Assembly (NCBI RefSeq): GCF_900182955.1
Contig: NZ_FXUL01000021.1
Coordinates: 1-64,000, forward strand
Reading direction: 5' to 3'
Origin: Noviherbaspirillum suwonense
GTDB taxonomy: Bacteria; Pseudomonadota; Gammaproteobacteria; Burkholderiales; Burkholderiaceae_D
Length of the DNA stretch: 64,000 nt
In this document: positions 1 to 64,000 of the stretch, one piece after another
Numbering within the stretch: the stretch's first letter is position 1
Layout: every line of letters starts with the position of its first letter
Notes under the pieces: generated by a model
Seen by the model: the letters and a program-made list of their open reading frames with translations, nothing else
What the model was told of the DNA's origin: nothing
Databases searched by the model: none
Translations under genes and position numbers: made by a program

Positions 1-183
1 GCCACGTCCTTCTCCTAAAATTCTGCCCTTACGGGCCTTGTTACGGCACCTTTCGGTGCTCTTCCTTCGACGATGGTGCAACGCAGCTTCAGGATTACTC
101 CTTCGCGACAGACCGTTTCGTGCTTACCCTATGCTTGTCTGCTTCTGCCGCTTTCAGAGCTTGGAACTTAGAAAGCATTCCAA
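1..183 (-). promoter_or_regulatory. Structured 5' leader of a gene lying off the left edge
   Basis: Read on the minus strand this ends in a Shine-Dalgarno-like AGGAGAAGGAC directly before a GTG at 5-3, so a gene probably begins at the window edge. Just upstream are two short hairpins: gccc/gggc (25-28 with 33-36, loop ttac) and gcacc/ggtgc (46-50 with 55-59, loop tttc). Further upstream is a perfect inverted repeat ttggaa/ttccaa (161-166 and 178-183). A 27-codon ORF starting at 178 is present but unsupported. I do not recognise a known riboswitch class. The leader assignment is inference. Confidence 0.3.
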
Positions 184-285
184 GGTGAGTCTCAGGCCGG
201 GGTAGTTGACCTTGTCGCCGTCGCTATGCCAGTGGAAAGCCTATGCTGCCACAGCCGGCCGGGCCGGGCAATGTGCGCCATGCCG

Positions 286-1458
286 CTATGTCGCCGACAT
301 GTGCAGCGCCTCGGCGTCCAGCGTGCATCCGCGGCCGAGCGCCTTGGCGCTGTACAGCGCGACGTCGGCGCGCCGCAGCATCGCGTCCAGCGTGTCGTCG
401 CTCGCCGAGCTGACGGCAATGCCGGCGCTGTAATTGAGCGGATAGCCGATTTCGCGCGGCGCCGCTTCGGCCAGGTAGGCCCGTATGCGCCGGTCGAATG
501 CCTGCGTGGACAGCAGGTCGGCCCGGTTCATCAGCACGCAGAATTCCTCGCCGCCATAGCGGCACACCAGGTCGCCGGACCGGCACGCGCTCTGCAGTGC
601 CCTGGCGAAGAACTGCAGCGCATGGTCGCCCGCCTCGTGCCCGCGGCTGTCGTTGACCTCCTTGAAATGATCGATGTCGATCAGCAGCACCCCGAGCCGG
701 TGGCCGTAGCGCGCGGCGTTGGCCAGTTCGACGCCGGCATGGGCCAGCCATGCGCGGCGATTCAGCACGCCGGTCATGCCGTCCAGCGTCGCCAGCCGCT
801 CGAGCGCGCGGGCCGCCTCGTCGCGGTGGGCCAGCAGGATGCCGATCAGGGACAGCACCGCGGTCGCATTGGCGACCAGCGCAAACAGCAGGTTGATCGG
901 ATGCGGCGCCATGAACGAGGGAAAGGCCATTGTATCGAAGGCGGCAAGCGCGCCGCGCCAGGCGGTGACGACGACCTGCGCCGCCAGCGCCAGCACCAGC
1001 AGCCAGCGCCATCCGCCGACCGGCACCAGCGGCTTGCGCGCCAGCGTGACGGCCACCATCGTCATCTGCAGCGCCAGCAGGCCATTGGCCCAGCTGACGC
1101 GGAATGCATAGCTGGAAAAACCCAGCGCATAGCCGACGGTGAGCACGACGGCGACCACCGCCGGCATCCGCGCCGACGGGCTGCGGCCGCACCACAGGTT
1201 GAACGCGGTGGCATTGAGCGCCAGCCCGCCGGCGATGCCTGCCATGGACAAGGTCGAAAGCAGCCGGTCGGTCCACGAACCGCCCGCCACCATGCTGGAA
1301 ACAAGCAGCAGCACCCAGCCCAGCGCCTGCATGCAGACGCCGACCTGCGCGCGCCGGGCAGCCGCATTGACCTGTCCCATGACGGCGGGCAGCGCAACGG
1401 CCATCGTGCACATGCTCACGGTGAGCGCCAAGATCAGGGAGGCAATGTCATTGGGCAT
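286..1458 (-). CDS. Membrane-bound diguanylate cyclase (GGEEF)
   Basis: Predicted to make cyclic di-GMP from two GTP at the inner membrane. The 390-residue product has a hydrophobic N-terminal half (about residues 5-210, roughly six membrane segments) that resembles a MASE-type sensor, followed by a GGDEF domain from about residue 220. The active-site motif is GGEEF at 302-306. An RSGD sequence lies five residues upstream (293-296) and fits the RxxD inhibitory site, so product inhibition is likely. The metal-binding DIDHFKEVND is intact. I chose the ATG at 1458 because the hydrophobic region starts right after it; an ATG at 1527 would add 23 polar residues. The signal sensed by the membrane part cannot be told. 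Confidence 0.88.
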   Translation of the reverse strand: MPNDIASLILALTVSMCTMAVALPAVMGQVNAAARRAQVGVCMQALGWVLLLVSSMVAGGSWTDRLLSTLSMAGIAGGLALNATAFNLWCGRSPSARMPAVVAVVLTVGYALGFSSYAFRVSWANGLLALQMTMVAVTLARKPLVPVGGWRWLLVLALAAQVVVTAWRGALAAFDTMAFPSFMAPHPINLLFALVANATAVLSLIGILLAHRDEAARALERLATLDGMTGVLNRRAWLAHAGVELANAARYGHRLGVLLIDIDHFKEVNDSRGHEAGDHALQFFARALQSACRSGDLVCRYGGEEFCVLMNRADLLSTQAFDRRIRAYLAEAAPREIGYPLNYSAGIAVSSASDDTLDAMLRRADVALYSAKALGRGCTLDAEALHMSAT

Positions 1459-1626
1459 GGGGGCGTTTTCTTGGGTAGGACGCTCTGGATCGACGACGTT
1501 CCCGGTCGTCGGCAGCGATTGTACCAAGTTGCCACGTGGAAAAGCCGGTTAGTCACAAACTTAGCGCTACCAACTTGCTCGCTGGCACGCTCCTGAACTT
1601 CCGCGGCCGGAATCGATCGAATTTCA

Positions 1627-2181
1627 ATGATGGCAATTACCTATCGATCATTGAGCGTTATTTGCATGGCGGCCTGTCTCGCGGCGACGGCGCAAGCGGC
1701 CACGCCGCATCATTCCGCATCCCATGCGCCGGAGGCCAGGAAGAAGTCGGCTGCGAAGCCTGCCAAGGCGGCTGCGAAACCTGCCAAGCCGGCCGCGAAG
1801 GCTGCCAGGAAGACAGCGCTCGACCATAGCGGGAAGGCGGTCAGGGGCAAGGCGTCGTATTACGCCGGGAAATTCAAGGGAAGGAAGATGGCGGACGGCA
1901 CGCGAATGGACCCGTCGGCCAACGTCGCCGCCAGCAAGACGCTGCCGCTGGGAACGAAAGCCCGGGTGACCAACCTGGACAGCGGCAAGAGCGCCGTCGT
2001 CGAGATACGCGACCGTGGTCCGTACGTCGCGAACCGCATCGTCGACGTTACGCCGAAAGTCGCGGAAAAACTCGACATGAAGGAGGATGGCGTGGCGCCG
2101 GTGGTCGTCAGGCCGATTACGGTCCCGCAGCCGGACGGCAGCGTGAAGGCCGGCGCCGGGGCGACCGGGCAGGGCGACTGA
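1627..2181 (+). CDS. RlpA-like septal ring / peptidoglycan-associated exported protein
   Basis: The 184-residue product has a Sec signal peptide (cleavage near AQA-AT, residue 25), an Ala-Lys-Pro-rich linker (about 35-65) like the lysine-rich tails that contact the envelope, and a C-terminal double-psi beta-barrel of the RlpA family (about 73-165). Diagnostic motifs include GKASYYAGKFKGRKMADG and VEIRDRGPYVANRIVD. RlpA family members bind or cleave denuded glycan strands at the septum. There is no SPOR domain, so it is a short form and septal targeting is uncertain. It is a single gene. The call of the domain is firm; enzymatic activity is inferred only from the family. Confidence 0.85.
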   Translation: MMAITYRSLSVICMAACLAATAQAATPHHSASHAPEARKKSAAKPAKAAAKPAKPAAKAARKTALDHSGKAVRGKASYYAGKFKGRKMADGTRMDPSANVAASKTLPLGTKARVTNLDSGKSAVVEIRDRGPYVANRIVDVTPKVAEKLDMKEDGVAPVVVRPITVPQPDGSVKAGAGATGQGD

Positions 2182-2281
2182 TCACGGCACGGGCCGCGCA
2201 GTGCCTGCCGGTACGGCCGCGTCCGCTCGAAGACCGGATTCCGGCGCCTACCGCACGCAGGGCGCGGCGACGGTCGCTGCT

Positions 2282-2313
2282 CCCCGGCAAGCCTGTTTGA
2301 CAGCATGCCGGGG
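2282..2313. terminator. Hairpin between convergent genes
   Basis: Perfect 8-bp arms ccccggca (2282-2289) and tgccgggg (2306-2313) enclose a nested ctgt/acag stem. It lies between the convergent ends of the RlpA-like gene (2181) and the glycine-rich gene (2328), where it could serve both. There is no clear U-tract on either side, so termination is inferred from position and stem. Confidence 0.45.
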
Positions 2314-2327
2314 CGTGCCGGCTGAAT

Positions 2328-2972
2328 CTAGCGCCGCCGCTGTGCCATCTGCCCGAGCGCTACTGCCAGCGCCGCGCCGCCCAATGCCTTGAACAGCTGC
2401 GGATTCTGCGCATAGTAGCGGCTCATCTGGTCGATGATGCCGGGATTCTGCTGTTCGGCCTGTGCGGCAAGCTCCTGCACTTCCTCCGGCGTCATGCGCT
2501 CCGCGTCCTGCGGCGACACCTGGGGCGGTTGCTGCGCCTCCGCGCCGGCGCCCGCTGCGCCGCCGCCAAGCAGGCTGCCCAGCAAGCCGCCGAGACCGCC
2601 AAGACCGCCCGCACCCGCGCCGCCCAGGCCGCCCGCACCGCCGAGACCGCCCAGGCCTCCCAAGCCGCCCATGCCGCCGGCGCGTCCGCCGAGGATGGAA
2701 CCGATAACGGCCGGTCCCAGCGCGCCGATCAGCTGGTTCAGCATGCCGGCGCGCTGGCCGGAGTCAGCCTGCCCGAACATCTGGCCGACCATGTTGCCGA
2801 ACGGCGGCGTCTGATCGGAGCGAAATGCGTGGCTCAGGCCCTGCTCCAGCTCTTCCGGTGCGGCATGCTGCGCAACATGGTCGAAATCCTGTTCGACCTG
2901 CGGCTGGTTTGCCTGGGTAGAGGGATCGCTGTACTGCTCCAGTATCCTTCCGAAATCGGTACCGATAGACAT
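2328..2972 (-). CDS. Glycine-rich DUF937-like protein
   Basis: A 214-residue protein. The N-terminal part (1-95) is helical and ends in a region with IGALGPAVIGSILGG. The centre (about 95-140) is almost only Gly, Leu and Ala in GGLGG repeats. The C-terminal part has EEVQELAAQAEQQNPGIIDQM and a final hydrophobic helix followed by RRR. It resembles DUF937-type proteins of unknown function seen in many beta- and gammaproteobacteria. There is no signal peptide. The start at 2972 is chosen because AGGA lies about 9 bases upstream. The repetitive central DNA gives long shadow frames in all phases. Function unknown. Confidence 0.7.
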   Translation of the reverse strand: MSIGTDFGRILEQYSDPSTQANQPQVEQDFDHVAQHAAPEELEQGLSHAFRSDQTPPFGNMVGQMFGQADSGQRAGMLNQLIGALGPAVIGSILGGRAGGMGGLGGLGGLGGAGGLGGAGAGGLGGLGGLLGSLLGGGAAGAGAEAQQPPQVSPQDAERMTPEEVQELAAQAEQQNPGIIDQMSRYYAQNPQLFKALGGAALAVALGQMAQRRR

Positions 2973-3121
2973 GGCATGTTCCTGATTGTTTGTTGTCGAA
3001 TGAATCAGAGGCCGGCGCCCGGTGATGGTTCCGGCTGCGGCGGCTGGCGGATAGCGCAGGCGCAAGGGTTGGCCGCATAAGCTTCTGTTAACATTGCGGC
3101 ACGAAAAACCATGGAGCAACC

Positions 3122-3538
3122 ATGAATTTACCTGAAGAATTCAATACGCCCGAATTTGCCAAGGGTCTTGCCAAGCGGATCGAAGTGCTCGGCGAAGCGC
3201 ACGTGCAAAAGTCGCTGGATAACGTCGACGCGTTCAACAAGCCGATCCAGAAGTTCGTGACGGAAGCGGCATGGGGCGGCGTATGGGGCCGCGATGGACT
3301 CGATGCGAAGTCGCGCAGCATGATTACCGTTGCGATGCTCACCGCGCTTGGCCGGCAGCATGAGCTGGCGGTCCACGTGCGCGGCGCGATCAATAACGGC
3401 GTCAGCGCGCGGGAGCTGCAGGAAATCCTGCTGCAGTCGGCGATCTATGCCGGCGCGCCCGCCGCGCTTGAAGCCTTTCGCACCGCCGGCACCGTGTTGA
3501 AGGACGCTGGCGTCGAGATCGAGATCGAGGGCGAGTAG
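3122..3538 (+). CDS. Carboxymuconolactone decarboxylase family protein (PcaC-like)
   Basis: A 138-residue all-helical protein of the AhpD/CMD superfamily. It matches the gamma-carboxymuconolactone decarboxylase type: WGGVWGRDGLDAKSRSMITVAML, then HELAVHVRGAINNGVS and EILLQSAIYAGAPAALEAF. The usual redox CxxC of AhpD is absent, which favours a decarboxylase or isomerase-like role over peroxidase activity. True PcaC acts in the protocatechuate branch of the beta-ketoadipate pathway, but no other pca gene is adjacent, so the substrate is open. The gene stands alone, divergent from the gene at 2328-2972 with about 150 bp between them. Full length for the family. Confidence 0.82.
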   Translation: MNLPEEFNTPEFAKGLAKRIEVLGEAHVQKSLDNVDAFNKPIQKFVTEAAWGGVWGRDGLDAKSRSMITVAMLTALGRQHELAVHVRGAINNGVSARELQEILLQSAIYAGAPAALEAFRTAGTVLKDAGVEIEIEGE

Positions 3539-3598
3539 CGGGAGAGCGGTTTTCACAGGACGGCGGTCGTGGAAGCCGAGGCGAAGGTAATAGCTAAC

Positions 3599-3655
3599 GG
3601 ATTAAAAATAACCCATTAAATCTCTATTTTCTGCTTAATAGCTTAAATTTAATCC
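3599..3655. promoter_or_regulatory. AT-rich promoter with long palindrome upstream of hipBA
   Basis: The 168-bp gap before the HTH gene is sharply AT-rich. It holds perfect 8-bp arms ggattaaa (3599-3606) and tttaatcc (3648-3655), and an aatagct element appears twice (near 3588 and 3636). HipB antitoxins bind such paired sites and repress their own operon; that this is the operator is inference. Confidence 0.4.
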
Positions 3656-3706
3656 ACATAGCTGTTTTAATGCTAGGCTTGGCGCTTTCCATGGCCTGGA
3701 CTTGTA

Positions 3707-4030
3707 ATGCTGGATTTCGGATTTGCCGCGGAACATGAAATACGCGCCGAACTCGGCCGTCGGCTGCAGGCGCAAAGGCTGGCGCTTGGCCTGTCGCAGT
3801 CCGAACTCGCGCAGCGCGCCGGCATCAGCGCCAGCACGGTCAAGCTGATCGAAGCGCATGGCCGCTGCACGCTGGAAAACTTCGTCCGCGCCGTGATGGC
3901 GCTGGGCCTGGCTGACCAGCTGCAGCCGCTATTTGTGCTGCAGATCCGTTCGATCGAGCAGATGGAGCAGGCCGAAAAGCCCGGCCGCCGCCGCGCGCCC
4001 CGCGCCACGACGCCGAAACCCCCGGCATGA
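3707..4030 (+). CDS. hipB: HipB-like XRE-family antitoxin / repressor
   Basis: A 107-residue cytoplasmic DNA-binding protein with one helix-turn-helix of the XRE/Cro-CI type at about residues 14-68 (GLSQSELAQRAGISASTVKLIE). The tail after about residue 85 is basic and Pro-rich. The stop codon overlaps the start of the HipA-like gene (ATGA at 4027-4030), the classical arrangement of hipBA, in which HipB neutralises the HipA kinase and represses the operon. The AT-rich palindromic region upstream fits autoregulation. The symbol is assigned from operon context as well as the domain. Confidence 0.8.
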   Translation: MLDFGFAAEHEIRAELGRRLQAQRLALGLSQSELAQRAGISASTVKLIEAHGRCTLENFVRAVMALGLADQLQPLFVLQIRSIEQMEQAEKPGRRRAPRATTPKPPA

Positions 4031-5250
4031 AAAAAATCACGGTCCTCTTTTGCGGCTGGGGCGAAAAGTGGCCGCTCGGAACGCTGGCCGATAATGGCCG
4101 CGCCTTGCTTTTCGAATATTCGGCTGCCGCACTGGCGAGGAACATTGAATTCTCGCCGCGGCACCTGAAGCTGCGTGCGCAGGCCTACGGGGATTTCCCG
4201 GCTTACCAGTTCCGCCTGCCGGGCCTGATCGCCGACGCCTTGCCCGACGGCTGGGGCCTGCGCCTGATGGACCAGGTGCTGGCCAGGCTCGGCTATCTGC
4301 CGCACCAGATATCGCCGCTGGACCGGCTGGCCTTTCTCGGCGAACGCGCGATGGGCGCGCTGGCCTTCGAGCCTGCCACCGACGTTGCGCTGCCGGCGGA
4401 CGATGTTGCATTGCTGACGCTCGCCCGCGAAGTCAGGGCGGATGTCGAAGACCAGGATGTCGCCGCGCTGACGCAGCTGGCGGTCATCGGCGGCTCGCCG
4501 CAGGGCGCGCGGCCCAAGGCGCTGGTGCAATACGATCCTGGCAGCGGCCGCATCAGCACATTGCCATCGGCCGCGGGCACGCCATGGCTGGTCAAATTCC
4601 CGGCCCGGGGAGAGCACAAGGAAGTTTGTGCGATCGAAGCGCTGTATGCCCGGCTGGCGCGCGACTGCGGCCTGGACATGCCGCGCACCGCCTGCTTCGA
4701 CCTCGGCCGCGGCCTGGCTGCGTTCGCCATCGAACGCTTCGACCGGCAGGACGGCATGCGGGTGCCGGTGCATACGCTGGCCGGTGTGCTGCATGCGGAC
4801 TTTCGTATTCCTTCAGCCAGTTACCAGACGCTGCTGCGCAATACCCGCGCGATGACGCACAGCGAACGCGAAGTGGAAAAGGCTTATGAACGATGCGTGT
4901 TCAATGTCATCTTCCATAACCGCGACGACCATGTGAAGAATTTTTCCTACCGGATGGACGATCGTTTTTCGTGGAGGCTGGCCCCGTGCTACGACCTCAC
5001 CTTCAGCGACGGCCCGGGAGGCGAGCACCAGATGGATATCGAGGGCGAAGGCAGGTACCCGGGAAGGTCGCACCTTTTGCGGCTGGCCAGCAGCAACAGC
5101 CTGGACCCTGGCCGCGCCGAAGCCGCCATTGCGCGAATGAGCGCCGTGGCAGCCGGCATTGTAAAGATGGCACGGGACTACCCGATACGTCCCGCCACGC
5201 GCAAGCGAATTGCGGAAGCGGTCGGCCGGAATTGCCTGCGCATGGCATGA
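4027..5250 (+). CDS. hipA: HipA-like serine/threonine kinase toxin
   Basis: A 407-residue HipA-family kinase. In the family the toxin phosphorylates aminoacyl-tRNA synthetases (GltX for E. coli HipA), stops translation and can give persistence. The HipA C-terminal fold is clear: a Gly-rich loop GGSPQGARPK (155-164), KFPA (190-193), the catalytic loop HNRDDHVKNF (297-306) and the metal site CYDL (321-324). All expected catalytic residues appear present, so the kinase looks active. The start overlaps the antitoxin by 4 bp, which implies translational coupling. The length is slightly below E. coli HipA (440). The target is unknown. Confidence 0.88.
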   Translation: MKKITVLFCGWGEKWPLGTLADNGRALLFEYSAAALARNIEFSPRHLKLRAQAYGDFPAYQFRLPGLIADALPDGWGLRLMDQVLARLGYLPHQISPLDRLAFLGERAMGALAFEPATDVALPADDVALLTLAREVRADVEDQDVAALTQLAVIGGSPQGARPKALVQYDPGSGRISTLPSAAGTPWLVKFPARGEHKEVCAIEALYARLARDCGLDMPRTACFDLGRGLAAFAIERFDRQDGMRVPVHTLAGVLHADFRIPSASYQTLLRNTRAMTHSEREVEKAYERCVFNVIFHNRDDHVKNFSYRMDDRFSWRLAPCYDLTFSDGPGGEHQMDIEGEGRYPGRSHLLRLASSNSLDPGRAEAAIARMSAVAAGIVKMARDYPIRPATRKRIAEAVGRNCLRMA

Positions 5251-5371
5251 ACCAGGGACGATAGCCGGCTCAGGCCATGCGCATCACTCTGGGGATAAAG
5301 GACAAATTGGGGAAATTGAAGAATGGACGTCCCGGCGGCGCGCCAGCCTGCAAAGGGCTGCGCACGCAGAA

Positions 5372-5395
5372 GGCCGCATCACGGTCGATGCGGCC
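5372..5395. terminator. Hairpin in the convergent gap after hipA
   Basis: Perfect 9-bp arms ggccgcatc (5372-5380) and gatgcggcc (5387-5395) with a 6-base loop. It lies between the convergent ends at 5250 and 5458. There is no strong U-run, so it is a weak candidate for a bidirectional terminator. Confidence 0.4.
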
Positions 5396-5457
5396 CGGAA
5401 CGCCCGGGGAGCGCATCCGGCCGGAGCGCCCTCCTTTCAACTCAGCGGCTCAGCGGC

Positions 5458-6954
5458 TCAGCGCGTGGAGCGAAGATGACGGTTGTGGCGCTTCTTGCCG
5501 CCGCCCTCGCCCTGCCCTTGCCCCTGGCCCTGGCCTTGTCCCGGACCCTTGGGGCCACGCGGCACATGCGGACGCGGCTCTGCGTTGATCGAGTTCGGAT
5601 TGTGGAGCCATGAGTTGAGCTGCTCCCGCACGCGGGGAATGCCGCCGGCAATGCGGATATAACGGTTGCGCAGCAGGCGGCGCAGCAGTTCATCGACAGG
5701 CTGGGCAACATCCTCGCGCAGGCCGATGATGCGCTGGCACTGGCGGAACACGTCGGCGCTGCGCACCGCATCCGGCGCAACCACGGTCAGGCGCAGCTGC
5801 GGGTACAGCAGCTGCAGGTCGTCGAGTTCACGCATATTGGAACCCACCAAGCCGATTGTCGGCTTGAAGTCGCTGTTGGCCGATGGCGGCAGCTTCGGGT
5901 CGAACAGGGGCTGCACTTCCGCCGGATGGCCGCCGTCGTCGTCGACACCATCCACCAATGGGGCGCGTTCCGGGGTGTCGATGACCGTGTTGAACGACTG
6001 CGGCTGGGGAGCGCGTTCATGGCGCGGCTGGTTTTGCCGTTCCTGTCGCTCCTGCCGTTCCTGACGCTCCTGCCGGGGCGCGCCGCCGCTGTTCTGTGCG
6101 GGCGCGAATTGCGCCAGCGCCTTCTGGATCATGGCGCCGAATTGCTGGTCGCCGCCCTTAGTGGCCAGGACCTTGACCAGCGCAAGCGCCATCTCTTCGC
6201 ACACCATGGCGACAAACGGGCGCGACGCTTCCAGGAAACTGGCGGGCGGTTGCACCTGCGGCGCCACCGGAGTCGGCTGGACCTGGGCTTGCACCTGGGG
6301 CTGCGGTTGGGGTTGGGGTTGGGGTTGGGGCTGGCCCTGGGGCTGCGCCCGGTTCTCGTTCATCCGCTCCTTGTGGCGCTCGCGTGCCTGCTGCGCGGGG
6401 CTAGCGGCATCCTGACGGCGCTGCGAAGGTTGTTCCGGCTGCGCACTTTCGGCGACAGGCTGAACGGCGGGAGCGGTGGGAGCGGCGCTAGCCGGCGCGG
6501 CGTCTGGCTCTGCGACCGCTTCGGCGGCCGGGGCTGGCGCGGCTTCCGCCTCGACCGCGGCGACCGGCTCAGCCGGAGGCGTGGCGCGGGGCGCGCTTTC
6601 GACTGCGGGCCGGCGCTCGGTCGCTGCCTCGGCCGGGGCCGCAGGGGCCGGGGCTTCCGGCGCTGGCGTGCTTTCGGCGAGGCCCTGCTCGTGGCTCATG
6701 CCCTGAAAGATGGTGCTGAGGCGGTCGCGTATGCCCTGGAATCCCTGGGCGATCGAAATCAGCTTGCGATGACGGTCTTCCGGCAAAGCCTCCTGCGCCA
6801 GGAAAACGTCCTTGGCGCGGATTTCTTCAAGCCGTGGCGAAGACAGGAGGACGGCGCCTTTTTGACCAAAAAGATGGTTGGCGACGCTCGCCCATTCTTC
6901 TTCTGTCCATTTAATGACTTTTGGTGCAGCGGATTTTTCGATTTTATCAGGCAT
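5458..6954 (-). CDS. Unknown low-complexity protein with conserved-looking ends
   Basis: A 498-residue protein I do not recognise. It has an ordered N-terminal segment (about 12-85: KVIKWTEEEWASVANHLF, then a helical part to FQGIRDRLSTIFQ), a long Ala/Pro/Glu linker (about 90-195), a Pro-Gln dipeptide run (about 205-235), a short helical segment (about 240-285), RQE repeats (about 297-315), and a Rossmann-like C-terminal segment (about 365-455) that begins TIGLVGSNMRELDDLQ. That last part is reminiscent of DUF2325-type domains. The tail is Gly-Gln repeats ending in a basic stretch. There is no signal peptide. The mix of Q-, P- and R-rich linkers suggests a nucleic-acid or scaffold role, but that is inference. 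The coding frame is supported by the ordered ends; the plus-strand frame over the same DNA is a shadow. Confidence 0.6.
   Translation of the reverse strand: MPDKIEKSAAPKVIKWTEEEWASVANHLFGQKGAVLLSSPRLEEIRAKDVFLAQEALPEDRHRKLISIAQGFQGIRDRLSTIFQGMSHEQGLAESTPAPEAPAPAAPAEAATERRPAVESAPRATPPAEPVAAVEAEAAPAPAAEAVAEPDAAPASAAPTAPAVQPVAESAQPEQPSQRRQDAASPAQQARERHKERMNENRAQPQGQPQPQPQPQPQPQVQAQVQPTPVAPQVQPPASFLEASRPFVAMVCEEMALALVKVLATKGGDQQFGAMIQKALAQFAPAQNSGGAPRQERQERQERQERQNQPRHERAPQPQSFNTVIDTPERAPLVDGVDDDGGHPAEVQPLFDPKLPPSANSDFKPTIGLVGSNMRELDDLQLLYPQLRLTVVAPDAVRSADVFRQCQRIIGLREDVAQPVDELLRRLLRNRYIRIAGGIPRVREQLNSWLHNPNSINAEPRPHVPRGPKGPGQGQGQGQGQGEGGGKKRHNRHLRSTR
6307..6330 (+). repeat. Four perfect TTGGGG repeats (G-quadruplex-prone)
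   Basis: Four tandem TTGGGG units on the plus strand, which is the template strand of the unknown gene at 5458-6954. They encode part of its Pro-Gln run. Four runs of four guanines with 2-base loops fit the G-quadruplex consensus. Confidence 0.85.
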
Positions 6955-7823
6955 GGCTTAATTTAACGGGTGGTTCAAACGCGGGTGACATTGCAGCACC
7001 GCACTCTTTAATTCGCTTACGGATGGCCGCCTCGTTGCGGCAGTCCATCGAGCAGGTCGATAACCTGGAAATAATGGCTAACAGCCCGCTGCCAGGGTGA
7101 ACCGGACTGGTTCAGCGCATGCACGCCTGGCCATAGCCAGACGCATCGACGCGTCGGTATCTGGCATGGACGTCCGGCGCAGCGCCAGCCACGTCTATTG
7201 CCAAACACTTTATTCGCTGCCGGCCTGTCAGTAACATCAAGTCCGACATTGTCCGGTATTTCCTATTCCGGGTCTTTGTCTTTAAATTACTTATCGCAGC
7301 GGAACCCGGAGTGTACCGGAAGCCGCGCGCCTCTGCGTACCGAATTGACGATCTGATCGTTAATATCAATTCGGCATGGTAATGGTCGCAATACTACCCC
7401 CACAATGACCGTTCGTTAATCCCTCCCGGGCGGGTTTTACAACAAAAAAACAACAGGCTTTCACCTGCCTTCCGGAGACGAGATTCAGGGCCTGAAACGC
7501 GTTCCCTCTGGAAGACGATTAAACCGCCTTTTATTAGTAAAAAAGCGGCATTGCCATCTTGACTATTCGAAATAAGCTGTTCTTCCAATCGGAAAAACTG
7601 CTGCTATAGTTCTGCGACGGGCGCGTACCGGATTTCCATGACGAATCGGTTTGCAACCGTCCTTGCTTTTCGCACCACGTAGTTGATCCCTGTTAAAGCT
7701 GCAAATAAATTTTAGTGCCACCCTAAAAGTTTCCGCTAGGAAACCGTAAACGGGTCAGGCGTGCAACGATGTTTCCCCGCTGGGCATGTTATTGCGACTA
7801 CTTGAATTTAAAGAAGGAAGACC
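6955..7823. other. Gene-poor region, 869 bp
   Basis: Lower GC than its surroundings. It holds only short open frames (the longest is about 85 codons) without good ribosome sites or recognisable products. The 3' part carries AT-rich promoter-like sequence (for example tatagt near 7610) and the two tandem hairpins listed separately. No tRNA or known ncRNA is recognised. Confidence 0.5.
7710..7744. promoter_or_regulatory. Two tandem hairpins upstream of the gene at 7824
   Basis: The perfect inverted repeat ttttag (7710-7715) with ctaaaa (7723-7728) is followed at once by gtttcc (7729-7734) with ggaaac (7739-7744). They lie 80 bp before the start at 7824 and could be an operator or a structured leader. 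Confidence 0.35.
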
Positions 7824-8264
7824 ATGGATGCGACTCAGACCGCAGCACAACAGGTATTGACAATCTGGTATCAGAATGAAGCGCTTCGTGTTGTGGTCGA
7901 CAGGGAGGTCCGTTTTGCCGTCGAGGACATTCAGCGTATTGCCCGGGCCGACGACCTGCACCAGCGCATGGCGCACGATCCGCGCTGGTCCCGCAAGACC
8001 GCCCAGGAGAACGGCGTCATGATCGAAACCGTCGGCTGGTCGCAGGCGCTGAACCTGATCGACATGGGCGACCTGGCTTCACATGACATACAGCGCTTCG
8101 GCGAATGGTTTCTCACCGACGTGATCGAACATCTGTGCGATGAAATTACCCTCACAGGCACCGAGCGCATCGACACGTCCAGCTTGCAGGAAAGCAGCTT
8201 CTTCCGTAAAGCGCTGGCGGAAATGGACAATACAGGCGCCAAACTGGTGCAGCGCCTGCACTGA
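7824..8264 (+). CDS. Hypothetical protein, unknown family
   Basis: A 146-residue soluble protein I cannot place. It is mixed alpha/beta and acidic, with no signal peptide or membrane segment. The N-terminus (MDATQTAAQQVLTIWYQNEA) runs into a stretch with alternating charge, and the C-terminal half is helical. GAAGGAAG lies 8-9 bases before the ATG, a strong ribosome site that supports translation. It sits after an 869-bp gene-poor leader with hairpins and runs convergently into the small HTH gene (8272), 7 bp away. The pair may belong to one accessory unit; that is inference. Confidence 0.6.
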   Translation: MDATQTAAQQVLTIWYQNEALRVVVDREVRFAVEDIQRIARADDLHQRMAHDPRWSRKTAQENGVMIETVGWSQALNLIDMGDLASHDIQRFGEWFLTDVIEHLCDEITLTGTERIDTSSLQESSFFRKALAEMDNTGAKLVQRLH

Positions 8265-8271
8265 CCACACC

Positions 8272-8565
8272 TCAGATGTCCTTGGGCTTGCCCTGGACAT
8301 CGCTCAAGCGATACTTCTGCCTGCGATCGCCCATCAGGTCGCGCAATTCGCGGATGGGCAGGTTCGACACTTCATGCATCCGGATCAGAATGGACGCGCC
8401 GACGGGCAGCCGGCGGTGCCGTATCTTGCTGATTACCGGCGGAGCCACCTCCAGCGCACGGGCCAGTGCCGCGTCATTTTTCAGAACCAGCCGGTCCAAC
8501 AGGGCATCCAGGAGCTTGTCCGGGTTGTACTCGGTCTGGGAGGTGAGCGGATGCTGTTCGTCCAT
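8272..8565 (-). CDS. Small helix-turn-helix regulator (phage-repressor-like)
   Basis: A 97-residue protein with a predicted DNA-binding helix-turn-helix (about 15-70). The core reads DALLDRLVLKNDAALARALE then VAPPVISKIRHRRLPVG, close to Cro/CI-type proteins in which the second helix follows a Val-Ala-Pro-Pro turn. I chose the ATG at 8565 because a GGA lies about 8 bases upstream; the ATG at 8586 would add seven residues and has no visible ribosome site. A perfect 8-bp palindrome lies 43-73 bp upstream and is a natural operator. It is convergent with the unknown gene at 7824. Confidence 0.65.
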   Translation of the reverse strand: MDEQHPLTSQTEYNPDKLLDALLDRLVLKNDAALARALEVAPPVISKIRHRRLPVGASILIRMHEVSNLPIRELRDLMGDRRQKYRLSDVQGKPKDI

Positions 8566-9025
8566 GATTTTTTCCAAACTCGTCATTTAGTTGCAGTACG
8601 TTAATAATATACCAATAAGAAACAAAGAACTTGGTATAAAGCAAACAATGACACATTTTGGGGATAATTTTCCGCAATGTCCCATTTCCGGGAATCAGAC
8701 AGCATCTAACAATGTTTGTTCCAAGCAAGATGTTACCTTGCCGCATAAAATTCATCAAAGATCGGAAATTTCGATCGATTGCCACAGGTAATGGCTGTTT
8801 CTCCTGTCTCTATCCTCCTATTCCAGGCAATGAATCCATGCGCCGGGGCATGAGCGGGCATCTTCCGCCTGCCATGCGCTGAAATCGCCGCCGCTCGCGA
8901 TGTGCGATCGCAGCATAAAACTTGCGCTTGTCGGAGAATGCCTACGTCAGGTATGGAGTTTCGGGAATGGTGCGTCGCGGCATAACGACGTAAGGTAAAC
9001 CCATCAAACCGAACCGGAGCACACC
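8566..9025. other. Intergenic region with regulatory sites, 460 bp
   Basis: AT-rich near 8590-8790, including the palindrome at 8608-8638, then normal GC. It contains short open frames without good ribosome sites. The right part leads to the 33-codon ORF at 9026. I see no RNA gene here. Confidence 0.45.
8608..8638. promoter_or_regulatory. Perfect palindrome, candidate operator of the HTH gene
   Basis: Arms tataccaa (8608-8615) and ttggtata (8631-8638) are perfect 8-bp complements with a 15-base spacer, in the AT-rich promoter region of the minus-strand HTH gene. Autoregulation is inferred. Confidence 0.5.
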
Positions 9026-9127
9026 ATGACTGACTACAACATCGACAATGATTTCGACGAACAATGGCAGATGCCGCCCGCGCAGACCGAAGAACTGCCG
9101 GTTGGCTTGATAGAAGACCAGATCTGA
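9026..9127 (+). CDS. 33-residue micro-ORF, acidic
   Basis: Starts with ATG at 9026, preceded by GGAGCACACC, a well-spaced ribosome site. The peptide begins MTDYNIDNDFDEQWQMPPAQ and ends PVGLIEDQI; it is strongly acidic and lacks Cys, a signal peptide and a membrane segment. It is convergent with a SAM methyltransferase gene 26 bp downstream. It could be a leader-type or regulatory peptide, a modified-peptide precursor, or chance. Only the ribosome site and normal codon use support it. Confidence 0.35.
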   Translation: MTDYNIDNDFDEQWQMPPAQTEELPVGLIEDQI

Positions 9128-9153
9128 ATCGAGCCTGACCCGCCGGGGCGCAG

Positions 9154-9798
9154 TCAGCACATCCGCTGGCTGCCCGGCAACTTGAATGTCTGCACCGCCC
9201 AGGCGCTGCCACAGGCGTCGCGGACCTTCCTCTCGTCCACCAGCCGATAACGCTGCGCCAGCAATTCCCAAACCGGTTCGTGCATGCCTTCGGGCATGGC
9301 GACGATCAGCACCGAGCAGGCATGCATGTTTCTGTCGATGCACTTGTCGAGCACCATTGCCGGATCGGCAAAGCAATGCAGCGAGTCATTGAAGATCACG
9401 CAGTCGAACTGGCTTGCGACCGATTCGGCGCCATAGTCGCGCCGTCCGATCCGGGCTTCCGGGAAGCGCGCCGCGGCGAGGCGCACCGCGTCGCCGCAGA
9501 TGTCGATCCCGGTATAGCAGGAGGCTGGCATGCCTGCATGCTCGGTCAGGTAGTGATATAGCCTGCCATCGCCGCAGCCGATGTCCAGCACCGAGCCGTC
9601 GCCTGCATGCCGCTGGAGCAATTCGCAGATCGCCAGGTAATGCGCGGCATGATCCGCATCGTCGAAATTGTCGTCCGCCCCAAACCCGGGTGGCGAATGC
9701 GCTGGTCCCTGCGCAACCTGGCAGTCGCTCAACGTGCCGCCGCTGCCGGTCGACTCCCTGCGCAGGCCGCTCTGGCCTGCAATCGAGGTCATGCTCAT
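9154..9798 (-). CDS. Class I SAM-dependent methyltransferase
   Basis: A 214-residue cytoplasmic protein with a seven-stranded methyltransferase fold. Motif I is VLDIGCGDGRLY (about 70-81); an acidic residue ends the second strand in YTGIDICGDAVRLA, and a motif near FDCVIFNDSLHCF fits strand 4. The N-terminal 45 residues are low-complexity and probably disordered. It looks like the generic Methyltransf_25/11 group, whose substrates include small molecules, lipids and proteins, so no substrate can be named. GGAG lies about 12 bases before the chosen ATG. It is a single gene, divergent from the exported protein at 9957. Confidence 0.75.
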   Translation of the reverse strand: MSMTSIAGQSGLRRESTGSGGTLSDCQVAQGPAHSPPGFGADDNFDDADHAAHYLAICELLQRHAGDGSVLDIGCGDGRLYHYLTEHAGMPASCYTGIDICGDAVRLAAARFPEARIGRRDYGAESVASQFDCVIFNDSLHCFADPAMVLDKCIDRNMHACSVLIVAMPEGMHEPVWELLAQRYRLVDERKVRDACGSAWAVQTFKLPGSQRMC

Positions 9799-9956
9799 TT
9801 TGCTGGTCGCGCTCCGCGAATTTGCATCCAGCGTTGACTATCTCCGGGTCCGATTAGTTCTCGGCCACGGCGCTGCCTCCACTGTCTTTTGCTGATGCTA
9901 GAATCTGCCCCGAGCGCTTACCCGCAGATTCCTTCCCTGAAAGAGCGACTTTCCGC

Positions 9957-10481
9957 ATGCGCCTTCCGCCTTGCCCCAAGCTTGCCCCGCTATTGTTGTA
10001 CCTGGCCGCGGCATTCTGCAGCGCCGCGGCGCCGGAAGGTTTTCGCGGCATGAAATGGGGCGACCCGGTCGCGCGCCTGCCAAACGCAACCGCAGTCAGC
10101 AACCCGTCGGGCTGCTATGCCAACCGCCGTGAAGAACTTCGCCTGGCCCGCGCCCAGCTGTTCGGGGTGCTGTATTGTTTTGAAAATGACAAGCTGGTCC
10201 GGGTCGAACTGCGTTCGGCCACCGGCGAGGACAATCTGAAAGCCTTTCGCGATGCGGTCGACGGCATTTTCGGCGAACCGCCGCCGCAGCCCCCGGGGGC
10301 AAGGCCGAACGTCGTGGTGTACACCGCCGCCGGCGCGCCGGTCGCCGTCACCCTGATACGGGAAGTGCTTGGCGTACACAAATACCTGCTCATCCTTGAA
10401 TATCGTGGCACCGCCGAAGCCGACAAGGCGGATGCGGTCCGGGAAAACCGTGACGAGGCCAAAAAGGATTTCGGATTCTGA
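9957..10481 (+). CDS. Exported protein of unknown function
   Basis: A 174-residue protein with a Sec signal peptide (hydrophobic 9-22, cleavage near CSA-AA). The mature part starts PEGFRGMKWGD, a common opening of small periplasmic proteins of unknown function, and has two Cys (in SGCYANRRE and VLYCFEND) that could form a disulfide. The C-terminus is charged and helical. It is divergent from the methyltransferase with a shared promoter region of about 158 bp. No function is proposed. Confidence 0.7.
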   Translation: MRLPPCPKLAPLLLYLAAAFCSAAAPEGFRGMKWGDPVARLPNATAVSNPSGCYANRREELRLARAQLFGVLYCFENDKLVRVELRSATGEDNLKAFRDAVDGIFGEPPPQPPGARPNVVVYTAAGAPVAVTLIREVLGVHKYLLILEYRGTAEADKADAVRENRDEAKKDFGF

Positions 10482-10508
10482 GCCGCCCGCCTGCGCCGCC
10501 CTGCTTCA

Positions 10509-11294
10509 TCACTTTGCGCTGAAATGCGCAGCCCGCTTGGAAAAGAATGCATTCAGCGCTTCGGCGAAGTCCGCGGTGCCGGCGCTGGCGCGGAAGTTGT
10601 CCCGCTCCAGGTCCAGCTGCGTTTCCAGCGAATTGTCCAGCGATTGCCGCAGCAGGCGCTTCATCCTTCCGATCGCAAGCGTTGGCCCGCCGGCCAGGCG
10701 CCGCGCCAGCGCATCGGTTTCCTCCTGCAGCGCGATCGCCGGCACCACGCGATTCACCAGCCCCAGCCGCAATGCCTCGGCGGCGTCGAAACTGTCGCCG
10801 AGCAGCGCAATTGCCATCGCGTTGCGCAGCCCGACCAGCCGCGGCAGATGCCAGGAGCCGGACACGTCGCTGCTGGCGGCGACATTGACATAGGCGAGGT
10901 TGAAACGGGTGGTATCGGCGGCGATTGCCAGGTCGCAGGCCATCGACAGGCTCATGCTGCCGCCGGCGACGCTGCCGTGCAGGCTGGCGATGACTGGCGC
11001 GTCCATCGACGTCAGCAGCAGCACCGCACGGTGCAGCGGCCCGATCAGGGCCATCGCGGTTGCGGCCGGGTCGTTGCGCAACGCGGCCAGGTCGCCGCCG
11101 ACGCCGAAGGCCTTGCCCTCGCCTTTCAGCACGACCGCGCGCACGCTGGGGTCGGCGGCCAATTCCTCGCAGCAGGCTAAAAAGGCGTTCGCGGTCGGCA
11201 TGTCGAGCGCGTTGAGCGCGGACGGACGGTTCAGCACCAGCCAGGCGATGCCGCCTTCGCGCTGCAGCAGGACCGGTGCGGTCGATGGATTCAT
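10509..11294 (-). CDS. Enoyl-CoA hydratase/isomerase family protein
   Basis: A 261-residue crotonase-fold enzyme of usual length. Expected elements are present: PSALNALDMPTANAF near residue 24, the first oxyanion loop VGGDLAALRND (about 66-76), and the second, SLHGSVAGGSMSLSMACDLA (about 98-117). Where classical enoyl-CoA hydratases have two catalytic Glu, I see N-V-A-A-S-S-D at about 135-141, so the hydratase dyad is not obvious and an isomerase or other crotonase activity is possible. It acts on acyl-CoA thioesters in the cytoplasm. It is a single gene after the regA end (11411) in the same direction, 116 bp away. Confidence 0.8.
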   Translation of the reverse strand: MNPSTAPVLLQREGGIAWLVLNRPSALNALDMPTANAFLACCEELAADPSVRAVVLKGEGKAFGVGGDLAALRNDPAATAMALIGPLHRAVLLLTSMDAPVIASLHGSVAGGSMSLSMACDLAIAADTTRFNLAYVNVAASSDVSGSWHLPRLVGLRNAMAIALLGDSFDAAEALRLGLVNRVVPAIALQEETDALARRLAGGPTLAIGRMKRLLRQSLDNSLETQLDLERDNFRASAGTADFAEALNAFFSKRAAHFSAK

Positions 11295-11410
11295 GTCGTG
11301 CTCCTCGTTGGATTGGCGGGCTTTCTATGCGCCCGCATCGACACATGGTGTCATAAAATCCACGACGCGTAGTGCGCAATGCGCATGCCGTCCCGCCCTG
11401 CCCGCAGCCC

Positions 11411-11947
11411 CTACTTGATCCGCTGCTTCTCCAGCTTGCGCGCCAGCGTGCGCCGGTGCATGCCCAGCCGGCGCGCCGTCTCCGAGATATTGAAGTCGGT
11501 CTGGACCAGCACTTCGTGTATGCGCTCCCATTCCAGCGTCTTGATCGAGGTCGCCCGGTTCGTCAGTTCGACCGGCTCGATGCCGGCGACATGGCCGAAC
11601 GCCGCTTCGATGTCGTCGGTGTTGGCCGGCTTGGCAAGGTATTGCACCGCGCCCAGCTTGATCGCTTCCACCGCGGTGTTGATGCTGGCATACCCGGTCA
11701 GGACCACGATCAGCATCTCGGGGTCATGCTTGTGCAGCATCTGCACGCAGGTCAGGCCCGAGGTATTGCCGTTGAGCTTCAGGTCGACCACCGCGTAGGC
11801 GGGATTGTGCTGCCGCAGCACCGCGGTGGCCTCGTCCAGGCTGCTTGCCAGCAGCACCCGGTAGCCGCGGCGCTCGAAGGATTTCGACAGGGTCCGGGCA
11901 AAGGCCGCGTCGTCCTCGATGATGAGCAGCAGTCGTTCAGCCTGCAT
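11411..11947 (-). CDS. regA: RegA/ActR-family redox response regulator
   Basis: A 178-residue regulator with an N-terminal receiver (about 5-118) and a C-terminal Fis-type helix-turn-helix. The receiver has DD at the acidic pocket (LLIIEDDAAF), the phospho-acceptor Asp in AVVDLKLNG, and Lys in YLAKPAN. The HTH reads NISETARRLGMHRRTLARKL, nearly invariant in RegA/PrrA/ActR proteins. In the family the phosphorylated form controls respiratory, photosynthetic and redox genes. The start at 11947 overlaps the end of regB by 11 bp, so the two are translated together. It sits last in the cyo-SURF1-regB-regA transcript, which suggests it controls the oxidase it is encoded with. Confidence 0.9.
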   Translation of the reverse strand: MQAERLLLIIEDDAAFARTLSKSFERRGYRVLLASSLDEATAVLRQHNPAYAVVDLKLNGNTSGLTCVQMLHKHDPEMLIVVLTGYASINTAVEAIKLGAVQYLAKPANTDDIEAAFGHVAGIEPVELTNRATSIKTLEWERIHEVLVQTDFNISETARRLGMHRRTLARKLEKQRIK

Positions 11948-13301
11948 CTTCGTCTCCTTCCACCAGCGTGAGCGCCGCCAGGGGCAGCGTGAGCCGCACC
12001 CTCGTGCCGCCCTCTTCGCGATTGCTGGCGCTGACCGTGCCGCCCAGCGTGCGGGACACATTCACCACGAGGAACAGGCCGAGCCCATGCCCAGGCTTGT
12101 CCTTGGTCGAATGATAGGGCTTGCCGAAATTCGCCAGCATGTCGGGGGAGAAGCCGGGGCCGGCATCGGTCACGGTCAGCACCAGCGTGTCGTCGTCGCG
12201 CCCGGCTTCCAGCGCAACCCAGTCGGGCGACGCTTCCAGCGCATTGTCGAGGACATTGAATATCATCTGCTTCAGGGTCGAGTCGAACACCACGGGAAGG
12301 TCCTGCAGCAGCCGGTTCCGGTATTCGAATTCATGCACGGGCCGGCTCGCGCGCCACTCCCCGGCAAGCTGGTCCAGGAAGGTGCGGATCGTGGTGCGCA
12401 CCGACGATTCGCCGCGCGCCTCGCCGGACGACAGCAGGATGCCGCTGACGATGGCCTTGCAGCGCTGCAGCTGGGTTTCCATCTCGGTGATCTCGTCGGT
12501 CAGCTCAGGGTTCTTGCGAAATTCCGGCATGCGCCGCCAGTCGCCGAGGATCACCGACAGCGTGGCCAGCGGCGTGCCAAGCTCATGCGCGGCGCCGGAC
12601 GCCAGCAGGCCCATGCGGACGATATGTTCCTCTTCCGCGGCGCGCTGGCGCAGGTCGGCCAGCAGCGCGTCGGCAGTGCGCAGGTTGGCATTGATGCGGG
12701 TGATGAACACCACCAGCAGCGACGCATTGAGGATGAAGCAGATGATCATGCCCTGCACGTACAGGCTGAAGTAACCGATGTCATTGCCGGGAGGAAGGGT
12801 CAGCGGCCTGGACCATATCGACAGTCCCGCCAGGCAGGCGCTGGTCAGCGCGACCATGGTCCAGGTCGACCAGACTTCCAGAAGCAGCGCGCTCAGGATT
12901 ACCTGCAGCAGGTAGAGAAAGGCGAACGGGTTGGATGCGCCGCCGCTGAAATAGAGCAGCGCGGTAAGGCTGGCGATATCGACCAGCAAGGCCAGCACCA
13001 GTTCGCGGTTGCTGACCGGGCTGCCTTCCTGCCATCGCAGCTGGCTGCCGAGGTTGAATGCGACCAGGCAGGCCAGCACCATCAGCATCTGCGCGGTGGG
13101 CAGGGGAATGCGCAGGCCGACGTTGACAAAGGCGATCGTGCTGATCTGGCCGACCACGGCGAACCAGCGCAGCTGGATCAGCTGGACCATGTTGATCCGG
13201 CTGGCCGCATGCTCGACGCTGGCGGCGCGGCGGGTCACCGTGTCCGGCCGTTCGCCGCCGCTGCCGCCGCCATGACTGTTGCTAGCCGTCCTTACCGCCA
13301 T
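11937..13301 (-). CDS. regB: RegB/PrrB-family membrane redox histidine kinase
   Basis: A 454-residue sensor kinase with about six membrane segments (about 42-200), then DHp and HATPase domains. It carries the quinone-site motif GGASNPF (120-126) typical of RegB, the H-box GAAHELGTPLATLSV with His239, and Cys281 in LQRCKAIVSGIL, equivalent to the redox-active Cys of RegB that forms a disulfide. ATP-binding boxes are NVLDNALEASP, DAGPGF and GHGLGL. It should autophosphorylate when the quinone pool is reduced. It overlaps the SURF1 gene by 20 bp and regA by 11 bp. All key residues are intact. Confidence 0.92.
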   Translation of the reverse strand: MAVRTASNSHGGGSGGERPDTVTRRAASVEHAASRINMVQLIQLRWFAVVGQISTIAFVNVGLRIPLPTAQMLMVLACLVAFNLGSQLRWQEGSPVSNRELVLALLVDIASLTALLYFSGGASNPFAFLYLLQVILSALLLEVWSTWTMVALTSACLAGLSIWSRPLTLPPGNDIGYFSLYVQGMIICFILNASLLVVFITRINANLRTADALLADLRQRAAEEEHIVRMGLLASGAAHELGTPLATLSVILGDWRRMPEFRKNPELTDEITEMETQLQRCKAIVSGILLSSGEARGESSVRTTIRTFLDQLAGEWRASRPVHEFEYRNRLLQDLPVVFDSTLKQMIFNVLDNALEASPDWVALEAGRDDDTLVLTVTDAGPGFSPDMLANFGKPYHSTKDKPGHGLGLFLVVNVSRTLGGTVSASNREEGGTRVRLTLPLAALTLVEGDEDAG

Positions 13302-14079
13302 CTCCGCCTTCCTGGCCGGTGCGGCCGGCGCGGAAGCGCCGGCGTTCGTCGCGCACGACCCAGTAGCATGCGCCGGCCATCATCAGCGCCAGCCCATACC
13401 AGGTGAGAGCATAAACCAGGTGGCTGTTGTGGAAGGAGATTACGGTCAAGCCGCCGACCGGCGCAACGCCGCCCGGCTTCGCCAGCCGCGACGCGCTGCC
13501 GGCATCGGCGTCGATGAAATAGGGCGCGACCGTTGACAACCCGCCCGCCGCCGCGATGGCCGCGACATCGCGCGAATACCAGCGCCCGGCCGCCGGGTCG
13601 TTCCGGCGCAGGAAACCCCCTCCCGGCTCGGACATGCGCAGCAGGCCGGTGACGTCGAACACGCCAGCAGGCTGCGGCGGCAGCGCGCCGCGCGCGGCAC
13701 CGGCGGGAATGAAGCCGAGGTTGATCAGGATGACGGCGCCGTCGGCCGCGCGCAGCGGCGCCAGCAGCCAGAAACCGCTGCCCAGTTCAGTGACGGCCTG
13801 CACTTTCACGGCCTGGCCGGTCAGCAGCGTGCCGCTGGCCTTCACCCTGCGGTATTCGTCGGACGCGGCGCTGACACGCGGCCAGTCCTGCGGTCCGGGC
13901 GCGGCGACGGGCGCCGCATGCACCCGTTGTTCCACGCGCTCGATCAGGGCCAGTTTCCACTGAAGCCTGTAAAGCTGCCAGGTACCCAGCGCCACGAAGC
14001 CGGCGCAGGCAATCAATGACAGCGCCAGCAGCGTCAGCCGCAGCAGCGTCGAACGCTGGCGCGGCATGCCGTCTGTCAT
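13282..14079 (-). CDS. SURF1-family oxidase assembly protein
   Basis: A 265-residue membrane protein of the SURF1/Shy1 family: two membrane segments, at about 12-34 (LLRLTLLALSLIACAGFVAL) and about 225-245 (YALTWYGLALMMAGACYWVV), enclose a large periplasmic domain. The family delivers or stabilises heme A in heme-copper oxidases. Motif GTWQLYRLQWKLALIERVEQ is typical. The start at 14079 overlaps the stop of cyoD (ATGA). Being inside a quinol-oxidase operon resembles the quinol-oxidase-specific Surf1 of Paracoccus. That may point to a heme A-containing (ba3-type) enzyme, which is inference. Confidence 0.85.
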   Translation of the reverse strand: MTDGMPRQRSTLLRLTLLALSLIACAGFVALGTWQLYRLQWKLALIERVEQRVHAAPVAAPGPQDWPRVSAASDEYRRVKASGTLLTGQAVKVQAVTELGSGFWLLAPLRAADGAVILINLGFIPAGAARGALPPQPAGVFDVTGLLRMSEPGGGFLRRNDPAAGRWYSRDVAAIAAAGGLSTVAPYFIDADAGSASRLAKPGGVAPVGGLTVISFHNSHLVYALTWYGLALMMAGACYWVVRDERRRFRAGRTGQEGGDGGKDG

Positions 14080-14489
14080 GGCATCTGGTGCATCTGGTGA
14101 CTGCCGTCGGGCGCCATGCCGGGCATCATGTTGGTGTTGAGGTGGTACATGACCCAGATCGAGCCGGCCAGCGTGATGATGACCAGCACCAGCGTGAACA
14201 CCAGCGCCAGCATCGACCATCCGCCTTCGACCCGCGTGTTCATGTGCAGGAAGTAGACCATGTGCACCACCATCTGCACCGCGGCGAAAGCCAGGATCAC
14301 GAAGGCGGTGGTGCTGGACTTGTCGAAGGTCTTGTTCATCACCAGGAAGAACGGGATGGCCGTCAGGATCACCGACAGCACGAAGCCGATCGCATAGGTT
14401 TTCAGGCTGCCGTGCCCCGCATGCTCGTCGTGGCCGTGGGCATGGTGATCGTCATGCTGGTGCTCGTGGCTGTGCGTGCTTGCGCTCAT
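14076..14489 (-). CDS. cyoD: Cytochrome o ubiquinol oxidase subunit IV
   Basis: A 137-residue subunit with a His-rich N-terminus (about 6-26), three membrane segments (about 32-52, 60-82 and 90-112), and a His/Met-rich C-terminal tail. It matches the CyoD/COX4_pro family, the small subunit IV of the cytochrome bo3 quinol oxidase, which helps assemble the complex. The start at 14489 overlaps the cyoC end by 4 bp. The His-rich tails could bind metal, which is not needed for the family and is noted only as seen. Confidence 0.9.
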   Translation of the reverse strand: MSASTHSHEHQHDDHHAHGHDEHAGHGSLKTYAIGFVLSVILTAIPFFLVMNKTFDKSSTTAFVILAFAAVQMVVHMVYFLHMNTRVEGGWSMLALVFTLVLVIITLAGSIWVMYHLNTNMMPGMAPDGSHQMHQMP

Positions 14490-15121
14490 GGCAGGACTCC
14501 CATCAGGTAGACAAAGGTGAAGACGCCGATCCAGATCACGTCCAGGAAGTGCCAGAACATCGACAGGCACATCAGGCGGCGGCCGTTCTCGACGTTCAGT
14601 CCGTGGCGGCCGACCTGGAACATCAGCGTGACCAGCCAGATGATGCCGAAGGTCACGTGCAGGCCGTGGGTGCCCACCAGCGTGAAGAAGGCGGTCAGGA
14701 AAGCGCTGCGCTGCGGACCGGCGCCCTGGTGGATCAGGTGCGAGAACTCGTACAGCTCGAGGCTGAGGAAGCCAAGGCCCAGCAAGCCGGTGACGCCCAG
14801 CCAGATCAGGGTGCTGCGCACCCGCTTCTTCTGCGACTCCAGCATCGCGAAGCCGTAGGTGATGGACGACAGCAGCAGCAGCGCGGTGTTGACCGCCACC
14901 AGCGGCAGGTCGAACAGCTCTGCGCCGGTCGGGCCGCCGGCATAGCTGCGGCCCAGCACCGCGTAGACCGCGAACAGGCAGGCGAAGATCAGGCAGTCGC
15001 TCATCAGGTACAGCCAGAAGCCGAGCAGTGTGCCGTTTTCCGGATGATGCTCGGTCACATAGAACTGCACGTCCTCAGGAGCGGCGCTCTGGGCGCCGGG
15101 ATGCAATATGGTCTCAGACAT
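14486..15121 (-). CDS. cyoC: Cytochrome o ubiquinol oxidase subunit III
   Basis: A 211-residue inner-membrane subunit with five predicted helices, matching the bacterial bo3-type subunit III (COX3 family). Motifs include [20 protein letters not shown], the ELYEF sequence of helix IV and [13 protein letters not shown]. It is part of the heme-copper quinol oxidase that reduces O2 and pumps protons. I chose the ATG at 15121, which overlaps the cyoB end by 8 bp; an upstream in-frame ATG at 15163 would add 14 residues inside cyoB. Confidence 0.92.
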
Positions 15122-17117
15122 GGCTTTCCAGCAGACGTGTGCGCGCGGCCTCGGTGCGGACAACCTCGTCCGCAGGAATGTAGAAGTCGCGCTTGTAGTT
15201 GAAGGTATGGATGATGATGGCAGCCATCATCGCGATGAAGGCCAGTCCCGCCACCAGCCACATCTGCCAGATCAGCGCGAAGCCCACCAGGCCCGACAGC
15301 ATGGCGATGATGAAGCCTGCCGCGGTGTTCTTCGGCATGTGGATGGGCAGGAAGCCCTGCAGCGGACGGCTGTAGTTACGCTTCTTCATGTCGGCCCAGC
15401 TGTCGTTGTCATAGATCTTCGGCGTGAACGCGAAGTTGTAGTCCGGCGGCGGCGACGAGGTCGACCATTCCAGCGTGCGGCCGTTCCACGGGTCGCCGGT
15501 CAGGTCGCGCAGCGAATCGCGGCGCAGGTAGCTGACAACGAACTGGACCAGCATGCAGGCGATGCCGAGCGCGACCAGCACTGCGCCGACCAGCGCGATC
15601 TGGAACCAGATCTGCAGCGACGGGTCCTCGAAGTGGCTCATCCGGCGGGTCACGCCCATCAGGCCCAGCACATACAGCGGCATGAAGGCGGCGTAGAAGC
15701 CCACGACCCAGAACCAGAACGACAGCGTGCCCCAGAACTTGTCGAGCTTGTAGCCGAAGGCTTTCGGGAACCAGTAGTTAATGCCGGCAAACAGGCCGAA
15801 CAGCACGCCGCCGATGATCACGTTATGGAAGTGCGCGATCAGGAACAGGCTGTTATGCAGCACGAAGTCGGCAGGCGGGACCGCGAGCAGCACGCCCGTC
15901 ATGCCGCCGATGACGAAGGTAATCATGAACGCGATGGTCCACATCATCGGCAGCTCGAAGCGGATGCGGCCGCGGTACATGGTGAAGAGCCAGTTGAAGA
16001 TCTTCGCGCCGGTCGGGATCGAGATGATCATCGTCGTGATGCCGAAGAAGGAGTTGACGCTGGCGCCAGAACCCATGGTGAAGAAGTGATGCAGCCACAC
16101 CAGGTAGGAAAGGATGGTGATGACCACGGTCGCGTACACCATCGAGGTATAGCCGAACAGCCGCTTGCTGGAGAAGGTCGAGACCACTTCCGAGAAGATG
16201 CCGAAGACGGGCAGCACCAGGATGTAGACCTCGGGATGGCCCCAGATCCAGATCAGGTTCACGTACATCATCGAGTTGCCGCCGAGGTCGTTCGTGAAGA
16301 AGTTGGTGCTGGCCATGCGGTCCAGCCCCAGCATCGCCAGCACCGCGGTCAGCACCGGGAAGGCGGCGACGATCAGCACGTTGGTGCACAGCGAGGTCCA
16401 GGTGAAAACCGGCATCTTCATCAGCGTCATGCCGGGCGCGCGCATCTTGATGATGGTGGCGATCAGGTTGACGCCGGACAGCAGCGTGCCGACGCCGGCG
16501 ATCTGCAGCGACCAGATGTAATAGTCGACGCCCACGTCCGGGCTGGCGAGTATGCCCGACAGCGGCGGATAGGCCAGCCAGCCGGTCTTGGCGAATTCGC
16601 CGACAAACAGCGAGACCATAGTCAGGCCGGCGCCGGCCGCCGTCATCCAGAAGCTGAAGTTGTTCAGGAAGGGAAACGCGACGTCGCGCGCGCCGATCTG
16701 CAGCGGCACGATGTAGTTCATGAAACCGGTCACCAGCGGCATCGCGACGAAGAAGATCATGATCACGCCGTGGGCGGTGAAGATCTGGTCATAGTGATGC
16801 GGCGGCAGGAAGCCGGCCTGGTCGCCGAAGGCGACCGCCTGGTGCAGGCGCATCATCAGCGCGTCGGCAAAGCCGCGCATCAGCATCACCAGCCCCAGGA
16901 TGATGTACATGATGCCGATTTTCTTATGGTCGATGCTGGTGATCCAGTCGCGCCACAGCGGGACCCACAGGCGGTAGCGGGTCATCAGCGCGAGCATGGC
17001 CAGGCCGCCCAGCGCCACCGCGGCAAACGTCGCGATCAGGATGGGTTCGTGCAGCGGAATCGCGTCCCAGCTCAGCCTGCCGAATAGCAGCTTCATCAGG
17101 TCAGTGTGCTCTGTCAT
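15114..17117 (-). CDS. cyoB: Cytochrome o ubiquinol oxidase subunit I
   Basis: A 667-residue catalytic subunit with about 14-15 membrane helices. It carries low-spin and high-spin heme and CuB ligands: the helix-II region [26 protein letters not shown] for CuB with its linked Tyr, LHHFFTMG for two more CuB His, and FHNVIIGGV for heme. Quinone-site residues are present in [13 protein letters not shown] (Arg, Asp and His as in E. coli CyoB). It oxidises ubiquinol, reduces O2 and pumps protons. The first base lies 17 bp within the cyoA end. Whether heme O or heme A is used cannot be told from the gene; no cyoE is in the operon. Confidence 0.96.
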
Positions 17118-18165
17118 GGTGACTCTTCATGGGGTTTGGGGATTGGGACGGCGGCGCGTCCGAGCTTGGCACCGTCGATTGCGCGTTGCCGGTGATGCCG
17201 CTAGCCGGCGCCTCGACGCCCGGGTGCGCGCCCTCGCGCTTGACGATGCTCTTGCCGGAACGTGCATTGTCTGCGGCCATCATCTGGTTCATGCAGACGG
17301 CGGCCGTGTCGACGCAGCGGTTGACGATGGCCTGGTACAGCGCCGGCGTAACCTTGCCGTAGCGCTTGACCGGGTCGGCCACCGTCGGTTTTTCCAGCGC
17401 CATGTAGCCGGCACGGGTCAGCTCGCCGCCGCCGGCGCGGGTCTTGGCGACCCAGGCCTGGAAGTCGGCGTCGCTGACGCCGTGGTACTTGAAGCGCATC
17501 TGCGAAAAGCCGGCGCCGCTGTAATTGGCGGAGAAGCCTTCGTAGACGCCGGTCTTGTTCATCACCGCGTGCAGCGTGGTGTCCATGCCCGGCATCGCGT
17601 AGATCTGGCCGGCCAGCGCAGGGATATAGAACGAATTCATCACGGTCGATGCGGTGATCTTGAAGCGCACCGGCACGTCGATCGGCGTCACCAGTTCATT
17701 GATTGTCGCGACGCCCTGCTCCGGATAGATGAACAGCCATTTCCAGTCGAGCGCCACGACCTGCACTTCCAGCGGCTTGACATCGGCGCGGAGCGGGCGG
17801 GTTTCATCGATGCGCTGCAGCGGCCGGTACGGGTCGAGCAGGTGGGTGCTGATCCAGGTCAGGAGGCCCAGCGCAATGATGATCAGCAGCGGCGCGCCCC
17901 AGATCACCAGCTCGAGCTGGGTGGAATGGTCCCAGTCCGGCTCATACTTCGCCGCCTTGTTGTTCTGGCGATAACGCCAGGCGAACAGCACGGTCAATGC
18001 GATCACGGGAATGATGATCAGCAGCATCAGCAGCGTGGAGGTCACGACCAGCTGGCCCTGCTGCCGGGCGATGTCGCCGGAGGCGTTCATCACCACCATG
18101 TTGCATCCGGAGAGCAGCGCAAGCGGCATCAGGACGAGCGCGCGACGGGTGATTGAGGAAGTCAT
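17101..18165 (-). CDS. cyoA: Cytochrome o ubiquinol oxidase subunit II (lipoprotein)
   Basis: A 354-residue quinol-oxidase subunit II. It has a lipoprotein signal with lipobox LLSGC (Cys21), two membrane helices (about 33-57 and 80-102), then a periplasmic cupredoxin-like domain that lacks the CuA ligands, as expected for a quinol rather than cytochrome c oxidase. The C-terminus past about 285 is Ser/Pro-rich. It begins the operon; upstream is a 154-bp gap shared with the divergent MFS gene. No clear Shine-Dalgarno precedes the chosen ATG, but the signal peptide starts right there. Confidence 0.92.
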
Positions 18166-18319
18166 TCGATAGCTTACGGAGGATGGCTGACATGCTACTG
18201 TAGCGAGCATTCGGCCTCTTGCCGATTGGACGTTTTGTCCCACCCCCCTTGCCCGAAGCATGGTCACAGGCTAGTCTCGGAGCATTGGCCGCACCTGGCA
18301 CTTCCGAAAGACCGACATC

Positions 18320-19672
18320 ATGGCAAAACCGGCAACCTACGAAGGGCGTCCCCAAGGCGCCCCGAACAGCCTTTCCTCAGCTGGCGACGATGCCCGCAAT
18401 ATCAATGCACGCGACGGCCATATTGCGCCGGGTGAGATCGCGATCGGCGTTGTGATCGGCCGCGCATCGGAATATTTCGACTTTTTCGTCTATGCCATCG
18501 CCTCGGTGCTGGTCTTCCCGTCGGTGTTCTTCCCGTTCGCCGACCAGCTGCAGGGAACGCTGTATTCGTTCGCGGTATTCTCGCTTGCCTTCATCGCGCG
18601 CCCGATCGGCACCGTGATTTTTATGGCGATCCAGCGCCGCTACAGCCGCGAGGCCAAGCTGACGCTGGCGCTGTTCTTGCTCGGCCTGTCGACCGCCGGC
18701 ATTGCCTTCCTGCCCACATACGCCCGCCTCGGGACCGTCGCGCTGCTGCTGCTGGCGCTGCTGCGCATCGGCCAGGGCATCGCGCTCGGCGGCTCGTGGG
18801 ACGGGTTGCCATCGCTGCTGGCGCTGAACGCGCCCGAGAAGCGCCGCGGCTGGTATGCGATGCTGGGCCAGCTCGGCGCACCGGTGGGCTTCATCATCGC
18901 CGGCTCGCTGTTCGCCTTCCTGCTGTCGGCGCTGGGCGACAAGGACTTCCTCGAATGGGGCTGGCGCTATCCGTTCTATGTCGCCTTTGCCATCAACGTC
19001 GTCGCGCTGTTTGCCCGGCTCCGCCTGGTGTCGACGCCCGAGTATGCGCGCCTGCTGGACGAACGCGAGCTGCAGCCGACCGGCGTGTTCGAGATGGTCG
19101 GCTCGCAGGGCCGTAACCTGGTCATCGGCGCGCTGGCCGCGCTGGCCAGCTACGCGCTGTTCCACCTGGTGACGGTATTCCCCCTGTCGTGGATCACGCT
19201 GTATTCGCTGCGCTCGGTCAGCGACTTCCTAGTGATACAGATCATCGGCGCGGGCATTGCGCTGGTCGGTGTGGTCGTGTCCGGCTTGATCGCGGATCGC
19301 TTCGGCCGCCGCAACACGCTGGGCGCGCTGGCCGTGCTGATCGCGATCTTCAGCGCCTTCGTGCCCAGCCTGATGAATGGCGGCGAATCCGGCCAGAACC
19401 TGTTCGTGCTGATCGGCTTCGGCCTGCTGGGCCTGTCCTACGGCCAGGCGGCCGGCGCCGTGACGGCCAACTTCCCGGCGCGCTTCCGCTACACCGGCGC
19501 GGCGCTGACCTCGGACCTGGCCTGGCTGGTCGGCGCCGGTTTCGCGCCGCTGGTGGCGCTGGGGCTGTCGGCGCACTTCGGGTTGGCGTATGTGAGCCTT
19601 TATCTGTTGTCGGGTGCGGTTGGCTCGCTGGCGGCGCTGAGTTTGAACCGGGCGTTGGAGATCCGCGACTAG
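18320..19672 (+). CDS. MFS transporter, metabolite:H+ symporter type
   Basis: A 450-residue inner-membrane carrier with about 12 helices. It belongs to the metabolite:H+ symporter (KgtP/ProP-like) group: RASEYFDFFVYAIASVLVFP in helix 1, RIGQGIALGGSWDG in helix 4, and DRFGRRNTLG in the central loop. The cytoplasmic N-terminus of about 40 residues is Gly/Ala-rich. The substrate is probably a carboxylate, amino acid or betaine and cannot be named. It is divergent from cyoA and shares its promoter region. No operon partner follows; 152 bp separate it from the M20 gene. Confidence 0.85.
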   Translation: MAKPATYEGRPQGAPNSLSSAGDDARNINARDGHIAPGEIAIGVVIGRASEYFDFFVYAIASVLVFPSVFFPFADQLQGTLYSFAVFSLAFIARPIGTVIFMAIQRRYSREAKLTLALFLLGLSTAGIAFLPTYARLGTVALLLLALLRIGQGIALGGSWDGLPSLLALNAPEKRRGWYAMLGQLGAPVGFIIAGSLFAFLLSALGDKDFLEWGWRYPFYVAFAINVVALFARLRLVSTPEYARLLDERELQPTGVFEMVGSQGRNLVIGALAALASYALFHLVTVFPLSWITLYSLRSVSDFLVIQIIGAGIALVGVVVSGLIADRFGRRNTLGALAVLIAIFSAFVPSLMNGGESGQNLFVLIGFGLLGLSYGQAAGAVTANFPARFRYTGAALTSDLAWLVGAGFAPLVALGLSAHFGLAYVSLYLLSGAVGSLAALSLNRALEIRD

Positions 19673-19824
19673 GCTGGCCTCGTTCAAGGGGGTGCTTCCA
19701 GCTGGTCCGGCTGGACGCGCACCGCGGCCGCGTTGGGCAGCCGTCCGGAACCACATCGGGCCGCCACCCCACGAACAACAACGCCCTAAGGTAATATCTG
19801 GCGATTCCAACTCGGGTCTCCAGC

Positions 19825-21153
19825 ATGAAATCATCGGCAGCACGTCTCCCCGCCTCCGCAGCGCTTCTTTTCGTTTCCACGCTGGCTTCCGCCCAGCAGG
19901 TCAATATCCCCTCCTCCACCGAATCGCTGTACGCGACGCTGGGCGCAGCGCCGTCCGTGCGGGCCGCGCTCGACTTCCTGAAGGCCGACGACGCTGCGAC
20001 GCTGGCGGACCAGAAGGCGATCGTCGTCATCCCGTCGCCGACCTCGAAGGAGCAGCAGCGTGCCCAGTACTACCTGGGCCGGCTCAAGGAGGCGGGGCTG
20101 GACGACGTCCGGCTGGACAGCGCGTCGAATGCCTGCGGCGTGCTGCGCGGCAGCGGCGGCGGGCCCAAGCTGATGCTGTCGGCCCATCTCGATACGGTCT
20201 TCCCGGAAGGGACGGACCTGACCATCAAGGAAAAGGACGGCAAGCTGTATGCGCCCGGCATCGCCGACGATGCGCGCGGCCTGGCGGCCATGCTGTCGGT
20301 GGTGCGCGGGCTCAAGGCCGCGAAGATACGCACGGTCGGCGATGTGTGGTTCTGCGGCACGGTCGGCGAGGAAGGGCTCGGCGACCTGAAGGGCATCAAG
20401 CAGTTCTTCAAGGATCACAAGGATATCGACGGCTACATCGCGCTGGAGTCGCCGACGGTCGCCAACGAAGAAATTTCGTACCAGGCCGCCGGCAGCAACC
20501 GCTACCGCATCAGCTACAAGGGGCCGGGCGGCCATAGCTACCAGGCGTTCGGCCTGCCGAGCGCGATCCACGCACTGGGCCGCGCCATCGCCGGCATCAG
20601 CGACCTCGAAACGCCGAAGACGCCCAAGACCACGTTCACCGTCGGCACCATCGCCGGCGGCACGTCGGTCAACTCGATCGCGGCGGATGCGACCATGGAC
20701 CTCGACATGCGCTCGAATGACAACAACGAACTGCTGAAGCTCGAAGGCAAGGCGCTGCAGATCGCCCGCGACGCGGTCGTCGCGGAAAACCGGCGCTGGG
20801 GCAGCGACAAGCTGCGGGTCGAGATCACCCAGGTCGGCGCGCGTCCGGCCGGCTCGCCGTCGCCGGACTCGACGGTCGTGCATGCGCTGTGGCTGGCGGT
20901 CAAGGCGACCGGCGGCACGCCCAAGCTGGCCGGCGCACGCAGCACCGAGGCCAACCTGCCGATCAGCCTGGGCATCCCGGCCGCGGTGGTCGGCGCCGGC
21001 GGGTTTTCGCAAGGCATCCATTCGCAGGACGAATGGTTCGACCCGACCAATGCCTACCTGGGCGCGAGCAAGGCCCTGATGGCCATCGTCGGCCTCGCCG
21101 GCCTGGACGGCGTCAGCAAGCCGCTGCTGGAAAAACGCCCGCCGCGCCAGTAA
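19825..21153 (+). CDS. Exported M20-family metallopeptidase
   Basis: A 442-residue zinc hydrolase with a signal peptide (hydrophobic about 9-23, cleavage near ASA-QQ), so it acts in the periplasm. Ligand motifs of M20 di-zinc peptidases are all present: SAHLDTVFP (His, Asp), GIADDARGLAA (Asp bridge), GTVGEEGLGDLK (catalytic Glu pair) and GGFSQGIHSQDEW (His). The dimerisation domain lies between about 225 and 340. The family removes residues from peptides or hydrolyses related amides; the substrate is unknown. It is a single gene convergent with the CheB-CheR kinase 35 bp downstream. Confidence 0.87.
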   Translation: MKSSAARLPASAALLFVSTLASAQQVNIPSSTESLYATLGAAPSVRAALDFLKADDAATLADQKAIVVIPSPTSKEQQRAQYYLGRLKEAGLDDVRLDSASNACGVLRGSGGGPKLMLSAHLDTVFPEGTDLTIKEKDGKLYAPGIADDARGLAAMLSVVRGLKAAKIRTVGDVWFCGTVGEEGLGDLKGIKQFFKDHKDIDGYIALESPTVANEEISYQAAGSNRYRISYKGPGGHSYQAFGLPSAIHALGRAIAGISDLETPKTPKTTFTVGTIAGGTSVNSIAADATMDLDMRSNDNNELLKLEGKALQIARDAVVAENRRWGSDKLRVEITQVGARPAGSPSPDSTVVHALWLAVKATGGTPKLAGARSTEANLPISLGIPAAVVGAGGFSQGIHSQDEWFDPTNAYLGASKALMAIVGLAGLDGVSKPLLEKRPPRQ

Positions 21154-21188
21154 GGCTGGCGCCGCACCGGCGATGCGCTAGCCCGGCA

Positions 21189-24100
21189 TCAGGCGCATAG
21201 CCGCCGGGCCAGCGCGACGAACTGGTCGAAGTCCACCGGCTTGCGGACGTGGCTGTCGAAGCCGGCGGCCAGCGCGATATCGACATCCGCGGGCCGGGCA
21301 TAGCCGCTCAACGCAATGGCCGACGCGACGCCGGTTGCCGGCAGCTTGCGCAGTTCGGCCAGCAGCGCATGGCCATCCATGCCCGGCATGCCGATTTCGG
21401 ACACGATCAGGCTGAACGGTTCGCCGGCCTGCCGCGCCAGGGTGATCGCATCCGGCCCGCTGCCTGCCGTCGCCACGACCGCGCCCTCCATGACGAGCAG
21501 CCTGGCCAGCGGCTCGAGCATGTCAACGCCGTCATCGACCAGCAGGATGCGCTTGCCGGCCAGGCTGCTGCCGGCGGCCGACGCGGCCGGCGCCCCGGCA
21601 TTGCGCGCGGCCGACACCGGCAGCCATACCTGGAACGTCGTTCCCTGTCCCGGGCCCGCCGAACGGACGTCGATCCGTCCGCCATGGCTGGTCACCAGTT
21701 CCCTGACCAGCGCGAGACCGATGCCCATGCCGCCGTACTGGCGGCTGGCGTCGGCGTCCGCCTCGGCCTGCCGGAACATGTCGAACACATGGGGCAGGAA
21801 TTCGGGCGAGATGCCCTTGCCGGTGTCGGCCACTTCCAGGCACGCGACATCGTGTTCCCGGCGCAGCCTGACATGCACGCTGCCGCCGGCCGGGGTGAAC
21901 TTCAGCGCATTGTTCAGCAGGTTCCAGGCGATCTGCTCGATCCGGACGATGTCGGCATCGATGAACAGGTCGTCCGGCGCCGGCTCCAGCACCAGGCCGA
22001 CGTTCTTCTGGCCCGCATCCGGCATCATCATGTCGACCACATGGGCGACCGCGTCGCTGAAATTGATGCGCGCGCGCGCCAGGGCCAGCTTGCCGGTGTG
22101 CAGGCGCGACAGGTCCACCAGGTCGTCGATGATCCTGGCCTGGCCTTCCACCGTGCGCTTGATGGTGGACGCACCGCGCAGGATGGCCGGCAGCGCGGCC
22201 GCCTCGGGCATCCGGGCCATCATTTCCGCGGTGAGCTGGATCAGGTTGAGCGGCTGCTTGAGCTCGTGCGCCAGCACCGCGAAGAATTCATCCCGCGCCC
22301 GCGCCGCCTGCTCGGTCCGGATCCGTTCCTGCCTTTCCCATACCAGGCTGGCGTCGCGCTGGTCCTGCGTGCGCTTGGAGGCGGTCAGGTCGCGCGCGAT
22401 CTTCACGTAGCCGCGCAATTCGCCATCGGACAGCGGGAAGGTGATGCCGCTGCAGAACACCCGCGTGCCATCCTTGCGCACATGCCAGCGGTCGTCCTCC
22501 AGCCGGCCATCCTTCAGCGCCGTCTGCAGCTCGTTCTGCAAGACCTGGCCCGCGTTGTCTTCCGGCGTGTACAGCACGGACGCCGAGCGGCCGCTGATTT
22601 CCTGCTCGGTGTAGCCGAACAGCTTTTGCGCGCCGCTGTTCCAGCTGGTCACGTTGCCGTCCATGTCCATCGTGGTGATCGAATAGTCCCGGGTGCATGC
22701 GGCGATCAGCCGCATCTGCTGCTCGCTGCGGTACAGCCTTTCCTCGACCGCCTTGCGCCACGATATGTCGATGAAGGTCAGCACCACGCCATCGATATGA
22801 TGCTCGGCCGTGCGGTAGGGCAGCAGCCGCGCGATATACCATTGCCCCTCGGTGCCGCGCACCTCGCGCTCGACCGGCTGCAGCTTCTCGAACACCTGCT
22901 CGATGTGCTGGCGCAGCCGCGGGTAGTCGAGCCGGTTGGTAATGTCGAGCAGCGGCCGGTCGATGTCGGTCGGGATCAGGTTGAACAGACCGGCCGCCGG
23001 CTTGGTATAGCGCTTGATGCGCATGCCGCGGTCGATGAAGATGGTGGCGATCTCGGTGGCGGCGACGAAGTTTTCCAGGTCGTCATTGGCCTTCGACGTT
23101 TCCTCGACCTTCATCTTCAGCTCGGCATTGACGGTATTGAGTTCCTCGTTGATCGACTGCAGTTCTTCCTTGCTGGTCTCCATCTCCTCGGTGGCGGAGC
23201 GCAGTTCCTCGTTCATCGCCTGCAGCTCTTCGTTCGACGCCTTCGCGTCCTCCAGCGCGGCTTCATACTGCTCGATGACCGATTGCAGCTCTTCCTTGGT
23301 CTGGCCAAGTTCCCTTTCCAGGTGCGCCATCGCGGTATTTTCCGCCGGCGTCTCGGGCACGCTCACCTCGGCCGCATCGGTCGACTCCTCGAACAGCACC
23401 AGCGTCGTGTCCTTGGGGACGCTGCTGTCCTTGCCCGGCCGCACCACCATGCGCACCGGCACCGCCTTGTCGCCCTGCTGCATCCTGGTCCATGCGGAGG
23501 CGATCTGGTCATGCGTCTGCCTGGCCTGGAACAGCGCGGCGCTCAGCTCCAGCCGCAGTTCCGGGCGCACCAGCGCCAGGATATTCCTCGACAGTTCGCC
23601 ATGCGGGTAATGCAGGAAGCGTCCGGCCTGGCTGGTCACATAGATGATCTCGCCATTGCCGTCGATCAGAATGCTGGGCGGCATGAAGTCCTCGACGAAC
23701 CGGCGATGCAGTTCTTCCGCGCTCGTCTTCCTGCGCTCGGTGCGGTTGCGCCCCGTCTTGACCGGCGTCGCCGCCGTCGTCGTCGCCGGCTGCGGCACCT
23801 GAGGGTAACCCGCGACCCTGGCCGGCGTGGCACGGTAGATCCGGTGCTTCTTGTCGACCGCGGTGAACAGGCTGCCGGCGATCTCCGCGGTCTCGGCGCT
23901 TCCCAGAAACAGGTAGCCACCGGGCTGCAGCGCGTAATGCAGGACCTCGAGCACCTTCTTCTGGACGTCCCGTTCCAGGTAGATCAAAAGGTTGCGGCAT
24001 GCCACAAGGTGCAACCGCGAGAACGGCGGATCGCGCAGGATGTTATGCATCGAGAACAGCACGCTCTGGCGTATCTTGTCGTTGATCCGGTACTGCTGGC

Positions 24101-25328
24101 CGTCCCTGGTGAAATACTGGCGCAGCCGCGCCGGCGCGATGTCGGCGGCGATCGACTCCGGGTAGAGGCCGTGGCGCGCGAACCCGATCGCCCGCTCGTC
24201 GATGTCGGACGCGAACACCTGCAGCGGGCGCGTCTTCGCCGCCAGCGCGTTCTGGTCGGCCAGCAGCATCGCGATCGAATACGCTTCCTCGCCGGTCGCG
24301 CAGGCGACCGACCAGCAGCGGATCTGCTCGCCCGGCGCGGCATTCTCGAAGATCGCCGGGATGATGTCGCGCTCCAGCGCTTCGAAGGCGGCGCGGTCGC
24401 GGAAGAAATTGGTCACGCTGATCAGCATGTCCTGCAGCAGAGCGCCGGTCTCCTCCGGATGCTGCTCGATGAAGCCCTGGTAGGCGACGACATCCGGCAG
24501 GCCGTTGATCTGCAGCCGCCGCTCGATGCGCCGCAGCACGGTGGCGCGCTTGTAATAGCGGAAGTCGTGACCGGTGGATTGCCGCAGCAGCTTCATGATT
24601 TCCTGCAGCGCGGTCTCGGCTTCTTCCTTGCTCCCGGCGCCATCGCCCGCTTCCGCCCGGCGCGCCGGCGGCGTTGCTTCGGGCAGCCTGATCTGCCCGG
24701 CATTGCGCGCCAGCGCGACCAGCCGCTGCGGCATCTCGGCCGCCGGCAGGACGATATCGATCATCCCGGTGTCGATCGCGCTGCGCGGCATGCTGTCGTA
24801 CTCGGCGTCGTCGAGCGACTGCGCGATCGCGATGCCGCCTTTCTCCTTGATCCGCGCGATGCCCACCGCGCCGTCCGTGCCCGCGCCCGACAGGATGATG
24901 CCGATCGCCCGCTCCCGATGCACCTCGGCCAGCGCCCGCAGGAACAGGTCGATTTCGCCGTGATAGCTCTTGGGCCGGGCCGCCGGCGCCAGCTGCAGGT
25001 GACCGTCGTTCATCAGCAGGTCGTTTTTCGGCGGGATGATATAGACGTGGTTGGGTTCGATCGGCACCGTCTCGGTGACCTGCAGCACCGGCATCCGGGT
25101 CTTGCGCTGCAGGATTCCCGCCAGCTGGCTTTCATGCTCGGGAGACAGATGCACGACGATGACGAAGGCCATGCCGTTGTCGGCGGGCATGGCCTCGATG
25201 AAGCGCGAAATCGCGACCAGCCCGCCGGCGGACGCGCCGATGCCGACCACGAAAAATGGCAGCTTGCTGGGCGTGTAGCCTGGCGCGGCCGGCGGGAACG
25301 CCAGGATCTTCTGTTCGTTGTCGTCCAT
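21189..25328 (-). CDS. CheB-CheR-PAS hybrid histidine kinase with receiver
   Basis: A 1379-residue cytoplasmic multi-domain signal protein. In order: CheB methylesterase (about 25-205, triad Ser33, His60 and Asp152), CheR methyltransferase (about 240-490, with TNFFRDRAAFEALE and VACATGEEAYS), a linker and a PAS-like segment, a coiled coil (about 660-760), PAS domains (about 760-1000), a histidine kinase with H-box LAHELKQPLNLIQ, HATPase (DTGKGI, GGMGIGLALV), and a C-terminal receiver. In the receiver the usual phospho-acceptor Asp is Glu1311 (SEIGMPGMDG), a likely phosphomimic. Such fusions usually couple chemosensory-type methylation to a kinase output. No receptor or regulator gene is adjacent. 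It is a single gene of about the usual length for this architecture. Confidence 0.93.
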   Translation of the reverse strand: MDDNEQKILAFPPAAPGYTPSKLPFFVVGIGASAGGLVAISRFIEAMPADNGMAFVIVVHLSPEHESQLAGILQRKTRMPVLQVTETVPIEPNHVYIIPPKNDLLMNDGHLQLAPAARPKSYHGEIDLFLRALAEVHRERAIGIILSGAGTDGAVGIARIKEKGGIAIAQSLDDAEYDSMPRSAIDTGMIDIVLPAAEMPQRLVALARNAGQIRLPEATPPARRAEAGDGAGSKEEAETALQEIMKLLRQSTGHDFRYYKRATVLRRIERRLQINGLPDVVAYQGFIEQHPEETGALLQDMLISVTNFFRDRAAFEALERDIIPAIFENAAPGEQIRCWSVACATGEEAYSIAMLLADQNALAAKTRPLQVFASDIDERAIGFARHGLYPESIAADIAPARLRQYFTRDGQQYRINDKIRQSVLFSMHNILRDPPFSRLHLVACRNLLIYLERDVQKKVLEVLHYALQPGGYLFLGSAETAEIAGSLFTAVDKKHRIYRATPARVAGYPQVPQPATTTAATPVKTGRNRTERRKTSAEELHRRFVEDFMPPSILIDGNGEIIYVTSQAGRFLHYPHGELSRNILALVRPELRLELSAALFQARQTHDQIASAWTRMQQGDKAVPVRMVVRPGKDSSVPKDTTLVLFEESTDAAEVSVPETPAENTAMAHLERELGQTKEELQSVIEQYEAALEDAKASNEELQAMNEELRSATEEMETSKEELQSINEELNTVNAELKMKVEETSKANDDLENFVAATEIATIFIDRGMRIKRYTKPAAGLFNLIPTDIDRPLLDITNRLDYPRLRQHIEQVFEKLQPVEREVRGTEGQWYIARLLPYRTAEHHIDGVVLTFIDISWRKAVEERLYRSEQQMRLIAACTRDYSITTMDMDGNVTSWNSGAQKLFGYTEQEISGRSASVLYTPEDNAGQVLQNELQTALKDGRLEDDRWHVRKDGTRVFCSGITFPLSDGELRGYVKIARDLTASKRTQDQRDASLVWERQERIRTEQAARARDEFFAVLAHELKQPLNLIQLTAEMMARMPEAAALPAILRGASTIKRTVEGQARIIDDLVDLSRLHTGKLALARARINFSDAVAHVVDMMMPDAGQKNVGLVLEPAPDDLFIDADIVRIEQIAWNLLNNALKFTPAGGSVHVRLRREHDVACLEVADTGKGISPEFLPHVFDMFRQAEADADASRQYGGMGIGLALVRELVTSHGGRIDVRSAGPGQGTTFQVWLPVSAARNAGAPAASAAGSSLAGKRILLVDDGVDMLEPLARLLVMEGAVVATAGSGPDAITLARQAGEPFSLIVSEIGMPGMDGHALLAELRKLPATGVASAIALSGYARPADVDIALAAGFDSHVRKPVDFDQFVALARRLCA

Positions 25329-25378
25329 GGGGATCGGATCGGGCTCTGAAGCTGCCTATTATGATCGATTTGATTTGC

Positions 25379-25403
25379 GCCCCGGCGTTCCGGACGCCGG
25401 GGC
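25379..25403. terminator. Strong hairpin in the gap between the kinase and the SDR gene
   Basis: Perfect 10-bp arms gccccggcgt (25379-25388) and acgccggggc (25394-25403), loop tccgg. It is in the 261-bp divergent gap, so it may be a leader structure rather than a terminator; there is no U-run. Confidence 0.4.
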
Positions 25404-25589
25404 GGCTGGCATGCGTCATCGGGCAGCGCCAGCGCCGCGGTGAATCCTGGCACGACGCCACGCATGCGATGCCGCTCCGCACCGCACCGGGCAAGGCCAT
25501 CGCGGGACTTGCGGGACCGAGGAACTCTCCGGCGTCCCGCCGCATCCATCCATGGTTCCCTCCCCTTAACCCGAACACAGGAAACCAAC

Positions 25590-26438
25590 ATGATGAATCG
25601 AGACAAACCGGTCTGGCTGATCACCGGGTGCTCCACCGGCTTCGGCCGTGAACTTTCGAAGCTCGTGCTTGCGCGCGGCTGGCGGGCCGTGGTGACCGCG
25701 CGTGACCCGGCCGCGGTGGCGGACCTGATGGCCGGACACGAGGACGACGCGCTGGCCGCGGCGCTCGACGTGACCCGGCATGAGCAGGTGACCGACGTGG
25801 TGGCGCAGGCCTTGCAGCGCTTCGGCCGCATCGACGTGCTGGTCAACAATGCCGGCTACGGCTATCTCGCGGCGATCGAGGAAGGCGAGGACGACGCGGT
25901 GCGCGCGATGTTCGAGACCAACGTGTTCGGCCTGATCGACATGACCCGCGCGGTGTTGCCGGCGATGCGGCAGCAGAAAAGCGGCCTGATCGTCAACATC
26001 TCCTCGATCGGCGGCCTGACCAGCTTTGCCGCGACCGGCTACTACCACGCGACCAAGTACGCGGTCGAGGGCATGTCGGAGTCGCTTGCGGTCGAGGTCA
26101 AGCCCCTGGGCATCGACGTGCTGATCGTCGAACCCGGCCCGTTCCGAACCAACTGGGCCGGGCCGTCGATCAAGCAGTCGGCGATCCAGATCGACGCCTA
26201 TGCTGCCACCGCAGGCGAGCGCCGCAAGCAGACGTCGGCGCGCAGCGGCAACCAGGCCGGCGACCCGGTGCGCGCGGCGCAGGCCATCATCGATGCGGCG
26301 CTGTCGGACCACCCGCCGCTGCGCCTGCTACTGGGCAAGATGGCGCTTGAACTTGCGCGCAGGAAGGTCGACATGCTGCGCCGCGACTTCGATGCGTGGG
26401 AATCGACGACGCTGGGCGCCGATTACCCGGACGCCTGA
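25590..26438 (+). CDS. Short-chain dehydrogenase/reductase
   Basis: A 282-residue classical SDR. The nucleotide site is TGCSTGFGREL (about 11-21), the structural Asn-Asn-Ala-Gly is in NNAGYGY, catalytic Ser in NISSIGG, and Tyr-x-x-x-Lys in YYHATKYAVEG. It reduces or oxidises a small carbonyl/alcohol with NAD(P)(H) in the cytoplasm; the substrate is not known. The start at 25590 is preceded by AGGAAACCAAC. It is alone between the divergent kinase gene and an exported protein gene. Confidence 0.9.
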   Translation: MMNRDKPVWLITGCSTGFGRELSKLVLARGWRAVVTARDPAAVADLMAGHEDDALAAALDVTRHEQVTDVVAQALQRFGRIDVLVNNAGYGYLAAIEEGEDDAVRAMFETNVFGLIDMTRAVLPAMRQQKSGLIVNISSIGGLTSFAATGYYHATKYAVEGMSESLAVEVKPLGIDVLIVEPGPFRTNWAGPSIKQSAIQIDAYAATAGERRKQTSARSGNQAGDPVRAAQAIIDAALSDHPPLRLLLGKMALELARRKVDMLRRDFDAWESTTLGADYPDA

Positions 26439-26749
26439 CTTACCGGGCAGGACGGCAGCGCCGACGGGAATCGGGCATCGCCTCAATCCCGTCGGAACGG
26501 GACAAAAATGCCTGCCGGCACTTGCCGGCTGCACCGTATCCATCGCAAGCCGGAATGCGGCAGGGAAAGCTGTGTCCGGACAGCAAGGACACGCTGTGAC
26601 CAGAAGGAAATACACGGCAACGCATGAGTTGATTGGACGTTACGCAACGGTCGGGCGCCGGATGCCGCCTTGATTGATTGCAATCACATGCCGGTCGGCC
26701 TGGTTTCGGTAGCCTCCTATTTCCACAAAAAAACCCAGCCCATTCCTAC
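26439..26749. other. Intergenic region after the SDR gene, 311 bp
   Basis: It holds a hairpin at 26487-26502 (tcccgt/acggga, loop cgga, followed by caaaaatg) that could end SDR transcription. A CG-rich stretch and a more AT-rich promoter-like part precede the exported protein. No gene is seen. Confidence 0.45.
26487..26502 (+). terminator. Weak hairpin terminator after the SDR gene
   Basis: Perfect 6-bp stem tcccgt/acggga with tetraloop cgga about 50 bases past the stop at 26438, followed by an A-rich rather than T-rich tract. The terminator role is only likely by position. Confidence 0.3.
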
Positions 26750-27247
26750 ATGAAATTTTCCACCGCCTTATCCGCCCTCCTCCTCGGTTCCCTCGCATTC
26801 CCGGTTTCCGCTTCATTCGCCCAAGTAGCCCGCCCGTTCAGCGCCAATTTCACCATCGACGAAACGCTCGGTGAAGGCCCTACCCCCGACTGCATGATGA
26901 TCGGCGTGATTTCTGGCCAGGGCAATGCCAGCCATCTCGGCCGCACGGCAATTTCCGGCACCAACTGCGTAACGCCGCCGACATCGGACACGGCGCCCGT
27001 GTTCAATTTCAGGGACGGCAGCATCATCCTGATGGCAGCCAATGGCGACACGCTAAACGGCACGTTCAGCGGTTCGTTCGTGCCGACTAGCACGCCTAAC
27101 GTGTTCACCGTCGTCGGCGGCACCTACAGCTTTAGCCGCGGAACAGGCCGGTTTACCGCGGCAACCGGTTCAGGCAAGCTGACCGGCACCCAGAACATCG
27201 TGTCGGGTAAAGGCCAGTTGCAAGCCAACGGCACGCTCAGCTACTAA
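26750..27247 (+). CDS. Exported protein of unknown function
   Basis: A 165-residue protein with a clear Sec signal peptide (MKFSTALSALLLGSLAFPVS, cleavage near FAQ-VA). The mature part is rich in Gly, Thr and Ser with alternating hydrophobics (TIDETLGEGPTPDCMMIGVI, GNGTFSG-like loops), consistent with an all-beta fold. Two Cys (PDCMM and GTNCVTPP) could form a disulfide. It resembles small secreted beta-barrel proteins of unknown role. The start at 26750 gives the signal peptide; upstream frames add a non-coding-like segment. A strong hairpin follows the stop. Confidence 0.65.
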   Translation: MKFSTALSALLLGSLAFPVSASFAQVARPFSANFTIDETLGEGPTPDCMMIGVISGQGNASHLGRTAISGTNCVTPPTSDTAPVFNFRDGSIILMAANGDTLNGTFSGSFVPTSTPNVFTVVGGTYSFSRGTGRFTAATGSGKLTGTQNIVSGKGQLQANGTLSY

Positions 27248-27272
27248 GCAACCAAGCTACTAAGCAAATCAA

Positions 27273-27295
27273 ATCCCGGAAACCATTTCCGGGAT
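27273..27295. terminator. Strong hairpin between convergent genes
   Basis: Perfect 10-bp arms atcccggaaa (27273-27282) and tttccgggat (27286-27295), loop cca. It sits between the exported protein (+, ends 27247) and the tauC-like gene (-, ends 27331), fitting a bidirectional terminator. The preceding bases contain agctactaagcaa twice. Confidence 0.6.
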
Positions 27296-27330
27296 GTAGG
27301 TGCGGCGCGGCCTATCGCCGCCGCGCCCAT

Positions 27331-28203
27331 TCAGCGCTGCATTCCCCACCGCTGCACCGTCACCCGCTCGATGGTGCGAAACACCGCGTTCTCCACCAGC
27401 AGCCCGATCAGGATGACCAGCGCCAGGCCGGCAAACACCTTGTCGGTATAAAGCTCGTTGCGGTTCTGGAAAATGTACCAGCCAAGCCCGCCCTTGCCTG
27501 ACGTGGCGCCAAACACCAGCTCGGCCGCGATCAGGGTGCGCCATGCGAATGCCCAGCCGATCTTGAGACCCGACACGATGGCCGGCAGCGCGGCCGGCAC
27601 CAGTATCTGCAGCACCAGGCGCAGCCCGCCCAGGCCGTAATTGCGGCCGGCCATGCGCAGCGTCTCCGGCACGCCGCGGAATCCCGCGTAGGTATTGAGC
27701 GCCAGCGGCCACAGCACCGAATGCACGATGACGAAGATCAGGCTGAAGCGGCCCAGCCCGAACCACAGCAGCGCCAGCGGCAGCAGGGCGATCGCGGGAA
27801 GCGGGTTGAACATCGAGGTCAGCGTTTCCAGCAGGTCGCGGCCGATGCGGGTCGATATCGCCAGCGAGGTCAGCACGAACGCCAGGGCCACGCCTGCCGC
27901 ATACCCCTGCAGCAGCACGCCCATCGACGTGGCGACATTGCCGGGCAATTCGCCGCTGGCCACGCCCTCCCACAGCGCGCGCATGGTCTGCAGGAAGGTC
28001 GGCAGCAGCAGGTCGTTATTCTGCCAGCGGGCCGCCGCTTCCCACAGCAGCGCCAGCGCCGCCAGCAGCAGGCCCTTCCTGAGCCAGCCATGCTGCCATA
28101 CCCGTTCCCATCCCTTCAGCGGCCGTTCCAGCGCCACGTCGCGCAATGGCTCCGGCGGGCGCTCATACTCGCTGCGGACGGGCGGCTCCAGGATGGCGCT
28201 CAT
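27331..28203 (-). CDS. tauC: ABC permease, taurine/sulfonate type
   Basis: A 290-residue inner-membrane permease with about six helices and the BPD_transp_1 EAA-type loop (about 190-225, ILVPAALPAIVSGLKIGWAF). It belongs to the NitT/TauT group that takes up nitrate, sulfonates and taurine. It is the last gene of tauD-tauA-tauB-tauC and overlaps tauB by 4 bp. With TauAB it would import a sulfonate substrate whose identity (taurine versus another sulfonate) is inferred only from the neighbouring TauD-like dioxygenase. Confidence 0.87.
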   Translation of the reverse strand: MSAILEPPVRSEYERPPEPLRDVALERPLKGWERVWQHGWLRKGLLLAALALLWEAAARWQNNDLLLPTFLQTMRALWEGVASGELPGNVATSMGVLLQGYAAGVALAFVLTSLAISTRIGRDLLETLTSMFNPLPAIALLPLALLWFGLGRFSLIFVIVHSVLWPLALNTYAGFRGVPETLRMAGRNYGLGGLRLVLQILVPAALPAIVSGLKIGWAFAWRTLIAAELVFGATSGKGGLGWYIFQNRNELYTDKVFAGLALVILIGLLVENAVFRTIERVTVQRWGMQR

Positions 28204-29057
28204 GATGCGGCGCTCCGGTGCAGCGCCTGAACCGCCGGCGCGGCGGCGGCCTCGTCGAACAACATGCCGTGGATGCGCTGAGTGGCCCGCTGGAAGGCGT
28301 CGCTGCCCGCGCTATGCAGGTTGAACTGGTGGCTGTTGAGTTCGGCGCGGACCTGGCCGGGGTGCGGCGACAGCAGCAGGATACGGTTGCCCACCACCAG
28401 CGCCTCCTCGATCGAATGCGTGACGAACAGCAGCGTGAAGCGCAGTTCCTCCCACAGCAGCTGCAGCTCCTCCTGCATCTTGCGGCGGGTCAGCGCGTCA
28501 AGTGCGGCGAACGGCTCGTCCATCAGCAGCACCTCGGGCTGCATGGCCAGCGCCCGCGCGATCGCCACCCGCTGCTTCATGCCGCCGGACAGCGTATGCG
28601 GATACGCGTCGGCGAACGGCGCGAGTCCGACCTTTTCCAGCCAGTGCAGCGCACGGGCCTCGGCATCGCGCCGGCCCAGCCGGCGGCTCGCCAGCAGCGG
28701 GAACATCACGTTTTCCCTGACCGTCTTCCATGGCGGCAGCTGGTCGAATTCCTGGAACACCACGACCCGGTCCGGTCCGGGGCCGCTCACCGTTTCACCA
28801 TTCAGCGCAATACGGCCTTCCACCGGCGCGATGAAGCCGGCAGCCGCCTTGAGCAGCGAAGACTTGCCGCAGCCGGACGGTCCCAGCAGCACGAAGCGGT
28901 CGCCGCGGTGCACGTCGAAGCTGACGCGGTGCGTGGCGCGCACGGTGCGCGCGGCGCTGCGGTATTCCAGCGACACGTCCTGCACCTGCAGCAGCGGCTC
29001 CGGCAGGCCGGCGTGCGAACCGACGACCTGCAGCGATTGCGGCTTGCGCGTATTCAT
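28200..29057 (-). CDS. tauB: ABC ATPase, taurine/sulfonate type
   Basis: A 285-residue cytoplasmic ATPase: Walker A GPSGCGKSS (about 58-66), signature LSGGMKQR, Walker B VLLMDEPFAALD and the H-loop VTHSIEEAL. It powers the TauC permease. The start at 29057 shares one base with the tauA stop (TGATG), so translation is coupled. Motifs are intact. It is the taurine/sulfonate-like ATPase of the NitT/TauT group; the E. coli homologue is TauB. Confidence 0.9.
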   Translation of the reverse strand: MNTRKPQSLQVVGSHAGLPEPLLQVQDVSLEYRSAARTVRATHRVSFDVHRGDRFVLLGPSGCGKSSLLKAAAGFIAPVEGRIALNGETVSGPGPDRVVVFQEFDQLPPWKTVRENVMFPLLASRRLGRRDAEARALHWLEKVGLAPFADAYPHTLSGGMKQRVAIARALAMQPEVLLMDEPFAALDALTRRKMQEELQLLWEELRFTLLFVTHSIEEALVVGNRILLLSPHPGQVRAELNSHQFNLHSAGSDAFQRATQRIHGMLFDEAAAAPAVQALHRSAAS

Positions 29058-30103
29058 CAGCTGCCTCCCGCGGTGACCGGGTCGTCGAAGAAATAGTCTT
29101 TCCAGCTTTCCGGCTTGTTCCTGATCGCGCCGACCCTGTGCAGGAACTGCGCCAGGCCCAGCGTGTTCTGCGGCGCCACCTTGAACTCGACTTGCGGGCT
29201 CTTGATGATGGACAGCAGCAGCGCACGGTCGAGATTGCTCTTGTTGATCTTCAGGTAGATGTCGGCTGCCGCCTCCGGGTTGGCCTTGATGAACTGCGCT
29301 GCTTCCGCCAGCGCCGCCGTGAAAGCGCGATAGGTCTTCGGATTGTCGTTGCGGAATTTCTCGGTCGCATACAGCACGGTCGCCGAACTGGGTCCGCCCT
29401 GCACTTCATACGAGTTCAGCACGATATGGGCCTGTTTGTTCTGCGCGAGCTCCTGGTCCTGGTAGGGCGGGTTGCCGAAGTGCGCATTGATCTCGGTGCC
29501 GCCGGCGATCACCGCAGCTGCCGCGTCGGGATGCGGCACCGCCTGGGTCAGCTTGTCGAAGCGGTTGAACGCCTTCTCGCCAAACTGCCTGGCCGCGGCC
29601 ATCTGCAGGATGCGGGCCTGCACCGACACCGTCACCGCCGGCAGCGCGATCCTGTCTTTCTCGCTGAAGTCTGCGATGGTCTTCACGTTGGGATTGTTGC
29701 TGACCAGGTAGTACGGGTAATTGCCCAGCGAGGCCACGCCCTTCACGTTCTGCCTGCCCCGGGTGCGGTCCCAGATCGTCAGCAGCGGCCCGACGCCGGC
29801 GCCGGCAATGTCGATCGCGCCCGACAGCAGCGCGTCGTTGACCGCGGCGCCGCCGGACAGCTTGGTCCATTCGACCTGGATGTCCAGGCCATCCTTCCTG
29901 CCCTGCTTTTCCACCAGTTTCTGTTCCTGCGCGACGTTGAGCAGCAGGTAAACAACGCCAAACTGTTCCGCAACGCGGATCTTGCCCTCGGCGTGCGCGG
30001 GCACGGCCATCGCCATGCAGGCGCCGGCGACAAGGGCGCTGCCGATCAGTGTGGACAGGGTGGGAAGTGCGTGGCGGCGTGGACGGGGGTTTTGCAATGG
30101 CAT
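29057..30103 (-). CDS. tauA: ABC substrate-binding protein, sulfonate/taurine type
   Basis: A 348-residue periplasmic binding protein with an N-terminal signal (hydrophobic about 18-36, cleavage near AHA-EG). It has the NMT1/SsuA-type fold: GKIRVAEQFGVVYLLLNVAQ, SGGAAVNDALLSGAIDIAGAG and later VKGVASLGN. It delivers substrate to TauB-TauC. In the tau/ssu family this is an SsuA-like periplasmic protein; next to TauD-like dioxygenase, taurine or another sulfonate is the likely ligand. tauD begins 46 bp upstream in the same direction. The symbol is assigned by context. Confidence 0.8.
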   Translation of the reverse strand: MPLQNPRPRRHALPTLSTLIGSALVAGACMAMAVPAHAEGKIRVAEQFGVVYLLLNVAQEQKLVEKQGRKDGLDIQVEWTKLSGGAAVNDALLSGAIDIAGAGVGPLLTIWDRTRGRQNVKGVASLGNYPYYLVSNNPNVKTIADFSEKDRIALPAVTVSVQARILQMAAARQFGEKAFNRFDKLTQAVPHPDAAAAVIAGGTEINAHFGNPPYQDQELAQNKQAHIVLNSYEVQGGPSSATVLYATEKFRNDNPKTYRAFTAALAEAAQFIKANPEAAADIYLKINKSNLDRALLLSIIKSPQVEFKVAPQNTLGLAQFLHRVGAIRNKPESWKDYFFDDPVTAGGS

Positions 30104-30149
30104 CGTGGTTCCTGGTTACATGTGTTCGGATCAGGTTCTGACAGGCGGC

Positions 30150-31031
30150 TCAGTAAGGCGCGTCGCCTTCTATCGTGGTGCGGTACAGCTTGCGGCGGCA
30201 GTGTTCCGGGCAGCCGGCGGCAAGATGCATCAGCGAGCGGTTATCCCAGAACACCATGTCATGCGGCAGCCAGCGGTGACGGTAGATATGCTCTGGCCGC
30301 ACGCTGTGCGCGAACAGCCGGTCCAGCACGTCGCGGCTCTCGTCTTCCGGCAGGCCTTCGATGCGGGTGGTGAAATGCTCGCTGACGAACAGCGCGCGGC
30401 GGCCGGTCTCCGGGTGCGTGCGCACGACCGGGTGCAGCACCGGCGCCACTTCCGCAATCTGCGCGGCCGTCAGGTTGGGACGCCACGGGCTGCGCCGCTG
30501 CAGCTCGGCGTAATTGGCCAGGTAGCTATGCTCGGCTTTCCTGCCTTCGACGATGCGTTTCAACTCGAGAGGCAGCGTGTCCCATGCCAGGTGCATGTTG
30601 GCAAACAGCGTGTCGCCGCCCTCCTCCGGCAGTTCCTGCGCATGCAGCATCGAGCCGAGGCTGGGATGCTCCTTGTAAGACAGGTCGGAATGCCATAACT
30701 GGCCTGCGTCGCCCAGGCCAATCGGCTTTCCATCTTCCCTGATGTTCGAGACGATCAGGATCTCGGGATTGCTGGCAAGCTGGAACTGGCGCAGCACGTG
30801 GATCTGCAGCGGACCGAAGCGGCGGCTGAACGCCACCTGCTGGGACGGCGTGATGCGCTGGTCGCGAAACACCAGCACATGGTGATCGAGGTGCGCCCGA
30901 TGGATGCGCGCGAATGCGACATCGTCGACCGGACGCGTGAGGTCCAGCCCGATGATCTCGGCGCCCAGCGGCGCTTCGAACGGGACGACCTCGAATTGGC
31001 TTTCAACAGCCTGGGCAATGACAGCGGACAT
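30150..31031 (-). CDS. tauD: TauD-like Fe(II)/2-oxoglutarate dioxygenase
   Basis: A 293-residue enzyme of the TauD/TfdA family. The iron triad is His114 and Asp116 in LWHSDLSYKEHP and the distal His in SLMHLA; the 2-oxoglutarate Arg is in RKLYRTTIEGD. TauD breaks taurine to sulfite and aminoacetaldehyde under sulfur limitation; related enzymes act on other sulfonates or on herbicides. Adjacency to tauABC and the ssu operon supports the sulfonate role. The start at 31031 is the first Met giving the full domain; 34 extra upstream residues would be an artefact. The exact substrate is inferred. Confidence 0.85.
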   Translation of the reverse strand: MSAVIAQAVESQFEVVPFEAPLGAEIIGLDLTRPVDDVAFARIHRAHLDHHVLVFRDQRITPSQQVAFSRRFGPLQIHVLRQFQLASNPEILIVSNIREDGKPIGLGDAGQLWHSDLSYKEHPSLGSMLHAQELPEEGGDTLFANMHLAWDTLPLELKRIVEGRKAEHSYLANYAELQRRSPWRPNLTAAQIAEVAPVLHPVVRTHPETGRRALFVSEHFTTRIEGLPEDESRDVLDRLFAHSVRPEHIYRHRWLPHDMVFWDNRSLMHLAAGCPEHCRRKLYRTTIEGDAPY

Positions 31032-31474
31032 GGTTGGGCTTCCCGTGTGACATGGAAAAGGAAGACCAGTGTATGGGCTGGATGGCAAGGCTGGAACGAA
31101 GCATATCGAGGATCGATATGCGTTTTCTAACAATGGCGATCGGCATGAACGCCCGGCTTTGCGGCGATGCCGACAAGCGGGCGCGCCATCGCGTTATACG
31201 AATCCCAGGTCATCGCGTACCGGGTGAAATCAATGATTCCGATTCGTCATCGCAGCTCGTAGGGTGTAATAAGCAAAGCGCATTACGCCAGTCGTTGCGA
31301 ACACATGATCGTCGTTGATTGGCCAGTGGTGTAATGCGCTTGCGCTTATTACACCCTACGGATTTTCATGGCGCATTGTGAAGCGGGATTAATATCGAGC
31401 ATCGCTGCAGACCTTCGAAGCATCGCGTCGGACGGCGCGCTGCCCCTATCGTTACAGGCGCACTCTGCGCGGCC
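31032..31474. other. Intergenic gap between tauD and ssuB, 443 bp
   Basis: Contains the promoter region of the tau genes, the long inverted repeat at 31258-31360, and the 3' flank of ssuB. No gene is seen. A CysB/Cbl-type site is expected here from the pathway but I cannot point to one. Confidence 0.5.
31258..31360. repeat. Long imperfect inverted repeat (dispersed palindrome type)
   Basis: The left arm (31258-31286) begins cgtagggtgtaataagc and ends agcgcattac; the right arm (31331-31360) is its reverse complement except for a one-base length difference. The spacer is 44 bp. The TAGGGTGTAATAAGCG type is a common dispersed palindromic repeat in proteobacteria. There is no ORF inside; a mobile MITE-like origin is possible. 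Confidence 0.8.
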
Positions 31475-32236
31475 TCACGCGGGCTGCAGCACCCGCGACA
31501 GGATGTCCTCTTCCAGCTTGGCGAACAGCGGATTGCCGCGTGAGCGCGGGCGCGGCAGGTCTATCCTGCAGTCCATGCTGATCTCGCCGTCCTCGATCAG
31601 CACCACGCGGTCGGCCAGCGCCACGGCCTCCTGCACATCGTGGGTCACGAGCAGCGCGGTGAAGCCGCGCGATCGCCACAGCCGCTCGATCACCTGCTGC
31701 ATCTCGATACGGGTCAGCGCATCGAGCGCGCCCAGCGGCTCGTCCAGCAGCAGCAGTTGGGGGTCGTGCACCAGCGCACGGGCCAGCGCCACCCGCTGGC
31801 GCTGGCCGCCGGACAGGACCGACGGCCAGTCGTGCGCCCGGTCTTCCAGCCCGACCTGCTGCAGCACCGGGCGCACATCGACATGGCGCGACAAGCCCAA
31901 GGCCACGTTGTCGGCGACATTCTTCCACGGCAGCAGGCGGGAATCCTGAAACATCACGCGCGTCTCCGGCAGCGCCGTGCCGTCGCCGAACCGCACCGCG
32001 CCCGCGGCAGGCGTTTCCAGCGCCGCGATCAGGCGCAGCAGCGTGCTCTTGCCGCAGCCGCTGCGCCCGACCACCGCGACGAATTCTCCTGCGGCCAGCG
32101 TCAGGTCGATCCCGCGCAGCACCTGGCGGGCGCCATAGGATTTGCCCAGCCCCTGAACGCTGACAGCGATGCCGCGTCGCGCTGCGTCGGCGCCAGCCTG
32201 TCCTTCCTGCATTGTCTGCATCGTGTGTTCCTTCAT
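31475..32236 (-). CDS. ssuB: Aliphatic sulfonate ABC ATPase
   Basis: A 253-residue ATPase: Walker [10 protein letters not shown] (about 58-66), Q-loop [10 protein letters not shown], signature LSGGQRQR, Walker [13 protein letters not shown], and H-loop LVTHDVQEA. It is the last gene of ssuADCB and energises SsuC. I chose the ATG at 32236, which overlaps the ssuC stop by 4 bp; a Met five residues later is also possible. The N-terminus before GLGKSYG is an extra 25 residues of low conservation. Confidence 0.9.
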
Positions 32237-33069
32237 GATCGGTTGCCGTGCTGGTAGCCGGGATGCCAGCGCAGCCAGTAACGCTCCATCCCGCGCGACA
32301 GGATGTCGGCCAGCTTGCCCAGCAGCGCATACAGCAGGATGCCGACCAGCACCACGTCGGTCTGGAGGAATTCGCGGGCATTCATCGTCATGTAGCCGAT
32401 GCCGGATTGCGCCGATATCGTTTCGGCCACGATCAGCAGCACCCAGACCAGGCCCAGCGAAAACCGCACGCCGACCAGGATGGAAGGCAGCGCCCCGGGC
32501 AGGATCACGTCGCGGTAGAGCGGCCAGCCCGACAGGCCGTAGCTGCGCGCCATTTCGACCAGGCCCTTGTCGACCGAGCGTATGCCATGGAAGGTGTTGA
32601 GGTAGACCGGGAAGAACACGCCGATCGCGACCAGGAACAGCTTGGCTGTCTCGTCGATCCCGAACCACAGGATGACCAGCGGGATCAGCGCGAGCGCGGG
32701 GATGTTGCGCACCATCTGCAGCGTCGTGTCCAGCAGCGTCTCGGCGCTGCGGAACGTGCCGGTCAGCAGGCCCAGCAGCAGGCCCAGGCCGCCGCCGACG
32801 ACGAAGCCATAGATGGCGCGGCCCAGGCTCACGCCGACATGGCGGGCCAGCTCGCCCGACTGCGCCAGCGTCACGAACGCGCGCAGGACCGCCATCGGCT
32901 CCGGCAGCACGCGGCTGGACAGCCAGCCGAACTGGCTTGCGGCCTGCCATGCGCAAAGCAGCAGCGCCGGCACCGCCCACGGCGCCAGCGGCTTGAGCCA
33001 GGCGGCGCCTGACGGCAGCCGGCCTTGCTTGCGACGGACCAGGGCCGCAGGGGCAGGATAGGCGCTCAT
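32233..33069 (-). CDS. ssuC: Aliphatic sulfonate ABC permease
   Basis: A 278-residue permease with about six helices and the EAA loop (about 175-205, [20 protein letters not shown]). NitT/TauT group, SsuC type. It forms the membrane pore for sulfonates with SsuB and SsuA. It is 10 bp after ssuD and overlaps ssuB by 4 bp, as expected in ssuDCB order. Domain and context are consistent. Confidence 0.9.
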
Positions 33070-33079
33070 CGCGGCTTCC

Positions 33080-34234
33080 TCAGCTCTGCGACGCTTTGGG
33101 ATACAGCCCGTTGGCGACCACTTCGCCGAACGGGCCCGACAGGTTCTGGTCGTTCACCGCGGCCCTGCCTTTGCCCAGCAGCGGGAACACCAGCTCGGCG
33201 AACCGGTAGGACTCCTCCAGGTGCGGGTAGCCGGACAGGATGAAGGTCTCGATGCCCAGCTCCTGGTATTCGCGCATCCGCGCGGCGACGGTTTCCGGGT
33301 CGCCGACCAGCGCGGTGCCTGCGCCGCCGCGCACCAGGCCGACGCCGGCCCAAAGGTTGGGCGAGACTTCCAGCTTGTCCCGGCGGCCGCCGTGCAGCGC
33401 GCTCATGCGGCGCTGGCCCTCGGAATCCATCTTTGAAAACGCCGCCTGCGCGCGGGCGATCACATCGTCGTCGACATGGCTGATCAGCTCCTCGGCGGCC
33501 TTCCAGGCGGCCTCGCTGGTTTCCCGCACGATCACATGCAGGCGTATGCCAAAGCGCAGCGTCCGGCCGTGGCTCGCTGCGCGGGCACGGATGTCGGCAA
33601 TCTTTTCCGCCACCGCGGCCGGCGGTTCGCCCCAGGTCAGGTAGACGTCGACCTGCTCGGCGGCCAGCGCATGCGCGGCTTCCGACGAGCCGCCGAAATA
33701 CAGCGGCGGATAAGGCTTCTGCACCGGCGGGTACAGCGTCTTGGCGCCCTTGACGGTAATGTGCTTGCCCTCGAAGTCGAAGCCCTGCGCGCCGCCCTCG
33801 CCGGCCAGCGACGCCCGCCAGATGCGCAGGAACTCATCCGATATTTCATAGCGGGTCGCGTGGTCCGCATGCAGGCCGTCGGCCAGCATCTCGGCCTCGT
33901 CGCCGCCGGTGACGACATTGATCAGGAGCCTGCCGTTGGACAGGCGGTCGAAGGTCGACGCCATCCGCACCGCCAGGCCCGGCGTGGACAGCCCGGGGCG
34001 CACGGCCACCAGGAATTTGAGCCGGCGGGTTTCGCCGATCAGGCTGGACGCGACCACCCAGGCGTCTTCACAGGAACGGCCGGTGGGCAGCAGCACGCCT
34101 TCATAGCCCAGCGTGTCGGCCGCCACCGCGACCTGGCGCAGGTAGTCATGGTCGACCGGACGCGCGCCCTGCGTGGTGCCGAGGTAACGGCTGTCGCCGT
34201 GGGTAGGGAGGAACCAGAAAATATTGGGAGTCAT
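33080..34234 (-). CDS. ssuD: FMNH2-dependent alkanesulfonate monooxygenase
   Basis: A 384-residue TIM-barrel enzyme of the luciferase-like family. It splits C-S bonds of alkanesulfonates, using reduced FMN and O2, to give aldehyde and sulfite. It starts [19 protein letters not shown], close to SsuD, and keeps the conserved GRSCEDAW and [20 protein letters not shown] stretches. The length equals E. coli SsuD (381). It needs FMNH2 from SsuE, encoded upstream in the same operon. It begins 9 bp after ssuA. Confidence 0.95.
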
Positions 34235-34243
34235 GTGGCTGTC

Positions 34244-35239
34244 CTATTTGCTTGATTGCGCAGCCACGGGCCGCCAGACGATATCGGCGACGCGCAGCGG
34301 CTTGGGAATCAGTTTGAGTTTGAAGAACGTGTCGGCGATGCGCTGCTGTTCCTGGATGACGGCGGCCGTCACCGGCTTGACGCCGTAGGCGTAGCGTTCC
34401 ACCGCGAGGTCGACCGTGCCGGCGTCCAGGCCGGTCTGCGCGGACAGCACCGCGGCCGCCTCCTTCGGATTGGCCAGGCCCCATTCGTCCACCCGGGCCA
34501 GTTCCTCGATCAGCACCTGCACGATATCGGCATGCCGGTCGGCATACGGGCGGGACGCCAGGTAGAACTGGTGGTTCGAGACCAGCCCGGTGCCGTCGGC
34601 CAGGACGCGCGCGCCGATCTGTTTTTCGGCCGCGGCCAGGAACGGGTCCCAGATTGCCCAGGCATCGACGCTGCCGCGCTCGAACGCGGCGCGCGCATCG
34701 GCCGGCGGCAGGTAGACCGGCGTGATGTCGCTGTACTGCAGCCCCGCCTTCTCGATCGCCTGCACCAGCAGGTAATGCACGTTCGATCCCTTGTTGAGGG
34801 CGACCTTTTTCCCTTTCAGGTCCGCCACCGTCTTCAGCGCCGACCCTTTCGGCACCACGATGGCTTCGGCGCGCGGCGCTGGCGGTTCGTTGGCGACGTA
34901 CACCAGGTTGGCGCCAGCGGCCTGCGCAAAGATGGGCGGCGCTTCGCCGACCGTGCCGAAGTCGATGCTGCCGACATTGAGCCCTTCCAGCAGCACCGGG
35001 CCGGCTGGAAACTCGATCCACTTCACCGTGATGCCTTGCGCCGCAAGCCGCTTGTCCAGCGTGCCGCGTCCCTTCAGCAGCGTCAGCGTCCCGTACTTCT
35101 GATAGCCGATGCGCAGCACGCCTTTTTCCTGCGCATGGGCGAGCGTGCCCAGCGAGCCGGCCAGTGCGCCTGCGGCGGCGGCCGACAGCAGCGCCAGGGT
35201 GCGGCGCTTGGCCAGACGCGATTGCTGTGTTTTGTTCAT
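34244..35239 (-). CDS. ssuA: Aliphatic sulfonate-binding periplasmic protein
   Basis: A 331-residue exported binding protein: signal peptide about 1-36 (basic start, hydrophobic AALLSAAAAGAL-type core, cleavage near AHA-QE). The mature fold is the SsuA/NMT1 type with VLRIGYQKYGTLTLLKGRG and IDFGTVGEAPPIFAQAAGA. It hands sulfonates to SsuCB. It is first of ssuADCB, 117 bp after ssuE, a gap that may hold an internal promoter. Confidence 0.9.
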   Translation of the reverse strand: MNKTQQSRLAKRRTLALLSAAAAGALAGSLGTLAHAQEKGVLRIGYQKYGTLTLLKGRGTLDKRLAAQGITVKWIEFPAGPVLLEGLNVGSIDFGTVGEAPPIFAQAAGANLVYVANEPPAPRAEAIVVPKGSALKTVADLKGKKVALNKGSNVHYLLVQAIEKAGLQYSDITPVYLPPADARAAFERGSVDAWAIWDPFLAAAEKQIGARVLADGTGLVSNHQFYLASRPYADRHADIVQVLIEELARVDEWGLANPKEAAAVLSAQTGLDAGTVDLAVERYAYGVKPVTAAVIQEQQRIADTFFKLKLIPKPLRVADIVWRPVAAQSSK

Positions 35240-35356
35240 GGTGATCCCCGATCTTGTGAAATTTGGACAAAGCGTCCCCCCGATGCGGCCACGGCGCGGC
35301 CGACATTCAAACGGCTTCAGACGGCAGGAGGGGAAACGGCGAAAAGCGGACGCTGC

Positions 35357-35938
35357 TTACGCGCTACATCGCAGCCCGGCCAGGGCGTTGGCGGGGGAAG
35401 CCGGCGGCGGCGGCAGCGGCAGCGCGTCCGACAGCAGGTCGACGCCCTCGGCGATGCGGCGGGCAATATCGGCGTCGAGCGTCAGCCCGCCCGGCTGGGT
35501 CCACACCACCTGCGCATCGGTTGCGTAAATACTGGGCAGCACATGCCGAGCGCCGAGCGCCGAGAGCACCGGCCGCAACGCATAGTCCAGCGCCAGCATG
35601 TGCGACTGGCTGCCGCCGGTGGCCAGCGGCAGCACCAGCTTGCCCTTGAGCCCGTCCTGCGGCAGCAGGTCCAGGAAAGCCTTGAGCACGCCGCTGTATG
35701 CTGCCTTGTAGACAGGCGTGGCGATCACGAGCGCATCGGCGTCGGCGACGAGCGCGCAGGCCGCGACCAGGCCGGCATGGCCGAAGTCGGCTTGCAGCAG
35801 CGCGGTGGCCGGCAGGTCCCGCACCTGCAGCTGGCGCGTCCGATGCCCTAGCAGCGCCAGTTTCTCGCCAGTGTGGTGCAGCAGCCGTGTCGAGCGCGAT
35901 GGCGCGGACGGACTGCCTGCAAGGAGCAATATGGTCAT
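35357..35938 (-). CDS. ssuE: NADPH-dependent FMN reductase
   Basis: A 193-residue flavodoxin-fold reductase that supplies FMNH2 to SsuD. Motifs: LLAGSPSAPSRSTRLL at the N-terminus (phosphate loop), DADALVIATPVYKAAYSGVL and LVLPLATGGSQSHML. These match SsuE. It is 24 bp after sbp and before ssuA in the same direction. The C-terminal Pro-rich tail (about 177-185) is an extra of no clear role. Confidence 0.92.
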   Translation of the reverse strand: MTILLLAGSPSAPSRSTRLLHHTGEKLALLGHRTRQLQVRDLPATALLQADFGHAGLVAACALVADADALVIATPVYKAAYSGVLKAFLDLLPQDGLKGKLVLPLATGGSQSHMLALDYALRPVLSALGARHVLPSIYATDAQVVWTQPGGLTLDADIARRIAEGVDLLSDALPLPPPPASPANALAGLRCSA

Positions 35939-35962
35939 GTCGGTTCCGCGATCGTCAACGGA

Positions 35963-36970
35963 TTACTTCTTGCCGGGCTGGTAGATCTGGTCGAACACGC
36001 CGCCGTCGGCAAAATGCGTTTTCTGCGCCTTTGCCCAGTCGCCGGCGACGTCGGCCAGCGTGAACAGCTTCACCTTGGGAAACTGCGCCGCATATTTTGC
36101 GGCCGCCTTTTCGGTCGCCGGGCGGTAGTAATTTTTCGCGATGATTTCCTGCGCTTCGTCGGTGTACAGGTATTGCAGGTACGCCTCGGCCGCCTTGCGG
36201 GTGCCATGCTTGTCGACATTCTTGTCGACCACCGCGACCGGCGGTTCGGCCAGGATGCTGACCGTCGGCGCCACCACTTCGACCTTGTCCGGGCCGAGTT
36301 CCTTGATCGCGAGGATCGCCTCGTTTTCCCAGGCGATCAGCACGTCGCCGATGCCGCGCTCGACGAAGGTCGTCGTTGCGCCGCGCGCGCCGGAGTCCAG
36401 CACCGGCACGTTCTTGTACAGCTTGCCGAGGAATTCCTTTGCGCTCGCCTCGCTGCCGCCCGGCTGCTTCAGTGCGTAGCCCCAGGCCGCAAGGTGATTC
36501 CAGCGTGCGCCCCCGGACGTCTTGGGATTGGGCGTGATGACGGAAATGCCGGGCTTCACCAGGTCGTTCCAGTCCTTGATGCCCTTGGGATTGCCCTTCC
36601 TGACCAGGAACACGATGGTCGAGGTATAGGGCGCGGCGTTGTGCGGCAGCCGCTTCTGCCAGTCGGCCGCGAGTATCTTGCGCTCGGCGATGGCGTCGAT
36701 GTCATAGCCGAGGGCCAGCGTCACGATGTCGGCCTCCAGTCCGTCGATGACCGAGCGCGCCTGCTTGCCCGAGCCGCCATGCGACTGCTTGACCTTCACG
36801 TCGTCGCCGGTCTTGGCCTTCCACTGCTTCGCGAACGCGGCATTGACGTCCTGGTAGAGCTCGCGCGTCGGATCGTAGGACACGTTGAGCAGGCTGACTT
36901 CGGCTGCCTGCAGCGCCGGCGCGACCAGGGCGAGAACGAGGGCAAGGCCGGACAATTTCTTAAGCAACAT
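35963..36970 (-). CDS. sbp: Sulfate-binding periplasmic protein
   Basis: A 335-residue exported protein of the Sbp/CysP family: signal to about residue 22 (ALQA-AE), then [17 protein letters not shown], typical of sulfate/thiosulfate binding proteins. [17 protein letters not shown] carries the anion-binding loop. No permease or ATPase of the CysTWA type is adjacent, so it either uses a transporter elsewhere or has been recruited to the ssu operon as in Burkholderia-type clusters. It is the first gene of the operon. Confidence 0.93.
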
Positions 36971-37213
36971 GACAACCCTTCATGAATTCGTTTTCCGAAC
37001 CTGAAGGTTATCGAAGGGGCTCGCGATAGCGAACGAATTATTTCGTGCGGCCTTATGCGGTTTTCAACTAACAGGACCGCGCTGGGGAAAAAGGGTGCAT
37101 GAAGCGGCGGCTGCGGGAGAACGCGGGCCGCGCTTCCTCCGCGAGCGGCCGGTTGCGGGCATGCAAGTGGGAAGGCTGCCCGATTTCCCCGCTCCCGCGG
37201 CTTCGACGCCTGC
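36971..37213 (-). promoter_or_regulatory. Promoter region of the sbp-ssu operon
   Basis: The 243-bp gap upstream of sbp, including an AT-rich segment near gaacgaattatttcg (37030-37045). CysB or Cbl control is expected from the pathway but no consensus can be called by eye. Confidence 0.3.
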
Positions 37214-38398
37214 TTACTTGGCGTCGTCCACCAGTTTCCACTTGCCGCCGTCGATGCGGACCATCACCTGCCCGCGGGCATCGAGGCCGTTATGGTTGGC
37301 CGCGCTCATGTTGAAGACGCCTTCCGGGCTCACCACTTCCTTCATGCCTTCCAGCGCATCGCGCAGCGCCTGCCGGAATTCCAGCGTGCCGGGCTGGGCT
37401 TTCTTCAGCGCCACCGGCACCGTCGCCTGCAGCCAGTTGAGCGCGGTCCATGCGGTGGAGCCGAACTGGGAGCGGGTGTTCTCGCCGTATTTCCCTTCGT
37501 ACTGGGTCACGTAGTCCATTGCCGGCTTGCGGACCGGATTGCCGGCCGCAAGCTGCTCGGCCACCAGCACTGGCGCCACCGCCATGAACGAGCCCTCGAC
37601 ATCCTTGCCGCCAATGCGCAGGAAGTCCGCGTTCGCCACGCCGTGGGTCTGGTAGATCGCGCCCTTGTAGCCGCGCTTGGCCAGCTCGATATGCGGCGTC
37701 GCGCCTGGCGTGCCGAAACTGAAGATGTAGACCGCGTCCGGGTTGGCCGCCATCACCTTCAGCACCTGCGACGTCGCCGAGACATCCTGCGCGCCGATGC
37801 GCTCGGTGGCCGTGATCTTGATGCCGGCGGCCGGCGCCTGGGTGCTGAACGCCTTCAGGAAGCCTTCGCCATAGCTGGTGGTCACCGCGATCACCGCGGC
37901 ATTCTTCACCTTGTGCGCCTTCATGTGCTCGATGGCCTTCTCCACCGACAGCGACTCCGGCGCGGCCATCTTGAACGCCCACTTGCGCGGGCCTTCCTGC
38001 GGCTCGACGATCGCATTGCCGCCGCCCAGCGCAATGATGGGCGTGCCGTTGCGGCCGGCCACTTCCATCGCCGCGATCGATGGCGGCGTGATCGAAGGGC
38101 CGACGATCACGTCCACCTTTTCCTCGGTAATGAGTTTCGACGCCTGCTTGGACGCCTCGGTCGCATCGCTATTGTCATTGAGCATGACCAGCCTGACCTT
38201 CTGGCCGCCGATCTCGGTGGGCCAGACGCGGACCGTGTTTTCAGCCGGCTTGCCGAGCGACGCGGCCGCGCCGGTCAGCGACAGGATGACGCCGACGGTG
38301 ATGTCCGCATGCGCCGACCCTGCCAGCCCCATGCCCAGCAGCGAAACGGCGAGCGCAAGCTTGCGCCGCGGGCCGGTGTTTTCCTTGATCATGTTCAT
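37214..38398 (-). CDS. Branched-chain amino acid-type ABC binding protein
   Basis: A 394-residue exported protein of the Peripla_BP_6 (LivK) family: signal peptide ending near AHA-DI, then ITVGVILSLTGAAASLGKPA and INPDAVYIF-like later stretches. Such orphan binding proteins near aromatic-degradation genes often bind aromatic acids, not leucine. It lies 63 bp after the flavin monooxygenase in the same direction, probably in its operon. No permease or ATPase genes are next to it, so the transporter must be elsewhere. The ligand is inferred. Confidence 0.82.
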   Translation of the reverse strand: MNMIKENTGPRRKLALAVSLLGMGLAGSAHADITVGVILSLTGAAASLGKPAENTVRVWPTEIGGQKVRLVMLNDNSDATEASKQASKLITEEKVDVIVGPSITPPSIAAMEVAGRNGTPIIALGGGNAIVEPQEGPRKWAFKMAAPESLSVEKAIEHMKAHKVKNAAVIAVTTSYGEGFLKAFSTQAPAAGIKITATERIGAQDVSATSQVLKVMAANPDAVYIFSFGTPGATPHIELAKRGYKGAIYQTHGVANADFLRIGGKDVEGSFMAVAPVLVAEQLAAGNPVRKPAMDYVTQYEGKYGENTRSQFGSTAWTALNWLQATVPVALKKAQPGTLEFRQALRDALEGMKEVVSPEGVFNMSAANHNGLDARGQVMVRIDGGKWKLVDDAK

Positions 38399-38461
38399 TT
38401 CCTGTCTCCGTTGTCATTGTTGTTTAACGCTGTGTCCGGGCATCCGGGCCCGCCCCGTCGA

Positions 38462-39703
38462 TTAACGCTGCGCCTGCACCAGCGTGTCCTTGTCGAAGCC
38501 CGCCAGGCGCTTGTAGCGCAGCGAGATGGCTTCGAGTTCCGAGCGCGGCACCACGTCGGCGATGTCGGAAAAACCATCGGGCGCGCGCTGCTCGGCGAGC
38601 TGCATCACCTGCTCCGGCCCGTTCATCCGGTTGCGCAGCACGATGCCGGTGGTGCGCGGCAGCCGCTCCGCCTCGTATTCGCGCAGCGCGTAGAGCAGCC
38701 CGTCCTCGCCGCTCAGGCAGTCGGCCAGGTAGCGCGCGTCGAGGATCGCCTGCGCGCTGCCGTTCGAGCCGATCGGGTACATCGGGTGGGCGGCGTCGCC
38801 CATCAGCGTCACGCGCTCGAAGGTCCAGCGCGGCAGCGGGTCGCGGTCGACCAGCGGGAATTCATAGACCACCTCGGCGGCGTCGATCAGCGCCGGGATA
38901 TCGATCCAGCCCCATTTCCAGCTGTCGAAGGGCTTGCTGAAGACGGCCTTGTCGACCTTGCGGTTCCAGTCGGACTTCGGCGGTTCGCCGTCGGGCACCC
39001 GCAGTTCCGCGATCCAGTTGAGCAGGGAACGCCCCTGTTTGCGCAGCGGCTCGGAAATCGGATAGCAGACGAACTTCTGGTCCTGGTGTCCCGCCATGAA
39101 CATGCTGCGGCCGTCCATGAAGGGCTCGGCCTGCGTCACCGCGCGCCACAGCATGCGGCCCGAAAAGCGCGGCTGGTCGCCTTGCGGGTACATGAAGCGG
39201 CGCACCGCGGAGTGAATGCCGTCGGCGCCCACCAGCACGTCGGACTCGACCTGCACCTCGGCCTGGTCCGCCTGCCGCACGAACGTGGACAGCACCGTGT
39301 CCGCCACCTGCTCGAAGGACCGGAACGCGTGGCCGCAATGGATGCGGTCCGCGCCCAGCCGCTCCTGCACGGCCTGCAGCAGCGACATCTGCAATTCGCC
39401 GCGATGGATCGAGTACTGCGGCGTGTCGTAGCCGGCGGCCCGGCCGCGCGGCTCGCGCCAGATTTCCTGGCCGAACTTGTTGAAATACGCAAGCGTCGAC
39501 GTTTCCACGCCCTGCGCGGCCAGCACGCTTTCCAGTCCCAGACGGCATAGCTGCTGGCTTGCATGCGGCAGCAGGTTGATGCCCACGCCCAGCGGCCTGA
39601 TCTCGCCGACCGCTTCGTAGACGTGCACATCGATCCCGCGCTCGTGCAGCATCAGCGCCAGCGTCAGTCCGCCGATGCCGCCGCCGGCGATTGCTACTTT
39701 CAT
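38462..39703 (-). CDS. FAD-dependent aromatic monooxygenase (group A)
   Basis: A 413-residue flavoprotein of the PHBH/salicylate hydroxylase type. The FAD site is AGGGIGG (6-12), the DG motif is VGADGIHSAVR (about 157-167), and the GD motif is LMGDAAHPMYPIGSNG (about 294-309). It would insert one oxygen atom from O2 into an aromatic ring with NAD(P)H. The substrate is unknown; 3-hydroxybenzoate- and salicylate-type enzymes are the nearest groups. It is divergent from a MarR gene, and a palindrome lies 55 bp upstream. Confidence 0.85.
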   Translation of the reverse strand: MKVAIAGGGIGGLTLALMLHERGIDVHVYEAVGEIRPLGVGINLLPHASQQLCRLGLESVLAAQGVETSTLAYFNKFGQEIWREPRGRAAGYDTPQYSIHRGELQMSLLQAVQERLGADRIHCGHAFRSFEQVADTVLSTFVRQADQAEVQVESDVLVGADGIHSAVRRFMYPQGDQPRFSGRMLWRAVTQAEPFMDGRSMFMAGHQDQKFVCYPISEPLRKQGRSLLNWIAELRVPDGEPPKSDWNRKVDKAVFSKPFDSWKWGWIDIPALIDAAEVVYEFPLVDRDPLPRWTFERVTLMGDAAHPMYPIGSNGSAQAILDARYLADCLSGEDGLLYALREYEAERLPRTTGIVLRNRMNGPEQVMQLAEQRAPDGFSDIADVVPRSELEAISLRYKRLAGFDKDTLVQAQR

Positions 39704-39757
39704 GTCTTCCTCCAGGAACTCCGGGACAGCGCGCCGGGCGCCGTCGCCAGTTTGTAT

Positions 39758-39774
39758 TGTTACACTGTATAACA
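39758..39774. promoter_or_regulatory. MarR-type palindrome in the divergent promoter
   Basis: tgtta (39758-39762) and taaca (39770-39774) flank cactgta in an AT-rich stretch, between the monooxygenase start (39703) and the marR start (39891). The size and position fit a MarR dimer site; the assignment is inference. Confidence 0.45.
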
Positions 39775-39890
39775 GTTATTTTAGAGAACACAAGCGCTGT
39801 TTTACGCACGCCAAACGGGCGGCGCCGCGCCGGCGTTTCCGGAAAATCAGCGGTTACAATGCGGCACAGCCCCTCTCCCAGAGCCTTTCC

Positions 39891-40442
39891 GTGAAACCTG
39901 CCGACACGTCCATTCCGAAAAAAAACACGCCGGGAAAACGGCACAGGACCGGCGAGGCCAGGCGCGTGCAGGGCGAGGCGGGCGCGCCCTCATTCAATGC
40001 GCGGATCGAGGGGATCGATTACGACGTGCTGGAAGAGCTGACCGGCTACGCGGTCCGGCGCGCCCAGCTCTCGATCTACGACGATTTCGCCGCCACGCTC
40101 GGCGTCGAAGGCATCACGCCGCAGCGTTTTTCCTCGCTGGTCATCATCGGCAGCAATCCCGGCATATCGCAGACGCGGCTTGCCGAGGTGATGGGCATCG
40201 CCCGCTCGGGCGTCGTGTCCATCATCGACAATTTCGAGCAGGCCGGCCTGGTGGAGCGCCAGGACTCGGGCGACCGCCGGTCGTACATGCTGCGCCTGAC
40301 GCCGGACGGCCAGCGGCAGCTGAAGAAATACAAGACCGCCGTCAGGGAGCATGACGACCGCGTCGCCCAGCAGCTGAGCGCCGACGAGCGGCAGCAGCTG
40401 CGCAACCTGCTCGGCAAGCTGTGCATCGGCCCGAAGGCCTAG
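39891..40442 (+). CDS. MarR-family transcriptional regulator
   Basis: A 183-residue winged-helix protein. The N-terminal 35 residues are basic and disordered (KKNTPGKRHRTGEARR). The wHTH is at about 75-145 with QTRLAEVMGIARSGVVSIID as recognition region and the wing in DSGDRRSYMLRLT. Its start is GTG at 39891; the longer in-frame frame upstream is not supported. It is divergent from the monooxygenase and probably represses it until an aromatic ligand is present. It is convergent with the DUF3237 gene 18 bp downstream. Confidence 0.85.
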   Translation: MKPADTSIPKKNTPGKRHRTGEARRVQGEAGAPSFNARIEGIDYDVLEELTGYAVRRAQLSIYDDFAATLGVEGITPQRFSSLVIIGSNPGISQTRLAEVMGIARSGVVSIIDNFEQAGLVERQDSGDRRSYMLRLTPDGQRQLKKYKTAVREHDDRVAQQLSADERQQLRNLLGKLCIGPKA

Positions 40443-40460
40443 CGAAGGCCCTGGCGCCGG

Positions 40461-40955
40461 TCAGCCTACCAGGAAGACTTCCAGCACCGCCGCATCCGGG
40501 CGACGCATCGCCTTGCCGATCGCCAGCACCGAGTTCAGGCTTTGCCATTTCGGCGCGCTGGTCTGGAAACGCAGCGTCGTCCTGAAATAGTAGTCGTCCG
40601 CCGAAACCGCTTCGCCCCTGCCCAGCCGCGCCATCACGTCGGCCGGTCCATGACGGTAGCCGCGGCTCTCGACCTCGATCAGGTCGCCTTCGCTGGTGCG
40701 GATCACGTATTGCGCGCTGATGTCCAGCGTGCCGTCCCGCCGCTGGATCTGCCAGTCGACGCCGCCTGCAAGCACTTCGCCCGACAGCGTCTCGCCTTCC
40801 ACCTCGCCGCCGACGATGGGCACGTAGCGCCGTTCGCCGTAAGGCCCTTCGCCCAGCGTCACCAGCGCCGACACGCGGGCGGTGATGCGGCACAGATGGC
40901 GCAGCGCCGGCGCCTGCGCCGCGCTGCCCGGGGGAATGTTCGATACGGTGTCCAT
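40461..40955 (-). CDS. DUF3237-family protein
   Basis: A 164-residue protein of the DUF3237 (UPF0311) family. Typical motifs are GEGPYGERRYVPIVGGEVEG (about 44-63), GGVDWQIQRRDGTLDISAQY and IEVESRGYRHGP. The family is a small beta-barrel of unknown function that often sits in aromatic or xenobiotic gene sets. No signal peptide or catalytic motif is seen. The start at 40955 keeps the domain; upstream frame residues lack support. It is convergent with marR. Confidence 0.82.
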   Translation of the reverse strand: MDTVSNIPPGSAAQAPALRHLCRITARVSALVTLGEGPYGERRYVPIVGGEVEGETLSGEVLAGGVDWQIQRRDGTLDISAQYVIRTSEGDLIEVESRGYRHGPADVMARLGRGEAVSADDYYFRTTLRFQTSAPKWQSLNSVLAIGKAMRRPDAAVLEVFLVG

Positions 40956-41069
40956 GCCTGCGTCTCCTGTGGTCGGTAAAGATTGACGCCTGCATCCGTC
41001 AAGGCGAAAACCCCATTCTGCAAAATAGTTCCGGGCCATGGCAAGAGCGCAAGGCGATTGCCGGCCAGG

Positions 41070-43439
41070 CTACAGGTCGAACTTCAGTTCCGCCACGTAG
41101 GTACGCTGCGGATACGGGTGGAAGTTCCAGTACTTGTCATTGTTCAGGTTGTCGACGCCGAATGCCGCCGTCCACTGTTTGGCCACCTGGTAGCGCAGCC
41201 GCAGGTCGGTCGTGAAATAGCGGCTCGAGCCCATGTAGGCGTAGCCGTTCGTATCGGCATTGTTGAGCGTCGAGTACTGGGTGCCGCTGTAGCGGGCGCC
41301 CAGCGTACCCGTCAGCGCCGGCGTGAAGCGGTAACTGGCCAGCGCGGTGGCCCGCCAGAACGGCACCCGCGGCTGCACCTTGCCCAGCGTGTCGCCCGGC
41401 GTCGCGACGAAGCCGCTGTTCTCCCTGATGCGCGAATCGGCGTACGTGATGCTGCCCGACAGGTCCAGCCCCCTGGCGATGACATCCGTGCCGCTGAACG
41501 CCAGCTCGACGCCATGGGTGCGGATGCGCCCGACGTTCTGCACGCGGCTGATGTTGGCATTGGCCGCCGTATCGAAGGTCGTCTGCGAATACAGCGAGTC
41601 CTTCACGTTTTCCGAAAAAAGGGTGACGCGCAGCAGCGCATTGCCCAGGTCCTTTTCGGCGCTGAGTTCGGTGGTCCAGGATTTCTCCGGCGCCAGGTTG
41701 GGGTCGTTGACGAAGCGGGAATTGATGGTGGAGGTCGCGCCGTACAGCTCCGCCACCGTCGGCATGCGCACCGCCCGGCCGGCCGAGGCCTTGAACACCG
41801 TGTCCGCGCTCCACTGGTAGGACAGCGCGGCCTTCGGCGAGATGAAGTTTTCGTCCCGCGCCGCATAGGCGGTATTGGCCGCGCTGCCCGCCGAGAAACG
41901 GGTGAAGCCGCGGTCCGCGGTCCAGTTCTCCAGCCGCGCGCCCAGCACCGCGCGCCAGTTCGGCGCGAAGTCCCAGCGGTCCTGCGCATACAGGCTGCGC
42001 AGCTGCGTGCGGCCGCCCACGTCGTTGGCCGGCGTGCCGGCATCGTCGTCGCGCCAGTCGCCGGCCAGGTTGGTGCGGAGTATGCGCAGCTTGTAGGTAT
42101 CCTGCTGGTAGCCGACGTCGACGACATGCTCGCCTCTCACGCCCTGCGGCCGCCATATGCCTTTCAGGGACAGCGTGCTCCAGCCGGTGCCGTCCTGGTC
42201 CTGCAGCGTGCCGGCGCCGCCGGACAGCGCCGCCGGCAGGGCCACGCCGGACGTGCGCAGCTGGTCGCGGTCGTAGCGGTACAGGCTGGCCGCGGCTTCC
42301 CAGTCCCAGACGCCCTGCGTGTTCGACTTCAGCGACAGCCCGTGCATCACGTGCTGCAGCGACTCGTTGCTGACGGCGAAGTCGGACGCGCCCAGCGTGT
42401 AGCCCCGGCCGCCGATGCTGACCGGCCCGCTGTAGACCTGCGCGCCCGACGCGTCGCGCAGGTAACTGTCGGCGCGCCCGGTGGAAGTGTTCTGCCAGTA
42501 GCCCAGCGTATAGCTGGCCCGCAGCGTCGGCGAGAGATCGTAGGCCAGCTTGGCCTTCGCATGGTCCTGCACCGTGTGGTACTGGGTGGCGGTGCCGAGG
42601 ATCAGCCACGGCGCGCCGTTGCGGTCGAACTCGGGCACGGCGCCGGTCACGGCACGCGCGTTTGCCGCCGGCGCCGCGGTGCCGGGGGTGCGGGTGGCGA
42701 AGGTCAGCGGCTGGCCGACGCTGTCGGTGCGGTTGACATTGAAGAACCAGGACCAGTCGCCGTTCCTGCTGCCCAGCGACGCGCTGGCCTGGTGGCCGCT
42801 GAACGTGGAATGGGTGTTGTACAGGTCGAATGGCTGGGTGAAGTAGCTGGCCTTTGCATGCGCCTCGAATTGCCGCGGCATGCGGGTGACGAAGTCCACC
42901 ACCGCGCCCACCGAGTTGCCCGGATAGGCGGCCGAGAACGGCCCGTACATCACGTCGACCCGCTCGATTTCCTCCGGCGTGACCAGTCCCCAGCGCGGCG
43001 CATAGGTCGCGCCGTTGCCCAGGTAATTCGACAGCAGGATGCCGTCGGCGTAGACGGCCGATCGCGCGCTGTTGCCGGTGCCGGACGCGCGGCTCGACAG
43101 CACCGCGTGGTTGTAGTCGCCGACGTAGCGCTTGCGCACCAGCAGGCTGGGAAAGTATTTCAGCGCATCTTCACTGTCGGTCGCATTGACGGTCTGCTCG
43201 ACCTGCTGGCCGGTGACGCCTTCCATCGTGGTGGGTATCTGCGACGGCAGCGAGGTCGGCTGGCCGCTGGTCACCGTCACCGTGCCAAGTTCACGGACAG
43301 GGGAATCGGCGGCTTGCTGCGCGAACGCGCCGGCGGACAATGCGGCCAGCAGGGACGCGGCGATGGGTTTGCAATACGGGATGGATTGCGTTCTGACATG
43401 CGGGTTGGACGGCGCTTTCATCGGTGCTCCGAAATTCAT
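41070..43439 (-). CDS. TonB-dependent outer-membrane receptor
   Basis: A 789-residue receptor with signal peptide (about 24-42, cleavage near AFA-QQ). A TonB-box-like ELGTVTVTSG is at about 52-61. The plug (about 65-190) includes DSEDALKYFPSLLVRKRYVG and SAVYADGILLSNYLG, and the beta-barrel fills the rest with the C-terminal strand YVAELKFDL. It takes up a metal complex or siderophore-like ligand using TonB energy. It follows the DUF2946 gene in the same direction, 66 bp apart; DUF2946 genes often pair with copper-linked receptors, so copper is a possible ligand. This is inference. Confidence 0.85.
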   Translation of the reverse strand: MNFGAPMKAPSNPHVRTQSIPYCKPIAASLLAALSAGAFAQQAADSPVRELGTVTVTSGQPTSLPSQIPTTMEGVTGQQVEQTVNATDSEDALKYFPSLLVRKRYVGDYNHAVLSSRASGTGNSARSAVYADGILLSNYLGNGATYAPRWGLVTPEEIERVDVMYGPFSAAYPGNSVGAVVDFVTRMPRQFEAHAKASYFTQPFDLYNTHSTFSGHQASASLGSRNGDWSWFFNVNRTDSVGQPLTFATRTPGTAAPAANARAVTGAVPEFDRNGAPWLILGTATQYHTVQDHAKAKLAYDLSPTLRASYTLGYWQNTSTGRADSYLRDASGAQVYSGPVSIGGRGYTLGASDFAVSNESLQHVMHGLSLKSNTQGVWDWEAAASLYRYDRDQLRTSGVALPAALSGGAGTLQDQDGTGWSTLSLKGIWRPQGVRGEHVVDVGYQQDTYKLRILRTNLAGDWRDDDAGTPANDVGGRTQLRSLYAQDRWDFAPNWRAVLGARLENWTADRGFTRFSAGSAANTAYAARDENFISPKAALSYQWSADTVFKASAGRAVRMPTVAELYGATSTINSRFVNDPNLAPEKSWTTELSAEKDLGNALLRVTLFSENVKDSLYSQTTFDTAANANISRVQNVGRIRTHGVELAFSGTDVIARGLDLSGSITYADSRIRENSGFVATPGDTLGKVQPRVPFWRATALASYRFTPALTGTLGARYSGTQYSTLNNADTNGYAYMGSSRYFTTDLRLRYQVAKQWTAAFGVDNLNNDKYWNFHPYPQRTYVAELKFDL

Positions 43440-43505
43440 GATCGATTGATGAGGGCTGCGACACGATGCGCGATGCGGCGTCGTGGCGGCAGCTTCTTGC
43501 AGGGA

Positions 43506-43907
43506 TCAGGAAAACCGGGGCGGCGCGCGTGACTGGGCGTCGGTCCATATCGGCAGCGGACTCGGCGACCGGTAGAACAGCAGGGGCCGGATGCGGGCGC
43601 CGGAATCGACGGCGAAGACCAGCGCTGCCGCCGGCGGCAGCGCGAACGACGCGGCATGGGTGCTGCAGAACGGGCAATGGGCCGCCTCCGCCAGCGTGTC
43701 GCGCGACGCCGGCGTACCGGCCTTCTTCACCGCGGCATCCGCCTTGACCAGCTTGACGCCGGCGACCGAGCAGATCTCCATCCACGCAATGTCCGAACCG
43801 CGTGCCAGCGCCAGAGCATGGGACACCGATGGCGCGAGCGCGGACATCAGTATCGCCAGGCACGCGGCCCAGGCCGCGAAGCGGCGCGTGAAAAGGTTCA
43901 TCTGCAT
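43506..43907 (-). CDS. DUF2946-family small exported/membrane protein
   Basis: A 133-residue protein with an N-terminal hydrophobic helix (about 8-28), then a stretch with ARGSDIAWMEICSVAG and the diagnostic EAAHCPFCSTHAASFALPP. The HCPFC(x)2H motif could bind copper or another metal. The DUF2946 family is of unknown function and is often near copper receptors. It is followed by the TonB-dependent receptor on the same strand. The start at 43907 or 43901 cannot be decided. Confidence 0.75.
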   Translation of the reverse strand: MQMNLFTRRFAAWAACLAILMSALAPSVSHALALARGSDIAWMEICSVAGVKLVKADAAVKKAGTPASRDTLAEAAHCPFCSTHAASFALPPAAALVFAVDSGARIRPLLFYRSPSPLPIWTDAQSRAPPRFS

Positions 43908-44039
43908 GGAAAAAATTATATCAGCCCGGATTGCGCCCGATGGCGACTTTGTCAGTCGACAATGGCGCGGCATATCCGGAGCGATCCGCCGCCCTTAATC
44001 AAACTACAATAAAGTCCGATCAACAAGGGCAAGGGCGTT

Positions 44040-45491
44040 ATGGACGAAGCGGCTGCACGCGACGTATTGCTGGTGAAGGCGATCGAAACCGCCGACCAGG
44101 CGCGCGACGTGCTGAGCGAGGACGACAGGCGCCACGCCAGCCGCAGCGCGCGCGAACTCGCCCAGTGGGATGCGACCGACAGGAAGCAGCCGCTGACGCC
44201 GGCGCTGTTCCTGCACCGGCGCGCTGCGCAGGTTCTCGCCAGGCTGGCCGAGCGCAAGCCGGCGACCGCCGCCTTTTTCAGGCCGCGGCCCTGGGGCAGG
44301 CTGGCGGCGATCGTGCTGCCGTTCGCGGCGCTGCTGTGCGGCGTGATGGTCGACCGCATCGGCGACCCGCACCGGGTGGACCTGCTGTCGGCGCCGCTGC
44401 TGCTGATGCTGCTCTGGAACCTCGTCGTCTACCTCGGCCTGCTGCTGTGGCCGGTGCTGCGGGCGGCTCGGCCCGGAGCGACCCGGCCGCGCCTTCCCGG
44501 CTGGCCCGCGCTGGCGATGCCGTTTCCATTGCGCCGGCCGCCGCCCTGGCTGGCCGCGGCGCTCGCGCAGTTCGGCGCCGAATGGCTGCGGCTGTCCGCG
44601 CCGCTGCAGGCGGCGCGGATGAAGCGTTCGCTGCACCTGGCCGCCGCGATGCTGGCGCTGGGCGCGGCCGCCTCGCTTTACCTGCGCGGCATCCTGGCGC
44701 AATACCAGGTCGGATGGGAAAGCACCTTCCTCGATGCGTCGCAGGTATATCGGCTGCTGTCGTTCATTTTCGAGCCGGCCATGGCGCTGCTGCGCCTGCC
44801 CGGCTTCACGCTCGACCAGGTCCGCGCGCTGCAATACCCGCAAGCGGCGCCGGGCAGCTCTGGCGCGTTGTGGGTCCACCTGTATGCGGCGACCCTGCTG
44901 CTGCTGGTGATCCTGCCGCGGCTGGCGCTGGCGGCGCTGGCCTGGCGCCGCGAGAGGCGGCTCGCCGCCGCCTTTCCGCTGGACCTCGGACAGCCGTATT
45001 TCGCGCGGCTTTGCGCCGGCCTCACGCCGGATGCGCCCGCCTGCCTGTGGGTGCGCCCGTACAGCTACCGGGTCGGCGACAGCCTGCGCGGCAGCCTGGC
45101 CGAGGTCGCGCACGGGCTGCTGGGCGAACAGGCCGGCCTGGTGCTGGACGCATCCACCGCCTATGGCGCGCCGCCCGCGGCCGTTGCGCCGCCGGCAGGG
45201 GCGCTGTGCGCGGCGCTGTTCCCGCTCAGCGCCACGCCGGAGCCGGAGAATCACGGCGACTTCCTCGACCAGCTCAAGCGCGCCGGCACGGTCGTCGCGC
45301 TGGTAGACGAGTCCGGCTACCTCGAACGCCTCGGTCCGCAGGGCGCCGGCCGCGCGGCGGAGCGCGCCGAGCTGTGGCGCCAGTTCTGCGCGCTGCGCCA
45401 GGTGCCGATGGCGGTCGTCAACCTCGCCGACCCGGCGCGCCGCCGGGATGACATCGAGCGCCTGCTGGCGCCGGGAATGAACGCCACATGA
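44040..45491 (+). CDS. DUF2868-family membrane protein
   Basis: A 483-residue inner-membrane protein. The N-terminal 80 residues are soluble (MDEAAARDVLLVKAIETADQ), followed by several membrane segments (about 95-145, 195-225, 275-300). The C-terminal half is soluble and Ala-rich. It matches the DUF2868 family, which nearly always precedes a DUF3482 GTPase, as here. It overlaps that gene by 4 bp (ATGA), which implies a functional unit. The role is unknown. Confidence 0.85.
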   Translation: MDEAAARDVLLVKAIETADQARDVLSEDDRRHASRSARELAQWDATDRKQPLTPALFLHRRAAQVLARLAERKPATAAFFRPRPWGRLAAIVLPFAALLCGVMVDRIGDPHRVDLLSAPLLLMLLWNLVVYLGLLLWPVLRAARPGATRPRLPGWPALAMPFPLRRPPPWLAAALAQFGAEWLRLSAPLQAARMKRSLHLAAAMLALGAAASLYLRGILAQYQVGWESTFLDASQVYRLLSFIFEPAMALLRLPGFTLDQVRALQYPQAAPGSSGALWVHLYAATLLLLVILPRLALAALAWRRERRLAAAFPLDLGQPYFARLCAGLTPDAPACLWVRPYSYRVGDSLRGSLAEVAHGLLGEQAGLVLDASTAYGAPPAAVAPPAGALCAALFPLSATPEPENHGDFLDQLKRAGTVVALVDESGYLERLGPQGAGRAAERAELWRQFCALRQVPMAVVNLADPARRRDDIERLLAPGMNAT

Positions 45492-46912
45492 GCAACGACG
45501 CCGCCCGCATCCAGCTGGTGCTGATTTCCCACACCAATGCCGGCAAGACCACGCTGGCCAGGACGCTGGTCGGCATGGACATCGGCGAGGTGCGCGATGC
45601 GCCGCATGTGACCACCGCCTCCGAGTCGCATACGCTGCTGGAAACCGCGAATGGCGATGCGCTGCTGCTGTGGGACACGCCCGGCTTCGGCGACTCGGTG
45701 CGGCTGGCGAAACGGCTGGCCAATGCCGACAACCCGATAGGCTGGCTGCTGCGCGAAGTCATCGACCGTTACCGCGACCGGCCGTTCTGGCTGAGCCAGC
45801 AGGCGCTGCGCACCGCGCGCGAGGCGGCGGACCTGGTGCTCTACTTGGTCAACTCCTCCGAGGACCCGCAGGACGCCGGCTATCTCGACGCCGAGATGAA
45901 GGTGCTGGAATGGCTGGGCAAGCCCGTCCTGGTGCTGCTGAACCAGATGGGCCCGCCCCGCCCGGCCGCCGCGGAACAGCTCGAACAGGCACGCTGGCGC
46001 ACCGGGCTGGCGGCCTATCCGGCGGTCCGCGAGGTGCTTGCGCTGGACGCGTTCGCGCGCTGCTGGGTGCATGAGCGGGTGTTCTACGACGCCATCGGCG
46101 CCTGGCTGGCCGACGACAGGAAACCGGCGCATGCGCGGCTCGTGGCGCAATGGGAACGGGAGAACGAGGCGCGCTTCCACGCGGCGATGGCGCTGGTCGC
46201 CGAGCAGGTCGCGGCCGCCGCGCGCGACAGCGAGCCCCTGTCCGCCGCCAGCCGGCCGATGCTGGAATCGGTGGCAAAGGCGGTCGGCCTCGGCGAGCGC
46301 GCCAGCGCCCGCCGCGAAGACCAGGCGATGACAGCGCTGACCGCGCGGCTGGAGCAGTCGATCGCGGCCAGCACCGCCGGCCTGCTGCGCCTTCACAAGC
46401 TCGACGCCGGCGCGGCGCGGACCATCAACGAGCGGGTGCGCAAGGCCTACGTGGTGCGCACGCCGGTCGATGCCAGGCAGGCGGGCCTGCTTGGCGCGGT
46501 GGTGTCGGGCGCCGCCAGCGGGCTGTCGGCCGACCTGCTCTCCGGCGGCCTGAGCTTCGGCGCCGGCGCGCTGCTGGGCGGCATCGTCGGCGCGCTGACC
46601 TTCGCCGGCGCGGCCTGGACGTTCAACACCCGCACCGGCCGCAATGCGTCCACCGTCCATTTCTCCGATGCCTTCCTGCGCTCGCTGGTCGTGGCCGGCC
46701 TGCTGCGCTACCTGGCCGTCGCCCACTTCGGCCGCGGCCGCGGCGGCTTCGTCGAGAGCGAGGCCCCGGGATTCTGGCAGGACGAGGTGGAACGGGAAAT
46801 CGCAAGCCATGAAGCGGCGCTGCCTGCCGCGCTGCGCGCCGAGCCGGCGGTGCTGGCGGCGCTGCTGCAGCAATGCATGGCGCGCGTGCTGGAGCGCCTT
46901 TATCCGCGCTAG
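45488..46912 (+). CDS. DUF3482-family GTPase
   Basis: A 474-residue Era/TrmE-like GTPase with a C-terminal DUF3482 part. G1 is SHTNAGKT (14-21), in which the first residue is Ser where GxxxxGK(S/T) has Gly; G3 is DTPGF (63-67); G4 is NQMG instead of NKxD. A Gly-rich C-terminal membrane-type stretch (about 335-375, GAVVSGAASGLSADLLSGGL) suggests membrane association. It follows DUF2868 with a 4-bp overlap. The biological role is not known. Confidence 0.83.
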   Translation: MSNDAARIQLVLISHTNAGKTTLARTLVGMDIGEVRDAPHVTTASESHTLLETANGDALLLWDTPGFGDSVRLAKRLANADNPIGWLLREVIDRYRDRPFWLSQQALRTAREAADLVLYLVNSSEDPQDAGYLDAEMKVLEWLGKPVLVLLNQMGPPRPAAAEQLEQARWRTGLAAYPAVREVLALDAFARCWVHERVFYDAIGAWLADDRKPAHARLVAQWERENEARFHAAMALVAEQVAAAARDSEPLSAASRPMLESVAKAVGLGERASARREDQAMTALTARLEQSIAASTAGLLRLHKLDAGAARTINERVRKAYVVRTPVDARQAGLLGAVVSGAASGLSADLLSGGLSFGAGALLGGIVGALTFAGAAWTFNTRTGRNASTVHFSDAFLRSLVVAGLLRYLAVAHFGRGRGGFVESEAPGFWQDEVEREIASHEAALPAALRAEPAVLAALLQQCMARVLERLYPR

Positions 46913-47033
46913 CCTTCCAATTGCCATTCAAAAACTTGTAACAAGGCATAAGATTCGACCCGCGAAAAAATGCAGCCGCTATAGTGAAGTCCTCGCCGCA
47001 CCCATCGGCGGTTTCCACGGAAAGGCTACCATC

Positions 47034-47432
47034 ATGCGCAGCAAAACCCTGATTTCAACGATAGCCCTGGCTGGCGTCCTGGCTACCTCCCTGTCAACCT
47101 CGGCCTACGCCGACGGCGGCCGGCACCGGGGCGGCCATGGCGGGAACGGCGTCGCCATCGCCGCTGGCGTGCTTGGCGCGCTGGCCATCGGCTCCGTGAT
47201 CGCCAATGCGGCCGCCGCACCGGTCTATTCGGCTCCGCCGGCCTACTACCCGCCGCCCCCGCCGGCCCGGACCTACTACGAAGCGCCGCCGCAGTATTAC
47301 CAGCCCGCGCCGCAGCCGCAGGCGTATTACCAGCCGGCGCCGGTGTATTACCAGCCGCAGCCCGCCGCGGTAATCGTTGAAAGCCCGCGCCCGTGGCGTG
47401 GACATCACCATCGTTACTATTACGGCTATTGA
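47034..47432 (+). CDS. Small exported Pro/Tyr-rich protein
   Basis: A 132-residue protein with a signal peptide (about 1-26, SAYA-DG), a His/Gly-rich segment (about 28-38), a hydrophobic Gly/Ala stretch (about 40-58), and a tail of Pro and Tyr repeats (PPAYYPPPPPARTYYEAPPQ and similar) ending in HHHRYYYGY. This style of cell-envelope protein is common in Oxalobacteraceae. Function unknown. A strong terminator follows the stop. Confidence 0.65.
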   Translation: MRSKTLISTIALAGVLATSLSTSAYADGGRHRGGHGGNGVAIAAGVLGALAIGSVIANAAAAPVYSAPPAYYPPPPPARTYYEAPPQYYQPAPQPQAYYQPAPVYYQPQPAAVIVESPRPWRGHHHRYYYGY

Positions 47433-47451
47433 TACACGCCGACGTCATCCG

Positions 47452-47481
47452 GGGCCTTGCTTGCGCAAGGCCCTTTTCTTT
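47452..47481 (+). terminator. Rho-independent terminator
   Basis: Perfect 9-bp stem gggccttgc (47452-47460) with gcaaggccc (47465-47473), loop ttgc, followed by ttttcttt. It terminates the small exported protein gene that ends at 47432. Confidence 0.85.
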
Positions 47482-47625
47482 TGTCCGCACCGTTTCCGCG
47501 CGGCCTTGTATCGCCACTGCCCGCCACAACCTCATGTACTCTGTCAGCCATCTGCTGCGCTGGAAAACATTGGCGCATCTGTGCTATAAAAGCTATATAA
47601 AACTGGATATCGATAGGAATAGTTA

Positions 47626-50508
47626 ATGACGTTTATTGAAAAGCGGGTCCGCCCCATCAATGCGATGCAGGCAGTGCTGAAGGAATACGAAGATCCGGCC
47701 AGCGGCGCCCGGCACATCCACCTGGCGACGGACGATGCGGAAATGGTGTTCCTGGTCGCGTTTCCCACCGTGCCCGACAAGGACGACGGCCGCGCGCACA
47801 TCCTCGAACACCTGGCGCTGTGCGGCTCGAACCGCTACCCGGTGCGCGACCCGTTCTTTTCGATGCTGCGCCGCTCCACCGCGACCTACATGAATGCGAT
47901 GACCTACCCGGACCGCACCGTGTACCCGTTCGCCAGCACCAGCAAGGCCGATTTCTTCAACCTGCTGGGCGTCTATCTCGACGCCGCGTTCTTTCCGAAA
48001 CTGGATTACCTCGACTTCCTGCAGGAAGGCTGGCGCTACACGCTGGAGGACGGCAAGCTCGGCTACGGCGGCGTCGTGTTCAATGAAATGAAAGGCGCGT
48101 TCGCCGACCCGATGCGCGCGCTGGCGCAGGGCATGGACTCGGTCCTGTTCAAGGGGACGACCTATGAAGTCGAGTCCGGCGGCGACCCGCTGGCGATTCC
48201 GTCGCTGACCCACGAGGACCTGCGGCAATTCCATGCCGGCCACTACCATCCGTCGCAGGCGGTGTTCATGACCGCCGGCGCCATCGACCCGCTGCAGGTG
48301 CAGCAGGTGATCGCCGAGCACGTGCTGAGCCGGCTGCAGGGCACGGCCCGGCGCATGATGCCGGAACTGGCCCCGTCCTGGGATGCGCCCAGGGAGACAA
48401 CCATCCGCATCCCGTCGCCGACCGCGAAGGATGACGAATTCGGCATCCAGCTGGCCTGGCTGGCCGGCGAGTCCGCCGACGCGACCGCGTATTACCGGGC
48501 GCAGCTGCTGGAAGCCGGCCTGGTCGGCGACGCCGCAGCGCCGCTGCTGCACGTGATGGAATCGGCCGGCTACGGCAGGCCCTCGGCCTTCAACGGGATG
48601 GACCCGAGCCACCGCCAGCTGGTGTTCCACCTCGGCATGGAAGGCCTCACGCGCGACCAGGTCGGCAAGGCCCGCGACCTGATCTGGCGCACGCTGGAAA
48701 AGACCGCCGAGACCGGCGTGCCGCATGCGGTGCTGCGGGCCGCGCTGCGCGACCTGCGCTTCTCCCAGCGCGAGATCCAGGGCGGCCAGCTGCCGTACGG
48801 CATGCGCAAGCTGCTGCAGGCGCTGCCGTTCGAGATGGCCGGCGGCGACATCATGACCGCCTTCGACAGCGAAGCGACGCTGGCGCAGCTGGAAGAGCAG
48901 ATCGCCGACCCGGATTTCTTCAAGTCGATGGTGCGCGAGCTGCTGGCGTCGCCGACCCGGCTGACCGCCACCGTGGAGCCTGACGCGCGTTATTTCGACG
49001 CCCGCAGCGAAGTCGAACAGCGTCGCCTGGCCGAACGCCAGGAAGCGATGGACCCGGCCGAAGCCGCGCGCATTGCAACCGAATCCGAGTCGCTGCTGGC
49101 GCGCCAGCGCCGGCCGGTCAACAACGACGTGCTGCCGCGCATCCGGCCGGACGACGTGAGCCCGCTGCCGCGGCCGCTGCACCAGCTGCCGGACGGGACG
49201 CGACGCACGCTGGGCCTGGAGATCGCGTCGAACGGCATCAGCTATGCCCGCGTGGTCTACGACGTGTCGGCGTTCGACGAGGCCGACTGGCCCTGGCTCG
49301 ACCTGTACGCGGAACTGCTGCCCGACCTGGGCGTCGGCGAGATGGACTTCGCGCAGGCCGGCTCGTGGCGCAAGCAGCTCGCCCCGTCGTTCTCGGTCGA
49401 CCTCGACGCGCACGAGTCGCTGGCGGGGGCCGGCGCATCGCTGCGCATCCACCTGGCGTTCTCGTCCCGCAATGTGCGCGAGGAGCAGGCGGCGATCGCC
49501 GAATTGCTGTCGACCTCGATCCGCAGCGCGCGGTTCGATGAAAGCGATCGCATTGCGTTCCTGATCGAGCAGATCGCCGAGAATCAGGTGCAGGACCTGG
49601 CGGACCAGGGCGACCAGTATGCGGTGATCGCCGCCGAACTGCCGTATTCACTGCGCCGCCGCTTCCAGGATGCGGTCGACGGCGCCGCGTCGCTGCGCTT
49701 CTACAGCGCGCTCGGCCAGCAGATCGAGAGCGACGATGGCCTGCAGGCCATCTGCGAACGTCTCGCCGCATTGCACCAGCGGGTGCTGGCCGCGCCGGTG
49801 CGCGTAATTGCCGCCGGCGTCGGCAGCGATGGCGCCGAGCTGGCCGCGATGCTGGACGTGCCGGGCGCCGACCCGGCCACCGTTCCGGCCGTGGCGCCAG
49901 AGCGTGCGCCGGTTGCGCCCGCCAGCATCGCGCTGGTGGCGCCTGCGCAGGTCAACCACTGCTTCGCCAGCTGGTCGGTGCCGCGCCTCGGCGATGCCGA
50001 TGCGCCGGTGCTGTCGGTGCTGGCCAACCTGATGACCAACCAGGTGCTGCACCAGGCCTTGCGCGAGGAAGGCGGCGCCTATGGCGGCACCGCCCGCTAC
50101 GCCGCGCACAGCGGCGTGTTCACGATGCTCTCCTACCGCGACCCGCGGCTGGCCGGCACCTATGACGACTTCGCCCGCGCCATCGCCTGGGTAATCGAAT
50201 CGGCGCTGGACCGCGAGCACATCGAGGAAGCCATCATCGGCGTCATCGGCGAGCTCGACAAGCCGCGCAGCCCGCACCAGGAAGCGATGCAGGCCTGGCA
50301 GCTGCGCGAGGCGGGCGTGACCGACGCCATGCGCGTGCAGTTCCGGCGCGGCGTGCTGGAATGCACCGCCGAGCAGCTCAAGGGCGTCGCCGCGCGCCAC
50401 CTGCTGAACACGGCGCCGAGCCGGGCCGCATTCGCCGGCAACACCACGCAGGACCTGGCCGGACTGGCCGTGGTCGACCTGATGGCGATGGTTGGCGAGG
50501 CCGCGTAG
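47626..50508 (+). CDS. M16C zinc metallopeptidase (PreP/Cym1-like)
   Basis: A 960-residue peptidase, one of the M16C family (presequence-protease type). The inverted zinc motif is HILEH at 58-62 with the third ligand Glu about 90 residues later in VVFNEMKGAF. Two M16 halves joined by a linker fit the length; the second half is inactive as in the family. It degrades short peptides within an enclosed chamber, most probably in the cytoplasm since no signal peptide is seen. AGGA precedes the ATG, and the upstream 45 bases are AT-rich (tataaaagctatataaaact). Confidence 0.88.
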   Translation: MTFIEKRVRPINAMQAVLKEYEDPASGARHIHLATDDAEMVFLVAFPTVPDKDDGRAHILEHLALCGSNRYPVRDPFFSMLRRSTATYMNAMTYPDRTVYPFASTSKADFFNLLGVYLDAAFFPKLDYLDFLQEGWRYTLEDGKLGYGGVVFNEMKGAFADPMRALAQGMDSVLFKGTTYEVESGGDPLAIPSLTHEDLRQFHAGHYHPSQAVFMTAGAIDPLQVQQVIAEHVLSRLQGTARRMMPELAPSWDAPRETTIRIPSPTAKDDEFGIQLAWLAGESADATAYYRAQLLEAGLVGDAAAPLLHVMESAGYGRPSAFNGMDPSHRQLVFHLGMEGLTRDQVGKARDLIWRTLEKTAETGVPHAVLRAALRDLRFSQREIQGGQLPYGMRKLLQALPFEMAGGDIMTAFDSEATLAQLEEQIADPDFFKSMVRELLASPTRLTATVEPDARYFDARSEVEQRRLAERQEAMDPAEAARIATESESLLARQRRPVNNDVLPRIRPDDVSPLPRPLHQLPDGTRRTLGLEIASNGISYARVVYDVSAFDEADWPWLDLYAELLPDLGVGEMDFAQAGSWRKQLAPSFSVDLDAHESLAGAGASLRIHLAFSSRNVREEQAAIAELLSTSIRSARFDESDRIAFLIEQIAENQVQDLADQGDQYAVIAAELPYSLRRRFQDAVDGAASLRFYSALGQQIESDDGLQAICERLAALHQRVLAAPVRVIAAGVGSDGAELAAMLDVPGADPATVPAVAPERAPVAPASIALVAPAQVNHCFASWSVPRLGDADAPVLSVLANLMTNQVLHQALREEGGAYGGTARYAAHSGVFTMLSYRDPRLAGTYDDFARAIAWVIESALDREHIEEAIIGVIGELDKPRSPHQEAMQAWQLREAGVTDAMRVQFRRGVLECTAEQLKGVAARHLLNTAPSRAAFAGNTTQDLAGLAVVDLMAMVGEAA

Positions 50509-50610
50509 GTGAATCTGGCCAGGGTTTGCGCACGCGCATGCCCTGACCGCTTAATGCCCTGCAGCATCAGTGCAAGCCGAACTAAACAAACAGGGTGATG
50601 TCACATTGAC

Positions 50611-52626
50611 ATGAAACGTATATTAAAAATAACGGGCGGCTTGCTTGGGACCGTGGTCGCAATCGTCGTGATTGCACTGGTCATACTGTCGACGGTCAAC
50701 CTGAACCGCGCCAAGCCCTGGCTGGAGGAAAAGGTATCGACGGCAACCGGACGCACCTTCGCAATGAACGGCGACCTGTCGCTGAGCTGGGAGCGGCCGG
50801 GACAGGAACAGGGCTGGCGCAGCCTGGTGCCCTGGCCGCACCTGCGGGCCAAGGATGTCATGCTGGGCAACCCGGACTGGGCATCGACGGGACCGGAAAT
50901 GGCCCGCATTGCGCAGATCGACTTCACGATCAACCCGTTCAAATTGCTGACCAAGACCGTCAGCGTCCATTCGCTGATCATGTCCGAGCCGCGGCTGGTG
51001 CTGGAGCAGGACCGCCAGAGCCGCAAGAACTGGGACTTCCCGAAAAGCGAGAGCAAGTCGGACTGGTCATTCGAACTGAAGAGCGTCGCAATGACGGCCG
51101 GCACCGTGCGCTATGTCGACCAGCTCAAGCGCGCCGACCTGACCGCACGGGTCGACACCGAGCCGGACAACAGCATGCGCTGGGCGCTCAACGGCACTTT
51201 CAACGACGAGAAAATCACCGGCAACGCCCATAGCGGCGCATTGCTGTCGCTGCAGGAAAAGGGCGTCGCCTATCCGATCGAGGCGAAGGTCGTCGTCGGC
51301 GAAACCACCATCACCGCGAAGGGCACGCTGACGGACCCGGCCAACCCGAGCGCGCTCGACGTGCGCCTGTCCATCCTCGGCGCCAGCATGGCCGACCTGT
51401 TCCCACTGGGCGGCGTGCTGCTGCCACGTACGCCGAAGTTCTCGACCGAGGGCCGCGTGGTCGGCACGCTGGGCCGCAACAACCTGCGGCTGCGCTATGA
51501 AAACTTCAAGGGCCAGGTTGGCGGCAGCGACATCGCCGGCACGCTCGAATACCTGGAGCGGGAGCCGCACCCCATCCTGCGCGGGGAAGTCGTGTCGCAG
51601 AAGCTGGTCTGGAAAGACCTCGGCGCGGTGGTCGGCGCCGGCGACGAACCGAAGAAGCAGAAATCGGGCGAAGTGAAGCAGCCGCCGGGCAAGGTGCTGC
51701 CGGTCTCGCCGTTCAACACCGACCGCTGGGGCAAGATGGATGCCGACGTCAAGTTCAGCGGCAAGCAGATCATCCACTCCGACCGGCTGCCGATCGACCA
51801 TCTCGACACCCACATCGTCATGGACAAGGGCGTGCTGTCCCTAGCGCCGCTGAATTTCGGCGTCGCCGGCGGCCGCATCGCCACCGAACTGAAGATCGAC
51901 GGCAGCGGCAAGCTGGCGAAGGCCACCATGAACGTGTCGGCGCGCGGCCTCAAGCTCAACGAACTCTTCCCCAAGGTCGAGTCCATGCGCGCCAGCCTCG
52001 GCCAGCTCAACGGCGACGCCAAGGCGAGCGCCACCGGCAACTCGTTCGCCGCGCTGGCCGCGGGCGCCAACGGCGAAGTCAAGGCGCTCGTGAGCGACGG
52101 CACCGTCAGTGAATTCGTGATGGAGGCAATGGGCCTGAATGCCGGCCGGGTGGTGGTCAACAAGCTCTTCGGCGACAAGCAGGTCAAGCTCAACTGCCTG
52201 GCCACCGACATCAATATCCGGCAGGGGCTGATGGAGCCGCAGCTGTTCATCCTCGACACCGAGGATGCGATCGTGCAGATCGATGGCAACATCAGCCTGG
52301 CCAAGGAAACGCTGGACCTCGATATCCGCCCGCGCAGCAAGGGCCTGCGGCTCTTTTCGCTGCGCTCGCCGCTGTATGTGAAAGGCACGTTCAAGGATCC
52401 GGACGTCGGCGTCAACAAGACCGCCATCGCGCTGCGCGCAGGCGCCGCGGTGGCGCTGGGCACGATCGCGGTGCCGCTGGCCGGCCTGGCCGCGCTGACG
52501 CATGCCGGCCCCACAGAAGACAGCCCTTGCAACAGCCTGCTGGCCGAAGCGCGCAAGGCGCCGGTGGCGCCGCCTGCCGGCCAGCGCGGCGCCGCTGCCA
52601 ACTCGCATGAGAAAGCGGTGCCGTGA
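50611..52626 (+). CDS. AsmA-family envelope protein
   Basis: A 671-residue protein with one N-terminal membrane anchor (about 6-26, GGLLGTVVAIVVIALVI) and a large periplasmic part ending in an AsmA_2-type C-terminal region (about 430-610: QLNGDAKASATGNSF, EFVMEAMGLNAGRVVVNKLF). AsmA-like proteins are thought to bridge phospholipid transport between membranes. The C-terminal 60 residues are low-complexity with Cys (DSPCNSLLAEARK). A single gene, 102 bp after the peptidase. The start at 50611 follows TCACATTGAC with no strong ribosome site. Confidence 0.8.
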   Translation: MKRILKITGGLLGTVVAIVVIALVILSTVNLNRAKPWLEEKVSTATGRTFAMNGDLSLSWERPGQEQGWRSLVPWPHLRAKDVMLGNPDWASTGPEMARIAQIDFTINPFKLLTKTVSVHSLIMSEPRLVLEQDRQSRKNWDFPKSESKSDWSFELKSVAMTAGTVRYVDQLKRADLTARVDTEPDNSMRWALNGTFNDEKITGNAHSGALLSLQEKGVAYPIEAKVVVGETTITAKGTLTDPANPSALDVRLSILGASMADLFPLGGVLLPRTPKFSTEGRVVGTLGRNNLRLRYENFKGQVGGSDIAGTLEYLEREPHPILRGEVVSQKLVWKDLGAVVGAGDEPKKQKSGEVKQPPGKVLPVSPFNTDRWGKMDADVKFSGKQIIHSDRLPIDHLDTHIVMDKGVLSLAPLNFGVAGGRIATELKIDGSGKLAKATMNVSARGLKLNELFPKVESMRASLGQLNGDAKASATGNSFAALAAGANGEVKALVSDGTVSEFVMEAMGLNAGRVVVNKLFGDKQVKLNCLATDINIRQGLMEPQLFILDTEDAIVQIDGNISLAKETLDLDIRPRSKGLRLFSLRSPLYVKGTFKDPDVGVNKTAIALRAGAAVALGTIAVPLAGLAALTHAGPTEDSPCNSLLAEARKAPVAPPAGQRGAAANSHEKAVP

Positions 52627-52854
52627 GCGCGGCAGCACGGAATGCAGCAGCGGCGGCGCGGAGGTCTCGCGCTGCCGTTATATTGCGGTAAGCAGAGTCG
52701 TACCGATGCCGGAGGCATGCCGGCAGCGCGAAGTGCAGTATGGTTAGACCGGGCGGACCGCGAGTCTGCCCCTCATTGCTGAAACGGGGCGGACGGGCTG
52801 CCCTGAACCAGCAGCCCTTCACCGTCGTGCAACGCAATTGCACGGGACCAGACA

Positions 52855-55563
52855 GTGCGCGCCGACCGATTGCAGCAGAAAGCATGGCAGGCAAGCTTGC
52901 TCGACAAGCTGAGGTTCGTGCGCCGCACGCCGAGCGTATTCACCACTTGGCTCTTGTTCTCGATGGCGGTCGCGCTGATCGGCTGGGGCGTGCTGCTGGC
53001 AAACCTGAAGGAAGCGCAGTCAGCGGTGGAGAAACGGGCGCTGCGGGAAGCCGGCGCGCTCGCGCGCACCCATGCCGACCGCCTGGCCCGCAGCCTCGAC
53101 GCAATGGACCAGGTCGCGCGCCACGTCCGCCTCGAATGGCAGCTGGCGAAGGGCGCGCTGGACCTGCACAAGCTGCGTACCGAGGGTTTCTTTTCGCCGG
53201 CCGGACTGTACGAAGTCACGCTGTTCGATCGCGACGGCATCCCGCTGACATCGACCGCCCCGACGATTTCGCCCGCGCCGGTGGACGACCGCGATTTCTT
53301 CATCGCGCTGCGCAACACGGTCGCCGATCCGCTGTCCGTCAGTGCGCCCGGCTACGGCCTGCTGGAACAGCGCAATGTCATGCATATCGCGCGCCGCCTG
53401 AGCGCTGCCGACGGCATGTTTTCCGGCGTCGTGCTGATATCGGTCGCCAATCATTTCTTCACCGCGAACTATGACCCCACCGTGCTCGGCACGCACGGGC
53501 TGCTTGGTATGCTCGACAGCGACCGCACGCTGGAAGTGGTGCGCATCGGCACGCGCCTGATCGGGCCGGAGGAACATGGATTCACCAGCATCCCGGCGCT
53601 GTCGCAGGCCAGCGGCAGCATGCGTCTTCCCGCGCAGCAGTTCAACGACGGACGCGCCCGCTTCATCGGCTGGCATCCGGTGCCCAATTACCAGATCGTC
53701 GCCGTGATCGGACTGGACGAAGCCGACACCCTGGCCCAGTACCATGCAGGCCGCCACTCCGCGATCTGGTACGGCACATGGGCCAGCGCCGCGCTGGCGC
53801 TGCTGACAGCGCTGGCGTCTGGGCTGAGCGCCGAACTGGCCTGGCGCAAGCACCGGCTGGGCATGGCGCAGGCCACCTACCGGCTGGCCACCGAGGAAGG
53901 CAGCGAAGGCTTCTATATCATCCAGCCGGTGCGCGACCGCCAGGGCCTGGTGCTCGACTTCATGGTCATCGACTGCAACCAGCCCGGCGCGGAATTTTTC
54001 AATGCCAGGCCGCAGGAACTGATAGGCAAGAGCATTTCCGCATTCCGCGGCAGTCTCGACACCGCCGCATTCATCGACTACCTGCACCAGGCGTCCGAGA
54101 ACGGCGTCTACGAAAACGAGATCGACGTGCCTGGCAATGCCGCGCTGCGGCTGCGCTGGGCGCACCTGAAAATCATCCGCTCCGGCGACAATCTCGCAGT
54201 CAGGCTGCGCGACATCAGCGCCGCCAAGGCCCACGTGGCCGAACTGAAGCGGCGCGGCAACGAGGATGTGCTGACCGGCCTGCCCAACCGGCACTGGATA
54301 CAGGGCTACCTGCCCGACGCCCTGCAGCATGCGCAGAAGGAGGGGCAGCGCCTGGCGCTGCTGTTCATCGACCTCGACGGTTTCAAGAAGGTCAACGACA
54401 CCGCCGGCCATGCGGCCGGCGACGAACTGCTCATGCATGCCGCGCATCGGCTGCAGGAAGCGGTGCGGCCGCATGACAAGGTGGTCCGCTTCGGCGGCGA
54501 CGAATTCGTCGTCATCATCGAGAATGTCGAGCACCGGATGGACGCGGCCCATGTGGCCGAGCGGATAGGCGCGGCTTTCGGGGAAGCGTTCCGGCTGAGC
54601 CAGGGCGTGCACCAGGTCGGCACGTCGATCGGCATCGCGCTGTTCCCCACCGACGGCGCCGACACCTCGACGCTGCTGGAGAAGGCGGACATCGCGATGT
54701 ATTCGGTCAAGACCAATGGCAAGGGCGGCTACCAGTTCTACGAAGCCAAGTTCTACAATGCGCTGCGCGACCGGCTGGACCGGGAGGCTGAACTGCGGCG
54801 CGCCATCGAAGGCGACGAATTCCTGATGGTGTACCAGCCGCGCGTCGACATCCTGAGCGGCATGACGCAAAGCATGGAAGCGCTGGTGCGCTGGCAGCAC
54901 CCGGAGCGCGGCCTGCTGGAGCCGGCCGAGTTCATCGGCCTGGCCGAGGACACCGGCATGGTGGTCGAACTGGGCGCCCTCGTCATCGACAAGGTCTGCG
55001 CCCAGATCGCGCGCTGGTCGGAGCATGACGCCGCGCTGGTCCCGGTCTCGATCAATGTCTCGCCGCAGCAGTTCAGGAACGGCGATGTCGGCAGCGTGCT
55101 GGGCGAAGCGCTGGCGCGGCACAAGGTGCCGCCCTCGCTGATCGAACTGGAAATCACCGAGTCGTCCGTCATGGACGAGGATGCCGCGGTCTCCAGCACC
55201 CTGTCGCAGCTGCAGAAGCAGGGCATCAAGATCCTGGTCGACGATTTCGGCACCGGCTATTCATCGCTGTCGCAGCTGCACCGGCTGGATTTCGACGTGC
55301 TGAAGGTGGACCAGGCGTTCACCGCCAACATCGAGACATCGGCCGAGGGCATGGTGTTCTTCACCGCCATCGTGACGATGGCGCATGCGCTGGGAATGCG
55401 GGTCGTGGCCGAGGGCGTCGAGAACCTGGCGCAGGTCAGGCTGCTGCGCACGCTGCAGTGCGACGAAGTCCAGGGCTTCTTCATCTCCCGGCCGCTGCCG
55501 GCCGGCGACAGCCAGCCGGTGCTGCCGCCGCGCACCTTCCCGACCGCCTACGGAAACGCGTGA
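52855..55563 (+). CDS. Membrane sensor GGDEF-EAL protein
   Basis: A 902-residue c-di-GMP enzyme. Membrane helix about 28-45, periplasmic sensor domain of PDC/dCACHE type (about 60-290, with LFDRDGIPLTSTAP and VVLISVANHFF), second membrane helix about 305-325, a PAS-like domain (about 330-440), GGDEF (about 455-620) and EAL (about 640-885). Both are intact: RFGGDEFVV with I-site RPHD five residues upstream; MEALVRWQHPERG and DDFGTGYSSL. It could synthesise or degrade c-di-GMP. It starts with GTG at 52855; the long dCACHE part would be lost with a later ATG. Confidence 0.88.
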   Translation: MRADRLQQKAWQASLLDKLRFVRRTPSVFTTWLLFSMAVALIGWGVLLANLKEAQSAVEKRALREAGALARTHADRLARSLDAMDQVARHVRLEWQLAKGALDLHKLRTEGFFSPAGLYEVTLFDRDGIPLTSTAPTISPAPVDDRDFFIALRNTVADPLSVSAPGYGLLEQRNVMHIARRLSAADGMFSGVVLISVANHFFTANYDPTVLGTHGLLGMLDSDRTLEVVRIGTRLIGPEEHGFTSIPALSQASGSMRLPAQQFNDGRARFIGWHPVPNYQIVAVIGLDEADTLAQYHAGRHSAIWYGTWASAALALLTALASGLSAELAWRKHRLGMAQATYRLATEEGSEGFYIIQPVRDRQGLVLDFMVIDCNQPGAEFFNARPQELIGKSISAFRGSLDTAAFIDYLHQASENGVYENEIDVPGNAALRLRWAHLKIIRSGDNLAVRLRDISAAKAHVAELKRRGNEDVLTGLPNRHWIQGYLPDALQHAQKEGQRLALLFIDLDGFKKVNDTAGHAAGDELLMHAAHRLQEAVRPHDKVVRFGGDEFVVIIENVEHRMDAAHVAERIGAAFGEAFRLSQGVHQVGTSIGIALFPTDGADTSTLLEKADIAMYSVKTNGKGGYQFYEAKFYNALRDRLDREAELRRAIEGDEFLMVYQPRVDILSGMTQSMEALVRWQHPERGLLEPAEFIGLAEDTGMVVELGALVIDKVCAQIARWSEHDAALVPVSINVSPQQFRNGDVGSVLGEALARHKVPPSLIELEITESSVMDEDAAVSSTLSQLQKQGIKILVDDFGTGYSSLSQLHRLDFDVLKVDQAFTANIETSAEGMVFFTAIVTMAHALGMRVVAEGVENLAQVRLLRTLQCDEVQGFFISRPLPAGDSQPVLPPRTFPTAYGNA

Positions 55564-55585
55564 CGGTCGTGCCGCAGCGGCGTGC

Positions 55586-56317
55586 TCAGCCTTTCTGCCG
55601 CCTGACGGCCGCCCATTCCTCGTAGCGGGCCTTGTTCTCTTCATTGGGCGGATACAGGCCGGGCAGCGACGCGCCGGCGTCGACTTCGCCCATGATCCAG
55701 GTTTCCAGCATCTCCTGCTCCACCGCGGCAGCGACCACGTCGTCCAGCATCGCCGCGGGTATCAGCACCGCGCCATCGGCATCGACCACCACCACGTCAT
55801 TCGGAAAGACCGCGACGCCGCCGCAGCCGACCGCTTCCTGCCAGCCGACGAAGGTCAGCCCGGCGACCGACGGCGGCGCCGCGGTGCCCTGGCACCAGAC
55901 CGGCAGCGAGGTTTCCAGCACGCCCGCGACGTCGCGCACGACGCCGTCGGTGACCAGCGCGGCCACGCCGCGCTTCTTCATCCTCGCGCACAGGATGTCG
56001 CCGAAAATCCCGGCATCGGTCGTGCCCATTGCGTCGACCACCGCGATGCAGCCTTCCGGCATGGCCTCGATCGCGGCCCGGGTCGAGATCGGCGCGCTCC
56101 AGGACGCCGGCGTCGCCAGGTCTTCGCGCGCCGGCACGAAGCGCAGCGTGAACGCGCGCCCGACCAGTCGCCCATGGCCTGGCCGCAGCGGCATCGCGCC
56201 GCGCATCCAGACATTGCGCAAGCCCTTCTTCAACAGCACGGTCGTCAGCGTCGCCGTCGTGATGCCCGAGAGCACGCTGACGACACGCTCGTCCAGCGGG
56301 ATTGGTTCGATACCCAT
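55586..56317 (-). CDS. RraA-family (HMG/CHA aldolase-like) protein
   Basis: A 243-residue protein of the RraA/class II pyruvate aldolase family. Motifs: GIFGDILCARMKKRGVAALV, VTDGVVRDVAGVLETSLPVW and FPNDVVVVDADGAVLIPAAM, including the Asp and Arg that bind metal and substrate. It may cleave 4-hydroxy-4-methyl-2-oxoglutarate or related keto acids; it is longer than RraA proper (161 residues). The start at 56317 is preceded by AGGCATGTC. It is divergent from a small ORF at 56457. Confidence 0.8.
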   Translation of the reverse strand: MGIEPIPLDERVVSVLSGITTATLTTVLLKKGLRNVWMRGAMPLRPGHGRLVGRAFTLRFVPAREDLATPASWSAPISTRAAIEAMPEGCIAVVDAMGTTDAGIFGDILCARMKKRGVAALVTDGVVRDVAGVLETSLPVWCQGTAAPPSVAGLTFVGWQEAVGCGGVAVFPNDVVVVDADGAVLIPAAMLDDVVAAAVEQEMLETWIMGEVDAGASLPGLYPPNEENKARYEEWAAVRRQKG

Positions 56318-56456
56318 GACATGCCTTTCCTGGTTGGTGGTCAACACGGAAATATGCCAGCAAAACAGTTTTCGTGCATTTGCCCGATACAAAATGTCAC
56401 AGGCAGCGCGCGGCAGGCCGTCTATACTGGATTTTCTTCATGTTCAGGACACGCGA

Positions 56457-56648
56457 ATGAACGTTTGCAAGATACTGCGATTCGATCCCGCCCGGCGACG
56501 CCAGCATTTGACGGACGAGCCGCCGGCGCTGTCTGCAATGAGCAGCGACGGCGTCATGTACCTGCCCGCGGAACGGCGCCAGGCCGACGTCCACGACTGC
56601 GACGAAATGCTCGAACGCCGCCGCGAACGCCAGTCCGGCCGCGCCTGA
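56457..56648 (+). CDS. Small hypothetical protein, 63 residues
   Basis: It begins MNVCKILRFDPARRRQHLTD and ends with a charged helix rich in Arg and Glu (ADVHDCDEMLERRRERQSGR). It has no signal or recognised domain. It is divergent from the RraA-like gene and convergent with the mutase gene. Coding is suggested by the orientation and codon pattern only. Confidence 0.4.
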   Translation: MNVCKILRFDPARRRQHLTDEPPALSAMSSDGVMYLPAERRQADVHDCDEMLERRRERQSGRA

Positions 56649-56672
56649 GGCCGGGCCGGCGCCCGGATCGCG

Positions 56673-57848
<1,176 letters not shown>

Positions 57849-58097
57849 TCAATTGTCTGCATGGCAAGTGTCCCAACGTTTCCTCATTCTAGATTTAGAC
57901 CGTCCGATGCAAGTTGATTGCGAACATGAGGGTGTTTCGCGCCCGGGGGATGCAGGCTTTCCGCCATTCTGCCGGCATGCACCACAGTAAATTGCGCAGT
58001 TTGTCATCGAAACATCTGGTAACGCGGCTTACGACTCTTGCCTAGTTGTAAGTGCGTTTTTTCGGTTTAATGAGCCCATACCCACTCGGAGGTGCAT

Positions 58098-58379
58098 ATG
58101 AAAAAGCTGATCCAAATTGCTGCTGGCCTGATTACCGGCGCCACCCTGATGATGTCCGGCACCGCCGCAATGGCGCGCGATGTCGATGTCCGCATCGTCG
58201 AGCGTCCGAGCTACAACCACGGACGCCCTTACCATGCAGCGCCGCGCCACTATGGCCACTACAGCCGCTACGACCGCCACCATCGCCGTCCGGTGCCGGC
58301 AGGCGTGCGCCGCGACCGTGACGGCGACGGCGTGCCGAACCGCTTCGACGCGCGTCCGAACAACCCGCGTCGCTATTGA
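58098..58379 (+). CDS. Small exported protein with DRDGDG motif
   Basis: A 93-residue protein with a signal peptide (about 1-26), a basic His/Tyr/Arg-rich region, and the C-terminal motif DRDGDGVPNRFDARPNNP. The Asp-x-Asp-x-Asp-Gly pattern is like thrombospondin type 3 or calcium-loop motifs. CGGAGGTG lies just before the ATG. A paralogue follows at 58454. Function unknown. Confidence 0.75.
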   Translation: MKKLIQIAAGLITGATLMMSGTAAMARDVDVRIVERPSYNHGRPYHAAPRHYGHYSRYDRHHRRPVPAGVRRDRDGDGVPNRFDARPNNPRRY

Positions 58380-58397
58380 TCATCCCCGCTGAACCTG

Positions 58398-58432
58398 CCG
58401 CGGCCCGGGAAACGGCGTTTTCCGGGCCGCGG
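58398..58432. terminator. Large hairpin between the two small paralogues
   Basis: 15-base arms (58398-58412 and 58418-58432) are complementary apart from one G-T position, loop cggcg. No U-run follows, so it may be a terminator or an RNA stability or attenuation element between the two genes. Confidence 0.55.
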
Positions 58433-58453
58433 CCCATCGAACAGGAGCATGCG

Positions 58454-58657
58454 ATGAAAAAAGTGATCTTCTCGCTGGCAGCAGCCACCGTGCTGCTTTC
58501 AGGCTGTATCGCGGTGCCGTACGATGCCGGCGCCGGCTATCACCGTTCCTACGAGCGGGAGCGCTACAGCCCGCCCCCGCGGGTGTACCGCGACCGCGAT
58601 GCCGACGGTGTGCCGAACCGGTATGACCGCGCGCCGGGCAATCCTTATCGTTATTAA
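58454..58657 (+). CDS. Small lipoprotein with DRDADG motif
   Basis: A 67-residue lipoprotein: lipobox LLSGC (Cys19), Tyr/Arg-rich middle, and C-terminal RDRDADGVPNRYDRAPGNPYRY-like end that mirrors the gene upstream. AGGAG precedes the ATG. The two share the DRDxDGVPNRxD core and the NPxRY end, hence a duplication. Function unknown. Confidence 0.7.
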   Translation: MKKVIFSLAAATVLLSGCIAVPYDAGAGYHRSYERERYSPPPRVYRDRDADGVPNRYDRAPGNPYRY

Positions 58658-58736
58658 GCCGGGCAGGAACAGCGGGCAACGGAAGAAAACCGCACTTTTT
58701 TGGCGCAGCAGGCCAAAACGTTTAGGTTTTAACTGA

Positions 58737-58939
58737 TAAACCGCAATTAAATCGCCATCATTTGCAGTTTGCGATGCTAAACATGCAAATTGGTGATTTG
58801 CCATTTACTTTGAATGTGCCATTATGCTGACTACTGACTTAACCCGGCACGTTGGGAATTTCAGTAAAGCAAGGAGATGCATGTCGGCCCAGGCTTACGG
58901 CATTTTCGTATTTACTATCTTAGGAATGTGGACGCAATT
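58737..58939 (+). promoter_or_regulatory. AT-rich 5' untranslated region of the cold-shock gene
   Basis: About 200 bp AT-rich leader with the stem gcaaat/atttgc (58785-58790 and 58796-58801). Cold-shock mRNA leaders of this size often fold to control translation with temperature; that role is inferred. Confidence 0.4.
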
Positions 58940-59143
58940 ATGGCAACAGGTACTGTTAAGTGGTTCAACGACGCAAAAGGGTTTGGCTTCATTACCCCTG
59001 ATGCAGGCGGCGAAGATTTGTTTGCGCATTTTTCCGCTATCAACGCGAGCGGCTTCAAATCTCTACAAGAAGGCCAAAAGGTAACGTTCGAAGTTACCCA
59101 GGGTCCAAAAGGCAAGCAAGCTTCCAATATCCAGCCAGCCTAA
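58940..59143 (+). CDS. Cold-shock protein CspA family
   Basis: A 67-residue single cold-shock domain protein. It has both RNP motifs: KGFGFI and DLFAHF, with the aromatic surface kept. It binds single-stranded RNA and DNA and acts as an RNA chaperone. I start at ATG 58940 ([20 protein letters not shown]); an in-frame ATG at 58877 adds 21 residues not found in the family. A terminator follows. Confidence 0.95.
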
Positions 59144-59184
59144 AGTAAGCCAGTCGCGTTACCACGCGGCTAGTTGACGATCAA

Positions 59185-59216
59185 AGCCTGCACCGTCCCG
59201 GTTAGCGGGCTTTTTT
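59185..59216 (+). terminator. Rho-independent terminator after the cold-shock gene
   Basis: agcctgc (59185-59191) pairs with gcgggct (59205-59211), one G-U pair, followed by five more T. Confidence 0.65.
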
Positions 59217-59230
59217 AATGCCCGCACGCT

Positions 59231-59521
59231 TTATCCCTGGCGCGGCCCCGACGGCCCGCCCCGCGGCGGCCTGCTGCGCGCGCCGGATGGCCCGGACGAA
59301 CTGCCCGGCGGGATGCCGCCGCTGGCCGGCATCACCGTCGATATCGCGTGCTTGAACACGATCTGGGTGACGTCGCCCTGCACGGCAAGCACGTAATTGT
59401 CGAAGGACTGTATGGTCCCGTGCAGCTTGATGCCGTTGACCAGGAAGATGAACACCGGCGTTTTCTCGTCGCATAGCGCCTGCAAAAACGTGGCTTGCAA
59501 TAACTGCGAAGTACGATCCAC
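59231..59521 (-). CDS. Divergent Hfq homologue, GTG start
   Basis: A 96-residue Sm-fold RNA-binding protein similar to Hfq. It starts with GTG at 59521 preceded by AAGGATTTGCC; there is no ATG upstream in a credible place. The Sm motifs are clear: [18 protein letters not shown] and FKHAIST (Sm2, Lys57 and His58). The equivalent of Gln8 is kept, but Asp9 is Ala and the rim arginines (16, 17, 19 in E. coli) are Cys17, Asp18 and Lys20. The C-terminal tail (65-96) is Pro/Gly/Arg-rich. It stands alone; the usual hflX neighbour is absent, so it is most likely a second Hfq. Confidence 0.85.
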
Positions 59522-59800
59522 GGCAAATCCTTCACAAAAAGGCACCAGGTAGCACAGATCTGTGCAGCGACGCGTCCGGCGCATGCTGATTAGTCCACAA
59601 GAGTCCGGCAAGGTTCTACGCCTTCTCCGCAAATGCGGGCGAAATTGGCGCGGGAAGGCGTTGCGCGCGAAATACATGGCCGGCCTGGAACAAAAGCAAT
59701 GGCTGGATTCGTTAACGCCAGGCCCATTCCGCTGATACAATCTTTCCCAAAAGAATCTTTAACCGGAATAACCTTTCCTGAACTTGCACACAAGGCGGCA

Positions 59801-62677
59801 ATGCAGCGATCCACGATGAATCTTCCCGGCCTGCCTGACGTGCCCGATGCACCCGACGCGCCCGAAGCGCCGCAGCCGGCGCCGGCCAACCTGCCCGCCG
59901 CCCATCCGCAGCAGGTGAAGACCCTGGTGTGGATGAGCGACGTGAATGACGTGATCGTCTACCTGTCGCGCAGCATCGCCCACCTGTTTGAGCTGGGCAA
60001 TGTGCTGTCGGTCGGCATGTACACCAGTTTCATCCATCCGGACGACAGGGCGCGGGTGGCCGATATCTTCGACCGGGCCAAGGCAGCGCGCGAGGAATGC
60101 CAGGCGGATTACCGCGTCTGTGCGCCCGACGGCAGCCTGCGCTGGGTTACCGGCTCGGGCGCGCCGCGCTTTTCCGCGGACGGCGAGTTTCTTGGCTATG
60201 CCGGTGCGCTGATCGACGTCACCGACCATTACGATGCGCTCGAACGCCTGGCCAAGAGCGAGGCCAGCCATCGCATGCTGACCGAGAACAGCCAGGACCT
60301 GATCAGCCAGCACGCGGCCAACACCGGCATGTTCCAGTACGCGTCGCCAGCCTTCCAGCGCGTGCTCGGCTATGCGCCGTCCGAACTGGTGAATCGCATC
60401 AGCATCTATTCGCATGTGCATCCGGACGATGTGCGCGTGATCCGCGAGGAACTGCAGCGCCAGGCCGAACGCGCCGACGACAGTCGCGTGATCGAGTTCC
60501 GCGTCCGGCATAAGGACGGGCACATGGTGTGGATGGGCACCAGCGTCAAGCTGCTGGTCAACCCGACGACCAACGAAAGGCTGGGCTCGGTCGCCGTGTC
60601 GCGCGACATCACGCACGAAGTCCAGACCGCCGAAAAACTGGCGCAGCTGGCGGCCGAGAACAAGGCGCTGGTCGAGAACTCGCTGGACATCATCGTGCTG
60701 CTGGACCGGGACGGGCGCTTCCTGCGGGTCAACGAGGCGTCGCTGCCGGTGCTGGGCTACCTGCCCGAGGAAATGCTGGGCAGGCGCTACGCCGACCTGC
60801 TGCATGCCGACGAAGTGGACCGGGTCGGTGCGGTCAACGCCGGCCTGCGCAGCGGCCAGAACACGATCAGGGACTTCGAGAGCCGCTGGCGGCGCAAGGA
60901 CGGGCGATACATCCACCTGTCGCTGGCGGTGCGCTGGTCCGAGGAAAACCAGCTGATGTATGCGACCGCGCGCGACGTCACCGAGCGCATCGAGGCCCAG
61001 AAACGGACGCGCGACAGCGAGCAGCGTTTCCGCGAAGTGATCGAAATGACGCCGGCCGGCTACGTGCTCGCCGACGGCAGCGCGACCATACTCGACGTCA
61101 ATCCGGCGCTGTGCGCCATCTCCGGCTATGCCAGGGAAGAGCTGATCGGCCAGGGCGTGGCGCGGCTGTTCGCCTACTGCCCGTGGCTGGGCGTTGTGAC
61201 CGCGACGCACGGACCGACATCGACCCATGGCATGGAATCGGTGCTGCGGCACAAGCAGGGCAACGAGGTCTACGTGCTGTTCAACGGCAGCGTCAAGCGC
61301 GACGCCGACGGCAAGGCGCAGCTGATGACCGGGCTGCTGACCGACATCACCGCCCGCAAGGAAGCGGAAAGCCGGCTGCAGCGGCTGGCTACCCACGACA
61401 CCCTGACCGGCCTGCCGAACCGGACGCTGCTCAACGAGCGGGTCCAGCAGATGCTCGATGCCGGGCCGCGCAACATGCCAGTCGCCATCATGTTCATCGA
61501 CCTCGACCGGTTCAAGGAAGTCAATGACTCGTTCGGCCATGAGCCGGGCGATGTGCTGCTGCGGGAGGTCGCGCGCCGGCTCGGACGCGCGCTGCGGCCG
61601 AGCGACGTGATCGCCCGCCTGGGCGGCGATGAATTCGTGGTGGCCGCGTATTGTTCCGACGGCACGGTCTCGGCAGCCAGCATCGCCGAGAAACTGCTCG
61701 CGACGCTGGCGTCGCCGATCGACATCGGCGCCCAGGAAGTGGTGATCGGCGCGTCGATCGGCATCAGCATGTTTCCCGAGCATGCGCGCACCAAGGAACT
61801 GCTGTTCCAGAGCGCCGACACCGCGATGTACCGGGCCAAGGCCGGCGGGCGCAACGGCTACTGCTTCTTCGCGGCCGAGATGACGGTGGAGGCGCGCACC
61901 CGGATGACGCTTGAGCTGTCGCTGCGGCATGCGCTGGCGCGCGAGGAGTTCGTGCTGCACTACCAGCCCCGCATCGACCTCGGCACCATGGCCATCGTCG
62001 GCATGGAAGCGCTGATCCGCTGGAACCACCCGGAACTGGGCCAGGTGTCGCCGATGCAGTTCATCCCGATCGCGGAGGAAACCGGGCTGATCGAGGCGAT
62101 CGGGCAATGGGTGCTGCTGGAGGCGTGCATGCAGACCCGGCGCCTGATGGACTGGTCGGGCCGCCCGCTGTGCATCTCGGTCAACCTGTCGGCGCGGCAG
62201 CTCAAGTGCCGGGACATCGTCGACCAGGTGCGCGACGCGCTCGACCGCTCGGGCCTGCCGGCGCCGCTGCTGGAACTCGAACTGACCGAGAGCGCGCTGA
62301 TCGAGGACATCGAGCATTCGGCGCGGCTGCTGAAGGAATTGAAGGGACTGGGCATCCGGCTGGCCGTGGACGACTTCGGCACCGGCTATTCGGGCCTGGC
62401 CTACCTGCGCCGCTTCCCGCTCGACGTGCTGAAGCTGGACCGGTCCTTCGTGCTGCAGCAGGACGAGAACGACCATAACTTCGACTTCATCAAGGCCTTC
62501 GTCGACATGGCCCATGCGCTGAAACTGTCGGTGGTGGCGGAAGGGGTGGAGACCAGCGACACGCTGCAGTTCCTGCGCAATGCGGACTGCGACGAAGCGC
62601 AGGGCTATTTTCTGGCCAAGCCGCTGTCGCTCTCGGATTTCGAAGCCTACCTGTCGCGGCTGCCGCGCATCGCGTAG
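59801..62677 (+). CDS. Multi-PAS GGDEF-EAL protein
   Basis: A 958-residue cytoplasmic c-di-GMP enzyme. It has several PAS/PAC domains: about 50-150 (VWMSDVNDVIVYLSRSIAHL), 170-290, 300-420 and 430-560, followed by GGDEF (about 575-725) and EAL (about 745-955). GGDEF is intact (RLGGDEFVV) with an I-site RPSD five residues upstream; EAL is intact (GMEALIRWNHPELGQ and DDFGTGYSGL). Output could be synthesis or breakdown of c-di-GMP. No membrane segment is seen. I chose the start at 59801 because AAGGCGGCA precedes it; the region upstream is open but looks non-coding. Confidence 0.9.
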   Translation: MQRSTMNLPGLPDVPDAPDAPEAPQPAPANLPAAHPQQVKTLVWMSDVNDVIVYLSRSIAHLFELGNVLSVGMYTSFIHPDDRARVADIFDRAKAAREECQADYRVCAPDGSLRWVTGSGAPRFSADGEFLGYAGALIDVTDHYDALERLAKSEASHRMLTENSQDLISQHAANTGMFQYASPAFQRVLGYAPSELVNRISIYSHVHPDDVRVIREELQRQAERADDSRVIEFRVRHKDGHMVWMGTSVKLLVNPTTNERLGSVAVSRDITHEVQTAEKLAQLAAENKALVENSLDIIVLLDRDGRFLRVNEASLPVLGYLPEEMLGRRYADLLHADEVDRVGAVNAGLRSGQNTIRDFESRWRRKDGRYIHLSLAVRWSEENQLMYATARDVTERIEAQKRTRDSEQRFREVIEMTPAGYVLADGSATILDVNPALCAISGYAREELIGQGVARLFAYCPWLGVVTATHGPTSTHGMESVLRHKQGNEVYVLFNGSVKRDADGKAQLMTGLLTDITARKEAESRLQRLATHDTLTGLPNRTLLNERVQQMLDAGPRNMPVAIMFIDLDRFKEVNDSFGHEPGDVLLREVARRLGRALRPSDVIARLGGDEFVVAAYCSDGTVSAASIAEKLLATLASPIDIGAQEVVIGASIGISMFPEHARTKELLFQSADTAMYRAKAGGRNGYCFFAAEMTVEARTRMTLELSLRHALAREEFVLHYQPRIDLGTMAIVGMEALIRWNHPELGQVSPMQFIPIAEETGLIEAIGQWVLLEACMQTRRLMDWSGRPLCISVNLSARQLKCRDIVDQVRDALDRSGLPAPLLELELTESALIEDIEHSARLLKELKGLGIRLAVDDFGTGYSGLAYLRRFPLDVLKLDRSFVLQQDENDHNFDFIKAFVDMAHALKLSVVAEGVETSDTLQFLRNADCDEAQGYFLAKPLSLSDFEAYLSRLPRIA

Positions 62678-62866
62678 AGGGCGACGCCGGCCGCCATGAC
62701 CGCTTGCCCCGGATCAAGCGCCGCGGCGCCCCGGCGTCGGCGGACCGGCCGCGCGGGTTAAAATCCACGGCGCGCCGTCGGGCCGCAGGCGCCGGCAGCG
62801 ACCGGCGGCCCGGTTGCCCCGATGACGGTCCGACCCCGAATCCAACCGCAAGAAAAGGCCAGCAAA

Positions 62867-63667
62867 ATGCGACTTCTGACATACCGGGCGCGCACTGCGC
62901 GCCGTCTTTCCGCAATGGCTGTGGCTGCGGCGATGCTGCTTGCCGGCTGCGCATCGACCAGTCCGTCGGCGCCGTCCGCCGCGCCACTGGCCGCCGACAG
63001 GATCAGCGCCGTCATCGCCAGCCCGGACCGGCGCGCGGCCGACCGCACCAATGACATGCGGCGCAAGCCGGCGCAGATGCTGGCATTCATCGGCGTGCGC
63101 CCCGGCATGACCGCGCTCGACATTTCCGCCGGCGGCGGCTACACCAGCGAACTGCTGGCGCGCTCCGCCGGGCCGGGCGGCCGGGTCTATGCGCAGGTCG
63201 CGCCGCGCAACGGCGGCGCGCCGCCCTCCTTCGCCACGCTGTCGGAACGCGCAAAGAACCTGAGCAGCGGCAATATCGTGCCGGTGCTGCTGCCCTACGA
63301 CGACCTGGTCGCGGCCGAGATACCGGCCCGGACGCTGGATGTCGCCACGCTGATGTTCAACTACCACGACCTCGGCGCGATGGGGGTGGACCGCACCGTG
63401 ATGAACCGCTCGGTGTTCAATGCGCTGAGGCCGGGCGGCGTCTACGTGGTGGCCGACCATGCGGGCCGGCCCGGCACCGGGGCCAGCGAGGGCTCGACGC
63501 TGCATCGCATCGAGGCCGACTTCGTCCGGCGCGAGGTCGAGGCCGCCGGATTCAAATTTGCGGAAGAAGGCAGCTTCCTGCGCAATCCGGCCGACCCGCG
63601 CGACCGCGAGACGCCCGAAGGCGGCCAGCCCAAGGATGAGTTCGTGCTGAAATTCGTCAAGCCCTGA
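62867..63667 (+). CDS. Lipoprotein-type class I SAM methyltransferase
   Basis: A 266-residue protein with an N-terminal lipoprotein signal: basic start, hydrophobic AMAVAAAMLLAGC with lipobox LAGC (Cys27). The rest resembles a class I methyltransferase: ALDISAGGGYTSELLARSAG at the SAM loop, DLVAAEIPARTLDVATLMFN and a PGGVYVVADHAGRPG strand. An upstream ATG at 62822 would add 15 residues without signal features. Export of a SAM enzyme to the periplasm is odd because SAM is not known to occur there; such genes recur in proteobacteria and are of unknown function. Confidence 0.7.
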   Translation: MRLLTYRARTARRLSAMAVAAAMLLAGCASTSPSAPSAAPLAADRISAVIASPDRRAADRTNDMRRKPAQMLAFIGVRPGMTALDISAGGGYTSELLARSAGPGGRVYAQVAPRNGGAPPSFATLSERAKNLSSGNIVPVLLPYDDLVAAEIPARTLDVATLMFNYHDLGAMGVDRTVMNRSVFNALRPGGVYVVADHAGRPGTGASEGSTLHRIEADFVRREVEAAGFKFAEEGSFLRNPADPRDRETPEGGQPKDEFVLKFVKP

Positions 63668-63769
63668 ATCGGGACGACGCATGCCGGCATCGGCGCCTGA
63701 CGAACCGCGGAACGGCGAGCGTCATGCGCCCGGAACGGCGGCCGCCATCCGGCGCGCCGCCGCGCCTGC

Positions 63770-64000
63770 TCAGCTGCTGTACGAGCAGGTCTTCACGACG
63801 CCGAACAGCGGATCGCCGAAATAGCTGTTGTCGCAGGTGACGGGGCCGGTGACGGTCTTGTAGGTATAGACGTTGTTCGCCCCGTAGCGCACCTGGCGCG
63901 TGCCGCTGAACGAGCAGCTGCCATTTTCGACTGCGCACTGGGTCCAGCCGGCCGCTGCCTGGGCAGGCGCGGGCGCAGGCGCCGGCGCCGGTGCAGGCGC
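63770..64000 (-). CDS. 3' end of a secreted protein gene with Ala-Pro linker (partial)
   Basis: The frame is open to the right edge (76 visible residues) and ends in TGA at 63772-63770. The edge-proximal part is an Ala-Pro repeat linker, then about 60 residues with WTQCAVENGSCSFSGTRQVR, YGANNVYTYKTVTGPVTCDN and FGDPLFGVVKTCSYSS. The Cys pattern and FGDP motif match small C-terminal carbohydrate-enzyme-associated domains of secreted hydrolases. The start lies outside the window. The catalytic domain cannot be known. Confidence 0.7.
   Translation of the reverse strand, partial: APAPAPAPAPAPAQAAAGWTQCAVENGSCSFSGTRQVRYGANNVYTYKTVTGPVTCDNSYFGDPLFGVVKTCSYSS

Follow-up and report, generated by a model that had tools for sequence, protein, structure and literature searches.

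The genome of the soil bacterium Noviherbaspirillum suwonense holds three hfq genes, one of which lies in the stretch of 64,000 nucleotides analysed here (contig NZ_FXUL01000021.1, referred to below as the window) and encodes a protein that keeps the Sm core and the main RNA-binding residues of Hfq, but from whose rim the basic arginine patch of canonical Gram-negative Hfq is absent. It belongs to a clade of Noviherbaspirillum paralogues with an acidic residue in the rim, and this rim-poor protein is a lineage-specific variant of a known protein and no new kind of system. As regards its role, the case is evenly balanced for a diverged, auxiliary third Hfq that would bind RNA but would be a weak annealer of it.

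The paralogue and its rim

The gene lies outside the der-hfq-hflX context, and its neighbours are a cold-shock protein gene (csp) and a gene for a PAS-GGDEF-EAL protein. The features of the locus are given below, where G002 (N. soli) and G003 are the genomes that carry the two nearest orthologues.

58940..59143, plus strand: cold-shock protein gene, 67 aa, convergent neighbour of hfq
59231..59521, minus strand: hfq paralogue, 96 aa, with a GTG start and its stop codon at 59231-59233
59234..59326, minus strand: 31-aa Pro/Gly/Ser/Arg tail of the protein, net charge +4, low model confidence
59462..59473, minus strand: codons of the rim tetrad Cys-Asp-Glu-Lys (TGC GAC GAG AAA), E. coli positions 16-19
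59528..59533, minus strand: Shine-Dalgarno-like GAAGGA, 6 nt upstream of the hfq GTG, also present in the G002 and G003 orthologues
59633..62677, plus strand: PAS-GGDEF-EAL protein gene, divergent neighbour, start codon uncertain

The GTG start is supported by the spacing of the GAAGGA box and by the occurrence of both box and GTG in the two orthologues. The cold-shock gene is a convergent neighbour and no operon partner of hfq. A promoter scan of positions 58800-60000 found no promoter-like site 5' of hfq on the hfq strand, which counts against reading the gene as an auxiliary hfq; no terminator match was found 5' of hfq on that strand, a tandem repeat search found none, and an Rfam search gave a single, sub-threshold match to the cspA thermoregulator (27.2 bits against 78).

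The first 66 residues make up the Hfq Sm core (Pfam PF17209, E 4.6e-22, 77.9 bits against a cut-off of 27), and the protein scores above the cut-off of TIGR02383 (72.3 against 61.7) and under that of NF001602 (88.7 against 95). The structure model, which is of the monomer, has an N-terminal helix and a five-strand Sm fold. Its mean pLDDT is 97-98 over residues 11-60 and drops to 44-56 in the three final blocks, and all 50 Foldseek matches listed were Hfq structures, the best with an rmsd of 0.5 A. By homology the protein would be a homohexamer that binds RNA, as other Hfqs are.

In an alignment to E. coli Hfq, positions 16-19 (RRER) are CDEK, Lys19 being the sole basic residue of the tetrad. 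Gln8, Ile30, Lys31, Gln52, Lys56 and His57 are retained, Tyr25 and Tyr55 are replaced by Phe, and the further substitutions are N13Q, K47Q, D9A and Q41N. Asn13 and Lys47 are rim residues and Gln8, Lys56 and His57 belong to the proximal face. The rim is without Arg16, Arg17, Asn13 and Lys47, the proximal face keeps these three residues, and the distal face keeps its aromatic residue at 25, Ile30, Lys31 and Gln52. The tail has four Arg but neither Lys nor acidic residues and, judging from the model, is probably disordered. The original prediction, made from the DNA sequence, had called the core an Hfq in which the equivalents of Arg16, Arg17 and Arg19 are Cys, Asp and Lys while the proximal Lys56/His57 and the distal framework are kept, and had described a tail rich in Pro, Gly and Arg and a GTG start beside a cold-shock gene instead of hflX; all of this is borne out.

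The Noviherbaspirillum clade and its gene neighbourhoods

A search of the source assembly (6.45 Mb, 78 contigs) recovered, besides the CDEK copy of the window, an hfq with the rim RKEH between two genes that we take from their sequences to be der and hflX, and a second hfq with the rim RKER. The presence of this canonical der-hfq-hflX copy, which the original prediction had proposed looking for, and of another copy supports the description of the window protein as an extra Hfq. It had been called solitary, which is correct for the locus and wrong for the genome, and a second Hfq, which is right in so far as it is additional to the canonical copy, although it is the third. An Hfq match was found in 385 of 392 sampled genomes of the bacterial family and more than one match in 15 of them (a hand count of the listing), among which are all four Noviherbaspirillum genomes examined.

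In a maximum-likelihood tree of 60 Hfq cores (57 columns, the rim columns 16-19 having been dropped) the window Hfq, the G003 and G002 orthologues, two more copies from N. pedocola (G001) and one more from G002 form a clade with support of 95/94; the bootstrap was not fully settled, the QEDE row was flagged as a long branch and the deeper forks are weak. The six rims are CDEK, RDQR in each of the two nearest orthologues, RDNK in N. pedocola, RENK in a broken copy, and QEDE. Asp or Glu occupies E. coli position 17 in all six members (one of them broken) against 1 of 138 other distinct sequences, a comparison set that consists of top-ranked search matches, is no random sample and counts tandem proteins by their first domain only; one of the 145 distinct sequences was dropped for want of a readable rim. 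Asp9 is lost throughout the clade and Arg16 in two members, the window Hfq (Cys) and the QEDE protein (Gln). Within this orthologue group CDEK, and with it Cys16, is private to the N. suwonense genome as judged from the genomes compared. The Cys16 codon is one transition (CGC to TGC) from the Arg codon of the orthologues and R16C is seen in a single assembly, so that Cys16 may be confined to the strain or stem from an error in the assembly. Conservation of CDEK among homologues, which had been proposed as a check, was therefore not found. The converse, that homologues would show the rim arginines and leave the window copy as an isolated mutation, holds in part, as the orthologues have Arg16 and Arg19, but fails at position 17, which is acidic in the whole clade. 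Given Lys19 here and Arg16 with Arg19 in the orthologues, the rim at the level of the clade is weakened, not removed.

The most extreme clade member is the QEDE Hfq of N. soli (contig 7, locus L122, 5911-6219, minus strand), in which none of the four rim residues is basic and the tail ends in a basic stretch. The broken paralogue of N. pedocola (contig 36, locus L118, 3337-3702, minus strand) ends before Lys56-His57 and adjoins H-NS-like and ~460-aa genes that are open. The 39 loci gathered with a two-peptide-pattern search are no census of Hfq relatives.

The selection pattern was assessed by simple Nei-Gojobori counts on short stretches of the window hfq and its G003 orthologue. Core residues 23-66 gave dN 0.02 and dS 0.85 (omega about 0.02), residues 1-22 gave dN 0.315 and dS 1.12, and the tail, the fastest-changing part, dN 0.48 and dS 1.16; nonsynonymous changes are concentrated in residues 1-22 relative to the core (Fisher p 1.3e-5). 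Between the same two genomes the canonical hfq shows 30 synonymous differences and 0 nonsynonymous ones. Purifying selection on the Sm core is strong, and the low dN of the core against the high dN of the helix/rim and tail suggests that it is for its core that the gene is retained, the other parts being freer or under other pressure. An isolated mutation or a decaying gene was rejected as the main reading on account of the strong conservation of the core, though Cys16 is private.

A csp homologue also occurs near the hfq of the G002 and G003 orthologues and of the copy on contig 35 of N. pedocola, and a PAS-GGDEF-EAL homologue adjoins hfq in G002 and G003, in both of which additional ORFs separate csp from hfq. 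In a sister lineage, represented by two loci in G001 and one in G002, an H-NS-like gene, a gene of about 460 codons, a small ORF and hfq follow one another on a single strand. At one of the G001 loci the H-NS-like stop-to-stop frame includes an EAL-domain stretch, and what we presume to be IS-like transposase ORFs lie close to two of the three loci. The window hfq is not part of such a unit, the only ~460-aa copy found in the genome being 52 kb away.

That copy (window 5458-6954, minus strand) encodes a 498-aa member of this orphan protein family with a 'PLFDPKLPPSANSDFKP' motif, and its model, with a mean pLDDT of 63, shows helices in the N-terminal part and an alpha/beta domain in the C-terminal part. 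A fold search with the model gave no match with E <=0.001, and a comparison of the family with PDB sequences gave none. Pfam at E 0.01 returned no match for three members; in a scan of 23 members with E up to 1, 13 Pfam families each matched one or two members, and the match of lowest E value, that of the window copy to TFIIA, scored 22.6 bits where the cut-off is 36.2, so that the family is without a convincing Pfam assignment. No PHROGs match was obtained for two members and no relative of the family in the viral and plasmid collections searched. The family is present in 11 of the 392 genomes (one by a weak match) and 3 of 44 genera. Besides the weak one there are 23 copies by hand count, in Noviherbaspirillum and one other genus; for nine of them an hfq paralogue is found at a distance of about 2 kb or less (the broken hfq in one case), and for 14 it is not. 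In the genus g23 an extra hfq is found in 5 of 6 genomes with a ~460-aa gene and 0 of 9 without (Fisher p 0.002, uncorrected for ancestry). Six of the 15 genomes that have extra hfq are without the family, all six outside Noviherbaspirillum and g23, and this argues against a strict link. In one g23 genome (G223), whose assembly has 7% contamination, six contigs each bear one Hfq match, and three of these matches lie beside a member of the family.

A phage origin of the window hfq was rejected, as 6 of 50,697 phage records matched and every one was below 60% identity; in IMG/VR one contig matched. A plasmid origin was likewise rejected, since the 84 matches among 72,556 records were all below 60% identity and none covered more than 80% of the query. 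Elsewhere in the window, adjacent genes at 3707-5250 (plus strand) resemble what we take to be a HipB-HipA type pair, and two small tandem ORFs at 58092-58657 (plus strand) have the common ending 'RDRDxDGVPNRxDxxPxNPxRY'.

Comparison with other Hfq proteins

The window protein shares with canonical Hfq, both that of E. coli and its own der-hfq-hflX copy, the Sm core and the six retained residues of the RNA-binding faces. It differs in its rim (CDEK, not RRER or RKEH), in altered Asp9, Asn13 and Lys47, in gene neighbourhood and in a tail that is basic where the canonical one is acidic. In the clade the five intact tails carry net charges of +2 to +4, against a mean of -1.4 in 110 short-tailed Hfqs outside the clade, 5 of which are positive. 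Tails of at least 25 aa outside the clade are net positive in 23 of 28 cases, and 21 of these 23 belong to proteins that are basic at both 16 and 17; the rim-intact, basic-tailed proteins include Burkholderia-type Hfq2 and g23 paralogues. Several Burkholderiales paralogues with otherwise different tails (L103-L117, L181-L188) have a short basic element near the C-terminus, VVTRKVSRR or VIVTRRRR for example, and the tail ends are VVVRTKPSRR in the N. soli copy and VIVRTKRSR in the N. pedocola copy, whose last 20 residues have a net charge of 0. Recurrence of the element on rim-intact proteins makes a basic end an apparent trait of several Burkholderiales Hfq paralogues.

The Hfq family is old, and a rim-poor paralogue has a published precedent. 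Passages of PMC5348863 describe the plasmid-encoded Hfq3 of Bacillus anthracis, which has the rim IEEQ and lacks the arginine patch; its toxicity on overexpression required distal-face residues, which according to the authors suggests mRNA binding, and it complemented an E. coli hfq-deletion phenotype. On that account it resembles the window Hfq in being an extra copy without the patch and with an acidic position 17, and differs in its distant lineage, its plasmid location and, in those passages, the lack of any described basic tail. Burkholderia Hfq2, from a related group, is described in sections of PMC7074383 as an extra Hfq of 175-216 aa with a long Gly-rich tail and, like the window protein, with a conserved core and a faster-evolving tail. 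Three proteins that appear to be Hfq2-like (L181-L183) have the rim RKER, unlike CDEK, and membership of the window Hfq in Hfq2 as so described is ruled out by its 96 aa and its separate tree clade. Passages of PMC3474761 hold nothing on the Hfq2 protein. An open-licence literature search returned no paper mentioning both Noviherbaspirillum and Hfq, and the papers that it listed for an acidic rim do not, by title and opening of the abstract, concern such an Hfq.

Erosion of a rim is also seen in tandem two-domain Hfqs (NF010691), which exceeded the curated cut-off in 16 genomes, all of one family, in a phylum-wide search of 398 genomes. Nineteen such proteins were read (L237-L253, L075 and L076), comprising these 16, one sub-cut-off locus from the same family and two peptide-pattern loci. 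The first domain is basic at positions 16, 17 and 19 in all 19. In the second domain position 19 is non-basic in 18 and position 17 in 11 (acidic in 8), and its rims include one CDRE and one SDRQ. Gln8, Gln52, Lys56 and His57 are present in all 19 second domains and Lys31 is replaced by Met in all. The second domain is therefore like the window Hfq in its eroded rim, twice with Cys or Ser at 16 followed by Asp17, and in its retained face residues, whereas two domains per chain, an acidic tail and the Met at Lys31 set the tandem proteins apart. It follows that the rim of a spare Hfq domain erodes elsewhere as well, and that the window Hfq may well take part in mixed rings, a possibility to be taken seriously. 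The rule suggested is that a second rim can be dispensed with when the first is safe.

The proposed role of the protein

In the reading that we favour the window Hfq would form the usual ring and bind U-rich 3' ends and A-rich mRNA stretches, but would anneal RNAs weakly; it may hold, protect or sequester RNA, or block translation via its distal face, with canonical Hfq doing most of the sRNA-mRNA matchmaking. We propose that as the canonical copy takes the annealing role, rim and tail could drift around a fixed core. Annealing is the activity with which the rim patch of Hfq is associated, and that annealing is altered in the window protein, as originally predicted, is something we infer from the residues of its rim. 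A review associates more rim arginines with faster annealing (PMC10628458), and extracts of PMC5606850 have the E. coli tail docking onto the basic rim; the window protein would be without the basic rim on which an acidic tail tip would dock. Extracts of PMC12262471 report that E. coli Hfq R16A lowered RIL-seq chimeras about 100-fold but single-fragment capture about 10-fold. This speaks for the reading, as do the three hfq genes, the support of the clade, the selection pattern, the recurrent rim erosion in tandem Hfqs and the distal-face requirement of Hfq3 toxicity.

Several observations count against a weak annealer. With ligation inside the cell the chimeras of E. coli Hfq R16A fell about 10-fold only and partial regulation was retained, and in the view of the authors the mutant is still able to promote pairing (extracts of PMC12262471). 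This milder loss in the cell, the partial regulation and the complementation of an E. coli hfq deletion by the patch-less Hfq3 (in the passages of PMC5348863) all weigh on that side, as do Lys19 here, Arg16 and Arg19 in the orthologues and the single transition in a single assembly that accounts for R16C.

Co-assembly with canonical Hfq into mixed rings is possible, as the core of the window protein looks close to the canonical one and its beta4-beta5 segment is almost canonical. That the protein acts chiefly in this way, joining the RKEH or RKER Hfq so that rings in which only some subunits have a basic rim tune or damp annealing, is unlikely. The tandem proteins do unite a basic-rim and an eroded-rim domain in one chain, but mixed rings in the tandem proteins are themselves inferred, their invariant Lys31 to Met change means that the second domain has not been altered purely in its rim, and paralogue and canonical hfq lie on separate contigs in the four Noviherbaspirillum genomes.

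It is decidedly unlikely that the gene is a surplus copy under relaxed constraint, with rim and tail drifting toward loss, although a sister copy in N. pedocola breaks off ahead of Lys56-His57 and both rim and tail differ between close orthologues; the core omega at a dS near 1, the conserved start and ribosome-binding site and the presence of at least one intact clade member in all four Noviherbaspirillum genomes examined speak against it. E. coli Hfq has a basic rim and an acidic tail tip, and the two interact in autoinhibition. A still more doubtful proposal is that polarity has been reversed in a Noviherbaspirillum subfamily whose rim is acidic or neutral (CDEK, QEDE) and whose tail is basic. 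The tail would dock on the rim and, once released, hold on to RNA, so that the protein would retain RNA or damp the action of canonical Hfq, and the sister lineage would be carried on the H-NS-like/~460-aa unit near transposase genes; the proposal is limited by the zero net charge of the last 20 residues in N. pedocola. The earlier suggestion that the Arg-rich tail stands in for the rim in annealing is highly improbable: the clade tails are indeed basic beside those of short-tailed Hfqs, but many paralogues whose rims are intact have basic tails too (the 21 of 23 above), the tail evolves fastest, and that of N. pedocola ends with no net charge.

Whichever role the auxiliary protein may have, a single genome holds the series RKEH, RKER and CDEK, and sister proteins add RDQR, RDNK and QEDE with the main face residues kept. 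Noviherbaspirillum thus offers a natural rim series with which the role of the rim could be tested apart from RNA binding, as could the existence of mixed Hfq rings.
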